A stretch of 64,000 bases of DNA from Nitrospira sp. (lineage in GTDB: Bacteria; Nitrospirota; Nitrospiria; Nitrospirales; Nitrospiraceae), in the NCBI GenBank assembly GCA_005116885.1, contig SWDP01000011.1, forward strand, positions 12,391-76,390. Reading direction: 5' to 3'. Under the pieces are notes generated by a model. That model was not told where the DNA came from. It did not search any database and saw nothing but the letters and a program-made list of their open reading frames with translations. Below, in pieces: positions 1-64,000 of the stretch; position 1 is the stretch's first letter; every line of letters starts with the position of its first letter. Made by a program: the position numbers and the translations under genes.

Positions 1-79
1 GTACCCAAGTGGCCAAAGGGGGCAGACTGTAAATCTGTTGCCATCGGCTTCCAAGGTTCGAATCCTTGCCTGCCCACCA
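1..79 (+). tRNA. tRNA-Tyr (GTA), 5' end cut by window edge
   Basis: Anticodon arm cagactGTAaatctg, long variable arm, T-arm GGTTCGAATCC and encoded CCA; acceptor 5' strand missing. Confidence 0.9.
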
Positions 80-163
80 CATGAAAGATGCAGGTAAATG
101 GCGAGTGCTGAGCGAGCGTATACAGTCAGAACCAAGAAGAACTCAGTACTGAACTCGAGAAGG

Positions 164-238
164 GCGGGCGTAGCTCAGTGGTAGAGTTCCAGCCTTCCAA
201 GCTGGCTGTCGTGGGTTCAAATCCCATCGCCCGCTCCA
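164..238 (+). tRNA. tRNA-Gly (TCC)
   Basis: GCGGGCG...CGCCCGC acceptor stem, D-arm TAGCTCAGTGGTAGA, anticodon loop ctTCCaa, T-arm GGGTTCAAATCCC, CCA. Confidence 0.95.
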
Positions 239-344
239 ATGCGCAGACGTGTGGCGTCAAACGCGAAACGTCGAGGCCATCGCTAGAGATGGTATGTCAG
301 TCCGTCGTTTCACCTTTTGCGATTCACGTTTCACGGAGCGGGAC

Positions 345-420
345 GCCCACGTAGCTCAGTTGGTAGAGCACGTCCTTGGTAAGGACGAGGTCACGCGTTC
401 GATCCGCGTCGTGGGCTCCA
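345..420 (+). tRNA. tRNA-Thr (GGT)
   Basis: GCCCACG...CGTGGGC acceptor, anticodon loop ttGGTaa, T-arm GCGTTCGATCCGC, CCA. Confidence 0.95.
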
Positions 421-487
421 TACAGAGCTTGCTCGATCTGCGGGCTCATACAAAGGGCATCGGAGACTTTTAGAAAAGGAGCGAGGC

Positions 488-1180
<693 letters not shown>

Positions 1181-1188
1181 AGGAATGC

Positions 1189-1503
1189 ATGGTTAAGGTT
1201 GAACAAAGAATCAGGATTCGGTTGCGCGGGTTTGATTACCGTGTCTTAGACCAATCTGTGGCAGAAATTGTGGAGACTGTCCGCCGGAGTGGAGCGAAAA
1301 TTGTAGGTCCCATTCCGCTTCCTACTCGCATTGAGAAGTTTACGGTGCAGAGTGCGACACATGCAGATAAGAAGGCTCGCGAGCAGTTCGAAATCAGAAC
1401 GCATAAGCGTTTGATGGACATCATGGACGCAACGCCTGAGACCATGGATTCTCTGATGAAGTTGAACTTGGCCGCCGGCGTGGATGTTGAAATTAAGCTT
1501 TAA
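1189..1503 (+). CDS. rpsJ: 30S ribosomal protein S10
   Basis: [32 protein letters not shown]; first gene of S10 operon. Confidence 0.97.
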
Positions 1504-1532
1504 GGGTCGATGCCTGACAAGGGACATTACGC

Positions 1533-2153
1533 ATGACGAATGGGTTATTGGGTAAAAAACTGGGGATGACCCAGATATTTGACGAGACGCGGTTTACGCC
1601 TGTGACCATTATTGAGGCAGGGCCTTGCCGTGTGGTTACAATCAAGACAAAAGAACGCGATGGCTATGAATCTGTCCAGCTGTCTTTTGGTGAGGTGAAA
1701 GAGCGTAAGCTTTCAAGGGCCGAGTTGGGGCATCTGAAGAAAACAGAGGCTCCAGCCACTCGTGTACTGAGAGAGTTTAAGAAAACCGGCGAGGTGACTG
1801 TAGGGCAGTCCGTCAAAGTCGATATTTTTAAGAAAGGTGACTGGGTTGATGTCACGGGTATTTCGAAGGGAAAGGGATTTCAGGGGGTGGTAAAGCGGCA
1901 TCATTATGCCGGCGGCCCTGAGTCTCACGGATCTATGTTTCATCGTCATCCCGGTTCGATGGGAGCCAGCTCCTATCCTTCTCGTGTCTGGAAAGGGAAG
2001 ACATTGCCTGGGCATATGGGGGCGAAACAAATTACGGCACAGCGATTGAAAGTGATTGAGTCAAGACCTGATGAGAACTTGCTGTTCGTTCGAGGGGCAA
2101 TCCCTGGTGCGGCAAACGGACTAATCATGGTACGAAAGTCGAAGAAGGGGTAA
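1533..2153 (+). CDS. rplC: 50S ribosomal protein L3
   Basis: LLGKKLGMTQIFDE, GVVKRHHYAGGPESHGSMFHRHPGSMG. Confidence 0.97.
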   Translation: MTNGLLGKKLGMTQIFDETRFTPVTIIEAGPCRVVTIKTKERDGYESVQLSFGEVKERKLSRAELGHLKKTEAPATRVLREFKKTGEVTVGQSVKVDIFKKGDWVDVTGISKGKGFQGVVKRHHYAGGPESHGSMFHRHPGSMGASSYPSRVWKGKTLPGHMGAKQITAQRLKVIESRPDENLLFVRGAIPGAANGLIMVRKSKKG

Positions 2154-2159
2154 AGGGGC

Positions 2160-2783
2160 ATGCCCACGGTTGATGTCGTTGATTTAAAGAAGCAAAAAGT
2201 TGGTTCTGTCGATCTTCCCGAGGAAGTGTTCGGCTGTAAGCCGCACTCCGCCTTAGTACATGAAGCCGTAGTGATGCAACGTGCCTGTGAACGTCAAGGT
2301 ACAGCGTCGACATTGCGACGAGGAGAAGTGGCAGGGTCTGGGAAAAAGCCATGGAAGCAAAAGCATACTGGGCGGGCTCGAGCAGGGTCGATTCGTTCGC
2401 CGGTATGGCGGCATGGCGGATCGGTGTTTGGACCGAAGCCACGTGATTATTCTTACAGCATGCCGAAGAAGAAGTACCGTGCAGCGCTCCAGAGCGCGTT
2501 GTCGGCAAAGTTGGCTGATGGGCAGGTGGTGATTGTGTCGAATCTGTCGTTGGAACAACCCAAGACGAAACTGTTGGCGCAAGCGTTGACTAACTTGGGA
2601 GGCGACACGTATGCCTTGATTGTGGCAGGTGCCGGACATGCCGGATTGGCTCAAGCTGCAGCGAATCTTCCTAACGTGTGTGTGGTGGGGCCTGAAGGAT
2701 TAAATGTGTATGACATTGTTCGGGCTGAATTGATTTTGATTCTTGAGCGTGAGTTGACGCGGGTGAAAGAGGTCTGGTCATGA
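2160..2783 (+). CDS. rplD: 50S ribosomal protein L4
   Basis: GSGKKPWKQKHTGRARAGSIRSPVWRHGGSVFGPKPRDYSY. Confidence 0.97.
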   Translation: MPTVDVVDLKKQKVGSVDLPEEVFGCKPHSALVHEAVVMQRACERQGTASTLRRGEVAGSGKKPWKQKHTGRARAGSIRSPVWRHGGSVFGPKPRDYSYSMPKKKYRAALQSALSAKLADGQVVIVSNLSLEQPKTKLLAQALTNLGGDTYALIVAGAGHAGLAQAAANLPNVCVVGPEGLNVYDIVRAELILILERELTRVKEVWS

Positions 2784-3073
2784 AGGCGGGTCTCCATAAG
2801 ATTCTATTGCAGCCCTTGTTGACGGAAAAAATTACGGCGATGAGAGAAGGTAGCAATACGGTAGGCTTTCTTGTTCACCCCGATTCCAATCGTGTTCAGA
2901 TTAAGCAAGCTGTTGAGACGTTGTTGAAGGTCAAAGTAGAGCGCGTGAATGTGATGAATGTTCGTGGAAAAGTGAAGCGTCTTGGGCGTTTCTCCGGAAA
3001 ACGATCGGATTGGAAGAAGGCTTTCGTCAAGCTTAAGCAAGGCGAAAAGTTAGAGCTGTACGAGAGCGCGTAG
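2780..3073 (+). CDS. rplW: 50S ribosomal protein L23
   Basis: [11 protein letters not shown]...[26 protein letters not shown]; operon position. Confidence 0.97.
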
Positions 3074-3122
3074 TAGACATTGCACCGGGCTGACCTCGGT
3101 GTGCTGGAAGGACGACTGTAGC

Positions 3123-3947
3123 ATGGGAATCAGGGTATACAAGCCGAGGACACCGGGACGTCGCGGGATGACTGCGGTGACGACCGAAGAACTATCAAAG
3201 AAGAGGCCGGAGAAGTCACTCACGTCATTCCGACGCAGTACCGGCGCTCGGAACAATGATGGGCGGACGACTGTACGTTTTCGTGGAGGCGGACATAAGC
3301 GGCTCTATCGGAAAATCGATTTCCGGCGTTATAAAACCGGAATTCCGGGGACTATTGCTGCGCTCGAATATGACCCTAATCGGTCAGCCAGAATTGCCTT
3401 GGTACATTATAAGGATGGTGAGAAGCGTTATATTCTGGCTCCGGTCGGCTTGCAGGTCGGACATGTCGTGCAGGCAGGTGTGGGTTCTGAAGTTCGTACG
3501 GGAAATGCGCTGCCCTTATCCAGCATGCCGTTGGGAACGACTATTCATAATGTGGAGTTGAAGCCTGGAAAAGGCGGACAGTTGATTCGTAGTGCTGGTG
3601 GTGCGGCCCAGGTGATGGGACGTGATGGCGACTATGTGCAGGTGCGGCTCAGGTCAGGTGAAATGCGCAGAATCCTTTCAACCTGCATGGCCACCGTTGG
3701 ACAGGTTGGCAATACGGATCATGAGAATATTAATGTAGGGAAAGCGGGCCGGGTTCGTTGGTTAGGCAGACGCCCGAATGTTCGTGGTGTTGTGATGAAT
3801 CCGGTCGACCATCCGCATGGCGGCGGTGAAGGAAAGTCTGGGCAGGGAAATCCCCATCCAGTTTCACCGTGGGGGTTACCGACCAAGGGCTACAAGACCC
3901 GGAACAATAAAGCAACGGACAAGTTCATTATTTCCCGCCGCAAGTAG
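3123..3947 (+). CDS. rplB: 50S ribosomal protein L2
   Basis: [17 protein letters not shown]..., [21 protein letters not shown] track start 3099 likely too early. Confidence 0.97.
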
Positions 3948-3956
3948 GAGTACGCG

Positions 3957-4244
3957 ATGCCGAGGTCAGTAAGTAAAGGCGCATTTGTTGACGACCATCT
4001 GCTGCAAAAAGTTGAGCGGATGAATCAGAATAAAGATCGAAAGATCATTAAAACCTGGTCGCGGCGGTCCACTGTTATTCCAGATATGATCGGACATACG
4101 TTCGCAGTTCATAACGGAAAAAAGTTCATACCTGTCTTTGTGACGGAAAACATGGTCGGGCATAAGTTGGGCGAGTTTGCTCCGACCAGGTTTTTTAAAG
4201 GGCATGGGCATGCCAGGACAGAGAAGTCAGTTGCCCTCAAGTAA
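3957..4244 (+). CDS. rpsS: 30S ribosomal protein S19
   Basis: [38 protein letters not shown]. Confidence 0.97.
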
Positions 4245-4288
4245 GTGACGGGCCGCGGTCTCGGCACATTTGATTGGATGGGAAGGTT

Positions 4289-4642
4289 ATGGCTGAAGCA
4301 CAAGCAGTTCTAAGGTTTGTACGTGTCTCTCCGAGAAAAGCGCGCCCGGTGATCGACTTGATCCGTGGGCAGCAAGTACCAATGGCGTTGGCAATGCTGA
4401 GAAATTTGCCGCGTCATGCATCGAAGGTGGTCGAAAAGATTTTGCGGTCCGCCGTAGCTAATGCAGAGCAAAAGGAAATGGGCGACAGTGAATCGATGGT
4501 GGTGTCAAAGGCATTCGTTGATTGCGGGCCGACGTTGAAGCGGTTTCGGGCTCGATCGCAGGGGCGCGCAAATGCGATTCAAAAGCGTATGAGCCATATT
4601 ACGGTCGTAGTGTCGGCTGCGAGCATGAAGGAAAAGAAGTAG
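4289..4642 (+). CDS. rplV: 50S ribosomal protein L22
   Basis: [41 protein letters not shown]. Confidence 0.95.
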
Positions 4643-4698
4643 GTAGAGACGGCTAAGGTAACAGATTCATTTCTCGTCTGAGTGAGGCATAAGAAGTT

Positions 4699-5370
4699 AT
4701 GGGGCATAAGACACATCCGATCGGATACCGGCTAGGATACAACGTGACGTGGTCTTCTCGATGGTATGCCAGTAAAGACTATGCGAAGCTCCTCCATCAG
4801 GACATTAAGATTCGCAAGATGGTCAAACAGCGTCTCTTTCACGCTGGTGTAGCCAAGGTTGAAATCGAGAGATCGGGAGACCAGACGCGCGTAATTATTC
4901 ACACCGCACGGCCCGGTATCATTATCGGTCGCAAGGGGGCTGAGGTCGATAAGCTCAAGGCGGAGTTGGAGAAGGCGTATTCCGGTCAAGTTTATATTAC
5001 GGTGAAGGAAATTAAGAAGCCGGAACTGGACGCCCAGTTAGTGTGTGAAAACGTCGCAACTCAGTTGGAAAAACGTGTTGCATTTCGCCGGGCGATGAAA
5101 CGCAGCGTGCAGTCCGCACTTCGTCTTGGTGCTCAAGGTATCAAGATTATGGTTGGGGGGCGTCTTGGTGGAGCGGAGATTGCCCGGTCAGAGTGGTATC
5201 GCGAAGGCCGTGTCCCTCTCCATACTCTCAGGGCGGACATCGATTACGGGTTTGCCGAAGCTCATACAACGATGGGCCAAATTGGAATTAAAACTTGGAT
5301 TTATAAGGGTGAAGTACTTCCATTGCAACCCATCAATAAAGAATCAGCCTTTGACCGTAGGCTTGGGTAA
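4699..5370 (+). CDS. rpsC: 30S ribosomal protein S3
   Basis: [15 protein letters not shown] domain [14 protein letters not shown]. Confidence 0.97.
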
Positions 5371-5384
5371 CTGAAGAGGGTATT

Positions 5385-5798
5385 GTGTTAGCACCAAAGA
5401 AAGTAAAGTTTCGTAAAATGATGAAGGGGCGTATGACCGGTAAGGCCTATCGTGGCGGTCAGATCACTCTTGGAGAGTTTGGCCTCAAGGCGCTTGAGCC
5501 AGGCTGGATTACCAGCAGGCAAATCGAGGCAGCTCGCATCGCGATCACTCGATGTGTGAAGCGTGGTGGCCAGGTGTGGACGAGAATTTTCCCTGATAAA
5601 CCGATTACCAAGAAGCCGGCTGAGACTAGAATGGGTAAGGGAAAGGGCAACCCGGAGTACTGGGTCGCTGTGGTTAAGCCTGGCCGTATTCTCTATGAAA
5701 TGGATGGTGTGACGCCAGAAGTTGCTAAGGAGGCATTCCGTTTAGCATCGCATAAGTTACCCATTGCCACTAAGTGTGTGATCCGTGGTGAGTTTTAG
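5385..5798 (+). CDS. rplP: 50S ribosomal protein L16
   Basis: [51 protein letters not shown]. Confidence 0.97.
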
Positions 5799-5838
5799 CA
5801 TTAATTGAACAAGGCGCAGGGGCAAGGAGAGTATTTTC

Positions 5839-6060
5839 ATGGACTTGAAGGAGTTACGCCAGCTTACGGAGCCTGAGTTGGCGGAGAAGGGGCAGCAGCT
5901 CACACAAGAACTTTTCAATCTTCGGTTCCAACTGGGAACAGGGAGGCTGGAAAACCCTATGCAAGTTCGTAAAACGAAGCGGTCCATCGCCAGGATTAAG
6001 ACGCTTCAGCGCGAGCTGGTACAGGCTGGTCCAACTTCCATCACGGCGAAAGGGGCTTGA
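5839..6060 (+). CDS. rpmC: 50S ribosomal protein L29
   Basis: [55 protein letters not shown]. Confidence 0.96.
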
Positions 6061-6062
6061 GG

Positions 6063-6329
6063 ATGGGCGAATCAGAAAATAAACGGCGTGAGTGGGTTGG
6101 ACGTGTGGTCAGTAATAAGATGAATAAGACCGTGGTTGTTGAAATCGAGCGCTCGGTTATTCATCCACTCTATAGGAAGGTGCTTCGTCGGGTCACTAAA
6201 TTCAAGGCCCATGATGAGGCCAACGTCTGCAAGATTGGTGACCGTGTGCGCATGGTTGAAACAAGGCCGATTAGTAAGGACAAGCATATGCGCGTGATTG
6301 AAGTTGTGGATAAGGGACGTAATGAATAG
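6063..6329 (+). CDS. rpsQ: 30S ribosomal protein S17
   Basis: [45 protein letters not shown]. Confidence 0.95.
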
Positions 6330-6367
6330 GTTGTCATTGGGTAAGGGATAGAGGGAAGACTCGAATT

Positions 6368-6736
6368 ATGATTCAAAGCTATACCTACATGGATGTGGCC
6401 GATAACTCGGGCGCCAAGCAGGCCATGTGTTTTCACGTGCTTGGGGGAACCAGGCGTCGGTACGCTTCTCTTGGAGACATTGTTGTTGTCGCTGTCAAGG
6501 AGGCGATTCCTGCAGCCACAGTCAAGAAGGGTGATGTGAGCCGAGCCGTGGTTGTGCGAACAACCAAGGAAGTGCGCCGGGAAGATGGTTCCTATATCAA
6601 GTTTGATCGGAATGCCTGTGTCTTGATCAATAAGGATGGTGATCCGGTTGGAACTCGTATCTTCGGACCAATCGCGCGCGAACTACGATGGAAGAAGTTC
6701 ATGAAGATTATTTCCCTTGCTCCGGAAGTGCTGTAG
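6368..6736 (+). CDS. rplN: 50S ribosomal protein L14
   Basis: [27 protein letters not shown]. Confidence 0.97.
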
Positions 6737-6755
6737 CGGGGATGGAGACGGCGAG

Positions 6756-7091
6756 ATGAGTAAGCAGGAGTTAAAAAAGAATCGAATTCGTAAGGGCGAT
6801 GTTGTGGTTGTGATCGCCGGTCGTGATCGTGGTAAATCGGGGAAAGTGCTTTCGGTTGATCCTGGAGCGGGGAAGGTCGTGGTCGAAAAGGTGAATATGA
6901 TCAAGCGCCACACCAAACCGAATCAGAAGGTCAAGCAAGGCGGTATTCTCGAACGAGAAGCCCCTTTTGCCGTCTCAAATGTCATGTATCTGTGTCCTGT
7001 GACGCAGAAGCCGACCCGGCTCGGGGTGCGCACGCTTGATGGTGGCCGGCGGGTCCGGTTCAGTAAAAAATCGAACGACTCAGTCGAGTAG
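6756..7091 (+). CDS. rplX: 50S ribosomal protein L24
   Basis: [29 protein letters not shown] (KOW motif). Confidence 0.96.
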
Positions 7092-7106
7092 GAGTGAGGA
7101 CGCCGG

Positions 7107-7762
7107 ATGGCGAAGATTGAATCAGGAAAAGGTGGTAAATCGTCAGAGCGCCGTGTACCCAAGAAAAAAGAGGGGTCGTCGGCACCTCAGGCAGTTGACC
7201 AGGGTAGTGATGAGTCGAAGTTCGCTCCGCGGATGCGCGAAACCTATCTGCAGAAGGTTGTTCCTGCGCTCATGAAAGAGTTCGGCTCAAAAACATCATG
7301 CAGGTTCCAAAGCTTGAACGGATCGTGCTGAACGTAGGTATGGGTGAAGCGATTCAGAACGTGAAGCTGCTAGAAAGCGCCGCCGGAGAGCTGGGTGCAA
7401 TTACAGGCCAAAAGCCTCTGATCACAAAGGCTAAGAAGGCTATTGCCTCCTTCAAGCTGCGACAAGGCATGCCGATCGGTACAAAGGTCACGTTGCGGAG
7501 CCGCAGAATGTGGGAGTTCTTTGATCGACTTGTGACACTGTCCTTGCCACGGATTCGTGACTTTAGGGGCGTTTCGCCAAAGTCTTTTGACGGTCGAGGC
7601 AATTACACGCTTGGTCTTAAAGAGCAATTGATTTTTCCGGAGATTAAATACGACGAAGTTGCTTCAATCCACGGAATGGACATTACGATTGTCACGACCG
7701 CGAGGACCAACGATGAAGGACGGGCACTGTTAAAACATTTAGGAATGCCATTTCGGACGTAA
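7107..7762 (+). CDS. rplE: 50S ribosomal protein L5, apparent frameshift at the A-run 7289-7293
   Basis: ORF 7107-7331 carries [24 protein letters not shown] 7298-7762 continues as (NI)[18 protein letters not shown]... in another frame. Confidence 0.85.
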
Positions 7763-7783
7763 TGTCTAGCGAAGGAGTTGCTG

Positions 7784-7969
7784 GTGTCGAGATTAGCGCT
7801 AAGAAATAAGTCAGCTATCAAGGCAAAGTTTCCGGTCAGGGACTATCACCGATGTGAGATTTGCGGGCGTGTGAGAGGGTTCTTGCGTCGGTTTCGCATG
7901 TGTAGAATTTGCTTTCGTTTGCTGAGCCTGAAGGGTGAGATCCCTGGGGTTCGGAAGTCGAGTTGGTAG
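7784..7969 (+). CDS. rpsN: 30S ribosomal protein S14, type Z (zinc-binding)
   Basis: [38 protein letters not shown] with CxxC...CxxC; GTG start. Confidence 0.93.
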
Positions 7970-8043
7970 GACATCCATTTTTCGCGCCACCGGGCTGATG
8001 ATGATCATCAGATTATACGGCGAATGTTGGTGAAAGGGTTAGT

Positions 8044-8439
8044 ATGGTTACAGATCCCATTAGTGACCTGTTAGTACGATTACAAAACGGACTTCGGCGG
8101 CGCCACGACACTGTCAGCGTTCCTGCCTCCCGTCTCAAGCGTGAGATCCTTCGAATTCTCCAGCACGAAGGTTATATTCAAGGCGTTCAAGCTGAGGTGG
8201 AGGATGGGCACCCTGTACTGAAAGTGCAACTGCGCTACGTCGTAGAGGGGCAACCTATGGTGACAGGTATGCAGCGGGTGAGCAAGCCTGGTCGTCGTGT
8301 CTATGTAGGGATCAAAGACATTCCACGGGTCAAGAACGGCATTGGCATGGCGATTTTATCAACTTCGAAAGGGCTGATGACAGATCAGGACTCTCGCCGT
8401 GCGGGACTGGGTGGAGAAGTGCTGTGCGCCGTATGGTAA
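8044..8439 (+). CDS. rpsH: 30S ribosomal protein S8
   Basis: MVTDPISDLLVRLQNG, GIGMAILSTSKGLMTDQDSRRAGLGGEVLCAVW. Confidence 0.97.
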   Translation: MVTDPISDLLVRLQNGLRRRHDTVSVPASRLKREILRILQHEGYIQGVQAEVEDGHPVLKVQLRYVVEGQPMVTGMQRVSKPGRRVYVGIKDIPRVKNGIGMAILSTSKGLMTDQDSRRAGLGGEVLCAVW

Positions 8440-8495
8440 TGAGAAGAGCAAGTTGGATTGTCACTGCGAAAGTTGTCTAGAGGAATGAGGCATCG

Positions 8496-9032
8496 ATGTC
8501 GCGTATAGGAAAGAAGCCAATTGATATTCCATCAGGGGTGGATGTCAAAGTTGCAGGGCCTATCGTGTCTGTAAAGGGGCCGCTCGGGAAGATTGATTGG
8601 TCGTTGTCTTCAGGCCTAGGGGTTTCGATGGCAGGTGGACAGCTTGTGGTAAATCGATCGAATGAGGATCGTCAGGTCCGCGCCATGCATGGATTAACTC
8701 GTGCAGAGCTGAGTAACATTGTTCACGGTGTGACAAAGGGTTACGAGCGTAACTTGGAAATCACTGGGGTTGGATATAAGGTTGCAGTACAGGGTCGAAC
8801 CATGAGCTTCAGTTTGGGCTATATTAATCCAGTTATCTACCCAATTCCAGTTGGAATCGACGTGAAGGTGGACAAGCAAACGCTGATTAATGTGAAGGGC
8901 GCTGACAAGCGATTAGTGGGTCAGGTTGCGGCGAATTTGCGAGCTATCAAGCCTCCGGACGTCTATAAGCAAAAAGGCGTTCGTTATGCCGGGGAAGTGT
9001 TACGCAAGAAAGCCGGAAAGACCGGGAAGTAG
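8496..9032 (+). CDS. rplF: 50S ribosomal protein L6
   Basis: MSRIGKKPIDIPSGVDVKV, GVGYKVAVQG, KPPDVYKQKGVRYAGE. Confidence 0.97.
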   Translation: MSRIGKKPIDIPSGVDVKVAGPIVSVKGPLGKIDWSLSSGLGVSMAGGQLVVNRSNEDRQVRAMHGLTRAELSNIVHGVTKGYERNLEITGVGYKVAVQGRTMSFSLGYINPVIYPIPVGIDVKVDKQTLINVKGADKRLVGQVAANLRAIKPPDVYKQKGVRYAGEVLRKKAGKTGK

Positions 9033-9040
9033 GGTGATGT

Positions 9041-9406
9041 ATGAATATTTCCGATAAAGCCAGTCAGTTAACCAGGCGGAAGCAACGGGTGCGAAAGCGC
9101 GTGTTTGGAACGGCGGAACGCCCACGGCTCAATGTGTTTCGCAGTCGCTCTCATATCTATGCTCAGATCGTTGATGATCTCAAAGGCGCGACGTTGGTGG
9201 CCGCATCTTCCCTGGATAAGTCTCTGCGCACATCTGTGAAATCTACCGGTAGCATTGATGGCGCAAAGGCTGTCGGAAAGTTATTGGCCGAACGGGCTAA
9301 GGTCGCCAAGGTGCAAGCAGTGGTATTTGATCGTGGTGGTCGGATGTATCATGGGCGAGTCAAAGCATTGGCTGAGGCATCGCGTGAAGGCGGGTTGCAG
9401 TTCTGA
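9041..9406 (+). CDS. rplR: 50S ribosomal protein L18
   Basis: [46 protein letters not shown]. Confidence 0.97.
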
Positions 9407-9465
9407 GTCAGACTTCGCTTCCGTTGCGGTATGAGGGCGAGGGGAACAAAGAGGAGAGATGATAG

Positions 9466-9975
9466 GTGCGAGTTAATCCAGATGAACTAAGCCTGAAAGA
9501 CAAGGTTGTATTTATCAACCGGGTCGCGAAAGTCGTAAAGGGCGGAAAACGCTTTAATTTCTGTGCTTTGGTTGTGGTCGGAGATGGACAGGGATGGGTT
9601 GGGATTGGGAAAGGCAAAGCTGCTGAAGTACCTGTCGCAATCTCGAAGGCGGTCGAACAGGCCAAGAAGAACCTGGTGCACGTTGCCCTCACATCCGGGA
9701 CGATTGCGCACGAGGTGCATGGGCTGTTCGGTGCCGAACATGTCCTTCTCAAGCCCGCAAAGAAGGGGGCGGGAATTATTGCCGGAGGCGCTGTCCGTGC
9801 GGTGGTTGAGGTTGCCGGCGTCCATAACATCATTGCGAAGACGCTCGGCCGAGGAAATCCGTTTAATACGGTTCGTGCCACGCTCAACGGTCTTTGCCAG
9901 CTCCGCAATGCTGAAGACGTTCTTCATATGCGCCGTACCGTGGTGGGTGAGGTACAGAATAGGGTGAGAGTCTAA
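9466..9975 (+). CDS. rpsE: 30S ribosomal protein S5
   Basis: DKVVFINRVAKVVKGGKRFNFCALVVVGDGQGWVGIGKGKAAEVP; GTG start. Confidence 0.97.
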   Translation: MRVNPDELSLKDKVVFINRVAKVVKGGKRFNFCALVVVGDGQGWVGIGKGKAAEVPVAISKAVEQAKKNLVHVALTSGTIAHEVHGLFGAEHVLLKPAKKGAGIIAGGAVRAVVEVAGVHNIIAKTLGRGNPFNTVRATLNGLCQLRNAEDVLHMRRTVVGEVQNRVRV

Positions 9976-10184
9976 TGTCTACAGTGCAAACCACCGTGGC
10001 TGCCCCGAAGGGGTTTGTGATCACCTTACGGCGAAGCCCGATTGGCACACCGCAGAAACATCGGCTTGTGTTGACTGGCCTTGGCTTGAGGAAGATCAGG
10101 CAGCAGGTGACTCGCCCCAATACTCCACAAGTCAGAGGGATGATTGGTAAAGTCGGATATCTATTGGAAGTGCAGCCACAATGA
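9975..10184 (+). CDS. rpmD: 50S ribosomal protein L30
   Basis: [52 protein letters not shown]. Confidence 0.95.
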
Positions 10185-10636
10185 ACTTACATGAGCTTGG
10201 TCCTGCAAAAGGATCCAGAAAAAAACGAAAACGGATTGGTCGTGGCCCAGGTTCTGGCCATGGGAAAACATCGGGCAAGGGGCATAAGGGTTTGCTAGCC
10301 AGATCCGGAGGTCGAAGCCGACAGGCCGGAGGGTTTGAGGGTGGACAGATGTCCCTCATTCGTCGAGTACCGAAGCATGGATTCACCAATATATTTCGCA
10401 AAGAATATTCGATTGTCAATGTGAAGAGCTTGGGTGACATGATAGTGTCTGGTACCATCACACCACAAGCATTGGTCGATGCCGGCCTGGTCAAGCGGAA
10501 GTCATTGCCGATCAAGGTTCTAGGAAACGGAGATCTTACCAAGGCGATTGTGGTGCAGGCGCACAAGTTTAGTAAGTCTGCAGAGGCAAAGATTCAAGCA
10601 GCTGGAGGGAGAGTCGAGGTCATTCCCGGTGTTTGA
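10181..10636 (+). CDS. rplO: 50S ribosomal protein L15
   Basis: [37 protein letters not shown]. Confidence 0.97.
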
Positions 10637-11948
10637 GAGACTCCTGACCAGTTTTCAGAATATTCTTAAAATTCCCGAGTTACGTACCCGGATCCTCTTT
10701 ACCATGGGGATGCTGGTGGTGTATCGGATCGGGGCGCATATTCCTACGCCTGGGATCAATGGCGAGGCCCTTTCAGAGTTTCTGCAAAAAGAAGGCGGCG
10801 CGCTACTCGGATTTTTAGATATTTTCTCAGGCGGATCGCTTTCACGATTGACGATCTTAGCGCTGGGCATTATGCCGTATATCAGCGCGTCGATTATTCT
10901 TCAGTTGCTCACCGTAGTGGTCCCGCATCTCACGAAGTTAGCCAAAGAGGGCGAGCGCGGTCGGAAAAAAATTATTCAGTACACTCGATTTGGGACCATC
11001 GGTATTGCGCTCATTCAAGGATTCGGGATCGCCATCGGTCTTGAACAAATGAATAACGGCGCATTTGTGATGGATGCCGGGTGGGGATTTCGTCTGATGA
11101 CGGTCATCACTTTGACGGCCGGTACCGGCTTCCTGATGTGGCTCGGTGAGCAGATTACCGAGAGGGGGATCGGAAATGGCATTTCCTTGATTATCTTCGC
11201 GGGGATTGTCGCGCGTCTCCCCTCGGCTGTCGGGCAGACGTACAACCTGTATGAGATCGGTCAGTTGAATGCGTTCTTGCTGATCAGTTTGGCCCTGCTC
11301 ATGGTCGTGGTGGTGGGTGCCATCGTCTTTCTGGAAAGCGGGAGGCGGAAAGTACCGGTTCAGTACGCAAAGCGGGTCATCGGACGCAGGGTGTTCGGCG
11401 GGCAGAGCACGCATATTCCACTGAAAATCAATACAGCAGGGGTGATTCCCCCTATTTTTGCATCGTCCATTATTGCATTTCCTGCGACGATTACCGGGTT
11501 TTTCGAGACGCCATGGATCAAGGATATCGGCGCGCAACTCGCACCTGGATCGCTGCTATACACTCTGATGTATGTAGGCCTTATTCTGTTTTTCTGTTTC
11601 TTTTATACAGCCGTGGTTTTAAACCCAGTGGACATGGCCGACAATATGAAGAAGTACGGTGGATTCATTCCCGGGATTCGCCCTGGGGTACGAACTTCTG
11701 ATTATATTTATAAGGTGCTGACGAGAATTACGTTTGCCGGGTCGATCTACCTTGCGATCGTCTGTGTAATTCCTGAATTATTAATCTATAAGCTAGGTGT
11801 GCCGTTCTATTTCGGCGGTACGTCGCTGCTGATCGTGATCGGGGTCGGTCTCGATACCGCACAACAGATTGAATCCCATATGCTCATGCGGAATTATGAA
11901 GGGTTTCTCGGCAAGGGCATGGCCCCCCTTCGTGGACGGAGCGGGTGA
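10629..11948 (+). CDS. secY: Preprotein translocase subunit SecY
   Basis: Multi-span protein; [38 protein letters not shown]; likely GTG start overlapping rplO. Confidence 0.96.
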
Positions 11949-11958
11949 CGGGGAATCC

Positions 11959-12615
11959 ATGCGCGTGGTATTTCTTGGCGCACCAGGAGTAGGCAAGGGA
12001 ACTCAGGCTGACCGTATTGCCGCGCAGTACCACGTGGCGAAGATCTCAACAGGTGATCTTCTTCGCGAAGCGGTTCGCACTCGAACCACACTGGGTCTGG
12101 AGGCGAAGAGTTATATGGATCAGGGGGGGTTGGTTCCTGATGCCGTGGTGATAGGGCTGGTACGGGAAAAGTTAGCTGATCCCAGTTGCGCGAATGGTTT
12201 TGTTCTAGATGGTTTTCCCAGGACAGTTCCGCAGGCGGAAGCCTTGGGTACAGTGTTGGTTTCAAAAGGGATCACGCTGGATCGGGTTGTGAATTTTCAG
12301 GTTTCTCGTGAGGATGTTGTGCGGCGATTGAGCGGGCGCCGAAGTTGTCCGAAGTGTCAAGCCACCTTCCATCTAGACTTCGCCCCGTCTAAGATGGATG
12401 GGATATGCGATCGGTGTGGTGAGCCACTCGTGCAGCGCAGCGATGATCGCCGTGAAGCCATTGAGATGCGATTAAAAGTCTATGATGAACAAACTGCGCC
12501 GCTCGTCCGCTATTATGACGAACGACAGTTATTATTTCCGATGGATGCATCGGGCGGAGTGGATGTCGTTTTTGGACATCTTTCACAGGAGCTTGCGCAG
12601 TACCAGGCGATATGA
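11959..12615 (+). CDS. adk: Adenylate kinase with Zn-finger lid
   Basis: VVFLGAPGVGKGTQADRIA, GFPRTVPQAEAL, CPKCQATFH...CDRCG. Confidence 0.96.
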   Translation: MRVVFLGAPGVGKGTQADRIAAQYHVAKISTGDLLREAVRTRTTLGLEAKSYMDQGGLVPDAVVIGLVREKLADPSCANGFVLDGFPRTVPQAEALGTVLVSKGITLDRVVNFQVSREDVVRRLSGRRSCPKCQATFHLDFAPSKMDGICDRCGEPLVQRSDDRREAIEMRLKVYDEQTAPLVRYYDERQLLFPMDASGGVDVVFGHLSQELAQYQAI

Positions 12616-13361
12616 TCATTCTCAAGACGCCGGATGAGATTGCGGTGATGGCTCAGGCGTCAAGAGTAGTGGCAGAGACATTGCTGATATTGCAGAAAGC
12701 TGTTCGACCAGGTATTACGACTGATGAGTTGGACCGTTTAGCCGAGGAAGAGATTCGATCACGTGGAGCGCGGCCAGCGTTTAAAGGGTATCGAAACTAC
12801 CCGAAGACGCTGTGTGCTTCGGTGAATGACCAGGTTGTTCATGGGATTCCCTCCAAGCGAGTGCTGAAAGAGGGAGATATCATCGGTCTCGACCTCGGGG
12901 CGATTGTCGGTGGGTTTTACGGAGATTCGGCGATCACGGTTGCTGTGGGGCAGACAACAGAACGGAATGCACGCTTGGTTCAAATCACCGAAGAAGCCAT
13001 GTATTTAGGAATCAAACAAGCAGTGGTGGGGCAACGGTTGTCTGATATTTCACATGCGATTCAGCAGCACGTGGAATCTTCAGGGTACTCGGTTGTGACG
13101 GAATTTGTCGGTCATGGGATCGGTCGGCAGTTGCATGAAGAGCCGCAGGTGCCGAATTACGGGAAACCTGGGCAAGGGCCTCGGTTGCAGGCAGGGATGG
13201 TTCTTGCCATCGAGCCGATGGTCAATATGGGCGGTGCAGCCGTCAAAGTTCTTGAGGATCGATGGACTGCGGTGACAGTAGATGGGAGTCTCTCGGCGCA
13301 CTTTGAACATACGATAGCAATTACGTCGAGTGGGTCACCCGATATTTTGAGCCAGCTCTGA
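12612..13361 (+). CDS. map: Type I methionine aminopeptidase
   Basis: NDQVVHGIPSKRVLKEGDIIGLDLGAI, GHGIGRQLHEEPQVPNYG. Confidence 0.96.
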   Translation: MIILKTPDEIAVMAQASRVVAETLLILQKAVRPGITTDELDRLAEEEIRSRGARPAFKGYRNYPKTLCASVNDQVVHGIPSKRVLKEGDIIGLDLGAIVGGFYGDSAITVAVGQTTERNARLVQITEEAMYLGIKQAVVGQRLSDISHAIQQHVESSGYSVVTEFVGHGIGRQLHEEPQVPNYGKPGQGPRLQAGMVLAIEPMVNMGGAAVKVLEDRWTAVTVDGSLSAHFEHTIAITSSGSPDILSQL

Positions 13362-13410
13362 AGAAGATGCAAGCGCTGTGACGTGGTGTGGGGAGAAAGG
13401 ATAGAGGTAC

Positions 13411-13629
13411 GTGCCGAAAGAAGATGTTATTGAGATACAAGGCACGGTAAACGAAACGTTGCCGAACGCGATGTTTCGTGTGTCATTGGACAATGGCCAC
13501 AAGATCCTTGCACATATTTCAGGCAAAATGCGTATGCACTTTATCCGTATTCTCCCTGGCGACAAGGTGACGGTGGAGTTATCGCCTTATGATCTGACGC
13601 GCGGTCGGATCACCTATCGGTTTAAGTAG
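13411..13629 (+). CDS. infA: Translation initiation factor IF-1
   Basis: [71 protein letters not shown]. Confidence 0.97.
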
Positions 13630-13644
13630 GAGCGTGAACTGAAT

Positions 13645-13758
13645 ATGAAAGTGAGATCGTCAGTCAAGCCAATTTGTGCGAAATGTAAGGTGGTTCGGCG
13701 CAAAGGAGTGGTGCGAATTCTCTGCGAAAATCCGCGCCACAAGCAGCGTCAAGGATAG
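13645..13758 (+). CDS. rpmJ: 50S ribosomal protein L36 (37 aa, absent from the ORF track)
   Basis: Read directly: [37 protein letters not shown]; between infA and rpsM. Confidence 0.97.
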
Positions 13759-13855
13759 CCGTGCGCTCAAGAGTGGCGGGTGAAATGATCCGAGTCGTCG
13801 ATGTTCACCCAACTCAGGCCGGTGAGTGTACGACAAGAAGAAGGTAGGAGGAACT

Positions 13856-14239
13856 ATGGCGCGTATTTCGGGAGTAGATTTGCCGAGAGAGAAACGGGTG
13901 GACATTGGCCTGACATACGTCTATGGGGTTGGGCGCGCATCGGCACTCTCTATCCTCACCAAGGCTGGGATTGATGGAGCTATTCGTGTTAAGGATCTGA
14001 GCGAAGAGCATATCGTCAAGATTCGAGAAATTATTCAGGAGGGACACCAGGTCGAAGGTGATCTGAGGAAAACCTTCTCGATGAATATCAAACGATTGAT
14101 TGATAGTGGTACATATCGTGGCCTTCGCCATCGCAAGGGGTTACCCGTCCGCGGTCAGCGGACCAAGACGAATGCGCGGACGAGAAAAGGCCGCCGCTCC
14201 GGTGTGGGAAGCAAGCCAAAGCCCCCAGCGCGTTCGTAA
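13856..14239 (+). CDS. rpsM: 30S ribosomal protein S13
   Basis: [51 protein letters not shown]. Confidence 0.97.
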
Positions 14240-14272
14240 TAACGTACAGCCGATATTTGAGCAGGGAGCCCT

Positions 14273-14656
14273 ATGAGCATTAAAAAAGGAAAGAAGAAAG
14301 AGCGTCGGGTCGTGCAGAGCGGGGTCGCCCACGTCCAGGCGTCATTCAACAACACGATTGTCACGATCACCGACATGAGTGGCAACACAATTGTGTGGGC
14401 AAGTTCGGGAAACCAAGGATTCAAGGGTTCTCGAAAAAGTACGCCATTTGCCGCTCAACGTGCTGGTGAAGCCGCCGCCAGGAAGGCGATGGAGAGTGGA
14501 ATGCGTACGGTGGATGTCTATGTGAATGGTCCAGGGTCTGGTCGTGAATCGGCGATCAGATCTCTTCAGGCTGCCGGATTGAGGATCCATATGATTCGCG
14601 ATGTGACCCCAATTCCACACAACGGATGCCGCCCACCTAAGCGGCGTCGTGTGTAG
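14273..14656 (+). CDS. rpsK: 30S ribosomal protein S11
   Basis: [39 protein letters not shown]. Confidence 0.97.
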
Positions 14657-14737
14657 TTCCGTGTATCGAGAGGTTTGAAGGTACAAGAATTCTTGGGCAC
14701 ACCATCATGGTGATGTCCGGTAACTGGAGGTAGAGCA

Positions 14738-15364
14738 GTGGCAAAGTATCGTGGCCCCGTTTGTCGGTTGTGTCGGCGAGAGGGTGAGAAGTTGTTCTTG
14801 AAAGGCTCACGCTGTATGACAGAAAAATGTGCCATCGAGCGACGAAGCTATCCTCCTGGACAGCATGGTCAAAAACGCCCGAGGAACTCAGAGTACAGCA
14901 CCCAGCTCAGAGAAAAACAAAAGCTACGCAGAATCTATGGCCTCATGGAATGCCAGTTCCGTGGTGTATTTGAACGTGCGGAACGTCAGTCTGGTATTAC
15001 CGGTGAAGTGCTCTTGCGGTTGCTGGAATGCCGGCTGGATAATGTCGCGTACCGACTAGGATTCGGCGCCTCACGCAAAGAAGCCAGACAACTTGTGAGC
15101 CATGGACATTTGACCATGAATGGTCGGAAGATTAATGTGCCCGGTGCGCAGGTGAAGGCAGGAGACGTCATCAGCATTCGTGAGCGAAGTCGCACGCTGA
15201 TTTCGATCCAGGCCGCGTTAGATGCCGTTGACGGTCGAGGCATTCCTGATTGGTTAGAGCTCGACAAGACAGCGTTTAAAGGCATGGTACGTGCGTTGCC
15301 GTCGAAAGACCAGATTTCGCTGCCAGTCAACGAGCAGATGGTGGTGGAGTTGTATTCAAGATAG
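14738..15364 (+). CDS. rpsD: 30S ribosomal protein S4
   Basis: MAKYRGPVCRLCRREGEKLFLKG, RLDNVAYRLGFGASRKEARQLVSHGH. Confidence 0.97.
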   Translation: MAKYRGPVCRLCRREGEKLFLKGSRCMTEKCAIERRSYPPGQHGQKRPRNSEYSTQLREKQKLRRIYGLMECQFRGVFERAERQSGITGEVLLRLLECRLDNVAYRLGFGASRKEARQLVSHGHLTMNGRKINVPGAQVKAGDVISIRERSRTLISIQAALDAVDGRGIPDWLELDKTAFKGMVRALPSKDQISLPVNEQMVVELYSR

Positions 15365-15451
15365 AAGCGGACCTGGGGGAAGGGCAGTTAGTCTCTGCGG
15401 CAAACAGATGCAGCTCAGGGGTTGGCTACTCGATGAGATGAAGGGGGAGTC

Positions 15452-16453
15452 ATGATTAAAGCGATGAAAGACTTTCAGATCCCGATGCGGGTGGAGGTCG
15501 ACAAAGATACACAAAACCAAACGTTCGGCAGGTTTACCACAGAGGCCTATGAACGTGGGTTTGGGACGACGGTCGGTAACGCCTTACGGCGTGTGCTGTT
15601 ATCGTCGCTCACGGGTGCGGCAGTGACCACTGTGAAGATCGAAGGCGTCTTGCACGAGTTTTCCACGATTCCAGGCATCACGGAAGATGTCACCTCCATT
15701 ATTTTGAATGTGAAAGGGTTGCGGCTTGCTGTGCATACGGATAAGCCAAAGACGCTCCGTCTCAAAAAGAAGGGGCCTGGTGAAGCCAAGGGGTCCGATA
15801 TTATTCACGATGCCGACGTGACCATTTTGACTCCGAACCTCCATATTGCGACGCTGGACAAGGATACCTCATTCGATATGGAAATGACGGTGAAGCATGG
15901 TCGAGGGTACGTGCCTGCCGAGCGCAACAAAGAGGAGGGGCTTCCGATTGGTGTGATCGCAATCGATTCGGTATTTTCACCCATCAAGCGTGTGAATTTT
16001 CACGTAGAGAATGCCCGTGTCGGTCGCATGACTGACTATGATAAATTGACCTTGGAAATCTGGACCGATGGGACCATCTCGCCTCGAGATGCCTTGTCTA
16101 CGGCAGCCAGCATTATGCGTGATCACATTGATATCTTTATCAATCCCGATGAGCGGGTGGAGGGACGTGCCGATCTCGGGGGTGATGAGGCACAACGTGA
16201 GGTCAATAAACATCTGTTCCGTAGTGTCAACGAACTGGAGTTGTCGGTTCGTGCCGCGAATTGCTTGAAGAATGCGAACATCAAGACTATCGCAGACCTG
16301 GTCCAGAAGACAGAAGGCGAAATGCTGAGGACCAAGAACTTCGGCAAGAAATCGCTCAACGAAATTAAGGAAATCTTGACGGAGATGGGACTGGGGCTTG
16401 GCGTGAAGCTTGATGCTGTGCAGCCGGTTAGTGGAAGTCCGAAGAGCGAGTAA
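15452..16453 (+). CDS. rpoA: DNA-directed RNA polymerase subunit alpha
   Basis: [43 protein letters not shown]-terminal [21 protein letters not shown]. Confidence 0.97.
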
Positions 16454-16471
16454 CGAAACAAGAGGGAACCC

Positions 16472-16894
16472 GTGCGTCATAGAAAAAATGGCAGACAGCT
16501 CGGACGACAGACCAAACATCGATGGGCGCTGTTCAGAAGTCTCGTGACCTCGCTCCTCGAACATGAGCGCATTGAGACAACTGAAGCAAAAGCAAAAGAA
16601 ATTCGAGGATTCACGGACCGAATGATTACACTTGGCAAGGAGGGGACATTGCCGGCTCGGCGTCAAGCCCTTGCATTTATCAGAAGCAAAGAGGTCGTCT
16701 CCAAGCTATTTAGCGACGTGGCAACTCGATTTAAAGATCGCCAGGGTGGCTATACGAGAATGGTGAAAACCAGGCGCCGAATTGGGGATGCGGCAAAGCT
16801 CGTCGCGATTGAACTTGTCACACGGCCGGATACAGTGCACGCAAAGAAATCTGTCCCTGGTGCATCGGCTCCTGCGAGTCCAGCTTCGAGCTAG
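16472..16894 (+). CDS. rplQ: 50S ribosomal protein L17
   Basis: [48 protein letters not shown] start. Confidence 0.97.
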
Positions 16895-16982
16895 GCCTTC
16901 TGTTCGTCAGAGCTAGTTGCACGTGTGATGCAGTATCATGTTTATCAGTTCTCTCTTCTTCTTCACTAAGATCTACAGAATG

Positions 16983-17008
16983 CCCCGCTCTTAAGAGCGG
17001 GGTTTTTT
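16983..17008 (+). terminator. Intrinsic terminator after rplQ
   Basis: CCCCGCTC-ttaa-GAGCGGGG-TTTTTT. Confidence 0.93.
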
Positions 17009-17058
17009 GACTCCATTGCTAGCGGGTAGACAATATCGGGCTTCCGGTATGCGTTTAC

Positions 17059-17700
17059 TTGATATGGGGCTCATGCTACTATCGTGCCAGTCTGTATCGT
17101 GTTGTTCACTTTGAAAACAGAGGCAACGTGTGGCAACGCTCAGTGCGAGGAGGTTTATTAGCGCTGAGTACGTTGTTAGCCTGTGTTCTTGTCTATTTGC
17201 TCGTGACCAATTCGACAATGGTTCTTGCGCCGACCACGGCTGCGCCAGGCTCCATGGACCCAGCTGATGCGAAGATTTCTCAATTTACATTCACTCAAAC
17301 GAAGGGCGACACAGTTCAATGGAAAGTGCAGGCGCAAGAGGCACGGCTTTTTGAGCGGGATAGGCGGGCGACACTTCAGGTCGTCGCTGTCACGCTGTTC
17401 GGCAAGCAAGGAAAGGATATGACGGTCACTGGAGATGAGGGGACATTGAATACGGAGACGAAGGACTTTGTGCTCGCAAACCGATCAGAGCCTCTTGTCA
17501 TTCGCACCGAGAGTGGGTATGTCATCTATACCAACCATCTTACTTGGACTGATCAGACGAGAGAAATCCGCACACATGATCCTGTCCGTATCGTGGGGCA
17601 CGGATTAGAGGTGACAGGGCGTGGGTTGCTGGGACATTTAGATCGCGAAGAGTTTGAAGTACTTGAGGATGTCCATGTGGATTTGGCTCCTGCTTCTTAA
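17059..17700 (+). CDS. lptC: LPS export ABC transporter periplasmic protein LptC (true start likely near 17129)
   Basis: N-terminal TM segment, ARLFERDRRATLQVVAVTLFGKQGKDMTVTGDEGTLN; next to lptA/lptB. Confidence 0.8.
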   Translation: MIWGSCYYRASLYRVVHFENRGNVWQRSVRGGLLALSTLLACVLVYLLVTNSTMVLAPTTAAPGSMDPADAKISQFTFTQTKGDTVQWKVQAQEARLFERDRRATLQVVAVTLFGKQGKDMTVTGDEGTLNTETKDFVLANRSEPLVIRTESGYVIYTNHLTWTDQTREIRTHDPVRIVGHGLEVTGRGLLGHLDREEFEVLEDVHVDLAPAS

Positions 17701-18256
17701 TCTGTTCCCGCTTGGGATGGCTTCATTAAGCGAGTCGGCTGAAGCAGCTATTCCAAAAGCCGGTGCGGATCACACCGTCAGCACCACGATTACGGCCAAG
17801 AAGATGACCGTAAAAAATCAAGATAGCCAAGCTGTTTTTGAGGGTGCCGTCGTATTGACTCGTGGATCGTTACTGGTCTATTCCGATCGCATGGTTGTGA
17901 TGTTCCGCACACAAGAGTTACCCTCTGGTGATAGTCAGAAAGGGCCTGAGGCTGTCAAAGGTGGCATCCCTGCGAGAGGGTCCGATACTGTACCGGCTGT
18001 GTCGAATCGTTCGGTCAACAGGATCGAGGCAACTGGGCGAGTGAGAATTGAGAAGGATTCGGGGAGTGCCACCTGCGACAAAGCCATTTACTACCATGAT
18101 GGCGATAAGATTGTTCTGACCGGTGACCCGGTGGCTTGGGATAAAGGAACAAGGGTCAGCGGCAAACAAATCACGATGTTTTTGGCAGAGGATCGAAGTG
18201 TGGTGGAGGGCGGTTCGCATGTGCGGATCGAACCGGATGGAGGGATGGCGAAGTGA
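17654..18256 (+). CDS. lptA: LPS transport protein LptA (OstA-like)
   Basis: ITAKKMTVKNQDSQAVFEGAVVLTRGSLLVYSDRMVV..., ATCDKAIYYHDGDKIVLTGDPVAWDKG. Confidence 0.85.
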   Translation: MKYLRMSMWIWLLLLNLFPLGMASLSESAEAAIPKAGADHTVSTTITAKKMTVKNQDSQAVFEGAVVLTRGSLLVYSDRMVVMFRTQELPSGDSQKGPEAVKGGIPARGSDTVPAVSNRSVNRIEATGRVRIEKDSGSATCDKAIYYHDGDKIVLTGDPVAWDKGTRVSGKQITMFLAEDRSVVEGGSHVRIEPDGGMAK

Positions 18257-19035
18257 TCGAGGCTGTTCAGGGAAACGCGCCACCGACCGGCCTCTCGATG
18301 AAAAAGCCGACGGGCGATTGTTTACGTGCAGTAGGATTGGTGAAAAGTTTTCGTGGACGCAAGGTTGTGAAAGGCGTCTCAGTCGAAGTCCATGCCGGTG
18401 AGGTCGTGGGCCTGCTAGGACCCAATGGGGCTGGCAAAACCACCATTTTTGACATGATTGTCGGCCTGTGCCAGCCTGATGAAGGCGCGATCTCGCTCGG
18501 GGAAGAGGCGATCACAGACCTGCCGATGTATAGACGGGCGCGCAAAGGAATTGGGTATCTTCCGCAAGAATCGTCAGTGTTTCGACGGTTGTCCGTTGAG
18601 GATAATATTCTGGCAATTCTTGAGATGCTGGACTACTCTCGGGCAGAGCGTCGCGACCGGGTTGATGCCCTTCTCAAGGAATTGGATCTTAGCCATATTC
18701 GGACAAGCATGGCCTATGCGTTGTCGGGTGGTGAGCGTCGGCGGCTGGAGATTACAAGGGCACTTGCGACGAGCCCTTCGTTCATGTTGCTCGATGAGCC
18801 CTTTGCCGGGATCGACCCGATTGCTGTCGCCGATATCCAACACATCATTATCCGATTGAAGGAGAAAGAGATCGGTATTTTAATTACCGATCACAATGTT
18901 CAGGAGACTTTGTCCATCACAGATCGGGCCTACATCATCAACGAAGGATTGATTCTTGAGGCTGGGTCCCCAGAATCGATCGTCAAGAGTGAGACCGCAC
19001 GTGCGGTCTATTTGGGAGATCGGTTCAAGTTATGA
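18253..19035 (+). CDS. lptB: LPS export ABC transporter ATP-binding protein LptB
   Basis: GLLGPNGAGKTTIFDMIVGLCQPDEG, ALSGGERRRLEITRALATSPSFMLLDEPFAGIDP. Confidence 0.94.
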   Translation: MIEAVQGNAPPTGLSMKKPTGDCLRAVGLVKSFRGRKVVKGVSVEVHAGEVVGLLGPNGAGKTTIFDMIVGLCQPDEGAISLGEEAITDLPMYRRARKGIGYLPQESSVFRRLSVEDNILAILEMLDYSRAERRDRVDALLKELDLSHIRTSMAYALSGGERRRLEITRALATSPSFMLLDEPFAGIDPIAVADIQHIIIRLKEKEIGILITDHNVQETLSITDRAYIINEGLILEAGSPESIVKSETARAVYLGDRFKL

Positions 19036-19048
19036 CTCTTAAGAGTGT

Positions 19049-20563
19049 GTGCGTATGAAGCTCAGGCTTGACCTTCGGCTCAGTCAAAAACTAATTATGA
19101 CTCCCCAATTGCAGCAGGCGATTAAGCTGTTGCAGCTGTCGAGACTTGAACTCCAGCAGAGCCTCACTCAACATTTGATGGAAAATCCGCTCTTGGAGGA
19201 TCTCCCTGCTGAGGCAGAGGACAGCGAGGCTGAGAGTCCGGAGGAAAAGGCGGAAGACGCGGTGGCGTCGGCAAACAGTGAGCCAACGAATGTGGATGAG
19301 TCCACTCCGGAGGAACGAGACACTCCGGATGAAGCTTCGCTGGGAGGGTGGGAAGAGTACTTTGACAGCGACCGTCGAGGGGGACCTGGGTCTCAGACAC
19401 CTTCGCAGGACGAGTTTCCATCCTATGAACAAACCATGGCGAAAGCCACGTCCTTAGAAGACCATCTTCTTTGGCAGCTGTCGTTTTCAGGTTTATCGGG
19501 TCGTGCAAAGGAAATTGGGCGATTGATCATCGGGAATCTTGACGATGATGGGTATCTGCGCATGTCTCTCGCAGAGATGGTCGGAGGAACCGACTTTACA
19601 GAAACGGAAGCGGAATCAGTCTTAAAGGATATTCAATGCTTTGATCCAACAGGCGTGGCGGCGCGAGATCTTGTGGAATGCCTACTCTTACAAATTGGGC
19701 ATTTAGGGAAGAGTCCCATGGGATCATTAGGGGCTCGGCCGGGCGCTTTAAAAGGATCGATCGTTGAAGCCATTGTCCAACATCATCTGAAAGACTTGGA
19801 GAAAAAACAATATGCAAGGATCGCAAAAGCTTTAGGCGTCACAGTAGAAGAGGTTTTCCAAGCCACAAAGGTCATCGAAGTGCTTGAGCCAAAGCCGGGG
19901 CGACCGTATGCGAATACTCAGAACTATGCGATTGTCCCTGATGTGTTTGTGAAGAAAAATGAAGGGGAGTGGATCGTGCTATTGAATGACGACGGACTGC
20001 CGCGTATGAGAATCAGTCCGTACTATAAACAATTGATGGGGCCTGGAGAGAACGGATCAGCTGAGACCAAGGCCTATCTTGACGAAAAGCTTCGGGCTGC
20101 GCAATGGGTTATTCGCAGCATCGAACAACGGAATAAGACGATTGTCAAGGTGGTGTCGAGTATCGTGAAGTTTCAGGAGCAGTTTTTTGAAAAAGGTGTG
20201 CAGCACCTAAAGCCGTTAGTCCTTAAACAGGTGGCTGAAGATATAGGGATGCATGAATCGACCATTAGTCGTGTGACGGCAAACAAATATATGTATTGTC
20301 CGCAGGGAATGTTGGAATTGAAATTCTTCTTTAACGCCGGCCTGCAACGAGCAGATCAGCCTTCCGACATGATGTCGTCCGTGACAGTGCGAGAGATGAT
20401 TCGGAAAATGGTGGCGGAGGAGGATGCGAGCCACCCTCTAAAAGATGAAGAGATTGCTGCACGGCTGCTCTCACAGCAGGTTGTGATTGCCCGTCGAACC
20501 GTGGCGAAATATCGGGCGGAAGAACATATTCCCTCTGCCACTCAGCGGAGACGATTTTTTTAA
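19049..20563 (+). CDS. rpoN: RNA polymerase sigma-54 factor
   Basis: LRLSQKLIMTPQLQQAIKLLQLSRLEL; RpoN box ARRTVAKYRAEEHIPSATQRRRFF. Confidence 0.95.
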   Translation: MRMKLRLDLRLSQKLIMTPQLQQAIKLLQLSRLELQQSLTQHLMENPLLEDLPAEAEDSEAESPEEKAEDAVASANSEPTNVDESTPEERDTPDEASLGGWEEYFDSDRRGGPGSQTPSQDEFPSYEQTMAKATSLEDHLLWQLSFSGLSGRAKEIGRLIIGNLDDDGYLRMSLAEMVGGTDFTETEAESVLKDIQCFDPTGVAARDLVECLLLQIGHLGKSPMGSLGARPGALKGSIVEAIVQHHLKDLEKKQYARIAKALGVTVEEVFQATKVIEVLEPKPGRPYANTQNYAIVPDVFVKKNEGEWIVLLNDDGLPRMRISPYYKQLMGPGENGSAETKAYLDEKLRAAQWVIRSIEQRNKTIVKVVSSIVKFQEQFFEKGVQHLKPLVLKQVAEDIGMHESTISRVTANKYMYCPQGMLELKFFFNAGLQRADQPSDMMSSVTVREMIRKMVAEEDASHPLKDEEIAARLLSQQVVIARRTVAKYRAEEHIPSATQRRRFF

Positions 20564-20853
20564 AGGGTGCAGAAATAATTTCAAGCCAGCCTTCTTCATG
20601 TGGCGCACCGGTCGGCTGGTTGCAGAGAGGTTCTGGTAGGTGAGCAGATCACTGCGACAGGATATGGCTCACCTCCTTGAATCGTGGACGTGTTGAGGTG
20701 CCCCATAGTTTTCTTGACCGTGCGAGATCTTCCCTCTCCAGCTGCGTGTGTCGTAGGTTCGTATCATAGGTCTCCTCTAGTGTTGTGATGCGTAGATTTA
20801 ACAATCATAGCTGAATAGCAGAAGGGCTGAGAGGGCTCGGCTAGAAAGGATAC

Positions 20854-21375
20854 ATGTCGATAAAAATTACCGGACGTCACCTCGTAATTACGTCGGCACT
20901 CAGACAGCATGTAGAAAGTCGGTTCGAGCGGCTTGTACGGTACGACGTGAAGCTGACCCACCTGGAAGTAATTTTGGGTGTGAACAAACTTCAGCATCAT
21001 GCGGAGGTTGTGTGTACGATGCAGAGGAGACGGATTCAGGCTAAAGCCTCGACGCAGGAAATGTACACGACGATCGACCAGCTTGTGGATCGACTGGCCA
21101 CCCAGATACGAAAGTATAAGAAACGCAAGACCGACAATAAAGAACCGGTGAAGAGATTGGCTCGTAAGGCTCTAAGCCCAGTTGCTCGTAAGGAAGATGA
21201 TGAGGAGATGATCGAAGTCATTTGCCCCCCCAAGGTGATGTTGACTTTGGAGGATGCGAAACGCCGGCTCGACTCTCTGCCTGGTTCACTGGTGGTCTTC
21301 ACGGCACGGTCTTCTGGGAAATTGCAAATTCTACAACGGCTCGATCGTAATCGAGTCGTCCTGATCGATCCGTAA
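20854..21375 (+). CDS. hpf: Ribosome hibernation promoting factor, long form
   Basis: SIKITGRHLVITSALRQHVESRFERL; C-terminal VMLTLEDAKRRLDSLPGSLVVFTARSSGKLQILQR. Confidence 0.88.
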   Translation: MSIKITGRHLVITSALRQHVESRFERLVRYDVKLTHLEVILGVNKLQHHAEVVCTMQRRRIQAKASTQEMYTTIDQLVDRLATQIRKYKKRKTDNKEPVKRLARKALSPVARKEDDEEMIEVICPPKVMLTLEDAKRRLDSLPGSLVVFTARSSGKLQILQRLDRNRVVLIDP

Positions 21376-21388
21376 AGGGTAGGCGGGC

Positions 21389-22255
21389 ATGGCTGCGCTC
21401 AAGCTGGTCGTCATCAGCGGTCTTTCCGGCTCAGGGACGTCGCATGCGCTCAAGTGCTTTGAAGATGCCGGGTATTTCTGCATCGACAATTTGCCTCCCG
21501 CTATTCTGCCGACCTTTGTTGAGCTGTGTCATCAGCAAGGAGGGGAGATTAAGAATGTCGCGCTTGGAATCGATGTCAGGGAGCGCGTGTTCTTTTCCGA
21601 CCTCGTAGGGGTTCTTGAGCGTGTGAAAGCGCTTGGGCATGCGGTTGAGTTGATATTCTTCGAGGCTCGCGAAGAGGTGCTGGTTCGCCGATTCTCGGAA
21701 TCCAGGAGGCCTCACCCGCTTCTCCCGCATCTTCCGGTACTGGAGGGAGTACGAGTCGAAAGGGAGCGTCTCGCCGACTTGCGGTGCCACGCCGACCGGA
21801 TTATTGATACATCCGATCTCACGGTGCATGAGTTGCGGGAGTTATTGAGCCGGCAGTTTAGAGAGGAGGGGGCACCGCGTCGATTAACCATTTCTCTCGT
21901 AACCTTCGGCTATAAGTTTGGTGTGCCGTACGACATTGATCTTCTGTTCGATGTCAGATTTCTGCGGAACCCGTTCTTTATTCCTGACCTGAAACCATTG
22001 ACTGGGGAAGACTCACGGGTGAGGGCCTATGTGTTGGCTGATCCGGACGCCGTTGCGTTCGTTGGGCAACTAGAAGGCTTCTTCAAATTTCTCATTCCAC
22101 TCTTTGAGCGAGAGCGTCGCAGTTATGTAAATGTTGGAATCGGTTGCACCGGAGGGCGGCATCGGTCCGTGGCAATTGCCGGCCGACTCCAGGAAAGTTT
22201 TTCAGTGCTCGGATACCAAGCGACGGTGACTCATCGCGATCTCAACAGGCAATAA
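21389..22255 (+). CDS. rapZ: RNase adapter protein RapZ
   Basis: VVISGLSGSGTSHALKCFEDAGYFCIDNLPPAILP; NVGIGCTGGRHRSVAIAGRL. Confidence 0.95.
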   Translation: MAALKLVVISGLSGSGTSHALKCFEDAGYFCIDNLPPAILPTFVELCHQQGGEIKNVALGIDVRERVFFSDLVGVLERVKALGHAVELIFFEAREEVLVRRFSESRRPHPLLPHLPVLEGVRVERERLADLRCHADRIIDTSDLTVHELRELLSRQFREEGAPRRLTISLVTFGYKFGVPYDIDLLFDVRFLRNPFFIPDLKPLTGEDSRVRAYVLADPDAVAFVGQLEGFFKFLIPLFERERRSYVNVGIGCTGGRHRSVAIAGRLQESFSVLGYQATVTHRDLNRQ

Positions 22256-22335
22256 CACCTAGGCCTGCTCCGTACATCTCCCCGCACACTACTCCTCGAT
22301 TTCATCTCTCTGCCTGTGCGCGAAAAGCGATTTGC

Positions 22336-22363
22336 TTGACAGGTAGAGTGTATGGACTATAGT
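22336..22363 (+). promoter_or_regulatory. Putative sigma70 promoter of the pil operon
   Basis: TTGACA-N16-TATAGT. Confidence 0.6.
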
Positions 22364-22571
22364 TAGCATGTGTAATGCAGGTCTGCACAAACACTTACAG
22401 TGGAGTACAGAATGGAAATCAGGACGCCGATGAATGGCAGGAAATCTTCCGTTAGTCATTCATTCTTCAGTGCAAATACGAAGGTGGGGGTGCGGGCGTG
22501 AATTGCAATCCGCGCAGAATTTACAGAAAAACTTGTCTTGTGCGGATAGTCATGTACAGTCAGAGGCACAT

Positions 22572-23681
22572 ATGCTGAGCTCATTTAAAAGTCTCTCCGA
22601 AACCGACCTGTTCTCGATGTTCACCCCAAAACGGCAGCTCGTCGGGTTGGATATTGGGTCGAGCGGGATCAAGCTTGTCCAGCTGAAGGAAAACCGAGGC
22701 CGGTACGTTCTCCAGAAGTTTGGCTTTAAACCACTCGAACCGGAAGTCATCGTCGATGGTACGGTGATGGATGAGGGACGTGTGGTATCGGCGATCAAGG
22801 AATTGTTCGAAGAAACAAAGATCAAGGTAAAACAGGTGGCTGTATCGATTTCTGGCCATGCGGTCATCATTAAGAAGATTAGCTTGCCTCCGATGCCTGA
22901 TGAGGAGTTGGAGGGGCAGGTACGGCTGGCTGCGGAGCAGTACATCCCCTTCGATATTAATGAAGTGAACATTGATTTCAGTGTGTTGCCATCCTCTGAA
23001 GCGGCTGGTGGTGCACAGGGAGAGATGTCGATCATTCTGGTCGCGGCCAAAAAAGACAAGATTAATGAGCTGACTGAGCTCGTCAAAGGCGCGGGGCTGT
23101 TTCCGATCGTCATGGATGTTGATGCATTTGCGATCGAGAATATGCACGCAATCAACTATCCTGCCGCGCAAGAAGAGACGACCGCCCTCGTGAATATTGG
23201 CGCCAGTGTTATGAATATCAACATTATTCGAGGCGGCACTTCCCTGTTCACACGTGACATTCCGATCGGGGGGAACCGTTATACAGAAGCCATTCAGCGT
23301 GAAATGAGCATGTCCTACGAAGAGGCGGAAGAAACCAAAAAGAGTGAGCGCTCGGCAGGGAGCAATCAGGCCGCGTTAACCACAGTTGTCGATAGCGTCA
23401 ATGCCGAGGTTGCCTCAGAGATCGCACGGACCATCGATTATTTTAAATCCACGATGCCGGAGGCCGATGTTCAGCAAGTTCTCTTGTGCGGAGGGGGGGC
23501 GCAGGTCAAAGGCTTAGTTCCACAACTGAAAGATCGAATGCAGGCAGTGGTCGAGGTCGCGAACCCATTTGGTGAAATTGACACCTCGGGGAGCGGTTTG
23601 GATCAGGACACGTTGGCTGAACTGGCTCCGCTGGCCGCCGTCGGTGTTGGATTGGCACTGAGAACGGTAGGGGATCGATGA
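22572..23681 (+). CDS. pilM: Type IV pilus assembly protein PilM
   Basis: RQLVGLDIGSSGIKLVQLKENRG...; ATPase fold; pilMNOPQ order (ORF track start 22434). Confidence 0.93.
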   Translation: MLSSFKSLSETDLFSMFTPKRQLVGLDIGSSGIKLVQLKENRGRYVLQKFGFKPLEPEVIVDGTVMDEGRVVSAIKELFEETKIKVKQVAVSISGHAVIIKKISLPPMPDEELEGQVRLAAEQYIPFDINEVNIDFSVLPSSEAAGGAQGEMSIILVAAKKDKINELTELVKGAGLFPIVMDVDAFAIENMHAINYPAAQEETTALVNIGASVMNINIIRGGTSLFTRDIPIGGNRYTEAIQREMSMSYEEAEETKKSERSAGSNQAALTTVVDSVNAEVASEIARTIDYFKSTMPEADVQQVLLCGGGAQVKGLVPQLKDRMQAVVEVANPFGEIDTSGSGLDQDTLAELAPLAAVGVGLALRTVGDR

Positions 23682-24229
23682 TTCGCATTAACTTATTACC
23701 GGGCCCCAAGGGGCACAAAGCGAAGCCCCAGTATGATGTCAGGGCGCAAGCTCTGTTAGGTGTGGGGATACTGTTCATTACCCTGGCAGGGTGTTGGTGG
23801 TACTCGGCCTCGCTCGACGAAGAGATCGCTGCACGAGAGACTGAAAAAATTGACAAGGAGAAGCAGGTCGCGCAGTTAAAAGAACAAGTGAAGAAGGTCT
23901 CCGATTTTGAGAGCCGAAAGAAGGTACTAGAGGATAAGAATCGTATTATTGATGAATTGGAAAAGTCACGTGTCGGCCCCGTGAAGGTACTCGACCATGT
24001 CAGTCACAGCTTGGAACCGTTGAAAGTGTGGCTCATCAGAGTCGCCGTCACGGGGAAAGACATCGATCTTGAAGGTCGTGCTGCGACCAACGACGACGTG
24101 GTGGAATTCGTGAACAACCTGCGTCGTACCGATTATTTTTCGAATATCAATCTTCAAGAAAGTCGGGCGGCAGTGGAGAATCAACTCAATATCTACCAGT
24201 TTAAACTTGGTTTCCGTCTCAAAGGGTAA
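23678..24229 (+). CDS. pilN: Type IV pilus assembly protein PilN
   Basis: MIRINLLPGPKG, one TM, coiled coil; synteny. Confidence 0.9.
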   Translation: MIRINLLPGPKGHKAKPQYDVRAQALLGVGILFITLAGCWWYSASLDEEIAARETEKIDKEKQVAQLKEQVKKVSDFESRKKVLEDKNRIIDELEKSRVGPVKVLDHVSHSLEPLKVWLIRVAVTGKDIDLEGRAATNDDVVEFVNNLRRTDYFSNINLQESRAAVENQLNIYQFKLGFRLKG

Positions 24230-24231
24230 GA

Positions 24232-24861
24232 ATGATGAAGCTGCCTTCCATGAATCTTGAGCTATTGCGGTCGGTCCCCTTGGTCCAGAAACTGGGGCTT
24301 CTCGTGATGGTTCTTGCCGGGATTATTGTCGGGTTCTATTACTATGTTGCTGAACCAAAATCTATGGAGATTGCAGGGCTCCAGGGAGCGATCGGCACGC
24401 TCGACAGTGAGATTCAAACGTTGACGATTAAAGTTAAACATCTTGATGAGCTTATTGCGGCCAGTAAGCAACTCGAGATTGAGCTTGCCAAAAAGCAAGA
24501 ACGGCTGCCGCCTGAAGGGGAAGCCGTTATGCTGCTCAAGCAGGTATCAGACTTAGGGATTCGCCTTGGGCTCGACATTAAGCTGTGGAAACCGAGTCCT
24601 AAGAGCGAAGATCCATCGAAGCTCTTTGTGCGGATGCCGGTGAATGTGGAGGTGTCGGGAGGGTACCATACCGCCGCGTTATTTTTTGATCGAATCAACG
24701 CGATGCCTCGGATTGTGACTGTGTCAGGCCTCAAGATGGGCGCTCCAAAGTTTGAGAAGGGGCGTGTCGTCACACAGACGGTGTTCGATCTTGTCGCCTA
24801 TGCAGCAACGGATGAGACCAAGTTGGTTGCAGCGGCCCCAGCAATTTCACAGAAGAAATAG
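24232..24861 (+). CDS. pilO: Type IV pilus assembly protein PilO
   Basis: Synteny; KKQERLPPEGEAVMLLKQVSDLGIRLGLDI. Confidence 0.9.
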   Translation: MMKLPSMNLELLRSVPLVQKLGLLVMVLAGIIVGFYYYVAEPKSMEIAGLQGAIGTLDSEIQTLTIKVKHLDELIAASKQLEIELAKKQERLPPEGEAVMLLKQVSDLGIRLGLDIKLWKPSPKSEDPSKLFVRMPVNVEVSGGYHTAALFFDRINAMPRIVTVSGLKMGAPKFEKGRVVTQTVFDLVAYAATDETKLVAAAPAISQKK

Positions 24862-24897
24862 GGCGCAAAGTCTTGGATGTGTGTGAGGCCATGAACA

Positions 24898-25524
24898 GTG
24901 AATGCCATCTGTGAGAACCGGCGGTCAACCATGAAGACAACAAGCATAATTCTGATTGGATGTGCTGCACTGCTCGTGGCAGCTGGCCCGGGCTTTCCTG
25001 AGACAAGTATGAGCGGCCACCTTCGACAGATTAGCCCAATGCGGCAGGACTCCCTCAAAGTCCCTTCTCTCAACGATGTGCCGAGGCACGCGTCGTCTCC
25101 AGCTCCAACCGTGGCAGCCGGCGATGGGGATGTCCAACCAGTCGACCCCAATTCAATATTGGAGTCGGTGGGTGTTCGCTCCTATGACCCTTCTGGCCGA
25201 CGCGATCCGTTCGCCCCGGTGCTGCAATTGTTGGGACTTGGACCTATTGATCCCACATTACCTCCGCTCCAACGTGTCGGACTTACGGAGATGAACTTGA
25301 TCGCCGTGATATGGGGGGCCTACGGCTATACGGCTATGGTTCAGACTCCAGATGGAAACGGGTATACGGTGCGTCGGGGAACGCGAATCGGTCCCAACAA
25401 TGGCGTGGTGAGCGCTGTGACGGAGAAGGGTATTGTGGTGCAAGAACGGTTTACAGATGTGTATGGGAGCAAACAGGAGCGGGAATATGTCAAGCTCCTT
25501 CACCCGAAAGAGGGCCTAGAATGA
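24898..25524 (+). CDS. pilP: Type IV pilus assembly protein PilP
   Basis: YDPSGRRDPFAPVLQL, LTEMNLIAVIWGAYGYTAMVQTPDGNGYTVRRGTRIGPNNG. Confidence 0.9.
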   Translation: MNAICENRRSTMKTTSIILIGCAALLVAAGPGFPETSMSGHLRQISPMRQDSLKVPSLNDVPRHASSPAPTVAAGDGDVQPVDPNSILESVGVRSYDPSGRRDPFAPVLQLLGLGPIDPTLPPLQRVGLTEMNLIAVIWGAYGYTAMVQTPDGNGYTVRRGTRIGPNNGVVSAVTEKGIVVQERFTDVYGSKQEREYVKLLHPKEGLE

Positions 25525-27464
25525 CACCTAAGCTGAACACGACAACGACAACATTTATTGGCGTACTCTCGGCGGTGGGAGCGCTCAGTGTCCCGATAGC
25601 CATACCGCCGATAGAGGCGTCGACCGACGTCCCAGCTGTCGATTCAGTCTCGCCCTCGATCATTGAAGGAGATCTGGCGCAGACCTTGACTCGCCTCGAT
25701 GTTCAACGGGGTACGAACGACATCCGGGTCATTATTTCAGGGGATGGAAGGCTGGCCCATGAGGTGGTACGTCTTGATGAGCGACGCCTCATGATCGATA
25801 TTCCAGGAGTGGCTTCTGCCGTACATAAGCCGGTCATATCGGTGAATCACCAAATATTGAAGCAAGTGCGTCTAGGTTATCATGCTGATAGAGTACGAGT
25901 GGTATTGGATCTTACCGGTGCAGCAACATACTCGGTTGAATCGCAAGGTGCGAGTCTTATTGTAACGCTTCGAGAAGGTGCCAGTACGGATATAGGCGCA
26001 AATGATGGCGCTTACCGCAGTGAAACCGCCAAAGACACAAGGCCAGAGAATCCTATGCTGCTGCCGATTCAGGCGGATGTCGCTTCTCCGGTGGCCCATC
26101 GGGCAATGGCTGCGGTTCAGCGGTCTTCGACGAAGTTTCATGTGCGGCCTGTCCAGATGACGTCCGATCCAGATAGCAGTGAGAAAAGCACGCCAAAGGA
26201 AGATTTGGTCGTTGGAGAAACCCGTTATGTCGGTCGGCGTATTTCGCTCGATTTTCAGCAGGCCGACATCAGTAACGTGCTACGCCTCATTGCTGAGGTC
26301 AGTGGCTTTAACATGGTGGTCGGTGAAGGGGTTAAGAGCAAGGTGACGATGAAGCTCGTGAGTGTGCCATGGGATCAGGCACTCGATATGATTTTAAAAA
26401 TGAATGGGCTAGGCAAGATCAGGCAGAGCAATATCTTGTGGATCGATACGCTGACGAACATCGCCAAACAGCAAAATGAAGAGGCACAGGCGAAGGATGC
26501 CAAGGTAAAAGCGGAAGAACTGGTTGATAGAGTATTCTATATTAGGAATCTGCAAGCGCAGGAACTCATGACTTCTCTTCGGCAGTATTTGAGCCCGAGA
26601 GGGTTGATGCAAATGAGCTTGGGCTCCAATGCCTTAATTGTCAGAGACACAGAAAGCAAGATTGGAGTGATGAAACAGCTGGTTGACGGGCTGGATCTTG
26701 AAGTGCCGCAAGTCCAAATCGAAGCGAGGATCGTGCAGGCTGATACGACCTATTCCCGTTCGCTGGGAGTTCAGTGGGGTATCCAAAATCTGAACCAGCT
26801 CGGGTCTAATGCTGTGGCGAACTTTCGGACGGGTAATACCGGAGCGTTTGGGGGGCAAACATCGAATTTTCTGGTCAATCTTCCCGCCACAGTCGGTGGT
26901 TTGGTGGCAACTCCTGGTGTCGGGTTCACGATTGGGAAAACCGATGGAGCGTTGTTGGACGTGCGGTTGTCGGCAGGTGAGTTGCTTGGACTGAGTAAAG
27001 TCATTGCCGCACCGAAAGTCACGACCTTGGACAAGCGGGAGGCCAAGATCTCACAGGGAGAATCGATCCCGTTCCAGACCACCTCTCTCCAGGGAACACA
27101 GACGACCTTTGTGGATGCGAATTTGGAACTGAATGTGACTCCTCAGATTACTTCGCGGGATCCCAAGGAAGTCGGCAAGCAGATCATGATGAAGGTTCGC
27201 GCCACGAGAAACGCTGTCGGCGCACGAAGCAATCCGGCCGGGCCCAGTATCGACCGACGCGAAGCCAATACCCAGGTCATCATCCGCGACGGTGAGACCA
27301 TGGTGATCGGCGGGGTGTTTATCGATACGCAGAGCAACAGCGTGTCTGGTATTCCCTATCTCTCACGCGTGCCTGTTTTGGGATGGCTTTTCAAACAAAA
27401 GACCGAGGCTGTCGCGAAGCAAGAGCTGCTCATCTTCTTGACACCCAGTATCGTCAAAAGCTAG
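25521..27464 (+). CDS. pilQ: Type IV pilus secretin PilQ
   Basis: AMIN domain, ISLDFQQADISNVLRLIAEVSGFNMVV, secretin VIGGVFIDTQSNSVSGIPYLSRVPVLGWLFKQ (ORF track start 25311 too early). Confidence 0.95.
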   Translation: MTPKLNTTTTTFIGVLSAVGALSVPIAIPPIEASTDVPAVDSVSPSIIEGDLAQTLTRLDVQRGTNDIRVIISGDGRLAHEVVRLDERRLMIDIPGVASAVHKPVISVNHQILKQVRLGYHADRVRVVLDLTGAATYSVESQGASLIVTLREGASTDIGANDGAYRSETAKDTRPENPMLLPIQADVASPVAHRAMAAVQRSSTKFHVRPVQMTSDPDSSEKSTPKEDLVVGETRYVGRRISLDFQQADISNVLRLIAEVSGFNMVVGEGVKSKVTMKLVSVPWDQALDMILKMNGLGKIRQSNILWIDTLTNIAKQQNEEAQAKDAKVKAEELVDRVFYIRNLQAQELMTSLRQYLSPRGLMQMSLGSNALIVRDTESKIGVMKQLVDGLDLEVPQVQIEARIVQADTTYSRSLGVQWGIQNLNQLGSNAVANFRTGNTGAFGGQTSNFLVNLPATVGGLVATPGVGFTIGKTDGALLDVRLSAGELLGLSKVIAAPKVTTLDKREAKISQGESIPFQTTSLQGTQTTFVDANLELNVTPQITSRDPKEVGKQIMMKVRATRNAVGARSNPAGPSIDRREANTQVIIRDGETMVIGGVFIDTQSNSVSGIPYLSRVPVLGWLFKQKTEAVAKQELLIFLTPSIVKS

Positions 27465-28094
27465 CAGGATGTAGGAACAGTCAGCCGGCATAGACAATAC
27501 ACAGTCCCTTGTCTGGGTGGGTGAGTGTATCGCCTGAGCGAAACTCACTGGAACACGAGTTCACCAGTTAAACCCACACAGACCAGACTAACCAGATGCT
27601 CTATACAGACGGGGTCGGTCTCCAACGTACCAGCCAATAACAGTTGGCATACCCACGCAGTTTTTAAAGCCTGCTAGGAACCGACATTCGAGTTCTCCAT
27701 GGATGGGGAACTTACGAGTGGTGGGCCTTCTAGATTTGTGCGTCATCTCAATCTTCCGGTGCATTCTCCAGTCCTCCGCCTATATCTCGCATCATCGGTG
27801 TGTAATATCTCAACGATCTTGTGCTTCGAGGCTAGATAAAGACTTCAGCGGGCCTGGCTTCTCAAGAAGATGCAGCAGGCCTAGTGAGGGTACATCTGAG
27901 CTGTCATATGCGACTATTCGCCATGGAGCGGCCCTGAAAACCTTCTAGTTTCCAGGCCGTTGTGATACCATTCCCCCCGTTGTCGCCGATCGCAATTCAT
28001 CATCACCATCGGCAAAGTAGGCCATGAATCTGAGCGTTTCTAGACACAAAGAGTCAGATGTGGAGCTAGTGTATCGAGTAAGGAGAGGCGATCT

Positions 28095-29276
28095 TTGAGC
28101 AGGGCTGGAATAGCAGAACAGATTGTGCCGGTGGTCTTGGGGCCACGAAGCTATGACATCGTCCTCCATCCTGGCTTACTTTCGACAGTGGGCGACAGGC
28201 TGCATACCCTTACGACCTCTCCGAAGATCGCCGTTGTGACAGATAGGCATGTGGCAAGCCATTATCTTCACAAGACGCTCCGATCGCTTCGCAAGGCAGG
28301 ATACGACCCGACGGAAATTATCTTGCCTCCGGGAGAGCAAACGAAGACGCTTGGAACAGTCGCCAAGGTTCTCGACGCGTTGGCCAAGCATAAGTTCGAA
28401 CGCCAATCACTGTTGTTGGCCCTCGGTGGTGGAGTGATTGGCGATGTGACAGGTTTTGCTGCCGCGATTTATCAGCGAGGAATTCCGTTCGTGCAAGTGC
28501 CGACCACGCTTGTGGCTCAAGTGGATTCCAGTGTGGGGGGCAAAACCGGTGTGGACCATCGGTTGGGGAAAAATCTCATCGGAGCGTTTTATCAGCCACG
28601 TGCAGTATTGATCGATCCGCTCACGCTGCGCACTCTGCCAGGCCGCGAATGGATTGCCGGTTTGGCTGAAGTGATCAAATACGGCATTATCGCCGACGAA
28701 GGGTTCTTCGCGTTTTTGGAACGAGAGATTTCCGGGCTGTTGAAATTGGAAAAAGAGCCGGTTCTCCACGTGATTAAACGATCGTGCGAGATCAAGGCGG
28801 AAGTAGTTGCCGCTGACGAGCGGGAGTCGAACCGTCGGCGCGTTCTCAATTATGGTCACACGATCGGACATGCCCTTGAGGCACTCTCAGGCTATCGTGG
28901 GTTGGTTCATGGTGAAGCGGTGGGGATTGGGTTAGTGCAAGAAGCGGATTTGGCTTGCCATATGGGTCTCTGCGGGCGCGACGTGGTTGAACGGATCAGA
29001 ACCCTGGTGCAGCGTGCCGGGCTGTCCGATCACGTTTCACCGTCATCTTTTTCTCGCCTTTGGAGTGCCATGCAGCATGACAAAAAAGTGGTTGGGGGGC
29101 AGGTCGTCGGAGTGTGGCCGGTCAAGATTGGGGAAGTGGTGATTCGACCAATCGAGGAGCAGGTGTGTGCCGAGTGGTTTCGGTGCATGCATGGCCGTGG
29201 GAACCGCGTATCGAACGGCCATCGGCCAGGCAGGCTATCCGGCGAAAGAGTCGCACGCAAAGGTACATCTCAATGA
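28095..29276 (+). CDS. aroB: 3-dehydroquinate synthase
   Basis: LPPGEQTKTLGTV, ALGGGVIGDVTGFAAAIYQRGIPFVQVPTTLVAQVDSSVGGKTGVDH; TTG start. Confidence 0.95.
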   Translation: MSRAGIAEQIVPVVLGPRSYDIVLHPGLLSTVGDRLHTLTTSPKIAVVTDRHVASHYLHKTLRSLRKAGYDPTEIILPPGEQTKTLGTVAKVLDALAKHKFERQSLLLALGGGVIGDVTGFAAAIYQRGIPFVQVPTTLVAQVDSSVGGKTGVDHRLGKNLIGAFYQPRAVLIDPLTLRTLPGREWIAGLAEVIKYGIIADEGFFAFLEREISGLLKLEKEPVLHVIKRSCEIKAEVVAADERESNRRRVLNYGHTIGHALEALSGYRGLVHGEAVGIGLVQEADLACHMGLCGRDVVERIRTLVQRAGLSDHVSPSSFSRLWSAMQHDKKVVGGQVVGVWPVKIGEVVIRPIEEQVCAEWFRCMHGRGNRVSNGHRPGRLSGERVARKGTSQ

Positions 29277-30538
29277 CGATGAAACGCACGCCATCTGTGG
29301 CGTATCTGCAACAGGCATTGCGGGAAAAAACACGCGAAGTCGATGTCCTCCATCGGATCTCTGCGTCGATCAGCAATCAATTGGATCTCGAAGCCATTCT
29401 CAAACATATCGTCGACGTCGTCGTAGAAGTCACGAAGGCGGATGCCTGCCTCCTCTATCTATTGTCGGACAGTCAAGATGAACTCATTCTTCGCGCATCG
29501 AAAAATCCTCATCCCAAACTGATCGGTCGCATCACAATTGGATTAGGCGAGGGCATCACCGGGTGGGTGGCGCAGGAACGGACGCGCGTTGTGATTCCGA
29601 GTAATGCGAACGACGATCCACGGTTCAAGTTTTTTCATAACCTTCCGGAAGACCGCTATCAAGCATTTGTCTCTGTTCCGATCATGGCCAAAAAGGAAGT
29701 GGTCGGCGTCATCAATGTCCAACATAAGCGCCCCAGGCGCTATCAACCTGATGAGATCGCGCTCCTTTCGACGATCGCCACTCAAGTTGGAGGAGCGATT
29801 GAAAATGCGCGGCTGTACGATCAAATGCAACGCAAAGCATTACAGGTAGAGACACTGTCGCAGGTCTCGGAAACAGTGGCATCCAATCGATTGATCAAGG
29901 ATGTCCTCCAGCTTCTTGTGACGATGACGGCGCAGATGATGAACTCGAAGATCTGCTCGATCATGCTGTTGGACGAAGCCAGCGGGGAATTGCGGATTGC
30001 GGCAACACAAAGCCTCAGCGAGCAGTATCGCCGGAAGCCCAATCTTAAGATCGGGCAAGGCATTAGCGGGCGTGCAGTGAAAGACCGACGGTCGATCATT
30101 GTGCTCGATGTGTCCACTGAGCGGGACTATATGTATCCGGATATGGCCAAGAAGGAGGGGCTGTGCTCTTTGCTTTCAGTCCCGATGATGGTGCGTGATA
30201 AGGCCTTGGGCGTGATCAATAGCTACACGTCCGTTCCGCATGTATTCACCGGCGAAGAGGTCAAATTGCTTCAGGCCATTGCCAATCAGGCTGCCGTGGC
30301 TATCGAGCATACGACCCTGATTGAGAAGTCGCATGAGATGCAGGAAGCCCTGGCGGTTCGGAAGCTTATGGAGCGGGCCAAAGGCTACCTGATGCGTTCG
30401 AAGAAGCTGACCGAAGAAGAGGCTTTCAAACTCATTCAACGGCAAAGTATGGATTTTAGAAAGTCGATGCGCGAGATTGCTGAGGCGGTGCTTCTCGCTG
30501 GAGAACTCGATCAACGGGTTGAGAAGCAGCGTGGATAG
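29273..30538 (+). CDS. GAF-GAF-ANTAR domain transcription antitermination regulator
   Basis: Two GAF-type domains; C-terminal ANTAR: LMERAKGYLMRSKKLTEEEAFKLIQRQSMDFRKSMREIAEAVLLA; ATGA overlap with aroB stop. Confidence 0.88.
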   Translation: MTMKRTPSVAYLQQALREKTREVDVLHRISASISNQLDLEAILKHIVDVVVEVTKADACLLYLLSDSQDELILRASKNPHPKLIGRITIGLGEGITGWVAQERTRVVIPSNANDDPRFKFFHNLPEDRYQAFVSVPIMAKKEVVGVINVQHKRPRRYQPDEIALLSTIATQVGGAIENARLYDQMQRKALQVETLSQVSETVASNRLIKDVLQLLVTMTAQMMNSKICSIMLLDEASGELRIAATQSLSEQYRRKPNLKIGQGISGRAVKDRRSIIVLDVSTERDYMYPDMAKKEGLCSLLSVPMMVRDKALGVINSYTSVPHVFTGEEVKLLQAIANQAAVAIEHTTLIEKSHEMQEALAVRKLMERAKGYLMRSKKLTEEEAFKLIQRQSMDFRKSMREIAEAVLLAGELDQRVEKQRG

Positions 30539-30590
30539 GTGTTATCAGCCAGGGACGTCCTCGGGCGTGGCAGGCTAAGGGATTGAGGCG

Positions 30591-31502
30591 TCACTTTGGA
30601 GAGGTCGAGGGGGGCTGACGTGTCCGTTCCGTTTCTTGTTCCGCCAGTTTCTTTTTGATTTCCTTCAGCTCCTTCCGTAACTCGTCTAGATCGGTATCTC
30701 TCTGAGCAGAGTCTTCTTTCACAGGCCTCGGTGATTGAACGGCAGTCGATCGTATGTCCGATGCCGTGGGCATTGTGGCAAGCAGGTTGTAGTCGATGAC
30801 GAGAGTGGTGTTGGTTGAACGGGCCGTCCGATAACTATCGGGGCGCTTGGCGGATTCTGGAACGAAGTGTACTGTGCGATTGGCCAATCCTGTCGGATTG
30901 AATGGATGCCGATCGGCTATGGTATTCGCGTCGGTCCGTTCTGTCCGTTGACGATACCCGGTCAAGGTCAGATACAGCGACCGTTCATAACTGTAGAGGG
31001 AGCCTCCCGTTGCTTCTACGGATGCCCCTCTTCCCACCTGCTCTGACTCACACACGCCGGGGAAACGGACGTCCGACAAGCAAAAGACCGCTCCGGCAGA
31101 TGGCGGTTGGACCGGCATGCTGTGTTTGACGATATGAAAGCCGACCTGCTGGTCCGACGCAGCTCTGGTGAGCCCTTCGACGAGGAGTGGCGCCAGGTAC
31201 TCAACGTCGTCATCCCCAAACACTCGAATGGTCTCAGTCTTGTCTGAGGCAAGGTTTCCTAATACGCCTCGGCCGTCCTTGAGAATCACGCCGCGAAGCA
31301 TTCGAGCCATCGTATCCACCTGTAGCGTTAAGGGATGGGTGGCTTGAAAAGACCGATCGGGAATACGTTCCACATACACTGCGCCGCGTTCGGACTGATG
31401 GATTGTGATATCCAGATCAGGCTTGGTCGCACAGGCAGACACGACCAGTGTCATCCCGGTGAGAAGAAGCAGGGCGAGTTGGGGACGATGAGACAACGGC
31501 AA
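30591..31502 (-). CDS. Uncharacterised lipoprotein (paralogue of 50228-51175)
   Basis: Lipobox LVVSAC; shared pattern with second copy (SFQATHPLTLQVDTMARMLRGV / SVQATHPITLDPLLLAQILKGI). Confidence 0.75.
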   Translation of the reverse strand: MPLSHRPQLALLLLTGMTLVVSACATKPDLDITIHQSERGAVYVERIPDRSFQATHPLTLQVDTMARMLRGVILKDGRGVLGNLASDKTETIRVFGDDDVEYLAPLLVEGLTRAASDQQVGFHIVKHSMPVQPPSAGAVFCLSDVRFPGVCESEQVGRGASVEATGGSLYSYERSLYLTLTGYRQRTERTDANTIADRHPFNPTGLANRTVHFVPESAKRPDSYRTARSTNTTLVIDYNLLATMPTASDIRSTAVQSPRPVKEDSAQRDTDLDELRKELKEIKKKLAEQETERTRQPPSTSPK

Positions 31503-31593
31503 TTCTCAAAGTGAATAGAAGTCGTGAGTCTAGCATAGTCAGACAGGACGAGGACACTGGTAACATTCTTCAGATGCTGAGAGAGAGTTCTAC

Positions 31594-31622
31594 TTGACAG
31601 GAGGACAAGAGACTCCGAATAT
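31594..31622 (+). promoter_or_regulatory. Putative sigma70-like promoter of sensor-kinase leader
   Basis: TTGACA-N17-GAATAT. Confidence 0.45.
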
Positions 31623-31650
31623 AGGCCCACATAACGGTATGGACTGAATA

Positions 31651-31716
31651 TTGGACAACGATGTCCGACGATTCAGCCGGATTGTACGAAGTGTAAGAAA
31701 AGGACAATGGCGTCCT
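31651..31716 (+). promoter_or_regulatory. Tandem hexaloop hairpins, candidate ANTAR-binding leader of the sensor kinase
   Basis: P1 TTGGAC-AACGAT-GTCCGA (31651-31668); P2 AGGAC-AATGGC-GTCCT (31701-31716); both loops have A1/G4. Confidence 0.75.
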
Positions 31717-31750
31717 GTCGGGATTGACAGAATGACCGGAAGGGCCTTTT
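31712..31750 (+). terminator. Putative intrinsic terminator overlapping P2
   Basis: GTCCTGTCGG / CCGGAAGGGC (9 of 10 pairs incl. G.U) followed by cTTTT. Confidence 0.55.
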
Positions 31751-31918
31751 CCTCTGCCACAGCATAGCCCTCCGCGGTCGTTCACGCATATCGAAACGAG
31801 CAGTAGTCACCGGCATGAGCAGGACCATTCCCGTCGCCTGTTACGGGGAGCGTCACGTGAGCGAGTGAACGTCCCGGTCGTAACGTAATGAGTGCGGTGC
31901 AGTAACGAGGCGAAAAGG

Positions 31919-34156
31919 ATGAATGACCATCCTGAGTCCAGAGATCCCAGGCCCTATTCTTGGCTGCCGATCCTTCTCGGTGTGCTGACGATCGCCACGC
32001 TGAGCATCGGCACAATCGCATTCCGCTACATCGAAACACGCATGGTTGCGACAGCAGGCGAAACCCTGGCCCAGACAGCCGCCGAAGTTTCGGACAAACT
32101 AGACCGATTTCTCTTTGAACGGCATGGCGATGTGTTGATGATGGCGAGGACATTCAGCGTGCAGTCATACAATCAGGAATTTCAGTCGGCCTATGTCGCG
32201 GGGCTGAGGACCGCGTATCCGGATTACTTGTGGATCGGCGCCACTGACGAACGAGGAAAGATTGTCGTAGCAACCGACCCGTCCACGGTAGGGCGTGATT
32301 ACAGCGCCGAACCCTGGTTTCAGGCCGTGCGTGACGGGCAAGGGGTCCATATGGGGGACGTGGAGCCATTCGCTGTGATGGGCGGTCCTGACGCCATAGC
32401 CGTGACAGCTCCCATCGCCGGACCGCGCGGAGAATTTTTGGGGGTCGTGACAACACGAGTGGAAATTCCTGGCCTTGAAGACGTCATGACGAGAACCCTA
32501 CTGGCATTCCGGCAGCGAGAGGGAATTTGGGGAGGGCTGGAGTATCAGTTCCTGTCCGAGAAAGGAGTGGCCTTCATCGATTCGGATCTTGAGCATAAGG
32601 GCCATGTCAATCTCAAACAACTCGGACTCCCGTCGGCGCTGTTACGAGAAGGCGCCTTGTCCGGTTACATTGAAGAGGAACACGAACATCGCCATGTTCC
32701 TGTTGTGACCGGGTATGCCAGGACTCAAGGCTTAGGTGATTATAAGGGTTTACATTGGACGGTGCTGATGCGTATGGATCGGCGCGATGTTCTGACGCCG
32801 ATTCGGGAAGTTCTCTGGAATCTTGGCTTGGCAGGGAGTGTCGTGGTGGTTCCGACGTTTGCGCTCCTGGTATGGACCGTCACACGTGTGAGAAGGGAAT
32901 ATCGGCGCGCGCAACAGGAGCGCGGGCTCGCCAGGGACGCTGAAGCGTCGCTGCGAAAGAGCGAGGCGCATACGCGGAGTATCGTCGATCTGGCGCTCGA
33001 TGGCTTCATCGGGATGGATACAGCGGGAATGATCACCGACTGGAACTTCCAAGCCGAAGAGATATTCGGCTGGTCCCGGCAAGAGGCAGTTGGGCGGCTC
33101 CTTGCAGCCACCATCATTCCGGCACAACATCGGGACGCCCACGAACAGGGATTGCGTCGTTTTCTTGCAACCGGCGTAGGACCGATGCTGAACACCAGGA
33201 TTGAGATCACTGGTGTCCATCGTGACGGACACGAGATTCCGATTGAACTAGCGATTTCGCCGTCCTTGGGACAGGGAGGCATCTACACGTTCAGTGCCTT
33301 CGTGCGTGATATTTCGGCACGAAAGCAGACGGAGTGGCAGAGCCGCATGCATGAAGAGGAACTGCAACGACTCAACGAGGCCTTGGACAGGCGTGTGCAG
33401 GCCCGCACGCAAGAGTTGGCTGCCGTCAACGATTCATTGGTTGCAGAAGTGACTGAACGGATGCAGACCGCGGCGTCTCTTGAACAGAGCCGGCAGGCAC
33501 TGCAAAAGTTGGCGTTTCAGTTGTTACGCGTGCAGGAGGAAGAGCGGCGTCGTATCTCGCGCGATCTGCATGACGACATCAATCAACGGCTTGCGTTGCT
33601 TGCCATGGATATCGAAGCGGTAGGACGGAAGCTCGATTCACCCGCAGATCATGTGGGACGGGCTGTGAGAGAAATACAAGAGCGGGTGGTGGAGTTGTCC
33701 GATGTGGTGCGGCACCTGGCCTATCAGCTTCATCCATCTATTCTCGATGATCTCGGGCTTCCGATTGCATTGCAGCGGCTCGTGGAAGATTTCACCGCTC
33801 GAAGCCATATCCGGGGGAGTTTTGAGCATAAGAATATCCCCGCAGCGGTCCCTCAGGAGATCGCGACCTGTCTCTATCGCATTACCCAGGAAAGTCTCAA
33901 CAACGTGGTTCGCCATGCAGAGGCGTCTCAAGTCGATGTGGACCTGACCGGGGCTCAATCGGAGCTGGTGGTGACGATTACAGATAATGGAGTAGGATTT
34001 GACTCCGAACAACTCCGGAACGGATCGCATGGACTGGGGCTGCTCGGCATGAAAGAGCGAGTCGCTTTGGTTCACGGGAACTTACACGTCGTGTCTGCAG
34101 TGGGGAAGGGAACGAGGGTACAGGTGGTGGTGCTCGTTCCAGCGGAGGTCGCATGA
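31919..34156 (+). CDS. Membrane sensor histidine kinase (extracytoplasmic sensor, PAS, HisKA_3/HATPase)
   Basis: N-terminal TM and second TM; PAS SIVDLALDGFIGMDTAGMITDWNFQAEEIFGWS; EEERRRISRDLHDDINQRLALLAMDIE; HATPase TDNGVGFD...GLGLLGMKERV. Confidence 0.88.
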   Translation: MNDHPESRDPRPYSWLPILLGVLTIATLSIGTIAFRYIETRMVATAGETLAQTAAEVSDKLDRFLFERHGDVLMMARTFSVQSYNQEFQSAYVAGLRTAYPDYLWIGATDERGKIVVATDPSTVGRDYSAEPWFQAVRDGQGVHMGDVEPFAVMGGPDAIAVTAPIAGPRGEFLGVVTTRVEIPGLEDVMTRTLLAFRQREGIWGGLEYQFLSEKGVAFIDSDLEHKGHVNLKQLGLPSALLREGALSGYIEEEHEHRHVPVVTGYARTQGLGDYKGLHWTVLMRMDRRDVLTPIREVLWNLGLAGSVVVVPTFALLVWTVTRVRREYRRAQQERGLARDAEASLRKSEAHTRSIVDLALDGFIGMDTAGMITDWNFQAEEIFGWSRQEAVGRLLAATIIPAQHRDAHEQGLRRFLATGVGPMLNTRIEITGVHRDGHEIPIELAISPSLGQGGIYTFSAFVRDISARKQTEWQSRMHEEELQRLNEALDRRVQARTQELAAVNDSLVAEVTERMQTAASLEQSRQALQKLAFQLLRVQEEERRRISRDLHDDINQRLALLAMDIEAVGRKLDSPADHVGRAVREIQERVVELSDVVRHLAYQLHPSILDDLGLPIALQRLVEDFTARSHIRGSFEHKNIPAAVPQEIATCLYRITQESLNNVVRHAEASQVDVDLTGAQSELVVTITDNGVGFDSEQLRNGSHGLGLLGMKERVALVHGNLHVVSAVGKGTRVQVVVLVPAEVA

Positions 34157-34797
34157 GTAAGCCTCGGGTCCTGTTGGGTGACGACCATACCCTGGTGTTG
34201 GAAGGATTTCGGAAACTGTTGGAGGATCGGTGCGAGATCGTCGGGGTGGCGGAGGATGGCCGTACACTGCTTCGAAAGGCCTACGAGTTGAAGCCTGACA
34301 TTATCACGCTCGATATCTCGATGCCGGAACTCAACGGGGTCGATGCGGCCAGGAAGTTAAAGAAGATTCTGCCTGACACCAGGCTGATCTTTGTGACGAT
34401 GCACGCGGATCAGGCCTATGTGAATGAAGCCTTCAAGGCCGGCGCTTCCGGCTATCTACTCAAACGATCCGCCGGGACAGAATTGCTTCAAGCCGTTCAA
34501 TCGGTCATGGATGGACAATGTTATGTCACTCCCTTGGTCGCAAAAGGTCTGGTGGAGTCGGCCATCACAAGAAAGATGCCTGCGGTTCTGAGTGACAAAC
34601 CCTTAACTGGGCGCCAACGCGAAGTGTTGCAACTCGTGGCCGAGGGAAAGACGGTGAAGGAGATTGCGTCGGCTCTCACGCTCTCGCCGAAGACGGTCGA
34701 ATTTCATAAATCGCAGATTATGACGCTCCTCGATCTTCACACGACGGCGGAGCTTACAAAATACGCCCTCGTCCACGGCCTCCTCACATCAGACTAG
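34153..34797 (+). CDS. NarL/LuxR-family response regulator
   Basis: Receiver domain LLGDDHTLVLEGF...DIITLDISMPELNGVDAARKLK; HTH LTGRQREVLQLVAEGKTVKEIASALTLSPKTVEFHKSQIMTLL. Confidence 0.92.
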   Translation: MSKPRVLLGDDHTLVLEGFRKLLEDRCEIVGVAEDGRTLLRKAYELKPDIITLDISMPELNGVDAARKLKKILPDTRLIFVTMHADQAYVNEAFKAGASGYLLKRSAGTELLQAVQSVMDGQCYVTPLVAKGLVESAITRKMPAVLSDKPLTGRQREVLQLVAEGKTVKEIASALTLSPKTVEFHKSQIMTLLDLHTTAELTKYALVHGLLTSD

Positions 34798-35028
34798 TTT
34801 TGTGCCTCTCGCCTGAACATCCGCACCCGTAGTAGAAAGGGCCATAAAATAGGGGCTGGCTTCCCTAGGGATATTGTTTCATGTTCCTAGGGAGATGCCT
34901 AGTGTGTTTGTTCTGCTTCTCGGCGTATAGATACCGGCCATGGATCTGGTGATGGTTCGGTCCCTCTGCTCTCAATCAATCAAGGTGTGGGACGGTGCGC
35001 GATACATGGGTGGCAAAGGGCTGGGTGT

Positions 35029-35062
35029 GCGCACAATGGCGTGCGTCGCGACGATGTCGTCG
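35029..35062 (+). promoter_or_regulatory. Hairpin pair upstream of porin 1, homologous to 53866-53899
   Basis: GCGCAC-AATGGC-GTGCGt and CGAC-GATGTC-GTCG. Confidence 0.6.
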
Positions 35063-35125
35063 AGATGAGGAAGCCCAAGATGCGTGAGTACTAGAATCTC
35101 AACAGGGCATGGGAGGCTGTGACTT

Positions 35126-36394
35126 ATGAAGATAGATCTAAAGAGACAGTGGAAAATGTGTGTGGTGACCGGGGTCGCCATGGCACTGGTGGCTGGGATG
35201 GCATCCACGGTCCCGAGCGCCTACGCCGGTGGCACGATCAAGGTTGACGACGACAAGTATATTTCCGTCGGAATGGGCATCCGTCAAAGTTTCAATATGG
35301 TAGAAGATGGGTCGGCGAGCGGGTCACAGTGGAGCAACAGCTTCGCGATCGACAACGCTCGTATCTATATCAACGGAGGGATTCATAAGTACGTCAAGTT
35401 TGCGTTCAACACCGAATGTTTTAGCTGTAATAATACTGTCGCCGCCGCAACAGGTGGTTCAGGTACGGTAGGCTTACTTGATGCGATCGGGCAGTTCGAG
35501 TTTACTGAGACAGTGAATTTCTGGATCGGGCGCACCCTGGTGCCGACAGAGCGTGGCGAACTGAACGGCCCCTTCTATCACGCGGTCTTCGACGGCTTTA
35601 GGACTCCATTTAATCCAGCCGATTTGAGCGCGGGATTCGGCGCAGGTGGGGCTGGTAAATATGGCCGTGACAATGGCGCGGTCTTCTTCGGGAAAGTCCA
35701 TCCAGGGGGGACTCATCTGCAATACGTCGCGTCGGTGTTCCAGGGGCTGCGGTCAAGTGCGACGGCAGGACCAAATCAAAGAGACAGTCTGAAGTACGCC
35801 GGGCGTCTCACGTGGAACTTGCTGAACGACGAGTCGAATCCCGGGTACTACACCAGCGGGACCTACTACGGGACAGCCGGGGATATTCTCGCGCTCGCGG
35901 TCGGGGGAGAATATCAGAACGCCGGCGCTGGTTCACTTGCAAATAAAAGCGCTTTTGGGAGTTTTGTCGGCGATGTTCTGTTTGAGAAAGTGCTCGATAA
36001 CAACAATGGCAAGACCAATGGCGTGTTCACGGCCAACGCTGAATACAAACGGTACTGGGCACAGGACCTAGCTGCCGCTGGGAATGCAGATTGTTTCTGC
36101 GTGTTTAGCGGAACGTCAGTCACCGCGTACGCCTTGTATCTGTTTCCACAGGAGGTAGGGATCGGGAGATTCCAGCCCTATGGGAGATATACCTTCGTGA
36201 ACAGTGTGCACACCAGCGCACTCGATGAATTTGAGTTTGGCACGAACTACGTCATTAGCGGTCACAATGCACGCATCTCGGCATTCTGGCGGACGGGCAA
36301 TCTGGCCCCCACGGGTGGGCCTGCGACGCTCGGCGCCAATCTGGGAGGTCGGCATCAAGATTCTGTCCATCTGGCCTTACAGTTGCAGTATTAA
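35126..36394 (+). CDS. Outer-membrane beta-barrel porin (porin 1) upstream of urt genes
   Basis: Signal peptide ...VAGMASTVPSAYAGG; alternating beta-barrel pattern; C-terminal aromatic (LALQLQY). Confidence 0.75.
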   Translation: MKIDLKRQWKMCVVTGVAMALVAGMASTVPSAYAGGTIKVDDDKYISVGMGIRQSFNMVEDGSASGSQWSNSFAIDNARIYINGGIHKYVKFAFNTECFSCNNTVAAATGGSGTVGLLDAIGQFEFTETVNFWIGRTLVPTERGELNGPFYHAVFDGFRTPFNPADLSAGFGAGGAGKYGRDNGAVFFGKVHPGGTHLQYVASVFQGLRSSATAGPNQRDSLKYAGRLTWNLLNDESNPGYYTSGTYYGTAGDILALAVGGEYQNAGAGSLANKSAFGSFVGDVLFEKVLDNNNGKTNGVFTANAEYKRYWAQDLAAAGNADCFCVFSGTSVTAYALYLFPQEVGIGRFQPYGRYTFVNSVHTSALDEFEFGTNYVISGHNARISAFWRTGNLAPTGGPATLGANLGGRHQDSVHLALQLQY

Positions 36395-36551
36395 AGGCAG
36401 TGGGTGGTTGTGATACGTCGCGGGAGCGGAGCCATCTGATGATGATGGGGAGAGGCTGCGGTGGCACAAGGTGGTTCAGAAAAATGCTCGTGCGACGTAT
36501 CCTTCTGCCGATCTGACCTAACATCTATGTGTGAGTGAAAGGAGACAGACT

Positions 36552-37919
36552 ATGGCAACGGATGAACCTAATGAGGCAAGCCCGGTTGAACCGGGCGGTA
36601 CTGCAGAGAGCGAGGCTGGCCCTTCGCGGCGTGAGCTTCTGGTTAAGGGAGGCAAGGTCGTAGCCGGCATTGGGGTTGCCGCCCTGCTCGGCAACTTGGG
36701 CAACTGGGCCTTGTCCTATGCGGCGGACAAGGAACCGATCAAGATCGGTATCCTGCATTCGCTCAGCGGCACGATGGCGATCAGCGAAGTGTCGTTGCGG
36801 GACACCGTGATGATGGCCGTCGAAGAAATCAACGCGAAGGGTGGGGTGATGGGCCGGATGATCAAGCCGGTCATCGTCGATCCGGCCTCGAACTGGGATC
36901 TCTTTGCCGAAAAGGCCAAGCAACTGTTGTTCCAGGATAAGGTCTCGGTCACCTTCGGCTGTTGGACCTCGGTCAGCCGCAAATCGGTGTTGCCAGTCTT
37001 TGAGAAGAACAACGGTCTGCTGTTCTATCCCGTGCAGTACGAGGGAGAAGAATGTTCGCGCAATGTCTTCTACACCGGCGCCGCCCCGAATCAGCAAGCC
37101 GTGCCGGCGGTGGATTATCTGATGAGCAAAGAAGGCGGCGGATTCACGAAGTTCTATCTGCTCGGCACCGATTACGTGTATCCCCGCACCACCAATAAAA
37201 TCCTGCGGGCGATGCTGTTGGCGAAGAAAGTCCCGGCAGACAAGATCATGGAAGAATACACGCCGTTCCACCATCAGGACTACCAAACCATCGTCGGCAA
37301 ACTGAAGAAATTTGCCGCCGGCGGTGGAGCTGCCGTGATCAGCACGATCAACGGCGACAGCAATGTGCCGTTCTACAAGGAGTTTGCGAACCAAGGCTTG
37401 CGGGCCGAAGATGCTCCGATCATGGCCTTCAGCGTGGCGGAAGACGAGCTGCGCGGGATGGACACGTCCGCGCTGGTCGGGCACCTGGCGGCGTGGAATT
37501 ATTATCAAAGCGTCGATACGCCGCAGAACAAGCAGTTCGTGGCGAATTTCAAGGCCTACTGCAAGAAGAACAACCTGCCGGACGGCGACAAGCGGGTCAC
37601 AGACGATCCGATCGAAGCCGCCTATTTCGGCGTGTATATCTGGAAGCAAGCCGTCGAGAAGGCCGGAGGAACTGAGGTCGACAAGGTCAGAAAAGCGGTC
37701 TATGGCAGCAAGTTCATGGCGCCGGGCGGCGAGATTATGATGGATGCCGCCAATCACCACACCTACAGACCGGTGCTTATCGGTGAGATCCTGGCGGACG
37801 GGCAGTTCAAGGTGGTCTCCCGTTCACCGGGGCTAGTGAAACCGGAACCCTGGAGTGAATTTACAAATCCGGACAAGGGCTGCGACTGGGTCGGGCATCA
37901 AGGCACCTATCAAAAATAG
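36552..37919 (+). CDS. urtA: Urea ABC transporter substrate-binding protein
   Basis: IKIGILHSLSGTMAISEVSLRDTVMMAVEEINAKGGV, TFGCWTSVSRKSVLPVFEKNNGLLFYPVQYEGEE. Confidence 0.95.
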   Translation: MATDEPNEASPVEPGGTAESEAGPSRRELLVKGGKVVAGIGVAALLGNLGNWALSYAADKEPIKIGILHSLSGTMAISEVSLRDTVMMAVEEINAKGGVMGRMIKPVIVDPASNWDLFAEKAKQLLFQDKVSVTFGCWTSVSRKSVLPVFEKNNGLLFYPVQYEGEECSRNVFYTGAAPNQQAVPAVDYLMSKEGGGFTKFYLLGTDYVYPRTTNKILRAMLLAKKVPADKIMEEYTPFHHQDYQTIVGKLKKFAAGGGAAVISTINGDSNVPFYKEFANQGLRAEDAPIMAFSVAEDELRGMDTSALVGHLAAWNYYQSVDTPQNKQFVANFKAYCKKNNLPDGDKRVTDDPIEAAYFGVYIWKQAVEKAGGTEVDKVRKAVYGSKFMAPGGEIMMDAANHHTYRPVLIGEILADGQFKVVSRSPGLVKPEPWSEFTNPDKGCDWVGHQGTYQK

Positions 37920-37923
37920 TCCG

Positions 37924-37964
37924 TCACGTGAGAGGGAGCGACTGATGCGCCCCCTCTCACGTGA
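37924..37964. repeat. urtA-urtB intergenic inverted repeat
   Basis: TCACGTGAGAGGG ... CCCTCTCACGTGA, 13-bp perfect arms plus inner GCG/CGC. Confidence 0.85.
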
Positions 37965-38036
37965 GTGAGAAATGCGGGTGACGGGACGAGAGGTCTACGT
38001 TATTCGTGTGTCTTGTTGAGGGGGTACTTCACCATT

Positions 38037-39590
38037 ATGATGATTTCTCTGAGGCATACTGTTGCCACGTTAGGTATCGTGGGACTGTTCCTGTTGTTCG
38101 GACCAAGCCGGGCGATCGCGGCGGATGGCCCTGTTACCGCTCCTTCGACTTCTTCTATAGAGCAAGCCCTCACCCAATTGACCAGCGAAGACGAATCCAT
38201 TCGCGACGCAGCCATTCGCGTGTTGATTTCACAGGGCGATGCCGGCCTGGTTCCTCGACTGGAGGGGATACGCGCCAGTGCAAGCCGGAGCATCCGGCAG
38301 GCCATCAAGCCGCTCATGGATCTCCTCAAGAATCGAGCGAAACTCGCCAGCCCGGATAGCGATGCCCGTCGGTCGGCGGCGACAGATCTCGGCTCATCCG
38401 GTAATCCTTCGGCGATTCCGTGGCTGGATGCCGCCAAGGTGAATGAGTCGAACAAGTGGGTGCGCTATACGATGGAAGAGTCTTCAGCGCTGATCAAACT
38501 CGCATCGGACGATCCATCGACCAAACTCGCGGCGGCCGAGAAGCTCGGTGAACTTCGCAGTGGAAATGCGGTGCCGGCCCTGAAAGCGCTGGTCGAGGCC
38601 GGCGCCGTCGCTGAGGCGACTGAACAGCAGAAGGTACTGGCGAAAGTTGCCGAGGCCGCGATTGACCGGATTGAAACATGGGGCGATTGGGCGAATGCGA
38701 TTGAAACGATCTTCCGCGGAATCAGTCTCAGTTCAATCCTTTTGATTATGTCGTTGGGCCTGGCAATTGTGTTCGGTTTGATGGGCGTCATCAATATGGC
38801 TCATGGCGAGTTGATGATGGTCGGCGCCTACGCCACATTTGTCACGCAGCAATGTTTCACGGCCTGGTTTCCGCCAGATGTGTTCGACTGGTATTTTCCC
38901 GTGGCATTGCCGGTCGCGTTCCTTGCGGCCGCCGGCTCAGGATTCCTGCTGGAGGCGACGGTCATCCGGTTTCTCTATGGGCGGCCACTCGAAACGATGT
39001 TGGCGACTTGGGGCGTGAGCTTGGTTCTCATGCAGGCGGCCCGGGTCTATTTCGGTGACCTCACCGCCGTGGTTGCGCCAGGGCCGCTCAGAGGCGGCGC
39101 GCAAGTGTTGGTGGGGGTCTACCTGCCGTATAACCGCATATTCATCATCGCGCTCTCGATCGTCTGCGTGCTGGGGATTTACTTCGCGCTCTTTAAATCG
39201 AATCTCGGATTGCGCGTGCGGGCGGTGACGCAAAATCGAAATATGAGCGCCTGTCTCGGCATTCCTACCAGAAAAGTCGACTCCTATACCTTTGCCTTCG
39301 GGTCGGGGTTGGCGGGCATCGCGGGCTGGGTCCTTACGATGGTCGGGAACGTCGATCCGGGCCTCGGTCAGAACTATATCGTGGATGCTTTCATGGTGGT
39401 GGTCACCGGAGGGGTTGGGAAACTGGCCGGTACGATCGTGGCCTCGTTGGGAATCGGCGGGTTGAACAAACTGATCGAGCCGGGGTTAGGCGCTGTGTAC
39501 GGCAAGGTTTTCATCCTCGTGATGGTGATTTTATTCTTGCAGTGGCGGCCGTCCGGACTGTTTGCGATGAAGGGGCGAGATGCCGATTGA
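38037..39590 (+). CDS. urtB: Urea ABC transporter permease UrtB
   Basis: N-terminal soluble repeat region; LAIVFGLMGVINMAHGELMMVGAYATFV; between urtA and urtC. Confidence 0.93.
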   Translation: MMISLRHTVATLGIVGLFLLFGPSRAIAADGPVTAPSTSSIEQALTQLTSEDESIRDAAIRVLISQGDAGLVPRLEGIRASASRSIRQAIKPLMDLLKNRAKLASPDSDARRSAATDLGSSGNPSAIPWLDAAKVNESNKWVRYTMEESSALIKLASDDPSTKLAAAEKLGELRSGNAVPALKALVEAGAVAEATEQQKVLAKVAEAAIDRIETWGDWANAIETIFRGISLSSILLIMSLGLAIVFGLMGVINMAHGELMMVGAYATFVTQQCFTAWFPPDVFDWYFPVALPVAFLAAAGSGFLLEATVIRFLYGRPLETMLATWGVSLVLMQAARVYFGDLTAVVAPGPLRGGAQVLVGVYLPYNRIFIIALSIVCVLGIYFALFKSNLGLRVRAVTQNRNMSACLGIPTRKVDSYTFAFGSGLAGIAGWVLTMVGNVDPGLGQNYIVDAFMVVVTGGVGKLAGTIVASLGIGGLNKLIEPGLGAVYGKVFILVMVILFLQWRPSGLFAMKGRDAD

Positions 39591-39604
39591 GAATAGGGAA
39601 TACG

Positions 39605-40762
39605 ATGAGTGACGGAACAACAGACACGAATCGCAGTGGAGGTTTAGGCTTCGCGGTCGTAGGCGCCATTTTGCTCGTGGTCATGCCGCTCTTGAACCTC
39701 TTGCCGCCGGAAGATTCCTGGTTTCACCTCTCCGATTTCAGTCTGAACCGGTTCGGGAAATTCCTCGCTTTTGCGATTCTGGCTCTCGGGCTCGATCTCA
39801 TCTGGGGCTACACCGGCATCTTGAGCTTGGGGCAAGGGGTATTTTTCGGATTAGGCGCCTATTGCATGGGCATGCACATGATGCTCACGATCGGAAAAGA
39901 GAGCGTCTATGGAAGCGATATGCCGGACTTCATGGTGTGGAACCAGGTGAAAGAGCTGCCGTTCTTCTGGAAGCCGTTCTATAGTTTTCCAGCTGCGGTC
40001 ATTGGAGCACTCCTAGTGCCGATGGCATTTGCGTTAGTGTTCGGATTTTTCGCTTTCCGAAGCCGCATCAAAGGCGTCTATTTTGCGATCATCACGCAGG
40101 CGCTGGCTCTCGCCGCCTGGCTGGTCTTCAACCGGAACGATACAAATCTCGGCGGCACGAACGGATTGACCGATTTTAAGCAGGTGCTTGGGTATCGGCT
40201 CTCCGAACCCGGTACGCAGCGGGCGTTGTATGTTATTACCGTGCTCTGTCTCGGCGCGACGTATCTCTTATGCCGGTGGATCATTCGTTCACGGGCCGGA
40301 CGGGTGCTGGTCGCCGTGCGGGACAGCGAGAAGCGCGTGGTCTTTTCCGGGTATACCCCGGCCAACTACAAGCTGTTCGTCTTTGTCGTATCTGCGGGCT
40401 TGGCTGGATTAGCAGGGTTGCTGTATGCCCCTCAGGTCGGCATCATCACACCGGCGCAGATCGGGGTTCTGCCGTCGCTTGAAATGGTCATTTGGGTGGC
40501 GGTGGGTGGCCGCGGTAGTCTGGCGGGGGCTGTATTGGGGGCTGTGAGCGTGAATTACGGCCGTAGCGTGCTCACGAATTATTTTCCTGAACTCTGGCCC
40601 TTCATCCTCGGCGGACTCTTCGTGCTGGTGGTGCTGTTGTTTCCAGATGGGATGGTCGGCATGATTCGAAAAGGGAAGAGCCTCCTGACACAACGGAAAG
40701 CCGCTGAGGAAAAACCGGCTGTGCCGGATCGGAAAGTGGCCGTATCGGAGGGGAAGCGCTAG
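39605..40762 (+). CDS. urtC: Urea ABC transporter permease UrtC
   Basis: LDLIWGYTGILSLGQGVFFGLGAYCMGMHMM; ELWPFILGGLFVLVVLLFPDGMVGM. Confidence 0.94.
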   Translation: MSDGTTDTNRSGGLGFAVVGAILLVVMPLLNLLPPEDSWFHLSDFSLNRFGKFLAFAILALGLDLIWGYTGILSLGQGVFFGLGAYCMGMHMMLTIGKESVYGSDMPDFMVWNQVKELPFFWKPFYSFPAAVIGALLVPMAFALVFGFFAFRSRIKGVYFAIITQALALAAWLVFNRNDTNLGGTNGLTDFKQVLGYRLSEPGTQRALYVITVLCLGATYLLCRWIIRSRAGRVLVAVRDSEKRVVFSGYTPANYKLFVFVVSAGLAGLAGLLYAPQVGIITPAQIGVLPSLEMVIWVAVGGRGSLAGAVLGAVSVNYGRSVLTNYFPELWPFILGGLFVLVVLLFPDGMVGMIRKGKSLLTQRKAAEEKPAVPDRKVAVSEGKR

Positions 40763-40763
40763 A

Positions 40764-41435
40764 ATGGCCGAGCCAAGTTCCTTTCAAAATTCCATCATCT
40801 ATCTCGATGGCGTGACCGTCGATTACGATGGCTTCAAGGCGTTGAACAACTTGACCTTCATGGTCGACTACCAAGACAAGGAACTGACCGGGAAACATGC
40901 GGATGAAATCGTGAAGCTCGGTATCGGGCGAAAGTTCCAAGCGCCGTCCATCTATGGAAATCTGACCGTCTGGGAAAACCTCGACTTGTCGTTGAAACGG
41001 AGCAGCAAAGGCGTCTTCCCGACGTTGTTCGGGAAGTCGACGGCGGAGGAACGGGCAAGGATCGAGAAAAATCTCGAAACGATCGGCCTGAAAGATTATG
41101 CGCATACCAGAGCCGGGTCGCTGTCGCACGGTCAGAAGCAGTGGCTCGAAATCGGCATGGTGATTTTGCAAGATCCTTCGTTGCTCCTCGTCGACGAGCC
41201 GGTCGCGGGGATGACGGACAAGGAAACGGAGCAGACGGGACAATTGCTCCAATCGTTGGCGGAGAAGCACGCGATCATCGTCATCGAGCACGACATGGAG
41301 TTTGTCCGGCAAATCGCCCGCATCGTGACGGTCTTGCACGAAGGCACCGTCATTTGTGAAGGCACCGTCGAGAAGGTGCAGGCAGACGATCGGGTCAGGG
41401 AAATATATCTGGGCCGTCAAAAAGTGGCTCACTAA
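40764..41435 (+). CDS. urtD: Urea ABC transporter ATP-binding protein UrtD, lacking the Walker A segment
   Basis: LDGVTVDYDGFKALNNLTFMVDYQ|DKELTGKHADEIVKLGIGRKFQAPSIYGNLTVWENL; signature LSHGQKQWLEIG and Walker B SLLLVDEPVAGM present, GPNGAGKTT absent. Confidence 0.88.
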   Translation: MAEPSSFQNSIIYLDGVTVDYDGFKALNNLTFMVDYQDKELTGKHADEIVKLGIGRKFQAPSIYGNLTVWENLDLSLKRSSKGVFPTLFGKSTAEERARIEKNLETIGLKDYAHTRAGSLSHGQKQWLEIGMVILQDPSLLLVDEPVAGMTDKETEQTGQLLQSLAEKHAIIVIEHDMEFVRQIARIVTVLHEGTVICEGTVEKVQADDRVREIYLGRQKVAH

Positions 41436-41560
41436 CAGGATGTTGAAACGTGCTCCCAACTTTGTTCTCGGCTCGACAAGATCCTCAACGTAGCCCAGAG
41501 GCTACGCCTCCGGTCTTCTCTCGCCTGCGGCCTTGCTGGAAGCCCATTTGAACATCCTGC
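41436..41560. repeat. ~125 bp palindromic intergenic repeat, copy 1
   Basis: CAGGATGTTGAAACG...CTCAACGTAGCCCAGAGGCTACGCCTCCGG...GCGGCCTTGCTGGA...AACATCCTGC. Confidence 0.9.
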
Positions 41561-41632
41561 AAGAGTGTTCTTTCGTTGGGCCACGCGGGCATATCATCAG
41601 ATCAACAGACGTCGAGGCTTTTTAGTTACACC

Positions 41633-42343
41633 ATGCTTCAGCTTGATAAGATCAATGCCTACTACGGTGAAAGTCACATTCTTCGGGATGTGTCCTTTAC
41701 CATCGACTCGGGTGAGGTTGTGTGTCTCATGGGTCGGAACGGTGTCGGCAAGACGACCACGCTGAAAGTATTGACCGGCCTCCTGCCTGCGAGATCGGGG
41801 CGGATGATGTTCGATGGGAAGGATGTCACAAAGGCGCCGACCGATCAGAGAGCGCGTAGCGGGTTGGCTTGCGTGCCGCAGGGCCGGGAGATTCTTCCTC
41901 ACTTGACGGTTCGTGAGAATTTGTTGCTCGGCTTCTGGGCCAGGTCGGACAAGCCGAATGGGACGGTCGAAAAGACCGCGTTCGACGAAGTCTACCACCT
42001 CTTTCCCAAGCTCACACAAATTCTCAATCGCCCGGGCGGTGTCTTGAGCGGCGGCGAGCAGCAGCAGTTGGCGATCGGTCGCGCAATCCTGTCGAATCCT
42101 AAACTGCTCTTGCTCGATGAGCCGACTGAAGGTATTCAACCTTCGATCGTAGACCAAATTGAAGACGTGATCATTGGATTCAAACAGCAGCGCCGGTTCG
42201 CCATCTTGTTGGTCGAGCAGGGGCTTCACTTTGCCGCCCGTTTGGCGGAGAAATATGTGGTGATGGCCAAAGGGGCGGTGGTGGTGGCGGGAAAAAGTAC
42301 TGAGTTGACCGCGGAGCAGGTGAAGCAGTATTTGACGGTATAG
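41633..42343 (+). CDS. urtE: Urea ABC transporter ATP-binding protein UrtE
   Basis: VVCLMGRNGVGKTTTLKVLTGLLP, LSGGEQQQLAIGRAILSNPKLLLLDEPTEGIQPSIV. Confidence 0.95.
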   Translation: MLQLDKINAYYGESHILRDVSFTIDSGEVVCLMGRNGVGKTTTLKVLTGLLPARSGRMMFDGKDVTKAPTDQRARSGLACVPQGREILPHLTVRENLLLGFWARSDKPNGTVEKTAFDEVYHLFPKLTQILNRPGGVLSGGEQQQLAIGRAILSNPKLLLLDEPTEGIQPSIVDQIEDVIIGFKQQRRFAILLVEQGLHFAARLAEKYVVMAKGAVVVAGKSTELTAEQVKQYLTV

Positions 42344-42352
42344 TAGAAGGCG

Positions 42353-42450
42353 TGGGACAGCTAGGTGGGCTCCTTGCTCGCGGAACGTGCACGCTCAGAA
42401 GGTGCTCGTTCGACGCGCGCAAGTAGAGCCCAACCTAGCCGTCCCGCGCA
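42353..42450. repeat. Long imperfect inverted repeat upstream of ureA
   Basis: GCGTGGGACAGCTAGGTGGGCTCCTTGC paired with GCAAGTAGAGCCCAACCTAGCCGTCCCGCGC. Confidence 0.8.
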
Positions 42451-42625
42451 TACCACTTTCCCGTTCTTTTGAGGGAGTAAAAAAGAGAAAAGGGTGATCA
42501 GGATGACTTCTCTGCTCCCAGAGCGCGCAATAAAAACGTGCTCGCTCGATGGGCGCAGTTGAAGTCGGCCTAACCACCCCGTTAATATTTCTCCCATCTC
42601 TGACTGGAACCGGAGTAAGGACGCT

Positions 42626-42928
42626 ATGCATCTGACACCACGGGAACAAGAAAAGCTGTTGATCTATGTCGCGGCGAATTTGGCCAAGGAACGGAAGGCG
42701 CGTGGATTGAAGTTGAATCATCCTGAATCGGTCGCATTTATCACCGCCGCGATTCTGGAAGGTATCCGCGACGGACGTTCTGTGTCGGACCTCATGAGCT
42801 ATGGCGCCACACTCCTCAAGAAGAAGGATGTCATGCCGGGAATCGCGGAGATGATTCACGAATTGCAAGTCGAGGGCACATTCCCGGATGGGACGAAACT
42901 TGTCACAGTTCATGAACCGATTCGATAG
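42626..42928 (+). CDS. ureA: Urease subunit gamma
   Basis: [53 protein letters not shown]. Confidence 0.97.
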
Positions 42929-43052
42929 CAGGAGGCTGAAAAAGTCCGCCAGCAGCGTTCTCGCATCGTTCAGATCCTCAACGTACCCCAGAGGGTACGC
43001 CTCCGGTCTTCACTCGCTGCGGCCTTGCTGGACGGCCTTTTTGAGCCTCCTG
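42929..43052. repeat. ~125 bp palindromic intergenic repeat, copy 2
   Basis: CAGGAGGCTGAAAAAGTCCGCCAGC...CAACGTACCCCAGAGGGTACGCCTCCGG...GGCCTTGCTGGACGGCCTTTTTGAGCCTCCTG. Confidence 0.93.
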
Positions 43053-43141
43053 GGTGATGTACGACTGTTTTTCCTGACGTGCAGATCAGCGGCATTCTGG
43101 CAAGTCCACGGAGTTTTTCCGTAGCCTGATTAGGTGAATCG

Positions 43142-43603
43142 ATGAAAAAGAAGACCAATACTAAGAAAAAAGTGACGAAGCAGAGGGCCAAGACTCGTGA
43201 TGTGCAGAAGGATTCAGTTCAGTCTGCCTCTGTTATTCCTGGTGAAATTATCCTCGGTGAAGGCGGCATAGTTGCGTTCAATGGTCGTCAGACGGTTGAG
43301 TGTATCGTCGCCAATACCGGCGATCGGCCGATTCAGGTCGGGTCGCATTGTCATTTCTTCGAGGCAAATCGCGCGCTGCGGTTCGATCGTGAGAAGGCTT
43401 ATGGGTATCGGTTGCAAGTTCCGGCTGGAACGGCAGTACGGTTCGAGCCAGGCGAGGACAAGCGGGTGACGCTGGTTTCGATAGGAGGCAATCGGGTGGC
43501 CTATGGGATCAATGGATTAGTGAACGGTCGTCTCGACGATCCAACCGTGAAAGCCAAAGCTATGGTTGCTGCCCGTGAGCAGAGATTCATCTCGAAAAAA
43601 TAG
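43142..43603 (+). CDS. ureB: Urease subunit beta with Lys-rich N-terminal extension
   Basis: [60 protein letters not shown]. Confidence 0.96.
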
Positions 43604-43632
43604 GTTGGACGAATTGAAAGAGAAAGGGGAAA

Positions 43633-43753
43633 GGCTGTTCAAAACGTTGTCTAGCAAGGCCGCAGCCGACGAACGCACCGGAGGCGTGCCCTCTGGGGTA
43701 CGTTGAGGATGCGTTCAAGGCGAGAACGAAGCTGGGCGACGTTTTCAAGAGCC
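43633..43753. repeat. ~125 bp palindromic intergenic repeat, copy 3 (opposite orientation)
   Basis: GGCTGTTCAAAACG...AGCAAGGCCGCAGCC...CCGGAGGCGTGCCCTCTGGGGTACGTTGAGG...CGTTTTCAAGAGCC. Confidence 0.9.
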
Positions 43754-43761
43754 GACAAGTC

Positions 43762-45489
43762 ATGAAGATTCCTCGGCGACAATACAACGACCTCTACGGA
43801 CCGACGGCAGGGGATCGTATTCGCCTGGCCGATACGGAGTTGTTGATCGAGATCACACGCGATCTGACAGTGCCTGGGGAAGAGGCTAAGTTCGGTGGCG
43901 GCAAGGTCATCCGAGACGGCATGGGCCAGTCGCCTTCGGCCACCCGTGCACGAGGTGCGCTCGATCTTGTGATTACCAACGCGATCATTGTCGATTGGTG
44001 GGGGATCGTGAAGGCGGATATCGGCATCCGGGATGGCCGTATTGTGGGCATCGGCAAGGCCGGCAATCCCGACATGATGGAAGGCGTGACGAAGGGGATG
44101 GAGATCGGGGCTTGCACCGAAGTGCTTTCCGCTGAAGGCAAGATCATTACAGCGGGTGGAATCGATACGCACATTCATTTCATCTGTCCGCAGATTATTA
44201 ATGAGGCGTTGGCGAACGGGCTCACGACGTTGATCGGTGGCGGCACCGGTCCGGCAACCGGGACGAATGCGACGACCTGTACTCCCGGCGCCTGGAATAT
44301 CCATCGGATGCTGGAAGCCGCGGAAGGATTCCCGGTTAACCTAGGTTTTCTTGGGAAAGGCAATTCATCGTTGCCGGATGGTTTGCGCGAGCAGGTCGAA
44401 GCCGGGGCGATCGGACTCAAGTTGCACGAAGACTGGGGCACGACTCCGGCGGCGATTTCGACTTGCCTCGATGTTGCGGAAGAATTCGATATTCAGGTTG
44501 CGATCCACACGGATACGATAAACGAAGCCGGTTTTGTCGAAGATACGATTAAGGCGTTCAAAGGGAGGACGATTCACTCATTCCACACGGAAGGCGCCGG
44601 TGGTGGCCATGCTCCAGACATCATTAAGGTCTGTGGTGAGGCCAATGTCTTGCCCTCGTCCACGAATCCGACGATGCCGTTTACGGTGAATACGATGGAC
44701 GAGCATCTCGACATGCTGATGGTCTGCCACCATTTGAATCCGCGTGTGCCGGAGGATATCGCGTTTGCGGAATCGCGCATCCGGCGGGAAACGATTGCTG
44801 CTGAAGATATCCTGCACGATATGGGGGCCATTAGTATTATGTCGTCTGACTCGCAGGCGATGGGGCGTGTGGGGGAAGTTATTATTCGCACCTGGCAGAC
44901 GGCGCACAAGATGAAAGTGCAGCGGGGACATCTCTCTCAAACGGCGGCCGATAAGCTGGCCGGTTCCAACGATAACTTTCGTGTGCGGCGGTATATCTCG
45001 AAGTACACCATCAATCCAGCGATTGCGCACGGGATTGGGCATGAAGTCGGCTCAGTCGAAGTCGGCAAGTTGGCGGATCTTGTGCTGTGGAAGCCGGCAT
45101 TCTTCGGTGTGAAGCCTGAAATCGTGTTGAAGGGCGGGTTCCCCATGTCCGCTGCCATGGGAGATCCCAATGCGTCCATCCCCACACCGCAGCCGGTCCT
45201 CACCAGGCCCATGTTCGGGAGCTTTGGCCGCGCCTTGTTTTCCACCAGCTTGACCTTTCTATCCAAGGCCGCAATCGACCACGAAGTGCACAAGTCGCTC
45301 GGCTTGCAGAAGCGTGTCGCGGCGGTGAAGCAATGTCGCAACATCGGCAAGCGCGACATGAAGCTGAACGATGCGTTACCGCACATCGAGGTAGACCCAG
45401 AAACCTATGTGGTGAAGGCTGACGGGCAAATTCTCACATGCGATCCGATGGCGGTGTTACCAATGGCCCAACGCTATTTTCTATTCTGA
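43762..45489 (+). CDS. ureC: Urease subunit alpha
   Basis: [51 protein letters not shown]. Confidence 0.98.
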
Positions 45490-45490
45490 C

Positions 45491-45610
45491 GGCTGCTGAA
45501 AACGCTGCCCAGCTTCGTTCTCGCCTCGAAAGCCTCCTCAACGTACCCCAGAGGGTACGCCTCCGGGGCTTTCTTCGGCTCGGCCTTGCTGGACAACGTT
45601 TTGAGCAGCC
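45491..45610. repeat. ~125 bp palindromic intergenic repeat, copy 4
   Basis: GGCTGCTGAAAACGCTGCCCAGC...CAACGTACCCCAGAGGGTACGCCTCCGG...CTTGCTGGACAACGTTTTGAGCAGCC. Confidence 0.93.
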
Positions 45611-45656
45611 TCGCGGTTAGGGATAATCTGCGGAGAGTGACCATCCGAGTAATACG

Positions 45657-46343
45657 ATGAATACTTTTTCGCTTCTGAAAGGTCTTCGATTCGTCGATAG
45701 TTTCTTTCCTTCAGGCGGGTATGCTTTTTCATCAGGGCTGGAGGCGGCGGTGCAGGGTGGGGCGGTTCGGAATGCGGAAGAGTTGTCACGCTACGTGGTT
45801 GAATCGCTCACGACTGGAATGGGGGAACGTGAAGCCGTGACAGTAGGAATAGCGCATGAGGCCTATGTCTCCGGCGTCCTGGAAACGGCATTCAATGCTG
45901 ATCGAGAACTGGAAGCGATGAAACTTGGCCGTGAATCACGGGCCGCCAGTCGGCAGATGGGTCGCCAGATTATTCGGTTGGCCGCTGATCAACATACCAG
46001 GCAATCACTGATCGAAGACTATCTTGCGGCGGTTGAAGCTGAACAGACGCCTGGACATCTAGCCGTGACGGTCGGCCTCACGCTGGCAGCAGCGGGTTGG
46101 TCGAAGGAAGATACCATTGCCGCGTTTCTCTACCAAACAGCGACAGGTTTTGTCGCGGCAGCGATGAAGCTGCTGCCGCTCGGTCAGCGTGAGGGGCAGA
46201 GGCTCTTGGAGAGTTGGCTTGAGGTAATCGAACCAATCAGTCACAAAGCCGCACACCAACAAGTACTTCAGTCTTGGTCGCCAATCCAGGACATTTACGC
46301 CATGAGGCATAGCCGGTTGGAATCGCGGCTCTTCCGGTCTTAA
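45657..46343 (+). CDS. ureF: Urease accessory protein UreF
   Basis: [24 protein letters not shown]. Confidence 0.94.
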
Positions 46344-46350
46344 GAACATT

Positions 46351-47022
46351 ATGCATAGAGCCGATGAACATTTTTCAGGTAACGGGCGCGTCACGGCGGC
46401 GCGGGCTGGTCATATTCCTGTGATTGGTGTAGGTGGGCCGGTGGGGTCTGGAAAGACCGCACTTGTCGAAGCCCTTTGTCTCCGTCTGCGCGATCAGGTG
46501 AGTTTGGCGGTGGTCACCAACGACATCTTCACCAAGGAGGATGCCGAGTTTCTCACGCGCCGAGGAGCGCTGCCTCAAGACCGCATTCTAGGGGTAGAAA
46601 CCGGCGGTTGTCCCCATACGGCAATCCGTGAAGACGCCTCACACAATCAGGAAGCGTTGGACGATTTGCTCAAGCGCCATCCCGACGTCGAATTGATGTT
46701 CGTCGAGAGCGGCGGTGACAATTTAGCCGCGACATTCAGCCCTGAACTTGCGGACAAAGTGATCTACGTGATCGATGTAGCAGCCGGCGATAAAATTCCA
46801 CGCAAAGGTGGTCCTGGGATCACCCGCTCTGACTTGCTGGTGATCAACAAGATCGATCTCGCGCCGCATGTCGGAGCCGATTTGTCCGTCATGGATCGGG
46901 ACAGCAAGCGAATGAGAGGTGACTTGCCCTACCTCTTTACGAACCTCAAAACAGGACAGGGCCTCGATCAGGTGAGCGCGTGGGTTACGCAGCTCTTGCC
47001 GCAGCACGCGCGTCGCCCTTAG
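46351..47022 (+). CDS. ureG: Urease accessory GTPase UreG
   Basis: [60 protein letters not shown]. Confidence 0.97.
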
Positions 47023-47149
47023 CAGGATGCTGAAAAAGTCCGCCAGCGTCGTTCTCACCTCGAAAGCCTCCTCAACGTACCCCAGAGGGTACGCCTCCGG
47101 AGCTTTCTTCGGCTGCGGCCTTGCTGGACGGCCTTTTTGAGCATCCTGC
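47022..47149. repeat. ~125 bp palindromic intergenic repeat, copy 5
   Basis: GCAGGATGCTGAAAAAGTCCGCCAGC...GTACCCCAGAGGGTAC...GCTGGACGGCCTTTTTGAGCATCCTGC. Confidence 0.95.
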
Positions 47150-47242
47150 ACAGTGGTCTATTCGTGTCATTGACTTGCATGCCGTCGAGGTTCCGCCGGG
47201 CTGAAATGGTTTTACCACAGCCCGTTACGTGAAAGGTGTTCT

Positions 47243-48112
47243 GTGAATTTCCCAATGAGCGATTCTTCTGTCATCGATACCGTTGGTCGGCGAGGGGCCT
47301 TAGCGTATGAGTTCGAAGGGTCAAGCTCACGCACGGTGCTCACGCGCTCGTCTTGCACCAGCCCCTGGCATCACTTTCCTCCTTCGTATCTCGATGACAG
47401 CGGATGCGCCTTTACCTGGCTTGTGAACCCATCCGGCGGCTTGGTCGGTGGCGATCATCTGTCGGTCGAGGCGCAGCTTCATGCCAGGACGCATGTGTTC
47501 ATGACGAGTCCCTCTGCCAATCGTGTCTACCGAAGCCTGTCTGAGCCGGTACTACAAGAAATTCGTCTTTCAGTCGGTGCTGATGCTCGATTGGAATGGG
47601 TCCCTGAGATCACGATCCCATTTGCCGGTTCTCGGTTTCGCCAATCGATCCATGTCGATCTTGCACCAGGTGCGACGGTAGTCCTGTGGGATGCCATGGC
47701 CTCTGGTCGGGTCGCCAGGCACGAGCGCTGGGCGTTTGCTTCGCTTGAAAATGAGATCTGCATCAGCGGGTCTCTAGGGAAGTCGGTTGCTGAACGGTAC
47801 CGGCTGGTCCCCGGCCTATTGCCTGAATCGGTAGGCCTCGTCGGGAGCTGGGACTATGTGGCGTCGCTCTTCATCATTGGCGATGCGGTCGAGACCGAGG
47901 TTTGGGAACGTCTCGACGAAATGCTCGCGACTATTCTGGAGCAGCGCCCCGGCTTGGTGTTGGGAGCGGTCTCCACTCCTGCCCTGTCTGGTTTGGTGGT
48001 TAAATTGGTCGCTCGATCTGCGCCAGACCTCACAGCGGTGCAGGAGGCCATGTGGACGGCGATAAGGAAAGAGCTGTGGGGCCTTCCGGCTCCAAACTTG
48101 CGAAGGTATTGA
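47243..48112 (+). CDS. ureD: Urease accessory protein UreD
   Basis: WHHFPPSYLDDSGCAFTWLVNPSGGLVGGDHLSVEAQL; HVFMTSPSANRVYRS; GTG 47243 or ATG 47255. Confidence 0.92.
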   Translation: MNFPMSDSSVIDTVGRRGALAYEFEGSSSRTVLTRSSCTSPWHHFPPSYLDDSGCAFTWLVNPSGGLVGGDHLSVEAQLHARTHVFMTSPSANRVYRSLSEPVLQEIRLSVGADARLEWVPEITIPFAGSRFRQSIHVDLAPGATVVLWDAMASGRVARHERWAFASLENEICISGSLGKSVAERYRLVPGLLPESVGLVGSWDYVASLFIIGDAVETEVWERLDEMLATILEQRPGLVLGAVSTPALSGLVVKLVARSAPDLTAVQEAMWTAIRKELWGLPAPNLRRY

Positions 48113-48206
48113 GGCTGAAGGGGTTCAGGCTGAAGGTTCGGACTCTGAACTACGGTTCGCGAGCTCTGGACTTTCTTCAAGCCTTCAGCCTGAACCCCTT
48201 CAGCCT
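48112..48206. repeat. 25-bp perfect inverted repeat, 45-nt loop, starting at the ureD stop
   Basis: AGGCTGAAGGGGTTCAGGCTGAAGG (48112-48136) / CCTTCAGCCTGAACCCCTTCAGCCT (48182-48206). Confidence 0.95.
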
Positions 48207-48228
48207 AGGCTTTATGGTATAAAGCCGC

Positions 48229-50004
48229 ATGCGTACTTTTCGTATCGCCATGGTGCAGATGAATTCGACGGTCGGAGATCTGGATGGGAATGTCCGCCTG
48301 ATCACGGCCTGGCTGCGCGAGGCCAAGAAAGCGAAGGCTGATCTCGTCGCGTTCCCGGAATTGGCCATCACCGGCTATCCGCCAGAAGATCTTTTGCTCA
48401 AGCCACGGTTTATCGCAGACAACCGCCGTGCCCTTCAGGAAGTCGTCCGTCACTGTCGTGGCATTGCAGCAGTCGTGGGTTATGTCAGTCAGAGCGATGG
48501 CGTCGACCCCAAGCCGGCTCGCTCATCGGTGGTGCAGGCCGGGTTACATGAACTCTACAATGCGGCGGCGGTCATTGCCGATCAGAAACTCATCACGACC
48601 TATTGTAAGTGGTATTTGCCGAACTACGGCGTGTTCGACGAGAGCCGCTATTTTCATCCGGGCCGTCGGCTCCCGCTTATTCGTGTACGCGGTGTGGTGG
48701 TGGGTGTCAATATTTGTGAGGATATCTGGCTTCCGGAAGGTCCGACCGGTTTCCAGGCAGCGGCAGGCGCCGAAGTGATCGTGAATATCAACGCCTCGCC
48801 GTTTCATCTGGGGAAAAGCCGGGTCCGTGAGCAGATGCTGGCGACCCGCGCGCGGGAACATGGAGTGGTGTTGACGTACACCAACGCGGTCGGCGCTCAG
48901 GATGAATTGGTGTTCGATGGAAATAGCGTGATCCTCGATCACCAGGGTGAGGTCATCTCACGGGGAAAAGCCTTTGAAGAAGACTTGATCGTCGCCGACC
49001 TCAATATGGAGGCTGTTGCGCGGGCGAGACGAACCGGGCGGAAAAAGATCTTGCCGAAGCGTATAGCGGCTGCGGTGGAGCTGTGTGCCGCTCCGCTCCC
49101 ATCTGTCCGCAACGCTGGATCGCGCGTAGTTGGGGCTGTTGCTGCCACCGTAGATCCATTGGAGGAAGTGTATCGGGCGCTCACCTTGGGGGTGCGCGAT
49201 TATGTGAAGAAAAATGGATTTACGCGCGCCGTGATCGGCCTGAGCGGCGGAGTAGACTCGGCGCTGACTGCTGTGCTCGCCGTCGATGCGCTCGGTTCTG
49301 AAAACGTGTGGGGCCTGTTCATGCCGTCGCTCTATACGTCACAAGATAGTCACGACGATGTCGCCGAATTGGGGGCACGGCTTGCGATCTCCGTGCATAC
49401 GATTCCCATTACGGAGTTGTTCAACACCTATCGGCGCGAGCTCGCGGCCACGTTCGAGGGGCGTGCACCCGATACGACGGAAGAGAATCTCCAAGCCCGC
49501 ATCCGGGGCAATCTCCTCATGGCTTTCTCCAATAAGTTCGGCCACCTGGTGCTCACGACGGGAAATAAGAGCGAAATGAGTGTGGGGTATGCCACGTTGT
49601 ATGGGGACATGGCCGGCGGTTTCGCCGTGATCAAAGATGTACCCAAGACGATGGTGTATGACTTGGCGAGGCTCCGCAACTTCCGCGGCACAACCCCGGT
49701 GATTCCCAAACGGACGTTAGATCGGCCACCGACTGCTGAACTGAGGCCAAACCAAAAGGATGAAGATTCGTTGCCGCCTTACGAGATCCTTGATCCTATT
49801 CTCCAAGCCTATGTGGAAGAAGACCGGTCTCTCGATGAAATCATCGAGGCAGGATTCGACCGCGCGACGGTGGCGCGTGTGATGACGATGGTGGATGGCA
49901 GTGAGTATAAGCGCCGTCAAGCACCGATCGGGATCAAGATTACGCATCGGGCCTTGGGGAAAGATCGGCGGATGCCGATTACGAACGGCTACCGAAATTC
50001 ATAG
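48229..50004 (+). CDS. nadE: Glutamine-dependent NAD+ synthase
   Basis: Nitrilase domain FPELAITGYPPEDLL..., VNICEDIW; synthase GLSGGVDSALTAVLAVDALG, TGNKSEMSVGYATLYGDM. Confidence 0.96.
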   Translation: MRTFRIAMVQMNSTVGDLDGNVRLITAWLREAKKAKADLVAFPELAITGYPPEDLLLKPRFIADNRRALQEVVRHCRGIAAVVGYVSQSDGVDPKPARSSVVQAGLHELYNAAAVIADQKLITTYCKWYLPNYGVFDESRYFHPGRRLPLIRVRGVVVGVNICEDIWLPEGPTGFQAAAGAEVIVNINASPFHLGKSRVREQMLATRAREHGVVLTYTNAVGAQDELVFDGNSVILDHQGEVISRGKAFEEDLIVADLNMEAVARARRTGRKKILPKRIAAAVELCAAPLPSVRNAGSRVVGAVAATVDPLEEVYRALTLGVRDYVKKNGFTRAVIGLSGGVDSALTAVLAVDALGSENVWGLFMPSLYTSQDSHDDVAELGARLAISVHTIPITELFNTYRRELAATFEGRAPDTTEENLQARIRGNLLMAFSNKFGHLVLTTGNKSEMSVGYATLYGDMAGGFAVIKDVPKTMVYDLARLRNFRGTTPVIPKRTLDRPPTAELRPNQKDEDSLPPYEILDPILQAYVEEDRSLDEIIEAGFDRATVARVMTMVDGSEYKRRQAPIGIKITHRALGKDRRMPITNGYRNS

Positions 50005-50130
50005 CAGGCTGCTGAAAAAGTCCGCCAGCGGCGTTCTCAGCTCATCGAAATCCTCAACATACCCGAGAGGGTACGCTTCCGGTTTCGATTCGCCTGCGGC
50101 CTTGCTGGACGGCCTTTTTGAGCAGCCTGC
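50004..50130. repeat. ~125 bp palindromic intergenic repeat, copy 6
   Basis: GCAGGCTGCTGAAAAAGTCCGCCAGC...GCTGGACGGCCTTTTTGAGCAGCCTGC. Confidence 0.95.
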
Positions 50131-50227
50131 TGGGATGTGCGGGAAAGGCTGAAGGTTAATAGGTCGGAGTTCGGGAGCCGAGGTCCCTAAAGCTTCAGCT
50201 CTCAGCCTCGAAACCTTCAAGCTTCCT

Positions 50228-51175
50228 TCATTTTTTCTGTGGTGTTATTTTCCGCTTCGGGCTGTCGGGGTTGGCAGGCTGATTACCGAGTTGTTGTTGA
50301 ACGGATTTGAGTTCTTTCCTGAGAGTTTCCACTTCCTGAGCGAGAGCCTCTGTCGTATGAGCTGGAGCCTCAGATATGCCGGTTCCGGTTGAGGTCTCGC
50401 GAACTGGCGAAGTCCTGCCCGCCTGAGGCGCAGATTGCCCGATAGCTGCTGCTGCTGGCTCCTGTTGCAGCAGCTGATAATCGATGGCAAGAAATCTATC
50501 GGTTGGCTTTTCCCCTGCCGGCTGGTCGAAGGGGTCGGATCGTTGAGCAGCCCTCGGCGTGAACACAAGAATTCGATTCCGGAGGCCTGAATAGTCGAGG
50601 GGGCGCGATCGATTTGCCATGTCGCCGATATCCAGGTTTGTACGCATCGGCGAATATCGATATTGGGAAAGAATCACGTACAGCTGCCGGCCATACGCGT
50701 AGAAGGATCCCGTGGTGGTTTCCGTGGTTGAAGATTCCAGGAAGGAACCTTTGTGTGTGGTCTCGACACGATAGCCGATACGCTGATCCGGCGTTGCCGT
50801 GCGTAACCCTTCTGCCAGTAACGGAGCGAGAAACTGGATGTGATCGTCCGAGAATACGGGAGTAGGCGCCGACGTGCCTCCGAGTATTTTCTGAAGGCCA
50901 CGTTCCTGATCTTGGACCTCGATGCCTTTCAATATCTGTGCAAGAAGGAGAGGGTCCAGCGTGATCGGATGTGTGGCCTGAACCGACTGATCGGGCATGG
51001 TCTGAAGAGACACGGTCCCGCGCGGATCCTCAAACAGAATCTTGTCATTCCGGTCGGTCGTACTGCAGGCGGTGCCGAGAAGACAGAGGAGGGCGAATGC
51101 CGCTGTAGTGACGCGAGATCGTTGTCGTGCCCAAGCCGGTGGTACGAAAGCCATAGGTGGCAGCGAATCTAGCAC
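50228..51175 (-). CDS. Uncharacterised lipoprotein (paralogue of 30591-31502)
   Basis: Lipobox LLGTAC; SVQATHPITLDPLLLAQILKGI, SFYAYGRQLYVILSQYRYS; C-terminal coiled coil. Confidence 0.75.
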   Translation of the reverse strand: MLDSLPPMAFVPPAWARQRSRVTTAAFALLCLLGTACSTTDRNDKILFEDPRGTVSLQTMPDQSVQATHPITLDPLLLAQILKGIEVQDQERGLQKILGGTSAPTPVFSDDHIQFLAPLLAEGLRTATPDQRIGYRVETTHKGSFLESSTTETTTGSFYAYGRQLYVILSQYRYSPMRTNLDIGDMANRSRPLDYSGLRNRILVFTPRAAQRSDPFDQPAGEKPTDRFLAIDYQLLQQEPAAAAIGQSAPQAGRTSPVRETSTGTGISEAPAHTTEALAQEVETLRKELKSVQQQLGNQPANPDSPKRKITPQKK

Positions 51176-51271
51176 AGACGATCAGTCATTGCCAGAAGCC
51201 TGCCAGACTGAAACTCAGAGAGAGACGCGTCCTCACTGGTCATGGCCTCATCGCGTAGCCACCGTCGATCG

Positions 51272-52129
51272 TCATCTCGTCACCACTTCTTCCGCAATGG
51301 CATCGGTCGCGGTCACGCGATGGTGTATGGGTTGCACCGGTCGATTGTTTCCCTTGATGATTGCGTTGAACGCCCGGATCTGCTCCTTGGACAGATGGAT
51401 GGGCGATTTCATGACGATCCACTTGACTCCCTCCGAACAAGGCGGAGTCGTCAACGAGCCGTCGTAACGGTAGCTTTTGTGGCTGTGTGGGAGGAGGTTG
51501 TCCACATCGACATGCACATGCTCGAAGTGCGATTCCACCCCCTTCTGCTTCGGAAGGTTTTCCCAGATCGGGTCAAAGGCTTTATTATGCACCCCTTGCT
51601 CGATGAACACGCCGACAACCGCCAGGGTGCCTGACGGGGATTTGTGCACGAAATGCATTTCCATCGGGTAATGCTTGCCATGGACAGTGTGCTCACTCGG
51701 GCTATGGAAGTGGAACTGGATCAGCTCGTAGTTGGTGTCTCCGATGGTGAGGGTGTCACCTTCCGTATAGTTGATCTGGATGGTATGGCCGTTATTGATT
51801 TCGTCGGCGACATGCTCGTGATGCACGATCTGCAGCTTTGCCGGGCTGAAATCGGATCGGAGTTTCGGGAGCGTTGCGGGAGCAGTTTTTTCGATATCGA
51901 TGGGCGACTGGTTCTGGCCGTTTTCACAAAGCGAAAAGTCTGGATCGATCTTGCCCCAGAACCGAGGCCCCTTTTCTCCTTCGTAGGTCCAGTGAGGCGT
52001 GTCGGAAGGAGGCGGCACTGCACGCGTCGTGATTTGTGGAACTGGGGGAGGGGCATCTTGTGCCCAAGCTAGAGGACTCAGAACTGTGACCATTGTCAAT
52101 CCGACCGTGCATGTAATCAGCTTCCTCAC
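51272..52129 (-). CDS. cah: Alpha-class carbonic anhydrase, exported
   Basis: Signal peptide; ENGQNQSPIDIEKT, ELIQFHFHSPSEHTVHGKHYPMEMHFVH, GSLTTPPCSEGVKWIVM. Confidence 0.93.
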   Translation of the reverse strand: MRKLITCTVGLTMVTVLSPLAWAQDAPPPVPQITTRAVPPPSDTPHWTYEGEKGPRFWGKIDPDFSLCENGQNQSPIDIEKTAPATLPKLRSDFSPAKLQIVHHEHVADEINNGHTIQINYTEGDTLTIGDTNYELIQFHFHSPSEHTVHGKHYPMEMHFVHKSPSGTLAVVGVFIEQGVHNKAFDPIWENLPKQKGVESHFEHVHVDVDNLLPHSHKSYRYDGSLTTPPCSEGVKWIVMKSPIHLSKEQIRAFNAIIKGNNRPVQPIHHRVTATDAIAEEVVTR

Positions 52130-52414
52130 GACATGTCTCCTTTATACATTATCGAGTGGCTCAGTTGTTCCAAACACATCGACTTTCACTGTGAATGATC
52201 TTTTCCTTAGCGGTTCTTGTCCTCGCTCGCGTGAGCCACTCTATCGAACTGACTGACTATCTCTCCGGCCATTCATTATATAATATATCTGCCGCTAGGC
52301 CTTTACCACGTTGCCTATGGTAATTTCCCAAGATGAACTGAGCATGAATGGATGATGAAGAATTCTTCATCAAACACGGCCACGTCACACTTCATACTGC
52401 CTGATTGCGAGCAT

Positions 52415-52450
52415 AAAAAACGTCCTCAAGCCCGCTGGGGCTGGAGGACG
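52415..52450 (-). terminator. Intrinsic terminator in carbonic anhydrase leader, overlapping P2
   Basis: Minus strand: CGTCCTC-cagccccagcgggctt-GAGGACG-TTTTTT. Confidence 0.85.
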
Positions 52451-52498
52451 TCATTGTCCATACCATTTTTGAGGCCGGTTGGAAACGCCATTGTTTCC
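52446..52498 (-). promoter_or_regulatory. Tandem hexaloop hairpins, candidate ANTAR-binding leader of carbonic anhydrase
   Basis: Minus strand: P1 GGAAAC-AATGGC-GTTTCC (52481-52498), P2 GGAC-AATGAC-GTCC (52446-52459); A1/G4 in both loops. Confidence 0.85.
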
Positions 52499-52515
52499 CC
52501 TGTTCTCTGGCCGCT

Positions 52516-52545
52516 CTTATAACATGGCACAGAAAAATTCGTCAA
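52516..52545 (-). promoter_or_regulatory. Putative sigma70 promoter of carbonic anhydrase leader
   Basis: Minus strand TTGACG-N18-TATAAG. Confidence 0.55.
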
Positions 52546-52647
52546 TGCCCTGCTGTCATCCGATAGACGACAAATGAACTGCACATATTTTTCTAGTCCG
52601 TGCGAATTGCGAGGGTGTGCCTTATCAGCTTCTTAAGCCCAGTCCTT

Positions 52648-53550
52648 TCAAAAGTCGAGAAACAGATTCAGCGAGAGAATGTGATTCATGCGATCGGTGT
52701 TGGTGGTATTGACAAATTGATTGATATAGCCGATTTCAGTCAGAATGTGTGATTGCCAACGATATCCGATCCCTGCAAATCCACGGTTTTGATCGAACCC
52801 TTGCCGCGCGCCCCAGTCCGTCGTATTCAGATGCACGAACATCTCGTCCCACGCCACGAAGCTGGCTGCCGGGTGAAACGAAAACGGCCAGTTGAATTTG
52901 AACATTTGACGAAACCGCCCTCCGGTATCGTCTCCGTTATCTTGCCAACGCTGTTCCATCCTGGTTCGGCTGGTGAAGGCGCCGAGAGGTGTCGGTCCTG
53001 ACCACTGATATTGCTGCCACATTCTATTTTCGTGGATTGTGTCGCCGGCAACCGGGTAGTTGGTGACGTGGGCATACCCGATCCACACCGTGGAATGGTC
53101 AGTGAGCGCATAGCCGATTCCTGGGCGAATTAACAGTTGGTCCATTTCCTTGCCCGATTCTCGCGAACGCGGCTGGACTTCCATCCACCAGCGCCAGCGT
53201 TTGAGGCCCGGATCGACAAACCCGAAATTTCCTCGTGCTGTCACGTTTCCCCATATCCGAAAATCCTCCGCATCATCGGCCCAAGCAGTCGGCGAAGCGA
53301 AGGGCATCAGAGAGCATGCGACCATAGCGATGATGAGATACAGCGCTGGGAAGAGCGATCGAGCAGATCGTATGATCGAACCGTGACAGATCATCTGCAT
53401 AGTCATTATGAGAATTCCTCTGCTAGGGGTCGGGTCGTCACAGAGAGAGTGTCGTCCATAGCCGGGAACTACTCCCACGATCCTCCGCGTTGCTGGAAAT
53501 CGCCGGCAGGACCCTAACATAAACGCCCTTCGCCGCGCCATCGCTTGCAC
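52648..53550 (-). CDS. DUF2490-like outer-membrane protein (start probably internal)
   Basis: RIWGNVTARGNFGFVDPGLKRWRWWMEVQPRSRESGKEMDQLLIRPGIGYALTDHSTVWIGYAHV; C-terminal LNLFLDF. Confidence 0.65.
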   Translation of the reverse strand: MQAMARRRAFMLGSCRRFPATRRIVGVVPGYGRHSLCDDPTPSRGILIMTMQMICHGSIIRSARSLFPALYLIIAMVACSLMPFASPTAWADDAEDFRIWGNVTARGNFGFVDPGLKRWRWWMEVQPRSRESGKEMDQLLIRPGIGYALTDHSTVWIGYAHVTNYPVAGDTIHENRMWQQYQWSGPTPLGAFTSRTRMEQRWQDNGDDTGGRFRQMFKFNWPFSFHPAASFVAWDEMFVHLNTTDWGARQGFDQNRGFAGIGYRWQSHILTEIGYINQFVNTTNTDRMNHILSLNLFLDF

Positions 53551-53608
53551 CTCACCCTTCAGGCCGGCTCGCTCAGCGATCTGTGACAGCGATACACAGA
53601 GAAAGGCA

Positions 53609-53637
53609 TTGACAGATTATGGTGAGACAGGTATAAG
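53609..53637 (+). promoter_or_regulatory. Putative sigma70 promoter of porin 2 leader
   Basis: TTGACA-N17-TATAAG. Confidence 0.65.
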
Positions 53638-53684
53638 GGCGCGCAGGATAAGGGCCTCAAGGGGTTCTCATTCGAGGGAATGAG

Positions 53685-53750
53685 GGGGAACAATGGCGTT
53701 TCCCACAGGCCTCAAGAAAGAACATCAGTACGGTTTGGACAATGGCGTCC
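53685..53750 (+). promoter_or_regulatory. Tandem hexaloop hairpins, candidate ANTAR-binding leader of porin 2
   Basis: P1 GGGGAAC-AATGGC-GTTTCCC (53685-53704), P2 GGAC-AATGGC-GTCC (53737-53750). Confidence 0.85.
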
Positions 53751-53781
53751 TCCGGTCCCAACGGGCTAGAGGACGTTTTTT
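53746..53781 (+). terminator. Intrinsic terminator in porin 2 leader overlapping P2
   Basis: CGTCCTC-cggtcccaacgggcta-GAGGACG-TTTTTT. Confidence 0.88.
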
Positions 53782-53865
53782 ATTGGCTGGATTGTGCGTG
53801 GTAAGGGTCGGTGGGAATCGACAGGAACGTGAAAAGGCGAGTGGGCAGATAGGGTCTTGCGGTGT

Positions 53866-53899
53866 GCGCACAATGGCGTGCGCGGCGACAACGACGTCG
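53866..53899 (+). promoter_or_regulatory. Second hexaloop hairpin pair downstream of the terminator, homologous to 35029-35062
   Basis: GCGCAC-AATGGC-GTGCGC and CGAC-AACGAC-GTCG. Confidence 0.7.
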
Positions 53900-53955
53900 A
53901 GGTTGAGAGGCAAGGGAGCTAACCGAATCATCAATCGGATCAGGGAGGATGAATT

Positions 53956-55329
53956 ATGTCAGCACGCAGTCGTATTGGTCTAGGAATAGGCATGTGTGCC
54001 ATGGTCTCGCTGCTGGGCAGCAATGCTGTTTCGGCTGCGGATGCCGAAACCACCTGGAAGGAATTGGGCTTTAAGTTTTCCGGAGCGGCGGAAGCCTCCT
54101 ATACACAGAATTTCAATAATCCCAACACCAACCTCAATCAACTGAGGATCTTCGATACGCAGGCGAACTCATTCGTGCCGCAGGTGGCGCAGTTCATGGC
54201 GGAACGGCCTGCCACGGCAGGCAGTGCCACGGATCGGATCGGCTTTCGCGCGCGGGTCAATTTTGGGGCCCAATCCAGGTACTCTCGGGCCCGCACGAAT
54301 TACCAACCTGGCGCGGACAGCACCGAGCTGGATATCCATGAACTCTATGCCGAGTACATCGTCCCGATCGGCAACGGCCTGAAGATTCAAGCCGGAAAAA
54401 TCAATACTTTGATTGGGCTCGAGGTGATCAACAGTTGGGAGAATCCGAACTTCTCCCGCAGCTTTACGTTCGGCCTGGCGCAAGCCTTTACGGAGACCGG
54501 TATCCGGTTCACCTATCCGTTTACGTCATGGGCGACCGCGGCAGTCGGGCTCGTCAATGGGTGGGACAACATTGAGGATAACAACCGGGGCAAAACAGTC
54601 ACGTGGAACCTGGCCCTGACACCGCACGAGAAGTTCGGGGTAAGCTTTTACGGGTCCTACGGATCCGAACAGTCGAATGGCAATGCTCAGTTTGGTAATG
54701 CAGCCACCGGCGTCTGTGCGAACGGTAGCACCCAGTGCGATCCTGATGCCAAGCGGACGGTGGTGGGCGCGCTCATCACCATCAAGCCGACCGACAAGGA
54801 TACCCTCATCATTGAGCCCTATTACGGGAACGAAGCCAATGCCAGCTTTGCCAGAGGGGGAAGCACAACGGCGGGGGGTAACACTGGGCCAGCCAACGCT
54901 CGCTGGAATGCGATCCTTGCCTATTACACACATGACTTCAACGATCAAACGCAGCCCCATGCGTTCAGCATGCGGGTTCGTGGAGAGCTCTTCGAGGATG
55001 CCGGTGGAGCCCGTACCTGTATCGGAGGCAATAATTTCAACGGCGGCACAAATGTTTGTGCTGGTCAGATAAACGCCACTGGTTTTACACCTGGTGTTCC
55101 TGGTGCTCTTGGTTCTGGTGTTGGTGCTGGGTTTAATACGGCAACCGGCGGCGGACTTGAACAGACCCTCCAGTCGTACACCTTTACGCTTCAGTACAAG
55201 CCGGCGCCTTCGCTGCTTACGCGGGCGGAATTCCGGCATGACATCTCCAATAAGGACGCGTTCCTGTACGGCACTCGAGCAGTGGACAATCAGTCAACTC
55301 TGGGATTCTCAGTGGTCTACCTCTTCTAA
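53956..55329 (+). CDS. Outer-membrane beta-barrel porin (porin 2)
   Basis: Signal peptide ...SNAVSAAD; FKFSGAAEASYTQNFNNPNTNLNQLRIFD; C-terminal FSVVYLF. Confidence 0.8.
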   Translation: MSARSRIGLGIGMCAMVSLLGSNAVSAADAETTWKELGFKFSGAAEASYTQNFNNPNTNLNQLRIFDTQANSFVPQVAQFMAERPATAGSATDRIGFRARVNFGAQSRYSRARTNYQPGADSTELDIHELYAEYIVPIGNGLKIQAGKINTLIGLEVINSWENPNFSRSFTFGLAQAFTETGIRFTYPFTSWATAAVGLVNGWDNIEDNNRGKTVTWNLALTPHEKFGVSFYGSYGSEQSNGNAQFGNAATGVCANGSTQCDPDAKRTVVGALITIKPTDKDTLIIEPYYGNEANASFARGGSTTAGGNTGPANARWNAILAYYTHDFNDQTQPHAFSMRVRGELFEDAGGARTCIGGNNFNGGTNVCAGQINATGFTPGVPGALGSGVGAGFNTATGGGLEQTLQSYTFTLQYKPAPSLLTRAEFRHDISNKDAFLYGTRAVDNQSTLGFSVVYLF

Positions 55330-55365
55330 CGAGGTAAGACAGTTATCGGTTGAATGGTGAGATGC

Positions 55366-55399
55366 CGCTCCCTTCGTGGACCAGTCCACGAAGGGAGCG
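55366..55399. repeat. 15-bp perfect inverted repeat after porin 2
   Basis: CGCTCCCTTCGTGGA-ccag-TCCACGAAGGGAGCG; no U-tract. Confidence 0.9.
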
Positions 55400-55683
55400 C
55401 TTACTAGAAGCGCTGCTGGCCGTGTCGGCTCCGGCGCATGGCTGGTAGGCCGCGAGGGTTATGGTCGATTATTGCGAGTGGTGCAACAAGCAGTCAAGCC
55501 GTGAAGGGCTGAGTCTACGCGCTCAGCTCTGGCTCGGGCAGGCGCCGCAGTTTATTCCAACGAAGAAATGTGCCCTGAGCGTAGTCGAAGGGGGAGCGTG
55601 AGACAACCAGGGGGGCCGCTCAGAACATTCCAACGAACGTATTGTCAACCTCGTCCTGAACCAGGGGATGAAAGGATACACAT

Positions 55684-57045
55684 ATGTCATCGCATATGAT
55701 GAGCAGTATGAAGAAGATTCTGCCGGTCCTCCTGATCTGCTGTACCGTCATGTTGGTGGGAGGACTGGCTTTCAATGTGCAGGATGTCGCCGCAGAAGAT
55801 GCCGCTCCAGCTGCGTTAAAGGTCGATACGGGTGACACTGCGTGGATCCTTGCCTCCTCGGCGCTGGTGATGATGATGACGCTGCCGGGGCTGGCGCTGT
55901 TCTACGGAGGACTCACCAGGCAAAAGAATATCCTGAGTACGGTCTTGCATAGCTTTATCTGTCTCTGTCTCGCCAGCATAGCCTGGGTGTTGTTCGGATA
56001 CAGCCTTTCGTTTGGTCCAGACGTCGGTGGGTTCATCGGGAACTTCGATTGGGCAGGATTGCGTGGGATAGGAGCCGATCCCCATCCGGTCTATGGTCCC
56101 ACCATTCCCCACGAAGTCTTTATGATGTATCAGATGATGTTCGCCGCCATCACTCCGGCGCTCATGACCGGAGCCATTGCGGAGCGCATTCGATTCTCCT
56201 CGATGTTGTGGTTTCTCGGCATCTGGTCGGTCGTGGTGTACTATCCCGTCTGCCATTGGATTTGGGGAGGCGGATGGTTGGCGCAGATGGGCGCCTTAGA
56301 CTTTGCCGGTGGCGCAGTCGTGCACGTCAGTTCCGCCACGTCCGCCTTGGTTGCCTGCATTATGCTCGGAAAGCGCATGGGCTATCCAAATACGCCGATG
56401 CCTCCGCATAATCTGCCCATCATGCTATTGGGCGCGGGTCTGCTCTGGTTTGGCTGGTTCGGGTTCAACGCGGGCAGTGCGTTGGGTGCGAATGGGCTGG
56501 CGGCCAGCGCGTTCGTGGCGACACACATCGCAGCCTGTGTTGCGACGGTGGTGTGGATGCTGATCGAGTGGATGCACCGTGGGAAGCCCACCGCGCTCGG
56601 TTGCGCGACCGGGGCGATTGCTGGTCTGGCCACCATTACCCCTGCTGCCGGGTTTGTCGGATTGTTCGGGGCGATCATGATTGGTCTCGCTGCTGGAATT
56701 GTCTGCTATATCTGTGTCAGTCTCCTGAAGCCGGCCCTGGGTTTCGACGATTCGCTCGATGTGGTGGGGGTTCACGGTGTGGGTGGAGCGCTCGGTCTCG
56801 TTGGGGCAGGCTTATTTGCCTCGAAGGCGATCAATGCTGCCGGGAACGACGGACTGTTCTTTGGCAATCCAAAACTCCTCATGGTTCAGCTCATCATGAT
56901 CGGCGCGGTGGCGGGATTTTCCATGATCTGCACCTGGATTATTCTTAAAATAATCGACGTGGTCATGGGTCTGCGTGTGACGCAAGATGAAGAGCAAGAA
57001 GGCTTGGATATCAGTCAGCACGGTGAAAAGGCCTATCACGTGTAA
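55684..57045 (+). CDS. amtB: Ammonium transporter Amt
   Basis: DTAWILASSALVMMMTLPGLALFYGGL, MMFAAITPALMTGAIAERIRF, DVVGVHGVGGALG. Confidence 0.96.
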   Translation: MSSHMMSSMKKILPVLLICCTVMLVGGLAFNVQDVAAEDAAPAALKVDTGDTAWILASSALVMMMTLPGLALFYGGLTRQKNILSTVLHSFICLCLASIAWVLFGYSLSFGPDVGGFIGNFDWAGLRGIGADPHPVYGPTIPHEVFMMYQMMFAAITPALMTGAIAERIRFSSMLWFLGIWSVVVYYPVCHWIWGGGWLAQMGALDFAGGAVVHVSSATSALVACIMLGKRMGYPNTPMPPHNLPIMLLGAGLLWFGWFGFNAGSALGANGLAASAFVATHIAACVATVVWMLIEWMHRGKPTALGCATGAIAGLATITPAAGFVGLFGAIMIGLAAGIVCYICVSLLKPALGFDDSLDVVGVHGVGGALGLVGAGLFASKAINAAGNDGLFFGNPKLLMVQLIMIGAVAGFSMICTWIILKIIDVVMGLRVTQDEEQEGLDISQHGEKAYHV

Positions 57046-57059
57046 TACCGGGCCTATGA

Positions 57060-60238
<3,179 letters not shown>

Positions 60239-60263
60239 ATTGGGCGTATTAAGGAGGACTGGA

Positions 60264-61673
60264 ATGAATCCCCGCGAGGCACTGGAGTTTGCGAAGAAGC
60301 ACAAGATACAGATCGTCGACTTGAAGTTTGTGGATCTGATCGGCACCTGGCAACACTTTTCCATTCCTGTGGAAGAACTGACTGAAGGACTCTTCAAGGA
60401 TGGGTCTGGGCTAGATGGTTCATCGATCCGAGGCTGGAAGGCGATCAACGACAGCGATCTGCTGATGATTCCCGATCCCACCACAGCCTGTCTGGATCCG
60501 TTCTGTGCCGTGCCGACGATGAGCCTTGTCGGTAATGTCGTCGATCCGATTACACGCGAGCCGTACGACCGCGATCCGCGATTTGTGGCGCAGAAGGCGG
60601 AAAAATATCTCCAGAGTACGAAGATCGGTGACACATCCTATTGGGGACCAGAGGCAGAGTTCTTCATCTTCGATCAGGTCCGATACGATCAGACGGGCCA
60701 CAGCGGATTTTACTTTATCGATTCCGAAGAAGGCGCGTGGAACATCGGACAGGAAGGCCATAACTTGGGCGGGAAAATCCGCCACAAGGAAGGCTATTTC
60801 CCCGTGCCTCCGACCGACACACAACAGGACATCCGCAGCGAGATGGTCCTGGAGATGCAAAAGGCCGGGATTTCCATTGAGAAGCATCACCACGAGACGG
60901 CGACGGCAGGCCAGGCGGAAATCGACATCCGCTTCGGTCCACTGGTTAAAACGGCAGACACTTTGATGATGTACAAGTACATCGTCAAGAACGTTGCCCG
61001 GCGCCATGGCAAAACCGCGACCTTTATGCCCAAGCCGATTTTCGGGGACAACGGGACCGGTATGCATACGCATCAGAGCATCTGGAAAGACGGGAAGCCT
61101 CTGTTTGCGGGGAAGGAATATGCCGGCATCTCGCAACTCTGTCTCTATTATATCGGAGGTATCCTGAAGCATGCCCCGGCCTTGGCGGCATTTACGAATC
61201 CAACGACAAACTCCTATAAGCGGCTGACCCCAGGGTATGAGGCGCCGGTTCTGCTGGCCTATTCCAGCCGGAATCGGTCGGCGGGCATCAGAATTCCCAT
61301 GTACTCACCGAGCCCGAAAGCCAAGCGGATCGAGGTGCGCTTCCCAGATCCGACTGCAAATCCCTACTTGGCATTTTCGGCCATGCTCATGGCTGGGTTG
61401 GACGGGATCGAGAATAAGATCAATCCAGGCGAGCCGGCTGAGAAGGATCTGTACGACCTGGAGCCTGAGGAAGCGGCGGCCATCCGCACAATGCCGGGCA
61501 GTCTCGACGAAGCGTTACGCAATCTTGAGCAGGACCATCAGTTCCTTCTCAAGGGCGGGGTGTTCAGCAAGGATCTGATCGAAGGCTGGATCAGCTATAA
61601 ACGAGCCAAAGAAGTCGACCCCATGCGGTTGCGCCCGCATCCGTACGAGTATGTGCTGTATTACGACGTGTAG
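60264..61673 (+). CDS. glnA: Glutamine synthetase type I
   Basis: [74 protein letters not shown]. Confidence 0.97.
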
Positions 61674-61701
61674 AAAACTACGGAAAATTCTGTCGAAATA
61701 T

Positions 61702-61745
61702 CGGCGTCCGTCTCCTGAGACCGGGAGGCGGACGCCGTTTTATTT
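61702..61745 (+). terminator. Intrinsic terminator after glnA
   Basis: CGGCGTCCGTCTCC-tgagacc-GGGAGGCGGACGCCG-TTTTATTT. Confidence 0.85.
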
Positions 61746-61770
61746 CTCGTTTATTCTCCTTCGCCGAAAA

Positions 61771-61878
61771 CCCCGTAGCTTGCTACGGGGATGAAGGCGA
61801 GGAGAACCCTCCGTAGCCTTGCGAAGGGGGGTAATGGCTTCGGAGAATTTCACAAGATACCCCGCAGCTTGCTGCGGG
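61771..61878. repeat. Two related short palindromes between convergent glnA and glnE
   Basis: CCCCGTAGC-tt-GCTACGGGG (61771-61790) and CCCGCAGC-tt-GCTGCGGG (61861-61878). Confidence 0.85.
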
Positions 61879-61906
61879 GAGCTTCATTGTGGGGCGACAA
61901 ATCCTA

Positions 61907-64000
61907 TTATAAGGCTCCGAACGTCCGTTCGTAGAAAGTCTTGGTGAGTGTCATGTGCTGTTGGATATCAGACTGTAATTCTCGTGCGCCGGCTCGCCAG
62001 TCGTCTCGTGTATAGCCGATGCGGCGAGCAAGGCTGACGAACTCTTCTGAATCCGGAGGAGGGAGGACAAGGTCCTTGGTGTTTCCTCTGACCATGCGTA
62101 ATCCGTCGACTAGAATCCGAAAGAAGATATAGGCTTTTCGAAGACCGGCTCCATCGGTGCGTGCGATCAACCCCGCATTCACTAGTGCAGCGAGTGCCTG
62201 CAGGGTATTGGGCGTATGCAGGCCTGGGTGCTTATGGCCATGCATGACTTGCAGATATTGCGCGGCGTATTCGATGTCGATGAGTCCTCCCGCACTATAC
62301 TTCACGTTGACTTTTCCTGGGGCGACGAGCTGCTTAAGCTGTTGTCTCCGGAGCTCCAATGCTGTGGGACTGTCCCAGGGGGCGTCTCCGTAGACGAAAG
62401 AGTCTCGGTGAGCTTCCAGTTTGTGGCCTAGTGCGGAGTTCCCGGCGATATGTCGTAACTTGATCAGGGCTTGCCGCTCGAATGGCGCGGCTAGGCCAGC
62501 TGGACTGTAATATCGGCAGATCTCCTCGAATGCATTGGCCAATGCACCCTTGCCCCCGTGCGGTCGAAGTCGGACATCGATGCGAAAGATGCCTTCCTGC
62601 TTGGCTTCGATCCATCCCAGGAGTTCTTGTGCCAGCCGTTCGAAGTATTCGCTATTCTCAATTTCATTCTTGCCATTGGTGTCGCCGGATCCACCGTAGA
62701 CGAACAGGACTTCGATGTCTGAGGCGTAGCCGAGTTCCCGCCCTCCGAATTTTCCCAGTCCCATGATGGCGATGGGGCAGGGTTTTCCGTTGGCAAGCCG
62801 TGGGACTCCATACGATTTTTCCAGCTTAGCGCTGCAGTCTGAGAGGCTTCGTTCCATGATGACCTCCGCCAGTTCCGTGAGTGCCAGCGAAAAGTCAGGG
62901 AAATTGCTTGAAGGTTCGACGATGTGCTTGATGTCGATCCGGAACATCTCACGGTCTTTAAACCGGTTCAAGGCATCTTTTCGCGCTTCGTCTGTTTTGG
63001 CGCGGGCGACCAGACGTCCGAGCTCTTTCCGGAGGGTGGCCTGAGGCTTGATCAGGGGGGCATCCCGGTATTCCGTGAGCAGCGGTAGGAGGTTGTCATG
63101 CTGGCGTCGGAGAAAATCCTCCCAGAGGAAGTCACTGGCGCCGAGCAGTTGTGCGAGCAGCGGAAAAGTTTTTTTGTCGCTGACGAAGTCGAGTGCCTGG
63201 TTCTTGCTCTTCTTCCCTTGGTCTTTCACGATGAGATCCAGGAACTGGTCGAAGGATGCCAGCGCCTTCGCCGGGTCGGACGCCCAAGTCAAGGCATGTG
63301 TGAATTGTTTAATGAGCACAGCGGTCAGTCGTAGTTGCTGTTGATCGGCAGAGTCGGTCAGCTTCTGCCCATCGCGATTCCTGACGAAGAAACGATCGTG
63401 CAGCTTGGCGCCGTCGCATTCGATTTGGGCCTTGGTGATATAGATGTTGCGCATGGCCAGGGCATTTGCCAGCGCATAGAGGAAGGCCGGCGTATCATCC
63501 GATTGGATGTCCATGATCGTGTCAGTCGGTGACTGACTGTTGTCGAAGGTAATCTGCACCGTATCCAGCAGGCCGGTAAAGGCGCTTCGCTGCTTGTCCA
63601 ATCGTTCAACGAGACGGCGGTTGACATATTGACGCGTCTCTTCGTACTGACCGGTGTCCAGCAGTTGAACAACCTCGCTGATTGTCTGTCGGAGGGTATG
63701 ATGTTGCGGTAAGGGAAAGCCCGCGCGCTCTATGGGATGGACCAGGAAGACATCGACGATTTTCTTGCGGCTGAGGCCTGGCCGGCCTTTCGGTCGGCTG
63801 GCCGTTGAGGGAGGGGGCGTGGCCCCCATAAACGTATAGATCCGTCCTTCTTCAATATTGAGTCCAAAGGCCGAGAGCACCCCGCAGATGGCGGCGAATT
63901 CTGAGAAATAATCGTAGGCGACGATGCTGATTTCTGATTGCCCTGCTTGTTTGTCGAGGATCGATAATTCGCAGGGGTGCTCAGGAGTAAGCCGGCTGGC
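61907..64000 (-). CDS. glnE: Glutamine synthetase adenylyltransferase GlnE-like with N-terminal ACT-like regions; 5' end outside window
   Basis: GLGKFGGRELGYASDIEVLFVYGG, FRIDVRLRPHG, GGLIDIEYAAQYLQVMHG; frame stays open upstream of 63880 to the window edge. Confidence 0.88.
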   Translation of the reverse strand, partial: ASRLTPEHPCELSILDKQAGQSEISIVAYDYFSEFAAICGVLSAFGLNIEEGRIYTFMGATPPPSTASRPKGRPGLSRKKIVDVFLVHPIERAGFPLPQHHTLRQTISEVVQLLDTGQYEETRQYVNRRLVERLDKQRSAFTGLLDTVQITFDNSQSPTDTIMDIQSDDTPAFLYALANALAMRNIYITKAQIECDGAKLHDRFFVRNRDGQKLTDSADQQQLRLTAVLIKQFTHALTWASDPAKALASFDQFLDLIVKDQGKKSKNQALDFVSDKKTFPLLAQLLGASDFLWEDFLRRQHDNLLPLLTEYRDAPLIKPQATLRKELGRLVARAKTDEARKDALNRFKDREMFRIDIKHIVEPSSNFPDFSLALTELAEVIMERSLSDCSAKLEKSYGVPRLANGKPCPIAIMGLGKFGGRELGYASDIEVLFVYGGSGDTNGKNEIENSEYFERLAQELLGWIEAKQEGIFRIDVRLRPHGGKGALANAFEEICRYYSPAGLAAPFERQALIKLRHIAGNSALGHKLEAHRDSFVYGDAPWDSPTALELRRQQLKQLVAPGKVNVKYSAGGLIDIEYAAQYLQVMHGHKHPGLHTPNTLQALAALVNAGLIARTDGAGLRKAYIFFRILVDGLRMVRGNTKDLVLPPPDSEEFVSLARRIGYTRDDWRAGARELQSDIQQHMTLTKTFYERTFGAL

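Follow-up and report, generated by a model that had tools for sequence, protein, structure and literature searches.

ANTAR-domain antiterminators act on leader RNAs that contain two hairpins, the second of which overlaps an intrinsic terminator, and in both hairpins the hexaloop has A as its first and G as its fourth base (A1 and G4) (PMC3369931; PMC8934654). In the eut leaders of Enterococcus faecalis, the targets of EutV, the linker between the two hairpins is 5–12 nt, and its lengthening abolished or sharply cut EutV antitermination both in vitro and in vivo (PMC3369931; PMC8934654). A search for ANTAR targets in actinobacteria allowed linkers of 2–25 nt (PMC8164766). For Nitrospira, a review gave no hit, under regulation terms, that names a regulator for the nitrogen gene cluster (PMC6311188).

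The window analyzed here, a stretch of 64,000 nt from a Nitrospira genome, contains a leader of this kind upstream of the gene for an alpha-type carbonic anhydrase whose start resembles a signal peptide (51272–52129, minus strand; PF00194, E = 2e-48), which is the putative controlled gene. A sigma-70-like promoter, TTGACG-N18-TATAAG (52516–52545, minus strand; –35 at 52545–52540 and –10 at 52521–52516, with a spacer of 18 nt), recurs as TTGACA-N17/18-TATAAG in the same position in the orthologous leaders of three other genomes (G009, G017, and G008). On the same strand it is followed by hairpin P1, GGAAAC-AATGGC-GTTTCC (52481–52498), whose pairing is also backed by compensatory changes, by a linker of 21 nt (52480–52460), and by hairpin P2, GGAC-AATGAC-GTCC (52446–52459), the predicted antiterminator. 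The two six-base loops thus stand in tandem and both have A1 and G4. The initial annotation had quoted the promoter, P1, a linker of ~21 nt, and P2, and all of these lie where it placed them, exact to the base. What it overlooked is that the strand GTCC is common to P2 and to an intrinsic terminator (52415–52450), CGTCCTC...GAGGACG (52450–52421) followed by TTTTTT (52420–52415), the 5' arm of which is the 3' arm of P2 and the stem of which covaries. Because GTCC is shared, P2 and the terminator are mutually exclusive. This is also how the RNA is predicted to fold: a nascent transcript that ends at P2 forms the two hairpins, and the complete leader forms P1 and the terminator (–36.8 kcal/mol, vs –28.7 kcal/mol with P2 forced). 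From the T-run to the start codon of the carbonic anhydrase is ~285 nt. The element, which the initial annotation left unnamed, is, judged by its sequence, an ANTAR-type dual-hexaloop antiterminator.

The order of elements in the carbonic anhydrase leader (52545–52415, minus strand) is that of the leader of porin 2 (53609–53781, plus strand), a BBP2 family protein (53956–55329, plus strand; PF07642, E = 7e-58), and 1.2 kb separates the two leaders. Specifically, the porin 2 leader has the promoter TTGACA-N17-TATAAG (53609–53637, with TTGACA from 53609 and TATAAG from 53632), P1 (53685–53704), a linker of 32 nt, P2 (53737–53750), and a terminator that overlaps P2 (53746–53781), its predicted stem at 53746–53775 being followed by a T-run. 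The initial annotation had called the carbonic anhydrase leader a near copy of the porin 2 leader, and that description is borne out, with 74 of 85 aligned positions identical (87%) and 12 gap columns, nearly all of which are in the linker. The sequence GGCCTCAA, said to be common to both linkers, is indeed in both and is part of a linker motif, ~ACCGGCCTCAAGATAGTACGGCATGG, that is common across the genus. The further claim, that this likeness marks a conserved RNA element, holds: the element recurs, with compensatory changes in P1 and in the terminator stem, before unrelated genes in the genus and the class.

To avoid circularity, the source genome and the three genomes closest to it were left out when a covariance model, R2, was built from 29 leaders of other genomes. 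On the whole source genome R2 finds the leaders of porin 2 (E = 5e-22), of the carbonic anhydrase (7e-20), and of a histidine kinase operon (1.5e-6), and the next match is at 0.21. These are the only three clear matches, and all are within 24 kb of a gene for an ANTAR protein. Since R2 is independent of the source genome and finds the first two leaders at these values, chance is excluded. Matches at E ≥ 0.2 were discarded as weak, and the top one among them (L281) does not have such a leader by eye. An exact search with GGACAATGRCGTCC hit 30 of the 32 genomes in the genus, and its reversed control gave one match in total. Matches with a single mismatch elsewhere in the genome (C11, C14, and C21) were dropped because P1 and a terminator were not seen by eye, and an exact match of the core at 25397 falls within a coding gene.

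Both folds are conserved. In leader set A2 (30 leaders), pairing in the dual hairpin reaches 99.4%, three P1 pairs show compensatory changes, and shuffled or slid partners score much worse; the terminator structure is 98.3% paired and has compensatory changes of its own. In an independent set, A3, which is without the source genome and its near relatives, the values are 97.8% and 97.5%, respectively, both with compensatory changes. P2 is almost invariant, and its pairing is supported by this strict conservation rather than by covariation. A1 and G4 of both hexaloops are invariant in 30 of 30 leaders (A2) and 29 of 29 (A3), although the sets were gathered partly by loop criteria, so that the invariance of A1 is in part selected, and elements with G at position 1 occur outside these sets. 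The leaders of kinase genes were left out of the covariation counts because MAFFT misplaced them by four columns. Across the genus the median linker is ~26 nt long, and relative to the range of 2–25 nt used for actinobacteria that of the carbonic anhydrase leader falls inside and that of the porin 2 leader outside, this length being a search criterion and not a strict definition.

The proposed trans-acting antiterminator is encoded in the same window by a gene for a GAF-GAF-ANTAR protein (29273–30538, plus strand). Its ANTAR domain (PF03861) scores 66.2 bits vs a curated cut-off of 27.3 and aligns with those of the structurally solved proteins Rv1626 (1s8n), EutV (6wsh), and NasR (4akk), and more weakly with that of AmiR. 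A Pfam search of the genome found no other ANTAR gene, although at ~84% completeness a second one is conceivable, and of the 31 genomes of the genus with an ANTAR match, 30 have exactly one and the other (G027) has two. The GAF domains match best the models of PtsP and NifA, far below the cut-off, which hints at a nitrogen-related ligand. The elements are surrounded by a nitrogen cluster (36531–57485, plus strand) that runs from urtA (TIGR03407) onward and includes urease, nadE, amt, and glnB. The genome encodes a subunit of ammonia monooxygenase (PF02461), and Nitrospira sp. CG24A has an identical ANTAR protein, so that the source is most likely a comammox-type Nitrospira.

Other leaders in the window carry related elements. 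The third terminator-type element (31649–31751, plus strand; R2, E = 1.5e-6), with the loops AACGAT and AATGGC, is in the leader of the operon for a dCache-PAS-HisKA_3 histidine kinase and a LuxR-type response regulator (31892–34797, plus strand) and is kept in relatives. The porin 2 leader holds a second dual-hexaloop pair (53865–53899, plus strand), with the loops AATGGC and AACGAC and without a terminator, which lies ~57 nt before the start codon and is kept in many porin 2 orthologues. A similar hairpin pair without a terminator (35029–35062, plus strand), which has the loops AATGGC and GATGTC, so that position 1 of the second loop is G, and which scores weakly with the models, precedes porin 1 (35126–36394, plus strand), a protein that resembles a beta-barrel outer-membrane protein by eye and has no Pfam match. 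These terminator-less pairs, ~57–65 nt ahead of the start codons and kept in relatives, are possible translational ANTAR sites. No clear dual hexaloop is seen ahead of urtA in the window, and genome G015 has one at that place.

In Rfam searches, no family was found at gathering score at the carbonic anhydrase or porin 2 leaders. At a relaxed threshold, where the remaining matches were of the kind expected by chance, the narK RNA (RF03032) matched the second porin 2 pair (53836–53900) with 18.3 bits, below the gathering score of 43.2, so that the pair is not assigned to this family; the carbonic anhydrase leader gave no narK match at the same relaxed threshold. The second porin 2 pair aligns with the consensus of the narK RNA over its full length. 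This consensus holds two ANTAR-type hexaloop hairpins, which suggests that the narK RNA is itself an ANTAR target.

At E ≤ 1, all but one of the 32 genomes of the genus carry the element, and it occurs across many genera of the class. By the first downstream gene, its targets in the genus are BBP2 porins (22 leaders), formate/nitrite transporters (15 elements, some in tandem), nitrate-type ABC binding proteins of the NMT1-like family (11 elements), which in our reading are NrtA-like, histidine kinases (9), and carbonic anhydrases (3), with urtA and porin 1 as single cases. In N. defluvii and other Nitrospirales, an element is directly downstream of the ANTAR gene, ahead of nadE, and beyond the genus another lies ahead of a NirB-like reductase. 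Some leaders, belonging to an NrtA-like and a lipoprotein-like gene, carry two terminator-type elements in series (L112, 14412–14500 and 14527–14618; L113, 4066–4273; L169, 411–588).

Among 150 genomes of the class, ANTAR is found in 106 and the element in 72 (E ≤ 0.001). ANTAR is present in 71 of the 72 genomes with the element, and the element in one of the 44 genomes without ANTAR (Fisher p ~1e-14, a nominal value as the genomes are related). The lone exception, G106, is an amoA-bearing genome without ANTAR that has an intact-looking element (C17, 157080–157171) with no clear gene close downstream. In the sampled amoA-bearing genomes, ANTAR is present in 7 of 7 from the genus of the window and absent in 30 of 30 from a sister genus (g2). 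Comammox bacteria are split into clades A and B with differing nitrogen genes (PMC6311188), and these two groups of amoA genomes may correspond to the two clades.

We propose that the carbonic anhydrase leader is an ANTAR-responsive transcription attenuator with the GAF-GAF-ANTAR protein as its antiterminator, a reading in which we have high confidence. It builds on what is observed, namely the anatomy of the leader, the mutual exclusivity of its folds, its conservation and covariation, and its linkage to and co-occurrence with the ANTAR gene. In this mechanism, transcription would begin at the TATAAG promoter, and in the default fold of P1 with the intrinsic terminator most transcripts would end before the carbonic anhydrase gene. 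The active GAF-GAF-ANTAR protein would recognize both hexaloops by their A1 and G4 as they emerge and would hold P2, which then occupies GTCC, so that the terminator would not form and the polymerase would read into the gene. Porin 2 and the histidine kinase operon would be under the same control. Since the nitrite, nitrate, nadE, and porin genes of relatives carry the element, the signal is most likely nitrogen status, and the carbonic anhydrase was probably recruited to handle CO2/bicarbonate that comes from urea hydrolysis or is needed at the cell surface. Binding by the protein, activation as the direction of control, the signal sensed, and the part played by the carbonic anhydrase are what we infer of the mechanism. 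It should be noted that some features count against the attenuator reading: the linker of 21 nt here and 32 nt in porin 2 vs 5–12 nt in eut, the G at loop position 1 in several elements, and the missing element at some carbonic anhydrase orthologues.

Short palindromes conserved in sequence, with a gene for a LuxR-type response regulator close by, would also suit DNA operators, that is, inverted repeats to which a response regulator or another transcription factor binds, with the terminator being incidental. We consider this very improbable, as the sites are downstream of the promoter, the loops are asymmetric and always oriented in the direction of transcription, 21 of 30 leaders have G-U at one of the P1 pairs, which suits RNA but not a DNA dyad, and P2 in this leader type always overlaps a terminator stem that itself covaries. 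An RNA switch could also work without an ANTAR protein, as a metabolite-binding riboswitch or a protein-independent attenuator, and the alternative P2 and terminator folds ahead of metabolic genes, like the lack of an Rfam family at gathering score, would be compatible with one. However, the known aptamer classes are larger and more complex than this element, the two near-identical A1/G4 hexaloop hairpins match the ANTAR target, and the presence of the element tracks the ANTAR gene, all of which leave such a switch with hardly any likelihood.

The remaining explanation is that the carbonic anhydrase leader is a functionless local duplication of the porin 2 leader, inserted upstream of the carbonic anhydrase, in line with the identity of 87%, the distance of 1.2 kb, and the absence of the element at some orthologues. 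The initial annotation would have taken absence of the element at orthologous loci as a refutation, and at six carbonic anhydrase loci with upstream sequence the answer was mixed. P2 and the terminator are present in three, the source genome, G009, and G017 (orthologues of 93 and 91% identity); in G008 (78%) the promoter and a relic of P1 are kept but P2 and the terminator are lost; and in G010 (75%) and G023 (82%) no element was found within ~480 bases upstream. This mixed outcome fits a regulatory site that is gained and lost, and from the pattern control of the carbonic anhydrase is, on comparison of these loci, limited to close relatives, the element as such being old. In G009 and G017, P1 is degenerate and the linkers differ, yet P2 and the terminator are kept (91–93% protein identity). 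Duplication may be the origin of the carbonic anhydrase leader, but the retained switch argues for function, and a leader without function is improbable.

As an ANTAR-responsive attenuator, the element is of a known kind, set apart by the architecture of its regulator, by longer linkers, by some loops that begin with G, by forms in tandem or lacking a terminator, by its phylum, and by having a carbonic anhydrase among its targets. It shares with the EutV system the dual A1/G4 hexaloops, the overlap with the terminator, and several leaders per protein (PMC3369931; PMC8934654), but has a GAF-GAF-ANTAR protein in place of a phosphorylated REC-ANTAR protein, linkers of 21–32 nt rather than 5–12 nt, and, unlike eut, genes for nitrogen metabolism, porins, and a carbonic anhydrase. 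With NasR (nasF leader) and NasT it shares an ANTAR protein, nitrogen assimilation targets, and the RNA logic (PMC3369931; PMC7496416), but these are nitrate antiterminators, and in Nitrospira the sensor is a GAF pair and the signal is not necessarily nitrate. Actinobacterial ANTAR targets also have dual hexaloops, often near the start codon and without a terminator (PMC8164766), as in the second porin 2 pair, whereas the carbonic anhydrase element includes a terminator and comes from another phylum. In the open-licence literature, taken without supplements, nothing was found that links ANTAR or antitermination to Nitrospira, Nitrospirota, or carbonic anhydrase, and earlier target lists may include Nitrospira.

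It is quite possible, although we stop short of favoring it, that these features together define a Nitrospirota variant of the ANTAR system, with long, partly conserved linkers (14–35 nt, median 26), tolerance of G at loop position 1, tandem attenuators, terminator-less pairs near start codons, and a single GAF-GAF-ANTAR protein dedicated to nitrogen regulation, which one of two comammox lineages lost together with its elements. Such a variant would have to differ in the geometry of protein and RNA, given that EutV fails with long linkers, and the long-linker leaders allow a test of the successive-hairpin model of ANTAR antitermination. Comammox and nitrite-oxidizing Nitrospira are major nitrifiers, for which the element offers a testable switch at the RNA level, with a candidate regulator and a set of targets, and it adds carbonic anhydrase and porins to the putative ANTAR targets. 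The comammox lineages with and without the system make its role in nitrogen choice directly testable. Elsewhere in the window, Rfam 5_ureB_sRNA (RF02514) matches with 95.5 bits at 43908–44203 (minus strand), antisense to the urease alpha gene, a match that may merely reflect the conserved urease coding sequence.
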